Source of the DNA: Anthopleura xanthogrammica
Taxonomy: Eukaryota > Cnidaria > Anthozoa > Actiniaria > Actiniidae
Direction: 5' to 3'
Length of the DNA: 64,000 bases
Assembly: GCA_964019055.1 (NCBI GenBank)
Contig: OZ025216.1
Location: forward strand, 7,236,414-7,300,413
Position 1 is the first letter of the stretch; every line of letters starts with the position of its first letter. Under the pieces are notes generated by a model. It saw only the letters and a program-made list of their open reading frames with translations. It searched no databases and was not told where the DNA came from. Made by a program: the position numbers and the translations under genes. Below, piece after piece: positions 1 to 64,000 of this stretch.

Positions 1-215
1 GTGAAAAGCAAGAACTTAAATATTACACGCTGCTCAATAGGTAGCCAGTGTAACTCCATTAAAATAGGTGAAATATGATCACACCTACGGGCGCGAGTTA
101 CAAGTCTTGCGGCGGAATTAAGTACATACTGCAAGCGCTGTAATTTGTAATTTGGTAGACCATAAACGAGAGAATTGCAATGATCGAATCTTGTTAGAAG
201 TTGGCACGAACATGC
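1..215 (-). pseudogene. LINE ORF2 C-terminal fragment (CR1/L2-like)
   Basis: The minus strand reads openly through a typical non-LTR reverse transcriptase tail, including DHCNSLVYGLPNYKLQRLQ and later AARLVTRARRCDHISPIL and LHWLPIEQR. These blocks follow the palm domain in CR1/L2-clade LINEs. The fragment runs off the window edge, so its true 3' end is not visible, and its 5' side decays at about 215. No intact reverse transcriptase core is present. It is a truncated retrotransposon copy. Confidence 0.8.
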
Positions 216-3200
216 GATTATTTTGATACGTGGTCGCGCTATTTGGGGGGAGGAGGCTGTCAGTAGAACTATACCATAACTGGAGAGCCTGCATGTTTGA
301 TTTGATGATGGAGTTGAACAGAGATCAGAAGATTATCGAAAACCGAAAACTGTTTTATATTTCTTAAACTGAAATGTTGGAAGCCGAGTCAGAAAAAAGC
401 ACCACTACCAAAACGATAAAAGCATGGATGATTTTAGTTGCACTTTTTTCTGACAATTGTCCACGAAATAAACTTTTTTTACGCGTGTACTTGCCCAGCT
501 AGCTTGAGTATATATGATAACGGACTAAGTTTTTACAAGTGGCCAGGGAAAAATATAAATATTTTATAATTATACGTCTGTCGTGATACCTAGAATCGTT
601 GCTACTGAAATAGCACTAGCCAGACCACACTTAATATATACCTCTATATTAACATAGTAAATTCAACTTCTTCTCGAAAAATATGAGGAGTGTTCATCAG
701 AACACTGATTAAAAAACGTTAACAGTCCCTTATAGCAATTTTCTTCTTTTTGGGGGAGCAAACTTACTTTATTTATGGTGGGGAGGAAAATAGGGACTCT
801 GAATTAAAACTTGTTAGAACTAAAATCCTTTGCTGTATAGACCACAATCTCTCTGCTATTGTTTGTATATATAGGAATTAGAATGAAGGAGAACTATAGC
901 AGGATATATTTACTCAATAATCATTTCAAAATCGTCAACAAAGAATTTATTGTATCGTAGAATCATTTCATGGTGTTTTTATTTTAACTTTGACATTGAT
1001 TTAATATTTAATGTCACCATTCATTGTCTATCATCTTTTTCACTCACCGAACTTCCCATGCATTAGATCACCCGGTTAAGAACTGACTTTTAAGGGGAGA
1101 AAGCTTGATTTAGAAATGTTAAAAAAAGCCATGTAATTTAACACATGCATGAATAGGAAAAAAATCGAGGTCTACGGTATTTAAACTAGTTAGTTTCTCT
1201 TAGGAGTTCTTTTCAAAAGTGCATTAAATCTTTCGATTGGCTTTCATTTGGTGGGTCTTGATTTTGATATTATTTCAGATCAAGTTTACCCGAGAAGCAG
1301 GATCGTCGTCCTTTATTGAATGGGGGAGGAACAGTAGATGATGTTGTGTATCTAGGAGGCGATTCCATCGTACTTAAAAACTAATCGTTGTTGATCGTGA
1401 ATAAAACTGCTATTTGTAAACGCCTTATAGGGTGGGGATAGCTTATTCCTTGACTGGTTAATTAAGTGATGAATCACGCCAAAGACCATCACTGAAACTC
1501 ATGGGAAAGACAGTTACAAAGAACATATCGAATCAGTAACAACAATATCACATGAAACTTACTTCTCCAGTTGACAACAGCCCGTAAATTCCAATAGCTG
1601 TCTACCAGCCTCTTGCGACCTGACTGAATGGTCTACTTTCGAAATTAAACTACAGGTATTGGTGGTTAAACTAATGTGTATACGGCACGACGCCTTTTGG
1701 ACTGACAGCTAGTTTTCTGTCCTGCTGCTTTGTATACGGCCGGCGATCAGGTAATTATCGGCACTATATCAATATAACGGTGCCTTGATGTGAATCATTA
1801 GTGATGGGTACAGGCGAGAATTCTCCGAAAAGGTCGATAAGATAGTGTAGACACCAGTCATTGTTGCCAGAAAAGCAATAAAGTTCAGGAATATTAATTA
1901 TAATTCCATGAACATCTGAACGACATCAACCAACACACACAGTTTACGCTTAATGAATAACACTTGGCGGCATCTGAAGGAAGGAAGCATTACGTCTTGA
2001 ATCTAGTCAAGAGAAATGTTTTTGTTGATTTTCCATTTAGGTATTCAGTTGATAACAGGCTAAGTTTGTAGGCCATTTATAGGGGGAGGAGGACGGTGAA
2101 TTACCGTGCGAGTCCCTGAAAAGGTGACCCAACGAAATAATGTTAAAAAAGGGAGATGGACCAGAAACTTTCAAGCTACTTTTCAGCAAGCTTTTCAGTT
2201 CAACCATGCACCTGCTAATTTTTAATTACGGTAGTTCGCAAAACCATTTTTTCCGTCTCTTTAAAGCAAAAAAAATAAAAAAATAGCATAAAACATGAAT
2301 GACTTTGGTGACGTTCTTAAAGGAGTGGGACCACCTTTCAGATAGATCTTGGAACTTTGATTTTGAGATTTTGAGTCCAAATTGCACTCCACTCAGCTCT
2401 ATTACCATTATTGATTGTCTTCATTCAAGTCTGTAAAACACTGATTACTTCTTGAGCAAAGTATTGATTATATTCTTGAAGAAATCATTATCTAAAACCA
2501 ACTTTGCAGAATTATTTTCAGTTCGTTCAGGTTTTGTTACATGTTGCTTGTTGCATGTAGACTGTTAACAGTACCTCTTTTCCCTCCTAACTCAGTCGTC
2601 GGGTTTTTTCCCTAACTTGGACGCACGGGATTGGTGGCGAGTGAGGCACTACTCTGGGAGAGGAAAAGTACTTCAGTTTTCCTCTCCCAGCGTGCTGCTT
2701 CAAGCTAGCTCATCCCCACACCCGCGCGTCCAAAGAGAGGGAAAAAGCGTTGACCCACAATAACTCGTTTCGCGCATCCTTGAATTAAAAATGAACCATT
2801 TCCATTTCCCCATGCGTAATCAATGCCCTTTATCAATGCTTTTGTTTTGTATTCAATGACATTATCTATTTTAAAACTGGACCATCATAACAAATACCAT
2901 TCCCAATGGCAAAACTATAGTTCCCAATTTCCATTTAATATTCTCGGGACCATGAATGAGAATACCAAGAGACCAAGAGATATACCTTACATAAAACTAG
3001 AAACAACATGGGTACGTAGGGTACGTAGTAAGGTACTATATAGTGAATAAGACTAGAGGGTAAAGGAAGGCAAAGCTTTGTCTTTATTCATTGTCATTTA
3101 GCTAAAGATACTTCATTAAATACCCTGTTGTAGCCTTTCATTCTATAAATTGGAATAACAAATATTATACCATTTCATCAGATAATTTAAATATCAAAAA

Positions 3201-4233
3201 TTATTTGTTGTTCCATGGCTTAATTGCACACCAGAGAGATAGCTGGTTGTGTCCGATAAATGAATGACAAAAGATTATTTCACCTTGGAAATTACTCACA
3301 ATCCAGCAACGAGTTCTCTTTTGCCAGCAAAATATCGGCCACAGCAGCCTGTCTCTCTCTAAATATTTGGTCAACACACCCCGCCCCCTTGAAAGGTAAT
3401 AACAAAGAGCTCGATAACCCTTGCTTGTATGGCAAGTGTATATCTCACTTTTCTCCCAAGGCATTATGATTAGAAACTGCGATATTTAAAATAATTAAGC
3501 AGACTTGCCTTCCTCAATGATAAACTTCGCTAAAAAAAATTAAGAGGCCACACATACTGCTCATTATAAACATAGAACGAAGATAAAAAGTAACAGAAGC
3601 ATATTCCAACACATCACAAGAGCTACCCAGCATGAATGGAGGAAAAAGGAAACCAGCCTTCCTCCTTCGTATTTGGGCAGAAAGCTTTTGCACAATTTTT
3701 TGTCACCGTAAAAACCATGTCGTTAGTCCTTACTCGTTTCTATACTGATAATGAGCATGATCTATTGGCCTCTTCAGCATGGAAGACAAATAACAGTTAT
3801 TGTCTATTTGAAACTACAAGTCATTCCTTTTTTGAACATTATTTCCCAACCCCGAAGAATATTCGTTGCAAGAATTATGACCATCGAGAAAAATTATATA
3901 TATCACTACAATAATATATATAACATATCAGTAATAATATACTAATAAAGAGTACAAACACTAGAGTGATTCTCATAAAACCGTGAAATCACTTTAGCAT
4001 ATTACACACTACTTCACTCTAATTCTTTTGTTTTCTATTGTGCTTATCTGACTATTACACTTTAATAAGTACACTTTGTTTCACGGGTTTATGAAAACCA
4101 CTCTAAAACCGTGCAATACGTATCACTATTTAGCACTAAATAGTATTAATTAAACAATAGAAGATAATAGAATTAGCATGAAATATCACTATATAGTACT
4201 ATTTATGTTGCACGCTTTTAGTGTTTGTACTAC
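216..4233. other. Intergenic, no gene recognised
   Basis: AT-rich sequence with only short ORFs of 60-92 codons that lack recognisable motifs or consistent exon phases. Around 2580-2750 there is a more GC-rich stretch with an inverted pair of CTCTCCCAG-type motifs. Around 3200-3470 both strands are open, which I read as a decayed repeat rather than a gene. Confidence 0.5.
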
Positions 4234-4533
4234 TAGACCTTTTTGCTATTGCGAACATTTTCGACATCTTCGAAATCTCGTGCTGTTGAACAAAAGATGT
4301 ACGGATTCTTTTGTGATTTTGTTGTTAAGAAATAATAGTAGTATTGGTAATGATAATGAGACTGAATCAGCGTTTCACACGAGCAATGCCACATTTATAA
4401 TAGTCTAATTATCATCACCAATACTACTATTATTATTTTAAACAACGAAATCACCAAAGAATTCGTACATCTTTTGTTCAACGGCACGAGATTTCGAAAA
4501 TGTCGAAAATGTTCGCAATAGCAAAAAGGTCTA
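4234..4533. mobile_element. 300-bp foldback MITE, copy A
   Basis: The ends are inverted copies starting TAGACCTTTTTGCTAT and the two arms continue to pair across almost the whole element, meeting near 4385. The end motif overlaps a possible CTA duplication at both borders. A second diverged copy lies at 39755-40060 inside NAMPT. It has no coding capacity. Confidence 0.8.
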
Positions 4534-4696
4534 CTCTAATCATTTACTAGATATATACTATTATATATCGGTCATCATAGGAATTACTTCAACAATTTAC
4601 ATTCTAACAAAATGTTTAGATTCAGCCATCACAATATTCATTTTCACACTACAGCAGGAAGTAAATATCTCGAGACACAAACTTTGTTTCCTGCAA

Positions 4697-5154
4697 ATAA
4701 TTACTATTCAATGCCCCAGTCTATTGTTTTCTCTCAGCACTATATCAACGATTGCTGAGACCAAAATCATATGACACTCTACATTACTATTAATAATGCA
4801 GTCAGCTTTTTTCAGCAGACAGCATTATTCATAATATTGCTATCAGTAGACGGCAATATTAATAATAATGCGGCATGTCTACTGGATTGAGGAAGATTGT
4901 AAGCAATTGGATCCACCAAGTTAGTAGTTCCACAGCTTGCCCGAGAGCCCTTTCGAAATCAAGGCAGCCGTACCGAAATGAAATAGATTCTTAATTGTTG
5001 ACTTATTCCCAAAACGATCCGCAATCCATGTGGGATGCACAATCCAAACAAAGTTGATGCCTCTAAACGTTTAGCGCATGCTCAATTGCAACAAGAAACC
5101 ATAAATTATTGTGCATGAAGGAAAACAATGGGCCAAGCATTGAATAGTAATTAT
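4697..5154. mobile_element. Imperfect inverted-repeat element
   Basis: The sequence ATAATTACTATTCAATGCC at the left end recurs inverted at 5137-5154. The interior contains several short inverted TAATAATGC-type motifs. There is no coding sequence. Borders and target duplication are not certain. Confidence 0.45.
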
Positions 5155-5562
5155 AACAGATAATCACTTCGGCACACAGCTGAGGGTGCAACCTGAAGCT
5201 GCCTGCAATATACCTATGAATGCTGTGTGCCTCAGTAATTATACATTAAATAACCGTGCTAGTCCACTGAGGGTCGGAACAAGCTTTTGGGTGCTATTTC
5301 GCAGACAGACTTTCCCGGGGTATTTCTCAGGATGCGACGTAGACTAATAAATCCCTTTACCCACTCCTTTACACTTTTTTTTCAAAGTTGGCTGCATGCG
5401 CACTTATGGCATCAGCAGTGCTCCGTTCACCATTTTTATGCAGCACAGTTCGTGACCAATCAGAGCACGTGCACTATCAAAGCTATATAAAAGTTATATA
5501 GCGATATATTTGAAGCAGCCATAACTTTTACCAACGGCTTGCACCATATATCTTATATAATA
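5155..5562. other. Intergenic with a small GGCACACAGC hairpin
   Basis: The motif GGCACACAGC near 5172 is repeated inverted as GCTGTGTGCC near 5220. A very similar GCTGTGTGCC tail is seen at the end of the 5S-like SINE near 59805, so this may be a SINE remnant. I see no gene. Confidence 0.35.
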
Positions 5563-5838
5563 TACAGCTATTTCAAAAAACGTTGAATACTGAATAGTGC
5601 ATTCCAAGACCAAAGGGCATTGTGGGTCTCATTAATTTGAAATAAAAAGTAAATATACAGCGATTTGCTCTCTATATGTCAGTTAGTATATCGTTGCGGA
5701 TGAAATGCACTAAAAATGAAATAAATAATTATTTAATTTACTTTAGACAAATTTTCATGACCCAAAATGCATTTCGGTCTTGGAACACACTATTCAGTAT
5801 GCAGTATTCAGTATTCAATGTTTTTTGAAATAGCTGTA
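5563..5838. mobile_element. TA-flanked MITE (TACAGCTATTTC family)
   Basis: Terminal inverted repeats of about 55 bp begin TACAGCTATTTCAAAAAA and end with its reverse complement. The element is flanked by TA on both sides, as expected for Tc1/mariner-type insertion. The subterminal block around GCATTTCGGTCTTGG is shared with a relative near 32755-33000. Confidence 0.75.
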
Positions 5839-6823
5839 TAACATAGATTTGAAATGGGAAACATTGGGCTGATGATGAAGGGCCGAGTCGCTTATAAGTT
5901 AATAGGTTATATTCACGATAGACGCCATGATGGTTTTGGTATTGTAATGCAGATTAGTCACATGGTTCCTGAGGGGGCAAACAACTTCAAATCAGCAGAT
6001 TTCAACTGCTTTATTAATATAATTTTAATGTCTTCCAGTGAATATGTGTTAACATACTCCTGATAAATGAAATACGCGAATTTGGATTGCTTTGGTCAGT
6101 AGTATTAAGAATACGCCTTTTAAAATGTCCTTACTCGATTTTCTAAACAATTTTGGCATAAAAAAAAACCTCTAGGATGAGTCGATCTTTTAAAAATGCT
6201 CTCTTCTCCCAATGTTTGCCCCCTGGAAGACCGCATGGCTAATTTGTATTACAATATTAAAACAATCATGGCGTCTATCATGAATACAACTGATATAACC
6301 TATTGTACACCTTGAGTTATATTACAGTACTGACACTATTTTGATGCACAGCAGTCATTCTGTGTTGGTTGGCTTGTCTGCATTTGTATTCTTCAGCAGC
6401 TTACAGCGTCCTATATTTGTCTACATAGTCTGGAACTGGGCTACAAAACATCAAAATGAAGATAAATTACCAAAAAGTAAATCAAGTTAAAAAAAACTCA
6501 TGAATATTTAATGAGAGCACAATAGAATCATCGACCATGGAGAAGGTTTTAAATCTGATAAAATATCATCTTCATTTCCATAAACTTTAACTAGGATTTT
6601 CTCTGCCAAACTTGGTTCATTCGTAAAAAAATTAAGTAGAACATGTGAACATACACCTAGAAGTTTTTTAAGCTGTTTAATAAACTTGCAGATCGTGTTT
6701 TATTGGGTCTAAAACCACTTGGCTTCGCCTCGAGTTTTAAACCCAATAAAATACTCCTGCTCGTGTGTTAAACAGTACATAATATTGGTATAAAACCTTC
6801 ACCAACTTTTTTTTGAAATAAAC
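5839..6823. other. Intergenic / EEIG1-FAM102 3' flank
   Basis: No gene is recognised. At 6671-6778 there is a palindromic repeat built on GTGTTTTATTGGGTCTAAAACC; relatives lie near 8660 and 20180. A minus-strand AATAAA at about 6698-6703 could serve as a poly(A) signal for the upstream minus-strand gene, but it lies within that repeat. Confidence 0.4.
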
Positions 6824-16347
<9,524 letters not shown>

Positions 16348-18918
16348 ATGAAAACTGTACTAATGGTTGCAGAAAAGCCTTCCCTTGCCCAGTCTATTGC
16401 TGGCATCTTGTCAAAAGGGAAATATACCTCGAGAAAAGGGTTGAATGGAGCGTGCTCCATTCACGAATACACTGGAATCTTCAAGAATGAGTCAGTGAAA
16501 TTCAAAATGACCTCTGTATGTGGCCACGTTATGAGCTTAGATTTTCATCGCAAGTATAACAACTGGGATGCAGTTGACCCTCTTGAGTTGTTTACAGCTT
16601 CTACCTTGAAAAAAGAGGCAACGGAGAAATTACAAATGCCAAGGTTCTTAGCTCAAGAAGCTAAAGGTGTGGATTACCTTGTATTATGGCTGGATTGTGA
16701 CAAAGAAGGCGAAAACATATGCTTTGAGGTCATAGACTGTGTTACTCCAGTTATGAACAGAAGAAATGGAGAGCAAACGATCTTCAGAGCCAAGTTTTCT
16801 GCTATAACAGACAAAGATATTTCTCTTGCAATGAAAGCCTTGGGGCAACCCAACCGAAATGAATCTTTATCAGTGGATGCCAGGCAAGAAATGGACTTGA
16901 GAATTGGTTGTGCCTTCACAAGATTCCAAACCAAGTACTTTCAAGGAAAATATGGAGATTTGGACAGTGCACTAATCTCCTATGGACCATGCCAAACACC
17001 TACTCTGGGATTCTGTGTTGAAAGACACGACCATATACAGTCATTTAAACCTGAACTTTATTGGGTTATTAAAGTCAAGGTCACACATCCAAGTGGCAAG
17101 GTTTTGTCTTTGGACTGGAATAGAGTCAGGTTATTTGATAAAGATGTTGCACTGATGTTTCAAAACCTGGTTAAAGAATCAAGTGCAGCAAGAGTTGTTG
17201 ATATTTCCAAAGCTCAGAAAACTAAGAGCCGACCTCAAGCTCTTAATACCGTTGAAATGCTTCGTACTGCCTCTTCTGGATTGGGCATTGGTCCACAGCA
17301 TACTATGCAACTTGCAGAGAGGCTTTACACTCAGGGATATATCAGTTACCCCAGAACTGAAACAACTCATTACCCAGAAAGTTTTGACCTTAAAGGAACT
17401 CTTCGTCTTCAAATTTCAAATCCAAACTGGGGTGATTATGTGAGAGAACTGCTAAATGGGCAAATGACCAAACCAAAAAAGGGTCATGATGCTGGTGACC
17501 ATCCGCCAATCACGCCAATGAAAAGTGCAACTGCATCAGAACTTGGTGGGGATCTCTGGAGATTGTATGACTTTATAACAAGGCATTTTATAGGCACATT
17601 GAGTCCAGATACCAAGTATTTGCAGACCACAGTTAAATTTACCATTGGAAAAGAGGAATTTAGTTTCTCAGGGAAATCAGTGATTGATGATGGTTTCACT
17701 TCGGTCATGACCTGGATGGCAGTTGACAATGATGAGCAGTTACCACCATGTTCTAAAAGTGATGTCTATCCAATTTCTGATGTGAAGTTAGAGGAGAGGC
17801 AAACATCACCTCCTGACTTTCTGACAGAGAGTGAACTTATTTCTCTGATGGAGAAGCATGGCATTGGTACCGATGCTAGCATTGCAGTTCATATTAATAA
17901 CATCTGTGAAAGGAACTATGTCCAGGTACAGGGTGGACGCAAACTGGCACCTACTACCCTTGGTATAGTTTTGGTTCATGGCTATCAGAAAATTGATCCA
18001 GAGCTAGTGCTTCCCACAATGAGATCAGGTGTAGAAGCTCAGCTGAATCTTATAGCACATGGCAAAGCTGATTTTCATGCTGTTTTGCATCATGCATTGA
18101 ATATTTTTACTAAGAAATTCATGTTTTTTGTCTCAACAATTGGCAGTATGGATGAACTTTTTGAAGTTTCTTTTACTCCTCTTGCTAAATCTGGGAAGCC
18201 CCTGTCAAGATGTGGGAAATGTAATCGTTACATGAAGTACATTCATGCAAAGCCAAGCCGCCTCCACTGTGCTAATTGTGATGAAACATACAGTCTCCCA
18301 CAAAATGGCAGCATCAAGCTCTACAAAGAGATCAAATGCCCTCTTGATGATTTTGAGCTAGTACTATGGTCAACTGGTGCAAAAGGGAAAAGCACTCCTG
18401 TTTGCCCTTATTGTTACAATCATCCACCTTTTCCAGATATGCGCAAGGGTATGGGTTGCAATCAGTGTTCACATCCAACATGTCAACAATCAGAAGAAGT
18501 CTTAAGTGTGGCAGACTGCACAGAATGTGAAAAGGGAAGTTTGATTTTGGATCCGACTTCAGCTCCAAAATGGCGACTAGCATGTAATAACTGTAATATG
18601 CTTATTCACTTGTGCGAGGGTGCATTTCGCATCTCAGTAGCTGATCAAGTTTGCAGTTGTGGATCAGCACTTCTTAATATTAACTTTAACAAATCCAACA
18701 GTCCTTTGCCTGAGAACAAGACGCAGCACCATGGCTGCATCTTTTGTGATCCATTATTAATTCCTCTTATGAGTATGCAACATGCTGCATCTAAGCACCC
18801 TATGTTTAGGGGAGGAAGAGGAAGGGGAGGAAGAGGAAGAGGGAGGGGTCGGAGACGTGGTCGTGGTAGGAGTGAACCTAAAGACAAAATGTCCCAACTT
18901 GCTGCTTATTTTGTTTGA
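16348..18918 (+). CDS. TOP3B: DNA/RNA topoisomerase 3-beta, single-exon
   Basis: The 856-aa product aligns by recognition along its full length with vertebrate TOP3B (862 aa), from MKTVLMVAEKPSLAQSIA to KDKMSQLAAYFV. The Toprim domain shows Glu9 in EKPS and D116-x-D118-x-E120 in WLDCDKEGEN. The catalytic tyrosine is Y334 in ISYPRTET. Residues from about 613 to 790 hold several Cys-pair zinc modules (CGKC, CPYC, CNQC, CTEC, CNNC, CIFC). Residues about 810-835 form an RGG box, the RNA-binding tail that distinguishes TOP3B from TOP3A. Type IA enzymes pass single strands through a transient 5'-phosphotyrosine break; TOP3B acts on DNA and mRNA, usually with TDRD3. The gene has no introns, whereas its vertebrate orthologue has many. 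All key residues are intact, so it is not a dead retrocopy. Confidence 0.97.
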   Translation: MKTVLMVAEKPSLAQSIAGILSKGKYTSRKGLNGACSIHEYTGIFKNESVKFKMTSVCGHVMSLDFHRKYNNWDAVDPLELFTASTLKKEATEKLQMPRFLAQEAKGVDYLVLWLDCDKEGENICFEVIDCVTPVMNRRNGEQTIFRAKFSAITDKDISLAMKALGQPNRNESLSVDARQEMDLRIGCAFTRFQTKYFQGKYGDLDSALISYGPCQTPTLGFCVERHDHIQSFKPELYWVIKVKVTHPSGKVLSLDWNRVRLFDKDVALMFQNLVKESSAARVVDISKAQKTKSRPQALNTVEMLRTASSGLGIGPQHTMQLAERLYTQGYISYPRTETTHYPESFDLKGTLRLQISNPNWGDYVRELLNGQMTKPKKGHDAGDHPPITPMKSATASELGGDLWRLYDFITRHFIGTLSPDTKYLQTTVKFTIGKEEFSFSGKSVIDDGFTSVMTWMAVDNDEQLPPCSKSDVYPISDVKLEERQTSPPDFLTESELISLMEKHGIGTDASIAVHINNICERNYVQVQGGRKLAPTTLGIVLVHGYQKIDPELVLPTMRSGVEAQLNLIAHGKADFHAVLHHALNIFTKKFMFFVSTIGSMDELFEVSFTPLAKSGKPLSRCGKCNRYMKYIHAKPSRLHCANCDETYSLPQNGSIKLYKEIKCPLDDFELVLWSTGAKGKSTPVCPYCYNHPPFPDMRKGMGCNQCSHPTCQQSEEVLSVADCTECEKGSLILDPTSAPKWRLACNNCNMLIHLCEGAFRISVADQVCSCGSALLNINFNKSNSPLPENKTQHHGCIFCDPLLIPLMSMQHAASKHPMFRGGRGRGGRGRGRGRRRGRGRSEPKDKMSQLAAYFV

Positions 18919-18956
18919 AAAAAATACACTGGGAATTTTATTGTCAAGTAATTGTA

Positions 18957-18962
18957 AATAAA
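18957..18962 (+). terminator. Poly(A) signal AATAAA of TOP3B
   Basis: A canonical AATAAA lies 39 bp after the TOP3B stop codon, with AT-rich sequence following. This implies a very short 3' UTR. Confidence 0.65.
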
Positions 18963-19373
18963 CAACTTTAGATTGAGTTATCAATGACAAACTATGATTA
19001 AGAAGATACATATACTGTAGTTTTGAACTTTTATCCTAAGAATTTTGTGATTTCTTATAGTGGACTATTTTTCATTTTCTTTTGAGGTCCTCTAGGAAGA
19101 AAACACAAAGTTATATTGGTACTTCTTTCACTTAAACTAGTTTATCTTAGAGTAAAATCATTAAACCTGTGAAAAAAAAATTTTGTTAATGTGTCATAGT
19201 CAAATAGACACAAAAGAAAACAATGCAATTAGGGTCTACTAAAGTCTAATATCTATTTCAGGGGTCTAGTGATTTCACTCTTATCAGATATATATCTATC
19301 TTTCATTACTATTAAATTGTTAATATTACCATTCAGCTTAAAGAGCAAGTGGAAAAGAATCTTTAAAGTGCCT
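18963..19373. other. TOP3B 3' flank, no gene
   Basis: AT-rich sequence without recognisable coding or RNA features. Confidence 0.5.
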
Positions 19374-19550
19374 ATAGCTGGGTTTCACTTGACGTCATTT
19401 CCTTTATCGTGCGGAATGTTCATCAGCTGAATCACAAGTTTTCAATAGAATTCTTTCTGGTTGACAGCACATGGTGGTCAGTGTTTGACCACCATTTGGA
19501 GCAGATAATGAGATTCAAAGACTTTTATCAGCTGATTGAAACCCAGCTAT
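19374..19550. mobile_element. 177-bp MITE with ATAGCTGGGTTTCA ends
   Basis: The left end ATAGCTGGGTTTCA is matched by TGAAACCCAGCTAT at the right end. The interior is non-coding. The target duplication is unclear, though TA is next to the left end. Confidence 0.7.
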
Positions 19551-21529
19551 TACCCCTAATTTAATGAAAATCTTTCAGTACTGATCATATGGTGAAATAT
19601 TTCTTTGTTTGATTCATATTTTGTCTTTAAGTTACAAAGATATATACTTCCAATATGTTAATGCATCATTATTTTACTCGTGGTTCATATTGAAGGTTAT
19701 TGCAAATATGTTTTCTTATAATTTGACCATCAATGATTACTTGTTACAACAAATATACTCAAATACTTTACATAACTTCAGGCATTATATGGGAAGCCTA
19801 ACCCTTTATAACTTAAAGGCACAAATCTCAAATGTAGAAATGTTTCTATCCAACTATTTACTTCACGGAGAATCAATGCTGAATGTTTTGTATCAGGGTG
19901 ATGCTGTAATCCTCATTTTATTATCAACAAAAGCATTAATTTATTATGATTCCATTTCATTATTTTTGTAGCTAATCCAATAGCCTCATTTTTCTACAAA
20001 TACATACTTCACGAATTATTCAAATGTGTATTTCCTCATAAAAATAGTAAGACAGTTGGTGCTAATTAACTGATTAAAAATAGTGTATGAGGGATTCTGG
20101 TAGTTGTAGTTAAGTACTGTTTAATAGAAAAACAGGACAGGGTTTTACCAGGTAAGATAGCACGAGGCATAGCCAAGTGTTCTTAGACCTGATAAAACAC
20201 AATCTGTGAGTTTATTGAACAGCTTCAAAAACACATGAATAATTCACAAGCCTTTGGTCGAAAACATGGACTTTTATAAATTAGAATGAGTCAAGTTCCA
20301 GCCTGAGTCAAGTACAAGTCACGAGTCAACCACGAGTCAAACCATTTTTTTTCCTAAATTTTCCTAATTCTTTTCAAATTGAAGAAAAAAATTGAGAAAT
20401 TTTCATATTTTTTATCTACATGAATTGGCACTAAAGCAAGACTAGCAAGGCGAAGGCTTTCCCTCCCCCCACAGTCACCAGTCATTAGTATCTTGTTTTT
20501 ACCTACCTCTTGGTCAAATCAACCTTGTGAAATCTATTTCAATTCTTTTTGATATCCCAAATATTAGACAAAAGCAATGGTTTTCGCAACCATATTAAGT
20601 CCACTTCGGACTGGATCATCACATTAGGCTAATGACTGATGTCAGTGGGGAGAAGGAAGGGGTCGATTTGGTTAGTGTTTGGGCTTCCTGTGTTGACAGT
20701 TAAAAATGGCGAACTGATCCTAGTTTTAACATCTCTATGTGGTGAAATGTTCCTGAAAAATTCTGTAATTAAGTGTCTTCAGTAAATCTTCTTCAAACTG
20801 GTAAGAATGCGTACTTTTGTGGAAAGTTGGCTATTAAGATAACGGTAGAGTTTAGACAGGCGACTGAATCCTTGTACGGTAGTCTTGCTATAGTGCCAAT
20901 TCACGTTGATAAAAAAGAATATAAAAATTTCTCAAAATTATTCTTCGTTTTGAAAATAATAAATAAATTCTGGAAAAATTGTTTATGACTCGTGGTTGAC
21001 TCGGACTCGAACTTGACTCGTTCTACGGTACAACTCACAGTAACTTTCATGAACAGTCGAGGTTTGTACCTCACTGTCAAGTGCAGTCAGTCCCAAAAAG
21101 GCTTCCACATTTTGAAAATAGCATGCCAGTCTCAAGACAGGATTGCTAGTCAACTAAATTCTGTGGGTAGTCGGTGATCGTCTGCTCAAGTATGTTAAGT
21201 AAGGCCTTGGTTGAGGACAATTATGGCTAGAATCATTTTGTTTAGATTATGCTGTCATTTGTTTTTCCATATGGTAAGTTGACTATTGTTTTTATTCACG
21301 GAATTATTTTCCCCAATGTAATCAATTAGTAACATCTGAAATGATGGCGTATACGGCTGAACATCATCCCAACCAGACTACCCCATCTTGTTCTATCCTA
21401 TTCTAGTCTATATCCAATTCTGTCCTATTCAATACTATTCTGTCTTATCCTATCCTAAGAAATATAGTCTATCATTATGATATAAGTTGAAATTTTATAT
21501 GAATAATTAGATTAATATAAAAGCATTAA
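19551..21529. other. Intergenic with repeat fragments
   Basis: A 120-codon plus-strand ORF at 19609-19971 is AT-driven and has no motif. A repeat near 20150-20250 (AGACCTGATAAAACACAATCTG) is related to those at 6690 and 8660. Degenerate GAGTCAAG-type repeats occur near 20285-20345. From 21390 on, CCTATT-like pentamers lead into the satellite. Confidence 0.45.
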
Positions 21530-24500
21530 TACCCAACCCCACCCTACCCTACACCCTACCCTACCTTACCCTACCCTACCCTACCCCACCCTACCCTACC
21601 CTACACTCTACCCTACACCCTACCCTACACCTTACACCTTACACCCTAAACCCTACACCCTACACCCTACACCCTACACCCTACACCCTACACCCTACAC
21701 CCTACACCCTACACCCTACACCCTACACCCTACACCCTACACCCTACACCCTACACCCTACACCCTACACCCTACACCCTACACCCTACACCCTACACCC
21801 TACACCCTACACCCTACACCCTACACCCTACACCCTACACCCTACACCCTACACCCTACACCCTACACCCTACACCCTACACCCTACACCCTACACCCTA
21901 CACCCTACACCCTACACCCTACACCCTACACCCTACACCCTACACCCTACACCCTACACCCTACACCCTACACCCTACACCCTACACCCTACACCCTACA
22001 CCCTACACCCTACACCCTACACCCTACACCCTACACCCTACACCCTACACCCTACACCCTACACCCTACACCCTACACCCTACACCCTACACCCTACACC
22101 CTACACCCTACACCCTACACCCTACACCCTACACCCTACACCCTACACCCTACACCCTACACCCTACACCCTACACCCTACACCCTACACCCTACACCCT
22201 ACACCCTACACCCTACACCCTACACCCTACACCCTACACCCTACACCCTACACCCTACACCCTACACCCTACACCCTACACCCTACACCCTACACCCTAC
22301 ACCCTACACCCTACACCCTACACCCTACACCCTACACCCTACACCCTACACCCTACACCCTACACCCTACACCCTACACCCTACACCCTACACCCTACAC
22401 CCTACACCCTACACCCTACACCCTACACCCTACACCCTACACCCTACACCCTACACCCTACACCCTACACCCTACACCCTACACCCTACACCCTACACCC
22501 TACACCCTACACCCTACACCCTACACCCTACACCCTACACCCTACACCCTACACCCTACACCCTACACCCTACACCCTACACCCTACACCCTACACCCTA
22601 CACCCTACACCCTACACCCTACACCCTACACCCTACACCCTACACCCTACACCCTACACCCTACACCCTACACCCTACACCCTACACCCTACACCCTACA
22701 CCCTACACCCTACACCCTACACCCTACACCCTACACCCTACACCCTACACCCTACACCCTACACCCTACACCCTACACCCTACACCCTACACCCTACACC
22801 CTACACCCTACACCCTACACCCTACACCCTACACCCTACACCCTACACCCTACACCCTACACCCTACACCCTACACCCTACACCCTACACCCTACACCCT
22901 ACACCCTACACCCTACACCCTACACCCTACACCCTACACCCTACACCCTACACCCTACACCCTACACCCTACACCCTACACCCTACACCCTACACCCTAC
23001 ACCCTACACCCTACACCCTACACCCTACACCCTACACCCTACACCCTTCCCTACCCTACACCCTACCCTACCCTACCCAACCCTACCCTACACCCTACCC
23101 AACCTTATCCTACCCTACCCCACCCTACCCTACCTACACCCTACCCTACACCCTACCCTACACCTTACACCCTAAACCCTATACCCTAAACTCTACCATA
23201 CCCTACACCCTACCCTACCTTACCCTACCCACTCCACCCACCCTACCAACCCTACACTACCCTGCCCTACACCCTTCCCTACCCTACACCCTACCATACA
23301 CTACCCTGCCTTACCCTACCATACCCTATCCTACCTTACCCTTTCCTACCCTACAACCTACCCTACCCTACCCTACACCCTACCCTACCTACACCCTACC
23401 ATACACTACCCTACCATTCCCTACCCTACCCTATCCTACCTTACCCTATCCTACCCTACCCACCGCAGCCTACCCTGCCCTACACCCTACCCTACCCTAC
23501 CCACCCTACCAACCCTACCCTTCCCTACCCTATCCTACACTACCCTACCCTATCCTATCCTAGCCTTCCCTAACCTACCCTATCCTATCCTACCCTACCC
23601 ACCGCACCCCACCATACACTACCCTGCCTTACCCTACCATACCCTATCCTACCTTACCCTTTCCTACCCTACAACCTACCCTACCCTACCCTACACCCTA
23701 CCCTACCTACACCCTACCATACACTACCCTGCCATTCCCTACCCTACCCTATCCTACCTTACCCTATCCTACCCTACCCTACCCTACCCTACCCTACCCT
23801 ACCCTACCCACCCTACCAACCCTACCCTTCCCTACCCTATCCTACACTACCCTATCCTATCCTAGCCTTCCCTAACCTACCCTATCCTATCCTACCCTAC
23901 CCACCGCACCCCACCATACACTACCCTGCCTTACCCTACCATACCCTATCCTACCTTACCCTTTCCTACCCTACAACCTACCCTACCCTACCCTACACCC
24001 TACCCTACCCTACACCCTACCCTACCTACACCCTACCATACACTACCCTACCCTATCCTACCTTACCCTATCCTACCCTACCCTACCCTACCCTACCCTA
24101 CCCTACCCTACCCTACCCTACCCTACCCTACCCTACCCTACCCTACCCTACCCTACCCTACCAACCCTACCCTTCCCTACCCTATCCTACACTACCCTAC
24201 CCTATCCTATCCTAGCCTTCCCTAACCTACCCTATCCTATCCTACCCTACCCACCGCACCCTACCCTGCCCTACACCCTACCCTACCCTACCTTACCGTA
24301 CTCTACCCTACCCTACCTTACCCTATCCTACCCTACCCTAACCTACCTTACCCTACCCTACCCTACCCTACCCTACCCTACCTTACCCTACCCTACCCTA
24401 CCCTACCCAACCTACACCCTACCATACACTACCCTACCCTACTCTACCCTACCCTACCAACCCTACCCACACTACTCTACCCTACCCACCCTACCCTACC

Positions 24501-24811
24501 CTACCCACTCACCAACCCTGCCCTACCCTACTCTACACCCTACCCAACCCTACCCTACCCTACGTTACCCTACTTTACCCTACCCTACCCTGCACCCTAC
24601 CATACACTATCCTACCCTACTCTACCCTACCCTACCCTATCCTACCGACCCTACCCACCCTACCCACCCTACATACCCTACCCTACCCTACCCTAACCTA
24701 CCCACCCTACCCACCCTACTAACCCTACCCTACACCCTACCCTACCCTACACCCTACCCTACACCCTACCCTACCCTACACCCTACCCTACACCCTACCC
24801 AACCTACCCAG
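21530..24811. repeat. CCCTA / CCCTACA satellite, 3.3 kb
   Basis: From about 21655 to 23046 the sequence is an almost perfect 7-mer array, ACCCTAC, of roughly 200 units (TGTAGGG on the minus strand). Flanks on both sides are degenerate 5-mers CCCTA mixed with 7-mers. In the right flank, CCACCGCACC landmarks recur near 23600, 23902 and 24252, which shows a longer-range repeat of about 300-350 bp. The motif resembles but is not the metazoan telomere repeat TTAGGG. The G-rich minus strand could form quadruplexes. Confidence 0.97.
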
Positions 24812-25532
24812 GGGCAATATTCACGAAACTTTGTATTTTTACTATTTTTGACGTAACAAATTTGATAGGGAACTCCTTTTTCCGATTACTCAGATATATT
24901 ATGTCACGCTAGCGTTATAAGAGTCAATTATATGTTAGCTTTGACTAAAACAAATAAAATTATCCATCTCTAAAAGCAAGAAAAGTTGTTTTGGACTTTT
25001 GTAGCAGAGTAATGCTAACTTCGAAGTTATAAAACAATAACTTCTTTAAAACATAACAATGTTTGGCCTCCCGATCTTGAGATATGCAAATCATAAAATT
25101 AAAATATAGTGTGATGAAATTTCAAAATAGCTAAGTAGTACTAAAACAAGGCTGTGATCACTGAAATCTTTTATGATGGAACAAATAACATGTAATAATA
25201 AGGGTTTCATTCATTATATCTTATTTTGGGTAATAGTATTGAGAATAATGAGCAAAGAAGTAGATAGTACTTTCGATGGTTAAGAATATAAGAGAAATCT
25301 ATTTCTGGAACCCAGAGCCAGTGGTCCGCTGTTAGAGAGACTCCCTCTTAATTGCCCTAGCAGCCTACAAATGACAAGAGAGCCACATGCATCATTGCCC
25401 AAGAAACAGATATCAACAAAAGGAAATTCTTATAGTCTTTATGCAGGTTGAAAATCTCAAGAAAACAAACAATTATAATCTACATACTCATTGCATCAAT
25501 ATGGCTCTTTTTTGGTGAGGCATAAACATACA
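24812..25532. other. Intergenic, nothing recognised
   Basis: AT-rich sequence between the satellite and the 1.83-kb TIR element, with no open frame longer than 60 codons and no clear repeat. Confidence 0.5.
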
Positions 25533-27361
25533 GTCATTTGAAAAAACGTTGTCGTCGACCGGCTCCGCGACTACGCGACTAGCCCGAACGGGAGTATTGG
25601 TAAAAATCACTGAAGCGGTTGAATTCTTCTTTTGATTAAATATGCGCCGGGCTTACAGTACGAAAATTCGCTGACGAATTAGTATTTTAATGACTTAACA
25701 GTTTCAAAATTGGGAACATCTTTGACTGAACATTAGTATGGTGGCCGGTAGGGACAAAACACATGCAAACTTAATAAATTGAGTGCAAACTTAATAATTC
25801 GCATGCAAACTTAATAATTCGCACGCAAACTTAATGAATTGCACGCAAACTTAATAAATTTAACGCAAACTTAATAAATTGAGTGCAAACTTAATAAATT
25901 GCACGCAAACTTAATAAATTGTAAGCAAACTTAATAAATTGCACGCATAATAATCCCTTCTGTGGAAGAGCATATACTTGTCAAATGCCCGGCCCAAGGA
26001 GGAAGATCCCCCTCCCCACCCTGGGGCTAAATATTGATGCATTAATAAGTGTTAAAGCAGACCAGGCTACTAACGTTCCGTTTTTAGACCAGAAAAAAGA
26101 GGTAAGCTTACTAGTTTAAAGCTAGTTTTATCAGTTGGTCTCTTTTTATCTTTTGCATCTTAATTCTTTGTTATTTATTTTTGCATTTAATTTTACATAC
26201 GTGCATATATACACGGACATAAGTTTACATATGTTTTATTGAATATGTATTTTATATATATATATATATATCTTATAAACTGTTTTTTCAGTTAGTACTC
26301 TAAACACATTTTTCTTTTTTTCCTTCATCTTTATTCTGTATTTTCTTGCAGAATAAATACTATTTGGTAGAGTTATCTGCGACATCATGGCTTCTAAGGT
26401 TTTGCCCTATATTTTTGTCGTTTTCTTTGGAATTGCCAATGGCCTTCCTCAAAGTCCAATGCTACACACTGCAAACTCATTGTGAGAAAAAAAGAAAGGC
26501 ATTTAGTATTAGTTCCTCCCAGAACCTTGAAATGCACAAATATGCTACTAAAATTCACTGATAACAGGGCTAATAGTAGTAGTCCTTCCACAAAACGATT
26601 CTCATCATATTTAACAAGATGCCACGTGGGGAATCGACCAATAATCATTGTTTTTCATTTGCCCCTAATTCGAGAAATTCCGTAAGACTCCCTTGAAACT
26701 TCAGTCGTGTAGTTTTACTCATCCTAGCTATATGGCTTCTAAAATTTTACGTTATTTAGAAGCAAAATCAGCTTTTTACTTTGAGAAAGTAAGTACTGTA
26801 TACCCTGCGAACAAGGTGATTTCCCGGCCAGTTTGCGAATAGATATGCATACCTCTACCATAGTTCTATGATCAATTCCTGTTCCATAATATTTGGCACA
26901 AATAAAAGCGGTCAATTGAAGCTCCAATATAGATTTTGCAGTACATATACATACATCTCCCAGTCATAGAAAGAAAGCAAAATAAAAGAAGAACTGATAA
27001 CAACTTACCTAGAACCTTGTCTTGGAATAACTCGTGCACAACAAACTTTGTAACCTGGCCTTACTTAGTGACCCTGCCTGAAGACAGTCAATATTTATTA
27101 AGTTTGCGTGCAATTTATTAAGTTTGCATGCGAAATATTAAGTTTGCGTGCAATTTATTAAGTTTGCGTGCAATTTATTAAGTTTGCGTGCAATTTATTA
27201 AGTTTGCGTGCAATTTATTAAGTTTGCGTGCTATTTATTAAGTTTGCGTGCAACTACTTCAGAGCGAATAATTAAGCGCTTCAGCGATTTCTACCCATAC
27301 TCCGTTTCGGTTCAGTCGCGTAGTCCCGGAGCCGGTCAGTGACAACGTTTTTTCAAATGAC
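25533..27361. mobile_element. 1.83-kb TIR element with inverted subterminal arrays
   Basis: The ends GTCATTTGAAAAAACGTTGTC are inverted copies, and similarity continues for about 90 bp (GACCGGCTCCG, ACTACGCGACT, GGAGTAT, AAATC.CTGAAGCG). Inside each TIR lies a 20-bp tandem array, TGCAAACTTAATAAATTGCA-like at 25762-25948 (about 9.5 copies) and its reverse complement at 27093-27254 (about 8 copies). The interior has only short ORFs without motifs, so it is non-autonomous. No convincing target duplication is visible. It ends 460 bp before the NAMPT start codon. Confidence 0.8.
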
Positions 27362-27821
27362 AATATATAATAAAACAATAGTCAAGCTTAAGTACAAAGA
27401 ACTTAGAACAAATTAACCTTGAATACAACACCAAGATTTTAGAAATACTATAGACCCATTGCATGTGACGTCAAAGTCAAACAAAACTAAATAACTAATT
27501 TCAATCTCCTGAGAATTGGGTAGAGCATCACCAAGCCGAAAATACAGTGATTTGTATATGGAAATTATATATTCAAAACGCCATATCTCCTTTGCTTTTT
27601 AACCAATTCCCATGAAATTTGGCGTGTTAACATTTTTCTTGATGCTCTATCGAAATCAAAGATCGAAAATATAATACAGTCGAAAATTATTTTTATGACG
27701 TCATCACTTCGGTACTCAATTGAGCTGCACCCGAATAATGCCAATTGATTCAAATTCCACGGGTTTTGATTGAATGGCTGAATATCATACAATGCATTAT
27801 TGGCTGTTCTTCTAGTTGATC
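27362..27821. promoter_or_regulatory. NAMPT upstream region
   Basis: This stretch contains a repeat-like segment starting TATAGACCCATTGCATGTGACGTCA at about 27450, related to the TAGACCCCTTGCA family near 33000. Two TGACGTCA-type (CRE-like) sites occur near 27470 and 27697. The ATG context is GATCATGG. No TATA box stands out. Confidence 0.4.
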
Positions 27822-41705
<13,884 letters not shown>

Positions 41706-42849
41706 CCACTATACTTTTAAAACCTTAGCGTCTAGCTAGAACAAAATCGAATCCATGCATCAACCATGAACTAAACTTTCAAAGCTTTTCTAAACTTTCA
41801 AAACTGTCCTTTCTTCCTTTTATATCCGCCCGTCCTTTTGTTTCTTCGTTCGTCCCAGGTTCGTTTGCTTGCTTCCTTGTTTACCAACTGAGAAGTTCCA
41901 GCCAAGAGATTAGCAGGTTTACCCCTATGAAAAGGTTTTTAAAATGTTATTTTTTTCTCAAAAGCGAGAAATTGTGCACTTTCCCACTTGCCAAACACTT
42001 GCCATTTGGTATTAATGTTGTTTGTTTGCTTGATCTTGACAGACATAATTCAGACGTCTGCATCACCACTCGATGAGGAATGAATACACGATAAGATGTT
42101 ACATCGTACAGTTTAAAATAATTCACTCAGTTTTAGGGGAAAACAGCTGAAAGGAATTTAAAAAGGTGCATTCTTACAGCTTTATCTTTGTTTGTGCTCT
42201 AAGGTTCTAATCCAACGAAATGTTTGTGGGTATGACAGATAATTAAAGGAATTAATATTGAAATTTACCATTTTTTCAAGGAGTAAACTATCAAGTATTA
42301 CTTTTGTGTGCCGCGTCGATATTATTAAAATCGAAGTTTTGGAAATAAAATATTTGCAGTGAAGTGCCGTTAAGATGTATCGAAAAGGTGTGATTTCTTT
42401 TTCCTATTTCCTACGGTGCATACGCTCGAGCAAACCGAGAGTTTTGGGTGTTCGGGTACAACACAGGCCAAGTGAACGCCTGAGCTGTTATGAAAATCCT
42501 GTTTTTAGTATAAAATACCTGAATAATCGCTTGGTGCACATATTAGTTACATTTTTATTATTTGTTTATTGTTGTTTGTTATCTATTTCTGTTACTATTT
42601 ACAGTAAATCACTTGTGGTAATTGTCAGTTGCTTTTAGGGCTCCTTTCACGCTTTTATCTTTTTAACTGAACATCTTTTTGACCATTAAAAAGTAAATAT
42701 TTTGTAACTGGTACTCAGCTATGTATCATAGAAAATTGAAAATACAGTCAATCAGAATGCAGAAACTCCGTTATACATTCCCACCAGACATTGTGGTCTA
42801 GCTGTATTCTTATTTGAGTGAGATAAAATAGTCATATATTGCTTTCTTG
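41706..42849. other. NAMPT 3' flank, no gene
   Basis: No coding or RNA feature is recognised. The short ORF at 42375-42638 has no motif. An AATAAA lies near 42346 but is too far from the stop codon to assign with confidence. Confidence 0.4.
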
Positions 42850-42966
42850 TGGCATGGAATATCCCACTTGTCACTTGTATTTTCTTCTATACCCACTAGC
42901 CTGAAAGTTTTAAACTGGGTGCTAGAAAATACATACATGATTCCTGGGATATTCTATGGTGTGCCA
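42850..42966. mobile_element. Short palindromic MITE
   Basis: GTGGCATGGAATATCCCA at the left pairs imperfectly with TGGGATATTCTATGGTGTGCC at the right. It lies between the converging 3' ends of NAMPT and the secreted-protein gene. Confidence 0.55.
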
Positions 42967-43283
42967 GTGGAAACCACTGTATAACTTGTACCAAGAGAGC
43001 ATAAATAAGAGAGGGAAACTTCTTTTAAGATATTAAAATAAATTAAAATATCGCGCGTGCCATGGGCTATTTTTAGCAATCGCATGCAGTTCATTTTCGC
43101 CTTACCCTACTCCCGTGCGTCAAAAATTGTCTCATCCCAACTCCGTGCACGTGCTTTTTAACTTGACACTTCTGATCAAAACAAAAATGCTTTCTTGCTT
43201 GTATGTATACATGATCAATCCTTGATCAAAGGACTGAATTATTTGCAAAGATACTTACAAATTTAATTAACTCTAAATTTACA

Positions 43284-46200
43284 TCACGAAAAAGCAAAAT
43301 TCTCACTAGGCTTTCGAGCCATGCTTTCTTCGTATCGTCTTTCGTTAAGGGCTTCTTCAGTTTCTGCTGCTAGTTCATCAGATAGCGAAAGTTTTGGTTC
43401 AACTGACAAAGAAAAAGTTGAAAAATGTTTCATTTCTGAGAGAAGGAGATCATTTAAAACGACAAATCTGAAGACACTAAACAAAATGTTGGATTATCCT
43501 AATATAACTGATCTTGGGGTGATGGGAAAGAAGCAAATTTCCCCACATTCAACTGGCTTAGGTTTGCCCTAATCTTTTTAACGAAAAAGCAACTCCACCT
43601 TGCGGACAACGGTCAGTTTTGAAAAGATCCTGGGGATTTCTTTGGTTTTGAAGTCTATTTTAACCTTTATTCTAAGATTTCTATTCGATTTCAAGTCTAA
43701 CTCCCAGTATCTTGGGTGAGGGAGGGAGCGAGGCAAATTGGTAATCTAACAGAAAAACTAATACAGTTATTCTATGTATATGATATAAATAGTGTTACCT
43801 TTTTGCAACAAAGGATTCGTTGCTAAGGCATTTGCATCATCGTCAATTGCTCTTCCTATGCTCCCCACAGCCTGCCTGACTTCATTCCCTAAATTTAAAA
43901 AAAATGTTTTCGTAATTATGCTTCGTATATAGCGAGACTCCATCCAAGGCGAAAACATCATCTGATCCTTTTGAATCATGGGGCCATAAGCAACTATAAG
44001 CAACGCCTCATTAATAGTCTAGGAGCTGGACCCCAAAACCAGACGTTTTGCACAACCCACCCTACAGAAAAGGTTTGACACTTGATTCTTATAGAACAAT
44101 ACTTGCTCTTTAACATGAGATACTTTGTACACTCAAAATGTGGTATAGGTTCCGAGATATAGGGGATTCTTTGCCTCGATTTGGTGTTCAGCATGATTGC
44201 GAGGCTAATTACATTAAATGCTTATTGAATGGTCTGTTCTTAACCAAATCTCACAAAAATGGTCTCAAATGAAAGAGCTCATTAAGGGCTTTTCAAAAAT
44301 GTAAGAGTTAATGTTTATGGTCTCACGTGACAAGTCACGTGACCTCAAAAAGAGGAAAATCAACGTTTTTTAGCCACTATGATCAAATATCGTTTGCTTT
44401 AAAAACTACGGAAACACATCATTCCATCAAAAAACTATTTCTATGTGTTAACCAGGTCTTGATCATTACGTTAAGACTAAAAAAGCTAAAGATTCGAGTT
44501 AAAAAATGTCAAAAATATCGAAAATGAAGGAGCCTCTCAAGTTTTTTTTGAGGTCAGCATGAAAACGAGGCTAAATCATAAATACGGTTTAAGCATGCCA
44601 TATATTCACCGAAATGCACTAAAAACTTACTCAAGGCAACACACTTGCTCAGCCACCCTGTAAGGATGGTTAGCTTCAAGTCACGTGATCTCTAACATGA
44701 TAACGAGGCAAATGTTCTTCTCAATAAAAAGCTGAGTTAGACTTTAAAGACTGTGAGTTCTCCTTTTTTTCTTTTTCAATATAAACATACTGATAACATT
44801 TACTCGCTCCCTCTCAGTGAATTGTATAGGAGACATAATAACCACAATAAAGTGCACTTTTTAAGCCCTTCATGAATTGCAGAATGAGTAAGACTGGAAC
44901 CAAGTGCCCAAGTAACCAGGCTTTTTTCACTGGCAGCCATATTGTATTCATTAGTTCCAGGATTCTATTTTGTGGAGGTTGATTTATTCAAATAGTGCAA
45001 CAGTATCAAATGAAAAAAGATATAATAATGTTTTAAGGTAAGTTCTCATTGATATTATATGCAATAAAGGTCTTTCGGAGACCAATAACATATCTAATAT
45101 GACTGTAAGTATCTCATAATATGATTCAGCAAGTTCTCAGTGTTTTTAGTTTTGGTACAGTAAATTTTTTTTTTAAATATTCAAAGTCTTAGCTACTTTT
45201 TGAAGCATTAAAAAAGTATCGGATTTATGGATATATAAATGTTGTGTATGGATATTAATATTATGTCTATACACTGTACGTTTAATAAATTCCAACCGAC
45301 TACATGTATAGTTTGAATTATTTGTAGTATGAGTCTTGTCTTACTTGTTTCGGTTCTCTAAGCATTTTTAATTTTGTTAAGTCTTATATGGGATATTTTC
45401 TTTTATAGAATGCATTTGTCATGGATGAAAATGTTGGGTTCAATTTACTTCCCGCCAAACGGAAAAAGCTGACTAATTATGAACAATGCATAATTTGTCA
45501 AAGTATTAACAAGGGTGCTTGTTTAAGAAAAGCACAGGTGCCATCGATTGAAAAGTTGATTTATGCTGCACACGTTCGCAAAGATGAATGTTTTGAGCGT
45601 TTACATGTTGATTTTGGAAATCTTACATCTAGAGATGTTTTGTGGCATAATTCATGTTATGCATCCTACACTAGTGAACGTAATTTGCATAGCCTATCCA
45701 CAGTTTCTGGTGAAGTGAATTCAAGATCTGATCAAGGAAAGCGCATATCTTTTGACTGGACGAAGTGTCTCTTTTGTAGAAATGCCTCTCATAAAAAGGA
45801 TTTTAAGCTAATAAATATTACGACGTTTGAAGCGTGCAATAGTATCAACGTTGCTGCTGAGGCTAGATGCGACGAAGAACTACTCCTTCTATTACGAAGT
45901 CATGATCTAATTGCTAGCGAAGGCAAGTACCATAAGTCTTGCCATGCCTCATACGTGAGTAAGGCAAACATCAAATCCCGATGCTTAGATGAGAAGTCTG
46001 TTAACGGATACGATGAGGCATTTGCCGAGTTCCTTAGTATAATACAACCGGAAATCGTAAGAGGAAAAGCTTACGATATGAATTGTCTACTACAATTATA
46101 CAAGGACATGTTAATTAAGAGAGATATTAATGCCGATAGCTACACCAGGCAAAAGCTGAAATTACGTTTACAGTCAATCTTTAAAGACGATCTTGTGTTT

Positions 46201-49200
46201 CACCAAACACATGCAAGCACAAAACCAGAAATTGTTTACTCTAGTTCAATATCACTTCTTGATGTTATCAACACAGCAGCAATAACATCACAGAACAAAA
46301 CAGATCAGAATGAATCAGTAAGGGATGAGCCAAACGAGGCAATGAAGGCAATCTATGACGCAGCAGCCATTATCAGAAGTGACATATCCAAATGTAAGGG
46401 AATTAAAATCGATCCCTTATCTGTTGAAGATTTGCATTTGCAGAAAGCGAGATCACTTATCCCTGATCACCTGTATTGGTTGTTGAGGTACATGGTAACC
46501 TCCGAGGAGTATGTTACTAGTACGAGCCCTAGATGCTCAAATGTTTCACATGAAAGGAAAATCATAATGATTGGCCAAGACGTCATACACGCTGTAAGTA
46601 ATGCAAGAGTGAAGCTCCCAAAGCATGTAGGTTTGGGGATAACTATCAAACATCTCACAAGGTCTAAGCAGCTTATAACTCTGCTCAATCGAATGGGCCA
46701 TTGTTGTTCATATGAACAGACCGAGATAGTAGAAACAGCCCTCGCAAATGAAATTATCGCAAGGTCTGAATTGAATGGAGGTCTAATCATTCCATCAAAC
46801 ATATCACCCGGTATGTTTGTTCACATGGCAGCAGATAACAATGATTTCAGCGAAGAAACGATTGATGGGAAGAACACTACCCATGCAACAACCCTAGTTG
46901 CTTTTCAGAGAAAACAATATGGGCCAATGCCAGAAAGAAATGTTTATCACTCACAGAAGAGAAGGTCTTTAGATTCCTCAAGACCTATAGTGACCATAGA
47001 TGATATCAATGTAGGAGGGAGACGTCCATCCGTTACAAATTACATCGGTAAGATAAAGAACGCACATTGGCTACAATCAAATGAGCAGTTCCTTTCCGCT
47101 TGTCTGGATGACTTAGTGTGGCTTCTTCTACGCTTATGCTCAGACACTCTGTTTGCAGTAAATTATCGACCAGTTGTTGATCAGAAGATTCCAGGGTGGA
47201 GTGGATTTCAGTCACTCAAATTCTCTGACACCTCACCACCTTCTACCATTGGTTACTGTCCTATGATACAAGCAAATGCAAATGAATACAGCACAATCTA
47301 CAAAGTTATGAAGCTCTCCTTAGAAATGGCAAATGCACTGGGACAGTCCGATTCAGTAGTTACTTTTGACTTAGCAATTTACATCAAGGCAAAAGAGCTT
47401 CAGATAAGATACCCAGATGAATTCAAGAATGTCGTAGTTCGCTTAGGAGGATTTCACATAGCTTTAAACTATCTTGCACTTCTCGGAAAGATGTATTCAA
47501 ACTCTGATTTGGAAGATCTTCTTATCGATTCTGGAGTGTATGCCCCTGGAACTACCACTGCACTAATGGCAGGAAAGTCATACAATCGTGGAGTACGAGC
47601 CCACAAGCTTTGTTTCGAGGCCCTGTTTCGACTACTATGGAAAGCGTTTGCAAGTTGGCTGGAAGAAAACGCGCCGGACTTGGATGAAAGCTCAAAGAGA
47701 ACAATCCTGGAGTTACTCAAGAAATGCCAACATTCCGACAATAAGGTGGAACATCTTAAAGAAAACTGGCAGCCCTTAAGAGATGGTTTGAGTACACTCT
47801 TATTTCTTTTCAGAGATTTTGAAAATGAAAGAAAGGCCAAATCAAAGCTTTTCGCTTTCTGGAGCGAATATATATCAATGGTTACAATACTGCTGCAGTT
47901 CATCAAAGCTGAGCGAACTGGCAATTGGAATTTACACTTGTCGTCCACCGCTGAGATGCTACCATATTTCTACGCTATGGATAGAGTTAATTATTCAAGG
48001 TGGCTCCCTGTATACCTAGCAGACATGCACTCGCTACAGGAACACCACCCAGAAGTGCATTCGGAGTTCAAAGCTGGTAACCATAGCGTAAGTCGCTCAC
48101 AACAACCCTTTGGTCAAGTTTGGTCAGATATGGCCCTTGAACAGTCGATCAACTGCGACTCTAAATCAAAAGGAGGTCTGGTTGGCATGACCAAAAAGGA
48201 GGATGCAGTAGAACGCTGGTTTTTGACGAGTCACGAACGTGCAGCCATCACAAGATCACTTAAAGAAATGTGCGGCGTAGAGAATGACAGGATAGGCACA
48301 CACAAGGAAGCGAGCATTACGCGTATTCAGCGAGATGAAAGGGATGTCAAGAGCCTTCTCTCGCGTTTTACAACAGATTTAATGAATAACCCATTCAGTG
48401 TAGCTGAAGACGAGAACAGTACTGACACTGCACTTAGTAATATTGCTACTGGAGTAGTTCTACCCGAAACAGTTGCAGAGCGCTTGGTAAATGCATCTGA
48501 GATCGGAAGTAGTAGTATGCACAACTTCATCAATTCAAGGCTTGATACAAATAAAGTTAGTTTTTGGGCTCCTCTTACGAAGCTGAAGATTGAGACCTTT
48601 GGTACTACTAGGCGGAAGATATCTCTGAAAGGCACTCGTGAAAAAGTCATCACTGTGAATGCTGACAGACAGCTGTTTGGACGACTACTGGTCGTGGCGA
48701 AAACGAGAGAGATCAACATGAAAGAGATCCTAAGCTACGAATTGTGCTGTGTTCCGATTTCTCTTGCACATCCAGATGGGACTATGCGAAAGACAGCAAA
48801 AAGCACATTGATGCCGATTTTGGAGAAGAACATCAACTCTGAGCCCAGATTACCTCTATCAGAAATGCCAACAGCTGTTATCATTGACGCCATGGCATTG
48901 ATTCAAATGGTCAAGTCAGCAGGAGCAGCAACGTTTGGAGAGATGGCTGATAAATACTTCGACATTATAACTCGGGTATTGAGCCAGAACAACTGTAGCC
49001 GGGTAGACCTCGTATTTGACCAGTACCGTCCCCTGTCCATCAAAGCAGAAGAACGCCGACAAAGAGGAGAGACATCTTCCATGCAGATTAAGATCCACAA
49101 TCAGAATACGCCAGTTCCGAGGCAATGGGGCAAATTCATATCCAATCCGAGGAATAAGCAGAATTTGGCAATTTTTTTATGCGAGTCTCTAAGCATCCTT

Positions 49201-52200
49201 TCAGAGCTGCAATTACATCAACACAAGAATGTTATTCTAGCAGGAGGCTTCCAAGATGGTAAAGAGACGGTAATGTGCAGCAGGGGATTCTCATCCAGCA
49301 TTCCATCCTTGTTATCAGATCAGGAAGAAGCAGATACAAGGCTTGTATTGCATGCCAAACATGCCTCGATCACCCATCAGAGAATTGTTATTCAGTCACC
49401 AGACACAGATGTGGCGGTGTTATGTGTTGCTCATTTCCAGAGTGTCCAATGTCAAGAGCTGTGGTTCAAAACAGGAGTCAAAGATAAAGCAAGATACATC
49501 CCAATTCACTCCTTACACTCCTCTCTAGGTCCCCTGCTCTCCAAGGCCCTGCCAGCATTTCATGCACTGACAGGTTGCGACACGACAAGTGGCTTTTCAG
49601 GTATCGGCAAGAAGAAGGCTTGGAAGGTATTTGTAAACGATGCTCAAGTTCAACAGCAACTGGCCAACCTAGGTGAAGAGCCCCTTCTTCAAGCAACTCA
49701 ACTCAAGTCTTGTGAGGCATTCGTATGTTCTCTTTACACTACTGCTAGAAGATTTGACAAGGCTGACGATGCTCGGTATTTCCTTTTCTGTCAAAGGAAC
49801 AAGAAAAGCGAAGATCTGCCTCCCACATCTGAAAGCTTAACCCATCACATTAAAAGGGCCAACTTCCAGGCACATATTTGGAATAAAGCCCTCAGTCCGA
49901 TGCAGAACCTCCCATCACCAGAAGGATTTGGATGGAAATTGGAAGATGATCAGCTTCTACCAGTCCTTATGACGAAGAGTCCCGCACCAGAAGGAATTGC
50001 AGAGTTGACAACTTGTGGCTGCAAGAAGTCAGAATGTTTGAGAAATTGCTCATGTAAAGCAAATGGTCTTCCTTGTACAGAAGCATGCAAGTGCATGGCT
50101 GATGAAAGCTGTTCAAACCCTATGAAGGATGTCGTCGACTCTAGTGATTCAGAAGGTGAAGATGAAACTGATGACAGTCTTGATGATTAAAAATAACTTG
50201 TTAGACTTTAAGATGAAGATGAAGATGTACAGAACTGTTTTTTAAACCTTTATTTTATTGAGAAGAACATTTGCCTCGTTATCATGTTAGAGATCACGTG
50301 ACTTGAAGCTAACCATCCTTACAGGGTGGCTGAGCAAGTGTGTTGCCTTGAGTAAGTTTTTAGTGCATTTCGGTGAATATATGGCATGCTTAAACCGTAT
50401 TTATGATTTAGCCTCGTTTTCATGCTGACCTCAAAAAAAACTTGAGAGGCTCCTTCATTTTCGATATTTTTGACATTTTTTAACTCGAATCTTTAGCTTT
50501 TTTAGTCTTAACGTAATGATCAAGACCTGGTTAACACATAGAAATAGTTTTTTGATGGAATGATGTGTTTCCGTAGTTTTTAAAGCAAACGATATTTGAT
50601 CATAGTGGCTAAAAAACGTTGATTTTCCTCTTTTTGAGGTCACGTGACTTGTCACGTGAGACCATAAACATTAACTCTTACATTTTTGAAAAGCCCTTAA
50701 TGAGCTCTTTCATTTGAGACCATTTTTGTGAGATTTGGTTAAGAACAGACCATTCAATAAGCATTTAATGTAATTAGCCTCGCAATCATGCTGAACACCA
50801 AATCGAGGCAAAGAATCCCCTATATCTCGGAACCTATACCACATTTTGAGTGTACAAAGTATCTCATGTTAAAGAGCAAGTATTGTTCTATAAGAATCAA
50901 GTGTCAAACCTTTTCTGTAGGATGGGTTGTGCAAAACGTCTGGTTTTGGTGTCTAGCTCCTAGACTATAAGGCGGGCTTGTGCAATTCTGGTCATAGGGT
51001 ACGTTGAGTTTGTAAAGGCCAAGAATCCCTCACTATATTGTGAGGTTAATGTCCAGATATTGACCTGCTACTAACGTATATCTGGTTATTAATTGCTTCC
51101 GCGTTAGCCCAGTGTACTCTCTTCCAGCGGTCTTATTTAAAATGATTTATTAAGGTGGGTACTAATCCTACTTTTAGTGGCCCGGGGTTGGGATCACGGG
51201 TCTAGAATCCTTTCCCTACCAACCCTAGTCCTCAAACACATGTATTCAATAATATATTTTGTTGACAATTGTGACATACATACCCAAGGTGTTTTGAGAT
51301 AATAGATTAGATGACCCATATGAATGAGATTGATCCTCATAATTATATCCATAAAAACCTGCAAAACACAACGTTTTTAGAGCAATAAGCAAGCCGAGCA
51401 AAACTCTCTCCTCTCCCCCAAAAAAGGCTTTTTGTTCATGCAAGCAAAGGAAACTTAAGTGTATAGCGGTGTATGTATATCTGCACATGATTAGAACACC
51501 AACGAGTACCATAAAGATCTCTCATCAACTATTCGTACAATGATCATTACCTGGAGTGGGTTTTTGAAAGCTTTTGTTTTCAAAATCATCATCATCATCA
51601 TCAGGATTAACAGACGAATCTATTCACACATTTTGAAACAGAAATGATAAGAATATATATAACACAAGGAAGAGTGTTGCATTCAAACATCGACAAGTTG
51701 ATTGGAGAAACTGAGGCCTAGTCAGTTTTTTTTAAACAAATTTTGAGATGTTTGAATAGAAAGATTAAGGGACCGGTCATCACGGGGGGAAGAGTGGGGA
51801 AGGGGGGATTTACGGGGAATCACATGCATCGTTTTTAGTAGCAACCAATAGAAGGGGGGGGGGGGGGGGGTCATTAAAAATATGTTTTTGGTTGAAATCG
51901 CGAAATTTTAAGTGCCGCAAAAAATTCATGTGATAAGGTGGAAGTTGACCAAATTCATGACTTCTGGGATCGGGAAAAAGGTGGGAGGTCGTGCGTTTCT
52001 TTTCGTCTCTACTTCTAGCTGTATTTTCTATTATCAGTATGATAGACTAGAGCAACCTTGCCTTAAACGTTTTCAAATTTATATCTTTTGTTCTTGCAAA
52101 AGTATGAAATATAAATGCGGTTTCAACAGCGACTTTTTTATGGCTTTATAAACAGAATACTTTGGGGGTTTTAAGCTAATAAAGCTGGTTATGTTAGATT

Positions 52201-55200
52201 GTAGAATGATTTACATACCGGTCTCCAGACATTCTTCACTGACCACTAGTTCGTGATTCTTGTTCTTGTGGAGAATAATTTTGTATGGTCTGAAAATGTA
52301 CAGATTATTTAGACTTACCCTTGTTGTTAAAAGAACATGATGTACAGTGGCGTAGCTTCCTTAAAGCCAGTAAGCCTGGGCTTACAAACTTTTCTTGGTT
52401 TTTATTTTATAGAACTAGTTTTTGGGCGCATGATTTTTTTTTCTTCCAGGGGGGGATTCAGGATTTTTGCTAGGGGGTTCGAAATTTTGGCGTTCGACGG
52501 CCGAACCGCTGAACCCCCCCCCCCCCCCCAATAAAAGGGGGGGTCGAACCGCCAAATCAAAAACTAAAAAGAATTTCTTTTACATTCGATAATTTCTAAA
52601 TAGGGGGGTTCTTCGACTTCATTTAGGGGGGTTCGATTGCGCCCACCCGAACCACCCCTAGATCCGCCCATGCCCCCCTCCCCACCGGTAATCAATGCTA
52701 ACTCACGAGGCCGAAGACTTGACGACTTCATCTGTTGAGCCACTTGGTATGCCATACTTATCGTACATTATTTTTCCACCTTCATACATCTTGTAGGGAT
52801 TATCATATCCTAAATCCCTCTTTTGGCTCTCAAGATTTGACCTGGTCAATGGAAAGTTGGACTCCATTCGGTGATACTTGGGGAATTTTGAAGCACCACA
52901 ATTGAGCTTTCCAACTAATTATGAAAATTTATTTTTTTAGAAAAAAAAATTATCAGTATATATTTGTTTAGACTGAGTCTAAAAAAACCCGAGAAGGCGC
53001 CGTTACCTTGTTTTCCTTTGTGGTAAACTTGATGTTCATGAAAAGATTTCCCGTGTTTTCCCTCTAGATGAGAAGAGTTGAAATTACTACAAGTAGTTTA
53101 GGGCGGATTCAGGGGAGAGGGGAGGGGAGGGGGCACAGTTCCCCTTTTAGGTTAAGGATGTAGTTTTTTACCTTTTTTATCCAAAATATTCACAGAACGC
53201 AGGAAAAAGCATCCTGGAAACTATATTTTAAGAATTTTATTGGAAGCATGCCCCCGGACCTACTCTGTTTTCATTTCACATAGAAGTTTTACTTATCTAA
53301 TATTTATTTCAAGATTGACCCAGGGTTAAGTGTAAAATACTTTCTCAGATTCCTGGACCCCCTGAAAATGTTATTTTTTCCCCCCTCAGTTAACTAATCT
53401 GTTGAGTTTTCACTTACTTAATCGTACAATTTTCTTTTTGCCATGATGATCTGAGTATTGGTACAAATTGCCGCTAATATGTTTAAATATTCCCGAATTT
53501 AGCCTTTTAGGGGTGTCTGCAAGTATAATTAACATCATGTATTAAATGTTGGAATGTGGTATTTGTATATAGGAAATACCATCGTTGACACGCGTTGATC
53601 ATAATAAAATATCACGCAACCACTTACATAAATGACAAAGTCCCCGGATGTAAATTGACAGCCAATTAACCAATCAGAAACGAGGTTTTTTTGTAGATGT
53701 GTTATCATAGCATAAATTCGTCTCGTCTGTCAACGTGACTAGATATTTTATGGATTAAATAATAGGCATAGAAGTAAATCAATTCTACATTACCTATCTT
53801 GACTGAGTATCCTCCATTGCTCAGTTTCTCCACTTGGTATTCTGGCATGTGTTCATAATCATCGTTCACTAGAGTTCAAACAGTATATCTAAGAAACACT
53901 CCCTATACTTTATTATAATTAATAATAGTAAATAGCTCTAATAAAACAATTGGCATTGATGATATTACATGCATGAAGAGTGACAACATGCTTTGTTCGG
54001 TAACTTGAATCAATTTTCGATAACTGAAAAACAGCAATATGCATAATATTATCCTCATTACTGTGCAGATACTCCAACCGGGACCACTTTGATAAACTAA
54101 TGTCATCAACCAATCATATTGTGATATGAAGTTCAATATTTTTAACCAGCCAATCAGATAGCAGTTGTGATAAAAAGGTAAATATTACACCGTAAAAAAT
54201 AAGAAAGATCACTTACTGACGTTTCGGACGCTAGTCCTTCGTCGGAGTAAAAAAAAGGCACTCAATCAGATAGCACATTGATATAAAAAGAGCGTGAGAA
54301 GGTGATAATCTGATTGGCTAATGCTGTTATCAGTTCAATCTCTGTCTAGTTTACTGTTATCTGATTGGTCAGTTTTATTCAAGTGGTTCCGGTTAGTGTG
54401 TCCGCACAGTAACTGTTTACCCAGAACACACTCATTATATTAAAAGACTAACCTTTTTTTGGAGAATGTGACTGCACATGCTTACTGTGTTTCTTCTCGT
54501 TGTTAACTGGAACTAAATTAAGTTCAGTAACACACTTTATGGCTTTTTGACAATGAAATTTTCAAGAAATCATTGGACTGACGTCTTAATTTACCTTCAA
54601 GTGTTGAATATATTTTAAGTATCAAGGAAATGCTGATTTTATGCTTATTACCGGACCCAGACCTCAATAGCCAATGTGCACGAGCTCGAATTTCTAGCAC
54701 AAAGCATGATGGGAAACAGAGTCGTTACACTTTTTTGGCTTCTCTAAACATTCATCTGACAATTTTTCCTTCGACATTTTCTATGAAAATGTAAGTATTT
54801 CAACAGACGAAAATAACAGAGTAATTTTTTATTTCCCGTTTTATTTCCCTGTTTCATTATTGCAGGGCTCAGTTTCCCAGAGTGCTTTGTGAGCTTTGAT
54901 GCACATTGCCTATTAATGTTGTGAATATCGGTATTTACTAAACCAACTCAAATCAAAATTGTTCTTATTTTGATGGACGTTTGCACTTTTTCTCATTGCT
55001 TTCGTTATCAAAATAATTTTAACATGAATGGTGAAAGATTAAGCATCATCGCTAAATTTCTTCATTTGAATGTTTGTGACATTTCTAGGGTACTGTCGAA
55101 ATAAAGTGCAGAGTACATAAAGTATAGAGTACAGTGATATTATATCATTATTGGACACTAATTTGCTGTACAGGGCAATGCTGGGGCATTCGAGATACTG

Positions 55201-58200
55201 AGTCAAGCCCGGCTGAGGAGGTTCAGAACTTGGAGGTTGAAGTGTCAATATGCTACACTACATTACGGAAGGATTTGCTGAAATAAGACTGCAAAGGGAC
55301 ATGCAGGAGTAAGCGTATTTAAGGCAGACAACTAACCTTCACATTTTGTCACATGACATACATCCGTTTTAATGGGACTTCCATTTCTTGTACAGTCTCT
55401 TCCTCCAAACTGCGCTGGGGGTTGGGTACAGGTTCTGTGTTTGTAGCGCAAGCCTTTGCCACAAGTGGCACTGCATTCACTAAAATCAGAAAATGGAGTG
55501 TAGCCACCATCGACTATAAACATAAAGAGAAACTATCAGTTCAAATATCGCGGATATTTACAGACTGAGCTTGTTAACGGCTCTATTACTAAAGTGAATG
55601 TGAAATATGGACTAACAGTTGTTGTGTGACCTGGTTTTTGATTGCTAGAGACAAACTATGAATAATGCATGTAGTTCTAATTTCTGCAAATTAAGATTCT
55701 TTTAGAATGGAATATATAAGAAATTTAGGTTGATGTTTCAAATTTTGTTTAAAAATTCCGGGTAATATATATGCATTTGACTGATGTGAACGACAAAATG
55801 TTGTATTATTCGTTATTGCTCATACATACTTGGACATTCGTGCGTATTGCAGGCTCTTCGTTGCAGAACTTGTCTATTGTTGACCTTGATCATGCGCAAT
55901 CGAATCCCGCCTCCACACGACTTGTCGCACGGACTGAATCCAGTTGTAACTATTGGATCTAAAGAAAATAGCACCATAGGGAACTCAAGTTAGGTATATA
56001 ACTGGTTTATAATTTTACGAGTGAGTACCATGAGTTTTACTTTTCACAATAGTCCCCTTCACAGTTCCCTGCGCTATCTGCAGAGACGTGAATAATTGTC
56101 CAAGGTGTTAAAAAAGGCTCTATAATTGCAAGCTCACCGTTCGTCTCGCTTCGATGCAAAGGCATAGCTGCCTATCAAGATGGCGCAGGGAACTGTGAAG
56201 GGGACTATTATAGTATTTAAGCATTGGATAAGCCTCTTTTTCATTTCGATCAAAAACAGAAAACTTGATGCACATACACATGCACATGCACATTGGTTGA
56301 ACATCAGTTACAGTTTTCGCTTACCGCAAAGCCCACATGACTTCCTGCAATAACGCTTCATCAGCTCGTTAAAAGTCAGGCAATATCTTTTCTGTGCCCA
56401 TACCTCACAAACCTTGGGCAGAGAATTCTGGCACGTTTCTGAAAAATCTAAGGATAGTTTGTTTAATTAATACGTGGAATTAAATTCTTAACAGTAAAAT
56501 ATAAAAGATATGATGTTTTGGTGAGTGGAATATTTTCTTGCTACTCAGCCGTCCTGGCACACACTTGAGACAAAGCTCTACAAGGCGTTCCTCGTCGTTT
56601 GTGGCGTGATGCCAACACATCACGCGATCCTACTCTAGTTACCTGATGAAGACACCAAAGATTATGGTCGCAACTTATGACAGTCTACAATTTTTAGTTC
56701 CAGTAAGAGATGACTCGATTAATTTTTCACTTATATATTGACTTCTACTGGATGTTTCAAAATATTCATTCTTTTAAAAGTCTTTTATATTTTCTAATCT
56801 TATCCCCAACACTTTTTTCCTTTTATTTCCATACTACCCCCCCCCCCCCCCACTTTAAAATGTGCTCCGCCGTCCCTATAGTAACTTTGAGATAAATAGA
56901 TCTAGTGAACACTGATCCATTTTATATTCCCTTCATGATCTTTTGAATGCAACATTCTGGTTAACCATCTGATTTTTAATTATTTCTAGCCGATATTGAT
57001 AAATTACTTACAAACCACTGGTCTTCCGTTTGTGACAAGCGTCCTATTTAGCCTTTGTCGAGGTTTATAATGAAACAAAAGTTTAGTTGCGTTTTGCTTC
57101 AGTTTCTTGATGTTATTGTTTATCACGCTGCTGAAATAAGGTTGACCAGGACTATGGATCTCTGCTGATGTGTTCGATAAGCTTCCATCATTAGATATGT
57201 GCACACTCTGTCCCAGATTACCGAAAAGTTGTTTCATGTTTTGAACTTTCGTTTGTAAACGTCTGTTTTGGCGTTGATTATTGGTTATTATGTGATTGTG
57301 TTTGAATGCTGGTGCCTCGCCATTTGATTCCATCATCCTGTTTTGACGTTTCTCTTTATTGCCGTCGGGAGTCGCGAGGAATGCCCGGGCAATGATGGCG
57401 TAGTGCTCATTGACAAGTTTTGGACTCCCTTTCACAACATTCGAACTAACTTTGTTTTTTGCAAAGGCCAAGGAGTTCGCAGTCTTCAGGCCTTTTTCAC
57501 TAAAGAAAGCGGGTTTATTAGTGTTTTGTACTTGTGTGCTATGAACTGCTGGCGTGCTTTTAACAGAACCACCTTTAGTCGCAGGATCGTCAATCTTGAT
57601 GATAACATCTTGATCTACAGCTTGTTTCTCAGGTGTACTGCTATTATCAGTGTCTTGTATTACTACATCAACAGATTTGTTCTCGCCAGTAAATGTCTTC
57701 TTGTTATTTTGCTCGTACAAAGATGAAGCTAAATCATTGACTTTTCTTTCGATATCTTTTTCCATCACATCTAATAATTTTCCATCATTTTTGGGGTTAG
57801 AGGTAATGAATGCTGCAGATGAATTTAATATAGACATTAGACTCTCAAAGTGCGTCGTATTTTGTGATATCTTGTTTGTAATCAGTGTATATACAAGCTA
57901 TACCAGAGGCGTAACCAGGGGGCAGGGGTCAGGGCGTTTTTTTTGGATGGCCTTTTTTTGGTAGATGTTCTTTTAAAAAAAGGGTTTTGCCCCCTCCCCC
58001 AAGGCAAAATCCTGGCTACGCCCTGTATACAACTATCACAGGATTGGCATGGGATTGGTATTTAGATTAGATTATTCCAAAGTCTTCTCACTATACCTTG
58101 TTCTACTTCATGTATAATATCTTGCTCCTTTTTGCTCACATTTCCAGATTCTATACGGATACATTAACAGAGAAGATGTATTAAAGTATCCATGGAAAGT

Positions 58201-61200
58201 TAACAAAGAAACTATACATGTGTTTGCAGTGATCTGTTTACTTTCTTGCCATAACAAATAGTTAATATATCTTTCATAATATCCTAGCTATGCCACTTCG
58301 ATTTACTTTCATGCCTTCATGGAAAAAACGTAGAATAGACTTTTTTCCAAAATGGCGGCCGCAAATTCGAATGAGTTTAAATCAAATTCGTGAAAAACCA
58401 ATACCAGCACGCTATACCCCCAGCTATACAAACGTGCGTAAATTTGTCGATTTTCAAAAAATGTTTTCTCGGCCGACATTACATTTGACTCTTTCTAGTG
58501 CTGGTATTGGTTTTTAATTTCAACTCATTTTAAATTTCGGCCGCCATTTTGGAAAAAGGTCTATTGGTTGACGAAACTAACGGTTGACATTTCCTCAAAT
58601 CTGTTATTCCATTGACTAATAGTAATTACCTGTTTTTGTAGCCATTTTGGTTACAGACGCGGGGATTTGATTATCTTTCTCTCCATTTTTATTGACAACT
58701 GAAACACAGTATATCGATGACTTTATTGGTCAACCAAAGAAGCTAGACTGAGCCATGAAGAAAGCTAATATAATAAAATATGCTTACCACTTTTGTTGAT
58801 TAATTTTCCTTCAGAACCCTTTATCCTATCTTCACTCTTATCTGGGGAAATATTTTAAGCACATTTCATGGCGACTAAATATAGAGAAATACAAATTAAT
58901 ACAAATGTTGCATACCTTCTTTAATACTGGTTTGAAACGTAGTGGCGGTATTAGCATTTTCGTTGTTAACTAGGAATGAAATTAGTAAAACCAATTATGT
59001 CAAGGACGACATAACGATAGATAAGATACCTTATCATCATGCACCATCATCAACCCCATCGTCCATCATTCATTCATTTATTCATTTATTCATTTATTCC
59101 TTCTTTTTTTTTCAAATTTCCTTTTTTTTTTCAAATTTCCTCTTTTTCAAATTTCCTTTTTTCAAATTTCCTTTTTTTCAAACTTTTTAATCACTCGTAA
59201 GAACTTTTTTACAGTTTTCATTTATTCATTCATTTATTCTCATAGTCGTTTACACTGTCCAATCAACCTACCATATTCTTCATTATATTCCATAGCATCT
59301 TCATCTTCAGCATCGTCGTCAGACTGGTCTTCTGTTGGAGTCAAGAGAAATGTTTAAAACGAACTTGGCAATGATTCAGCAACGTGACAGCATAAACAGT
59401 AAATGCATTACCATAGAAACAGAAGGTATAGCAAAAAAGATTACCAGCTAGGGTTAAGGGTTTGAATCCAATAAAGAATATGGAGACAAACCTAAATTAA
59501 CCGAAGACGACCTCACGTGATTATGTCACCCAGGGATCGAGAGATTGACCGGGAACCGACACAAGTCCATTTCAAGTGGAATATTATTTCTTGTCTATCA
59601 GGTACATTTTTTTCCACCGCTATTTTTGTGCTTATTTCTTGGAACCATGGCCTAGTTGAAAAACCTTGAGCTTCCAAGAGACTGAATCAAGCCCAGTGGG
59701 GCGCAGTTAGTACCTGGATGGGTGACCTGAAGCTTGTAATCACTGAACCTTTATATTTGTTTATTTATTTAATTATATCTGCATGCGCAATATATCTAAT
59801 AAAGCTGTGTGCCTTAGTAATAATCTATTGATTACAATTAACAGTAACATACCCATTAATGCGCCATGGCCAACAACCACAGTTTTCTTTTGTACTCTAC
59901 CTTGATATAAATAAAGATATTCACATGAGTCAGAAAGTGTAACAACATCCGCGGATCCAGGGGAAGGGTCAGGGGGTCCGGGCCCATCCCATACCTGAGG
60001 TCAAGAGAGTATGAAGAAAGAGAGCACATCTCCGTGCCCTATGATAATTATTTAAAAATCTATATTTAGCTCCGCGCGCAGCCTGGAATATTTTATCAAG
60101 AGTTTCCTGATTCAGTTCAGGCTGCGTGCGCAGCTAAAAATGGGTTTTCAAATAATTTTCATGGGGATAGACCTATGTATAGGATATGTGCTCTCTTACT
60201 TCATACTCTCTTGCTGAGGTTCAATTGATTGTTTTAACCTAGAATTTAGTTTTACCCATGATTTGAACTAAATTATAGATAAATGCTAAGGACCTCCCCT
60301 GTCCACAACGATTGGACCCTAACCCCCCCCCCCCCCCTCTCTCAAAAATTCCTGGATCCGGATCCGCCCTTGCACTACGATGACAGTTACTACACTAAAG
60401 ATGTTCTTATACGAAATGGAAATAGTACCTTGTCCTCGTTTGTGATGGCAGTGGACTTTCTTTAAGGAAAATGTTGAATCCATTACTTCATTTTCTGACC
60501 CTTTTACATGACCAAGCATTAGCATGTGTTTCTTGTTATTATGCATGATAAACCACGATGGATGGCCATATAATTCAAATGCATACAAGGGAGGATCGTT
60601 CTCAACTTTCAAAAGGTAAAATGTAGCATCTTTTGCTGGAAAGCAAATCACATATCACATGTCACATAAGTAGTATACGGAATGTGCGTTCTACGTCCGG
60701 CGGATCACGGCGGATCGCGAATCAGCCGTTGGAGTGACGTCAGAGGCAATGGCGTCATAGGACCTCTGAGCGTTCTCCCAGACTCCTCTCCCAGTATCTG
60801 AACAGGGCATGTCTATTCTTAGGAAAGAGTCCAAGGCGTGGCGCGTCTTAAGACGTAAGAACCAATCAGCAGACGCTTTGGCAACTAGACAGGTCTCGTA
60901 TATTTTTAGAAGCCCATTACGATTGTCGTTCATCCCCTGTCGTTCACCACCTGAGCCTGCCAAAGCTCACAGGCTCGGCTCAGTTCAGTTCGGCTCGTCG
61001 GCTCGGCTCGGATTAACCATACTTGCCTCTTTCGACTGGAATCGTTCTTTGGTATGGTAAGTTTAGGGCTAGATTCCAGTTCTTTCTCGAAAAGGGCATT
61101 TTGGACAATGGAAACAAGTATCACACATGAGCAATCCAAGACGAGCCCCGAGCCTAATTAGCCGAACTGAGCCGAGCCTACGAACTTGGGCAGGCTCAGG

Positions 61201-62985
61201 TGGTCATCTATCAGGGGATGTACGAGAATCGTAATGGGCTTCACAAAATAGACGTCACCGATCTAGATGCCAGGAGATCGCTATTTTATTGTTGCCAAAT
61301 CATTTGCTGATTGAATTTTACGTCTTATGACGTCACGCTTTCGACTCTCTCCTAAGAATAGACATGCCCTGTTCAGTTATTGGGAGAACACGTCACACGT
61401 CACACGTCAGTGATTGAGCAAACGTTGCATCCTTCATGAATGGAACTGCTTAGTTCCCCATTCAAACGTTGAAAAAATGAAAATTATTCAACACTTTATA
61501 GTGTAAATAGTCCTGCAATATTGTGCTTGAATTGTGTATTTTTGGTTAAAAGCACCACAATTGGCACGATATGATAGCAAAAGACAAGCTGATTGATTTC
61601 AGCTATGGGCCACCTCGATTTCATTCAGTCTAATGCTAACTAACTTGTCTAATGCATTCATCGTGCCAAATTTGGTGCCTTTAACCAAAAGTGCACAATT
61701 CGACCATGTTTTTGCACCATAGTGCTGGACTAAAAGCCTTTTCGAAGTGTTCAGTCTTACCAAAAATAGAACTGTTGGTAGCCTTCTGTAGATGGAACTT
61801 GTAATTCTTGTGACGAAGATAGTATCCAGGTTTTTTCGCAGATTCGATTGCAACAGTTTCCTTAATTCCTAAAAAGCCTCCATGTTTTATTTGAAATAAG
61901 CCAGGATTTTTACCGAGAGAAGCTTCTTGGTCATTTGCTTGAAAGGCATAATTGTTGGAGGATTTTGCAGGGTCGTCGCTTGGTACGTTTATAGATACAA
62001 TATGAATGCACTGTTTGTGTTTCTTGAGACCTAGTAGTTGATAAAAAAGGAAATGAAAACGCGGCATAAATGAATATGATCCCGATGATTCCCGGAAAAA
62101 CACATATTCAATCTTATCATTTTCCTATTAATCAGTGTGTTTTTCAATTACAACCTTCAAAAACTTGTATCAGTGTATCAAATGAAGTTTTCTTTTCCCA
62201 AAACCTCCATTACTTTTTAATCTGTTCATTGTTACCTCAACGCCAGCTTTTGTTTTTTAAACTATAAAGATCAACTTATTTAAAGTTCAGTTTATTCCAG
62301 TTCAAGAAGTAACTCATTAAAATCTCTAAGTAATCTGAACCGAGAATTGGTATTGATCCATCAAGGAATACGAACAACCCTGGCCTATGTAAACTTGACT
62401 AATGGAAGCCAAAATACTCGAGACGTCTTGAACAATAGCTGGATGTCTGGGACTTGAGCTGATAAAAACGGGTAAAACCCTCGTGGATCAATTTCCTGAC
62501 CAGTTACGGTAATTATATTTGAGAAGTGTAACATTAATTATTCTGTGCACTCTCTTGTATCGTTAACATTTAGCTGTCAGGAGTTTAATGCAAACAGTTT
62601 AGCGATTTGCCTGACTTTTTGGTCAAGAAAGTACATTGATGAAAGAGGAAACAATAAGATGGAGTTCGCAGTAGTGTTCGAAGCAATTGAAGTGGTAGGA
62701 TAACATTGATAACCAAGCACTTCAGGACTTACGCCTCGCTCATTGTATAACCTGCTTTAACAAATTAATCAGCAAAACATAATCTTCATTTTCAATTCAA
62801 ATGTGCTTGACCTTCTATTCGTTCATGCCTAGAAAATATCTCGAAATGTTACTGTTCGGGATTCATACGCTTGACATATCTCTAGAGGATCCTTTCTCAC
62901 CTTGATTCGTTGTAGTGTGTCCTAAGGAAAACAATAAAGATAATAAAAGCACACAGCACCACTCCCTTGTTTTCAAGAGAGCCAT
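43284..62985 (-). CDS. Secreted AbfB-like trefoil / ShKT / TSP1 modular protein, 22 exons
   Basis: Exons in transcript order: 62985-62901, 62030-61761, 60635-60429, 59894-59853, 59331-59272, 58969-58916, 58841-58788, 58698-58630, 58150-58097, 57812-57012, 56447-56325, 55958-55830, 55513-55337, 53868-53794, 53516-53418, 53063-53007, 52809-52758, 52289-52219, 51619-51551, 51358-51284, 43888-43799, 43402-43284. The sum is 2832 bp (943 aa). Residues 1-28 are a signal peptide (MALLKTREWCCVLLLSLLFS). Residues about 33-187 resemble an AbfB beta-trefoil (PGYYLRHKNYKFHL, AKDATFYLLKV). Small acidic or polar exons follow, then a long linker (299-565). Exon 11 is a six-cysteine ShKT module with RKSCGLC. 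Exons 12 and 13 are TSP1 modules (FSPCDKSCGGG with four Cys, then FSECSATCGKGLRYKHRTC with six Cys). The tail is Tyr/Lys- and Asp-rich. An extracellular matrix or mucus role is inferred. I do not recognise a named orthologue. The 42-bp exon 4 is the weakest call. Confidence 0.85.
44012..44014. repeat. TAA target site duplication, left
   Basis: TAA lies immediately outside the left TIR (TAGTCTAGGAGCT) and is repeated at 50968-50970 outside the right TIR. Confidence 0.7.
44015..44728. repeat. Left terminal inverted repeat (714 bp)
   Basis: Matches the right TIR with about three visible mismatches, all within the outer 50 bp. It holds three inverted copies of a GCCTCGNNNTCATG motif (44199, 44566, 44704) and several CACGTG sites, including TCACGTGACAAGTCACGTGA at 44323-44342. 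Confidence 0.92.
45038..45408 (+). other. Probable 5' UTR intron of the transposon gene
   Basis: A strong donor AAG|GTAAGT at 45038 and an acceptor with a pyrimidine tract, TTTTCTTTTATAG, ending at 45408 enclose 371 bp. The ATG follows 12 bases after the acceptor. The upstream exon would lie between the left TIR and 45037. Confidence 0.6.
45421..50190 (+). CDS. Transposon protein: zinc modules, FEN1/XPG-like nuclease, CXC domain
   Basis: A single 1589-aa ORF with ATG in good context. The N-terminus carries two similar C2HC-type modules: C23-C26 with H76-C79 (WHNSCYASY) and C116-C119 with H171-C174 (HKSCHASY). The middle part (about 200-1100) is unassigned; it contains HMAADNNDFSEETIDGKNTT and VWSDMALEQSINCDSKSKGG. 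Residues about 1150-1420 follow the FEN1 layout: D1156 (IIDAMALIQ), D1200 (LVFDQYRP, then EERRQR), E1303 and D1305 (QEEADTRLVLHA), D1328 and D1330 (SPDTDVAVL), D1387 (LTGCDTTSGF), then the GIGKKKAW helix-hairpin. These equal FEN1 D34, D86, E158, E160, D179, D181 and D233. Residues 1532-1564 form a TSO1/tesmin-like CXC motif (CGCKKSEC, NCSCKANGLPC). An acidic tail ends the protein. A structure-specific nuclease acting in transposition is inference; no DDE, HUH or recombinase motif was found. Confidence 0.88.
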   Translation: MDENVGFNLLPAKRKKLTNYEQCIICQSINKGACLRKAQVPSIEKLIYAAHVRKDECFERLHVDFGNLTSRDVLWHNSCYASYTSERNLHSLSTVSGEVNSRSDQGKRISFDWTKCLFCRNASHKKDFKLINITTFEACNSINVAAEARCDEELLLLLRSHDLIASEGKYHKSCHASYVSKANIKSRCLDEKSVNGYDEAFAEFLSIIQPEIVRGKAYDMNCLLQLYKDMLIKRDINADSYTRQKLKLRLQSIFKDDLVFHQTHASTKPEIVYSSSISLLDVINTAAITSQNKTDQNESVRDEPNEAMKAIYDAAAIIRSDISKCKGIKIDPLSVEDLHLQKARSLIPDHLYWLLRYMVTSEEYVTSTSPRCSNVSHERKIIMIGQDVIHAVSNARVKLPKHVGLGITIKHLTRSKQLITLLNRMGHCCSYEQTEIVETALANEIIARSELNGGLIIPSNISPGMFVHMAADNNDFSEETIDGKNTTHATTLVAFQRKQYGPMPERNVYHSQKRRSLDSSRPIVTIDDINVGGRRPSVTNYIGKIKNAHWLQSNEQFLSACLDDLVWLLLRLCSDTLFAVNYRPVVDQKIPGWSGFQSLKFSDTSPPSTIGYCPMIQANANEYSTIYKVMKLSLEMANALGQSDSVVTFDLAIYIKAKELQIRYPDEFKNVVVRLGGFHIALNYLALLGKMYSNSDLEDLLIDSGVYAPGTTTALMAGKSYNRGVRAHKLCFEALFRLLWKAFASWLEENAPDLDESSKRTILELLKKCQHSDNKVEHLKENWQPLRDGLSTLLFLFRDFENERKAKSKLFAFWSEYISMVTILLQFIKAERTGNWNLHLSSTAEMLPYFYAMDRVNYSRWLPVYLADMHSLQEHHPEVHSEFKAGNHSVSRSQQPFGQVWSDMALEQSINCDSKSKGGLVGMTKKEDAVERWFLTSHERAAITRSLKEMCGVENDRIGTHKEASITRIQRDERDVKSLLSRFTTDLMNNPFSVAEDENSTDTALSNIATGVVLPETVAERLVNASEIGSSSMHNFINSRLDTNKVSFWAPLTKLKIETFGTTRRKISLKGTREKVITVNADRQLFGRLLVVAKTREINMKEILSYELCCVPISLAHPDGTMRKTAKSTLMPILEKNINSEPRLPLSEMPTAVIIDAMALIQMVKSAGAATFGEMADKYFDIITRVLSQNNCSRVDLVFDQYRPLSIKAEERRQRGETSSMQIKIHNQNTPVPRQWGKFISNPRNKQNLAIFLCESLSILSELQLHQHKNVILAGGFQDGKETVMCSRGFSSSIPSLLSDQEEADTRLVLHAKHASITHQRIVIQSPDTDVAVLCVAHFQSVQCQELWFKTGVKDKARYIPIHSLHSSLGPLLSKALPAFHALTGCDTTSGFSGIGKKKAWKVFVNDAQVQQQLANLGEEPLLQATQLKSCEAFVCSLYTTARRFDKADDARYFLFCQRNKKSEDLPPTSESLTHHIKRANFQAHIWNKALSPMQNLPSPEGFGWKLEDDQLLPVLMTKSPAPEGIAELTTCGCKKSECLRNCSCKANGLPCTEACKCMADESCSNPMKDVVDSSDSEGEDETDDSLDD
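50253..50967. repeat. Right terminal inverted repeat (715 bp)
   Basis: Reverse complement of the left TIR, with GCCTCGNNNTCATG motifs at 50273, 50411 and 50777 and the same CACGTG palindromes. It begins 63 bp after the ORF stop, so the transcript's 3' end must lie in or beyond the TIR. Confidence 0.92.
50968..50970. repeat. TAA target site duplication, right
   Basis: Matches 44012-44014. Confidence 0.7.
52446..52675. repeat. GGGGGATTCAGG / GATCCGCCC foldback repeat
   Basis: GGGGGGATTCAGGATTTTTG pairs loosely with the right-hand GATCCGCCC end and contains poly-C and poly-G tracts. It belongs to the same loose family as 34966-35146. It lies in the intron between exons 17 and 18 of the secreted gene. 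Confidence 0.45.
56050..56207. mobile_element. 158-bp MITE (TAGTCCCCTTCACAG ends)
   Basis: TAGTCCCCTTCACAGTTCCC pairs with GGGAACTGTGAAGGGGACTA. The terminal TA may be the target duplication. It lies in the intron between the ShKT exon and the first TSP1 exon. Confidence 0.8.
58336..58563. mobile_element. 228-bp MITE (AAAATGGCGGCCG arms)
   Basis: TAGACTTTTTTCCAAAATGG, continuing into CGGCCG, pairs with the inverted arm ending CCATTTTGGAAAAAGGTCTA, and inner AACCAATACCAGCAC arms also pair. It lies in intron 8 of the secreted-protein gene. Confidence 0.8.
59650..59835 (+). repeat. 5S rRNA-like SINE fragment
   Basis: GTTAGTACCTGGATGGGTGACC matches the 5S rRNA internal promoter C box, preceded by an A-box-like AATCAAGCCC. 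An AT-rich body ends in AATAAAGCTGTGTGCC. This resembles the 5S-headed SINE3 class, or alternatively a 5S pseudogene. It lies in intron 4 of the secreted-protein gene. Confidence 0.6.
60770..61391. mobile_element. About 620-bp foldback element
   Basis: GTTCTCCCAGACTC...AACAGGGCATGTCTATTCTTAGG at the left is inverted at 61351-61391, and the arms pair further through CCCATTACGATT and CTGAGCCTGCC. The centre is rich in CGGCTCGGCTC motifs. It lies in intron 2, within the AbfB-encoding part of the gene. Confidence 0.7.
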
Positions 62986-63260
62986 TCCACGTAGGCAATT
63001 ATCAGTTTTCAACTTTAAAACCAACCGCTCATATTTTGTCTCGGCTTTTGGTGTTTTGTCTAACTGTAGAAACCTAGTGACCTGTTGACATGACTTGTAT
63101 GACATCACAGCCGGTAGTAACTTTGATAAGAAAGACAAGGGACGCCTTATGAATATAGACACCAGCAGCCACACAACGACAGTGAAAAGCTCTTTAATGG
63201 TCGTTTTCAGGGTAACAAGCAACCAAGAAAAAACACGATAGTGACGACAAGCAATGCGAC
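62986..63260. promoter_or_regulatory. Upstream region of the secreted-protein gene
   Basis: Reading on the minus strand, about 275 bp separate the start codon from the repeat at 63261. Nothing distinctive such as a TATA box is obvious. Confidence 0.3.
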
Positions 63261-63820
63261 CTTGTCCACACTAACGCGTTTTCATTTGGCCTTGCATCCA
63301 CACTAGGATCGAAAACGCTGAACATGCGCAGTTTCATCGAAAACGCAATCATTGGAAAATGTTCTCCAAAGAGGTGACAGTTGAAAACCGAGGCCCATAG
63401 GAGGAGGTAATGTTTCTAAACATTGGGATTGTGATATTAAAGTGCCAACCATTTGAACAATAGTTTTTGCCACTGTACAATATTGGATTGTCCAATAGAT
63501 TTCTGGTTGGCAAAATAACAATCAACCAAGACAAACTTCATCATGGTACGCCCAGCCACCTATCGTACTACTGTGGACAGGTGAAAAGGGAAGGTTTTGA
63601 AAATGCTAAGTACGTCATTCACATGGGCGGGTCTGTTTTTCGCATGTGCAGATGATGATAAAGCATCATTTCCGATTGTACGTGCATTTTCGATCTTTTC
63701 GGTGTGGACGGGCAAAAACGCTATAAATAAGCTACTGTGGACGCGAAGCATTCGATGCCGGCGTTTTTCATGAAATGAAAATGGAGCGTTCCGAAAATGC
63801 ACTAGTGTGGATGGGGCCTA
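63261..63820. mobile_element. Inverted-repeat element (CCACACTA / TAGTGTGG ends)
   Basis: TTGTCCACACTAACGCGTTTTCATTT at the left pairs with AAATGAAAATGGAGCGTTCCG..AGTGTGGATGGGG at the right. GTGTGGAC and AAAACGC motifs repeat inside. The small ORFs here have no motifs. Confidence 0.6.
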
Positions 63821-63831
63821 CAACAATATTA

Positions 63832-64000
63832 TAGTGTGCTGTAATCTTAGTGGACTTCTATTCATCTTCAATAACACGTGTGGGATGCTGTAATCTTGGT
63901 GGACTTCTACTCATCTTCAATAACACGTGCGGGATGCTGTAATCTTAGTGGACTTCTACTCATCTTAAATAACACGTGCGGTATGCTGTAATCTTGGTAG
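63832..64000. repeat. 49-bp tandem repeat
   Basis: GCTGTAATCTTAGTGGACTT recurs at an exact 49-bp spacing (GTAATCTT at 63841, 63890, 63939 and 63988), each unit ending in AATAACACGTGC. The array runs off the window edge. Confidence 0.9.

What the first reader, a model, noticed from the sequence alone, without database searches (positions are those of the whole stretch)
44015..50967. DNA transposon whose only recognisable nuclease is a FEN1/XPG-type domain
Long TIRs, a 3-bp TAA duplication and one 1589-aa ORF define a mobile element. The ORF's C-terminal third matches the flap-endonuclease layout in order: IIDAM, VFD with EERRQR, EEAD, SPDTD, GCDTTSGF, GIGKKKAW, giving seven acidic positions at FEN1-like spacing. 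No DDE, HUH, tyrosine or serine recombinase signature was seen. Either a FEN-fold nuclease drives the transposition, or it is a processing partner for an enzyme hidden in the unassigned middle region. I know that proteins with these motifs are annotated as uncharacterised in invertebrates; I do not know of a described transposition mechanism for them.
Basis: partly seen in the sequence, partly recalled or inferred. Interest (0 to 1): 0.9.

Follow-up and report, generated by a model that had tools for sequence, protein, structure and literature searches.

The report
Two-nuclease Academ-type DNA transposon
This is a jumping gene, present in near-identical copies, whose single protein is predicted to join an ordinary DDE transposase core to a flap-endonuclease-like nuclease; it likely belongs to the known AcademX group, and what the second nuclease does for the jump is an open, testable question.

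The parts
44012..44014 (.). left copy of the target-site duplication, TAA
44015..44729 (+). left terminal inverted repeat (715 bp), tip TAGTCTAGGAGCT
   Evidence: both arms found at all 7 copies
44192..44712 (+). stretch of the left arm holding three direct copies of a 17-bp motif CATGANNNCGAGGCWAA (44192-44208, 44558-44574, 44696-44712), mirrored in the right arm; possible transposase-binding sites (inferred)
   Evidence: 9 matches with up to 2 mismatches in the window, 8 of them in the two arms, 0.46 expected; the shorter CGAGGCWAA is absent from the 53%-identical relative L008
45421..50190 (+). single ORF, 1589 aa
45475..45975 (+). N-terminal Cys/His pairs (C23/C26...H76/C79 and C116/C119...H171/C174), likely zinc-binding (inferred from spacing)
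46813..48225 (+). predicted RNase H-like DDE transposase core, residues 465-935; likely triad D472 (46834-46836), D650 (47368-47370), E907 (48139-48141); conserved H679 near the place of the [C/D]xxH motif
   Evidence: DUF6589 hits in some relatives
47494..48123 (+). predicted all-helical insertion domain between strand 5 and the E-bearing helix, as in P element, Hermes and RAG1
   Evidence: (secondary structure), (published layout)
48796..49920 (+). predicted FEN1/EXO1/XPG-type nuclease with H2TH, residues 1126-1500; acids D1156, D1200, E1303, D1305, D1328, D1330, D1387
50011..50118 (+). Tesmin/TSO1-like CXC cysteine-rich motif, residues 1531-1566 (below the Pfam cut-off in this protein, above it in the relative P0078)
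50253..50967 (-). right terminal inverted repeat (715 bp)
50968..50970 (.). right copy of the target-site duplication, TAA

Best explanation
It is a DNA transposon that makes 3-bp target duplications, and its one protein is predicted to carry a DDE (RNase H-like) transposase core that likely does the cutting and joining, fused to a predicted FEN1/EXO1-type nuclease that would process the 5' strands at the element's ends; it most likely belongs to the AcademX lineage of the Academ superfamily. Shown: TIRs, 3-bp TSDs, unoccupied sites, near-identical copies, and conservation of both sets of acidic residues. Predicted: both folds and the triad D472/D650/E907. Inferred: N-terminal Cys/His motifs and the C-terminal CXC motif bind the long TIRs; the DDE core nicks each end and joins the 3' ends to the target 3 bp apart. 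The FEN-like domain then cuts or trims the non-transferred 5' strand, either freeing the element from the donor or removing 5' flaps beside the 3-nt gaps before fill-in.
Confidence: 0.65

Rival explanations
1. The FEN-fold nuclease itself drives transposition and the middle region is a non-catalytic scaffold.
For: FEN acids complete in all 78 ungapped rows of 85; clear FEN/EXO1 fold.
Against: The middle region is a confident RNase H-like model whose top matches are DDE transposases, with D472, D650 and E907 kept in 74 of 76 ungapped rows of 85. By general knowledge FEN enzymes hydrolyse and are not known to do strand transfer. A regular 3-bp TSD needs staggered strand transfer, the typical DDE outcome.
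Confidence: 0.04
2. The FEN-like domain acts after integration only, as an in-built copy of the host gap-repair nuclease, or it opens hairpins left at the donor site (an Artemis-like job), and the DDE core makes both strand cuts by itself as in hAT or RAG1.
Against: Hosts already have FEN1 and hairpin-opening enzymes (recalled), so strict conservation of a fused copy suggests a step that the element cannot leave to the host. No direct evidence either way.
Confidence: 0.25
3. The nuclease domain is a passenger with another use, for example degrading competing DNA or host interference, and is not part of the transposition reaction.
For: Fusion alone does not prove a joint reaction.
Against: Both active sites are intact together in 46 of 50 aligned proteins with identities down to 28%, among them proteins named as from cnidarians, echinoderms, lancelets, fish and insects. 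The published AcademX/AcademH comparison ties nuclease or helicase to different TSD lengths (passage).
Confidence: 0.06

Closest known systems
AcademX lineage of the Academ superfamily
   Same: DNA transposon encoding a DDD/E transposase plus a nuclease and making 3- or 4-bp TSDs (passages of PMC10045372, and PMC9587614). That the AcademX nuclease is an XPG-type domain is recalled, not read.
   Different: No sequence comparison with Repbase Academ entries was possible, and I had no printed AcademX TIR length to compare with the 715-bp arms seen here.
AcademH lineage of Academ
   Same: The other lineage of the same superfamily (passage of PMC10045372).
   Different: AcademH carries a helicase and makes 9- or 10-bp TSDs; here no helicase domain is found and the TSD is 3 bp.
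P element, hAT (Hermes) and RAG1/Transib transposases
   Same: Predicted fold of the catalytic core and place of the helical insertion domain.
   Different: No FEN domain and 8-bp (P, hAT) or 5-bp (Transib) TSDs (recalled); here 3 bp.
EXO1 / FEN1 / XPG / GEN1 nucleases
   Same: Predicted fold, order of the seven acids and H2TH motif.
   Different: Fused to a transposase; too diverged for Pfam XPG models to match.
KolobokP
   Same: Another eukaryotic transposon pairing a DDD/E transposase with a second nuclease (title and abstract start of PMC9587614 in the listing, one passage).
   Different: The second nuclease is a His-Me finger homing endonuclease.

Membership tests
AcademX (Academ superfamily) | target-site duplication of 3 or 4 bp | tested here: met
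   3 bp in 7 of 7 copies of this subfamily with both ends; of three further end pairs of relatives none gave a matching triplet
AcademX (Academ superfamily) | encodes a nuclease rather than a helicase | tested here: met
   predicted FEN/EXO1 fold; no helicase domain in Pfam scan; definition
AcademX (Academ superfamily) | DDD/E transposase | tested here: met
   by structure prediction and conservation only; definition
AcademX (Academ superfamily) | sequence similarity to Repbase Academ transposases and termini | not testable with these tools
   Repbase is not held; Kojima 2020 and Yuan & Wessler 2011 not held
AcademH | helicase and 9-10 bp TSD | tested here: not met
FEN1/XPG nuclease family | FEN fold with H2TH | tested here: met
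FEN1/XPG nuclease family | seven conserved active-site acids | tested here: met
   78 of 78 ungapped rows of 85; equivalence to named FEN1 residues is by order and spacing (FEN1 numbering recalled)
FEN1/XPG nuclease family | match to Pfam XPG_N / XPG_I profiles | tested here: not met
   only TCR listed for the ORF at E up to 1
P element / hAT superfamilies | 8-bp TSD (recalled) | tested here: not met
   3 bp

The most novel reading that the evidence does not exclude
A transposon that cuts itself out with two different nucleases in one protein: the RNase H-fold DDE core cuts and joins the 3' strands while the fused FEN-fold nuclease cuts the 5' strands, a eukaryotic counterpart, by convergence, of the bacterial TnsA/TnsB division of labour, and the first cut-and-paste pathway to use a flap endonuclease.
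Probability: 0.2. Interest if true: 0.85.

Novelty: new member of a known kind. Interest (0 to 1): 0.45.

Why it matters
The group is described in print by its parts, but none of my paper searches listed a paper on how its nuclease takes part in transposition; key papers are not held, so this is a weak negative. The window holds an intact ORF, near-identical copies, defined ends and single-triplet unoccupied sites of sister copies, so the role of a transposase-fused flap nuclease can be tested directly in a standard excision and integration assay. The structure models give exact residues for separating the two active sites.

Tried and rejected
FEN as sole catalyst: rejected after the DDE core was found.

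DUF6589 as a bridge to AcademH: six relatives, picked because they bore this label, were scanned; four pass the Pfam cut-off in the DDE region and two fall just below, while the window ORF shows no such match. The search with P0059 residues 440-960 returned 12 proteins, itself included, with no helicase domain listed; inconclusive. The one paper listed for DUF6589/PF20231 is an unrelated optics paper.

Other hosts with DNA context: one genome-contig scan gave L069 and L070, both in records labelled bacterial and presumably host contamination; L069 shows no long inverted repeats within its 6.5-kb contig. One viral-contig scan gave none.

FEN-only search: 300 matches, 120 listed, apparently pieces of the same protein family by name and domain listing; I did not align them.

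Literature: no paper in the held library holds all of the whole words Academ, transposon and XPG, and the key papers are not held.

Outer ends of the 50%- and 39%-identical relatives: not obtained, so whether they too always lie between TIRs with TSDs is only partly tested: one TIR tip each for L020, L022, L023; two TIR arms of about 745 bp, 99.6% alike, around L008, with the outer tip of one arm lost. The pair L050/L051 (att/tta) and a 128-bp miniature element on C6 (aat/tta) showed no matching triplet. An alignment mixed element orientations and is superseded; only its arm comparison of L001-L006 is used.

Full report
WHAT IS THERE. The element spans 44015-50967 (6953 bp) with inverted arms of 715 bp that differ at three tip positions and TAA on both sides. 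One ORF of 1589 aa fills the middle. The genome (290 Mb, 125 contigs, unnamed) holds six copies, this one included, that match residues 1-1589 without a stop, and one more that matches from residue 195 with one stop; the search counts are lower bounds. Of the six, four are identical over 6953 bp and the other two differ from them at 10 aligned positions each. Both ends of all seven were located, and each copy has its own perfect triplet duplication.

EMPTY SITES. Flanks of the seven copies were joined with one triplet removed and searched in the genome (40 of 533 candidates scored, so counts are lower bounds). Three copies lie in repeats. Places spanning the junction: 12 for the copy on C2, 4 for C19, at least 10 for C20. 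I aligned three of each: all nine run across the junction with the triplet once. There are small length differences: the C2 sites carry 5 extra bases about 6 bases to the right of the junction, in a short direct repeat; the C19 sites vary in the T run beside the junction (one lacks a T, one has 2 extra bases); the C20 sites have 5 extra bases far from it. I read these as variants of the host repeats, but a small deletion at the C2 insertion is not excluded. No unoccupied site was found for the window's own copy.

MECHANISM. A regular 3-bp duplication with conserved TIRs and an RNase H-like core is what DDE strand transfer gives. The FEN site is kept as strictly as the DDE site, so I infer that it takes part. 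The likeliest job, given what FEN enzymes cut, is the 5' strand at the ends or at the post-integration gaps. This step is untested, and hairpin opening or late flap removal remain good alternatives.

CLASSIFICATION. Held papers state that Academ is a DDD/E superfamily (PMC9587614, passage) and that AcademX makes 3-4 bp TSDs and differs from AcademH by encoding a nuclease instead of a helicase (PMC10045372, passage). A mutation-accumulation study lists one gain of an element labelled Academ-1 in Daphnia magna (PMC8594854, passages), so elements so labelled move today. On these features the window element is AcademX-like; direct comparison with Repbase was not possible. The novelty is therefore modest. 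The value lies in the clear two-active-site anatomy and in a set of near-identical copies with which to test it.

Noticed in passing
44015-44729 and 50253-50967: Within each of copies L001-L006 the two arms differ only at positions 14, 18 and 46 of the first 714 (plus a 1-base gap in L006); in L005 position 46 has the same letter in both arms, which hints at arm-to-arm conversion.
   Followed up: partly
C20 copy, loci L036/L037: This copy is inserted inside one arm of a palindromic, repeated sequence (flank letters, inverted matches).
   Followed up: partly
G000:C6:12321368-12321495 (L052, L059): A 128-bp miniature element made of two tips of this TIR, without a matching flanking triplet.
   Followed up: partly
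16348-18918: 856-aa single ORF that reads like DNA topoisomerase III beta (recognised by eye, no search).
   Followed up: no
30281-31643: Long tandem repeat open in several frames, reading (SFVR)n.
   Followed up: no
L069, L070; P0057, P0107: Copies of this animal-type protein family turn up in records labelled as bacterial, presumably host contamination.
   Followed up: no
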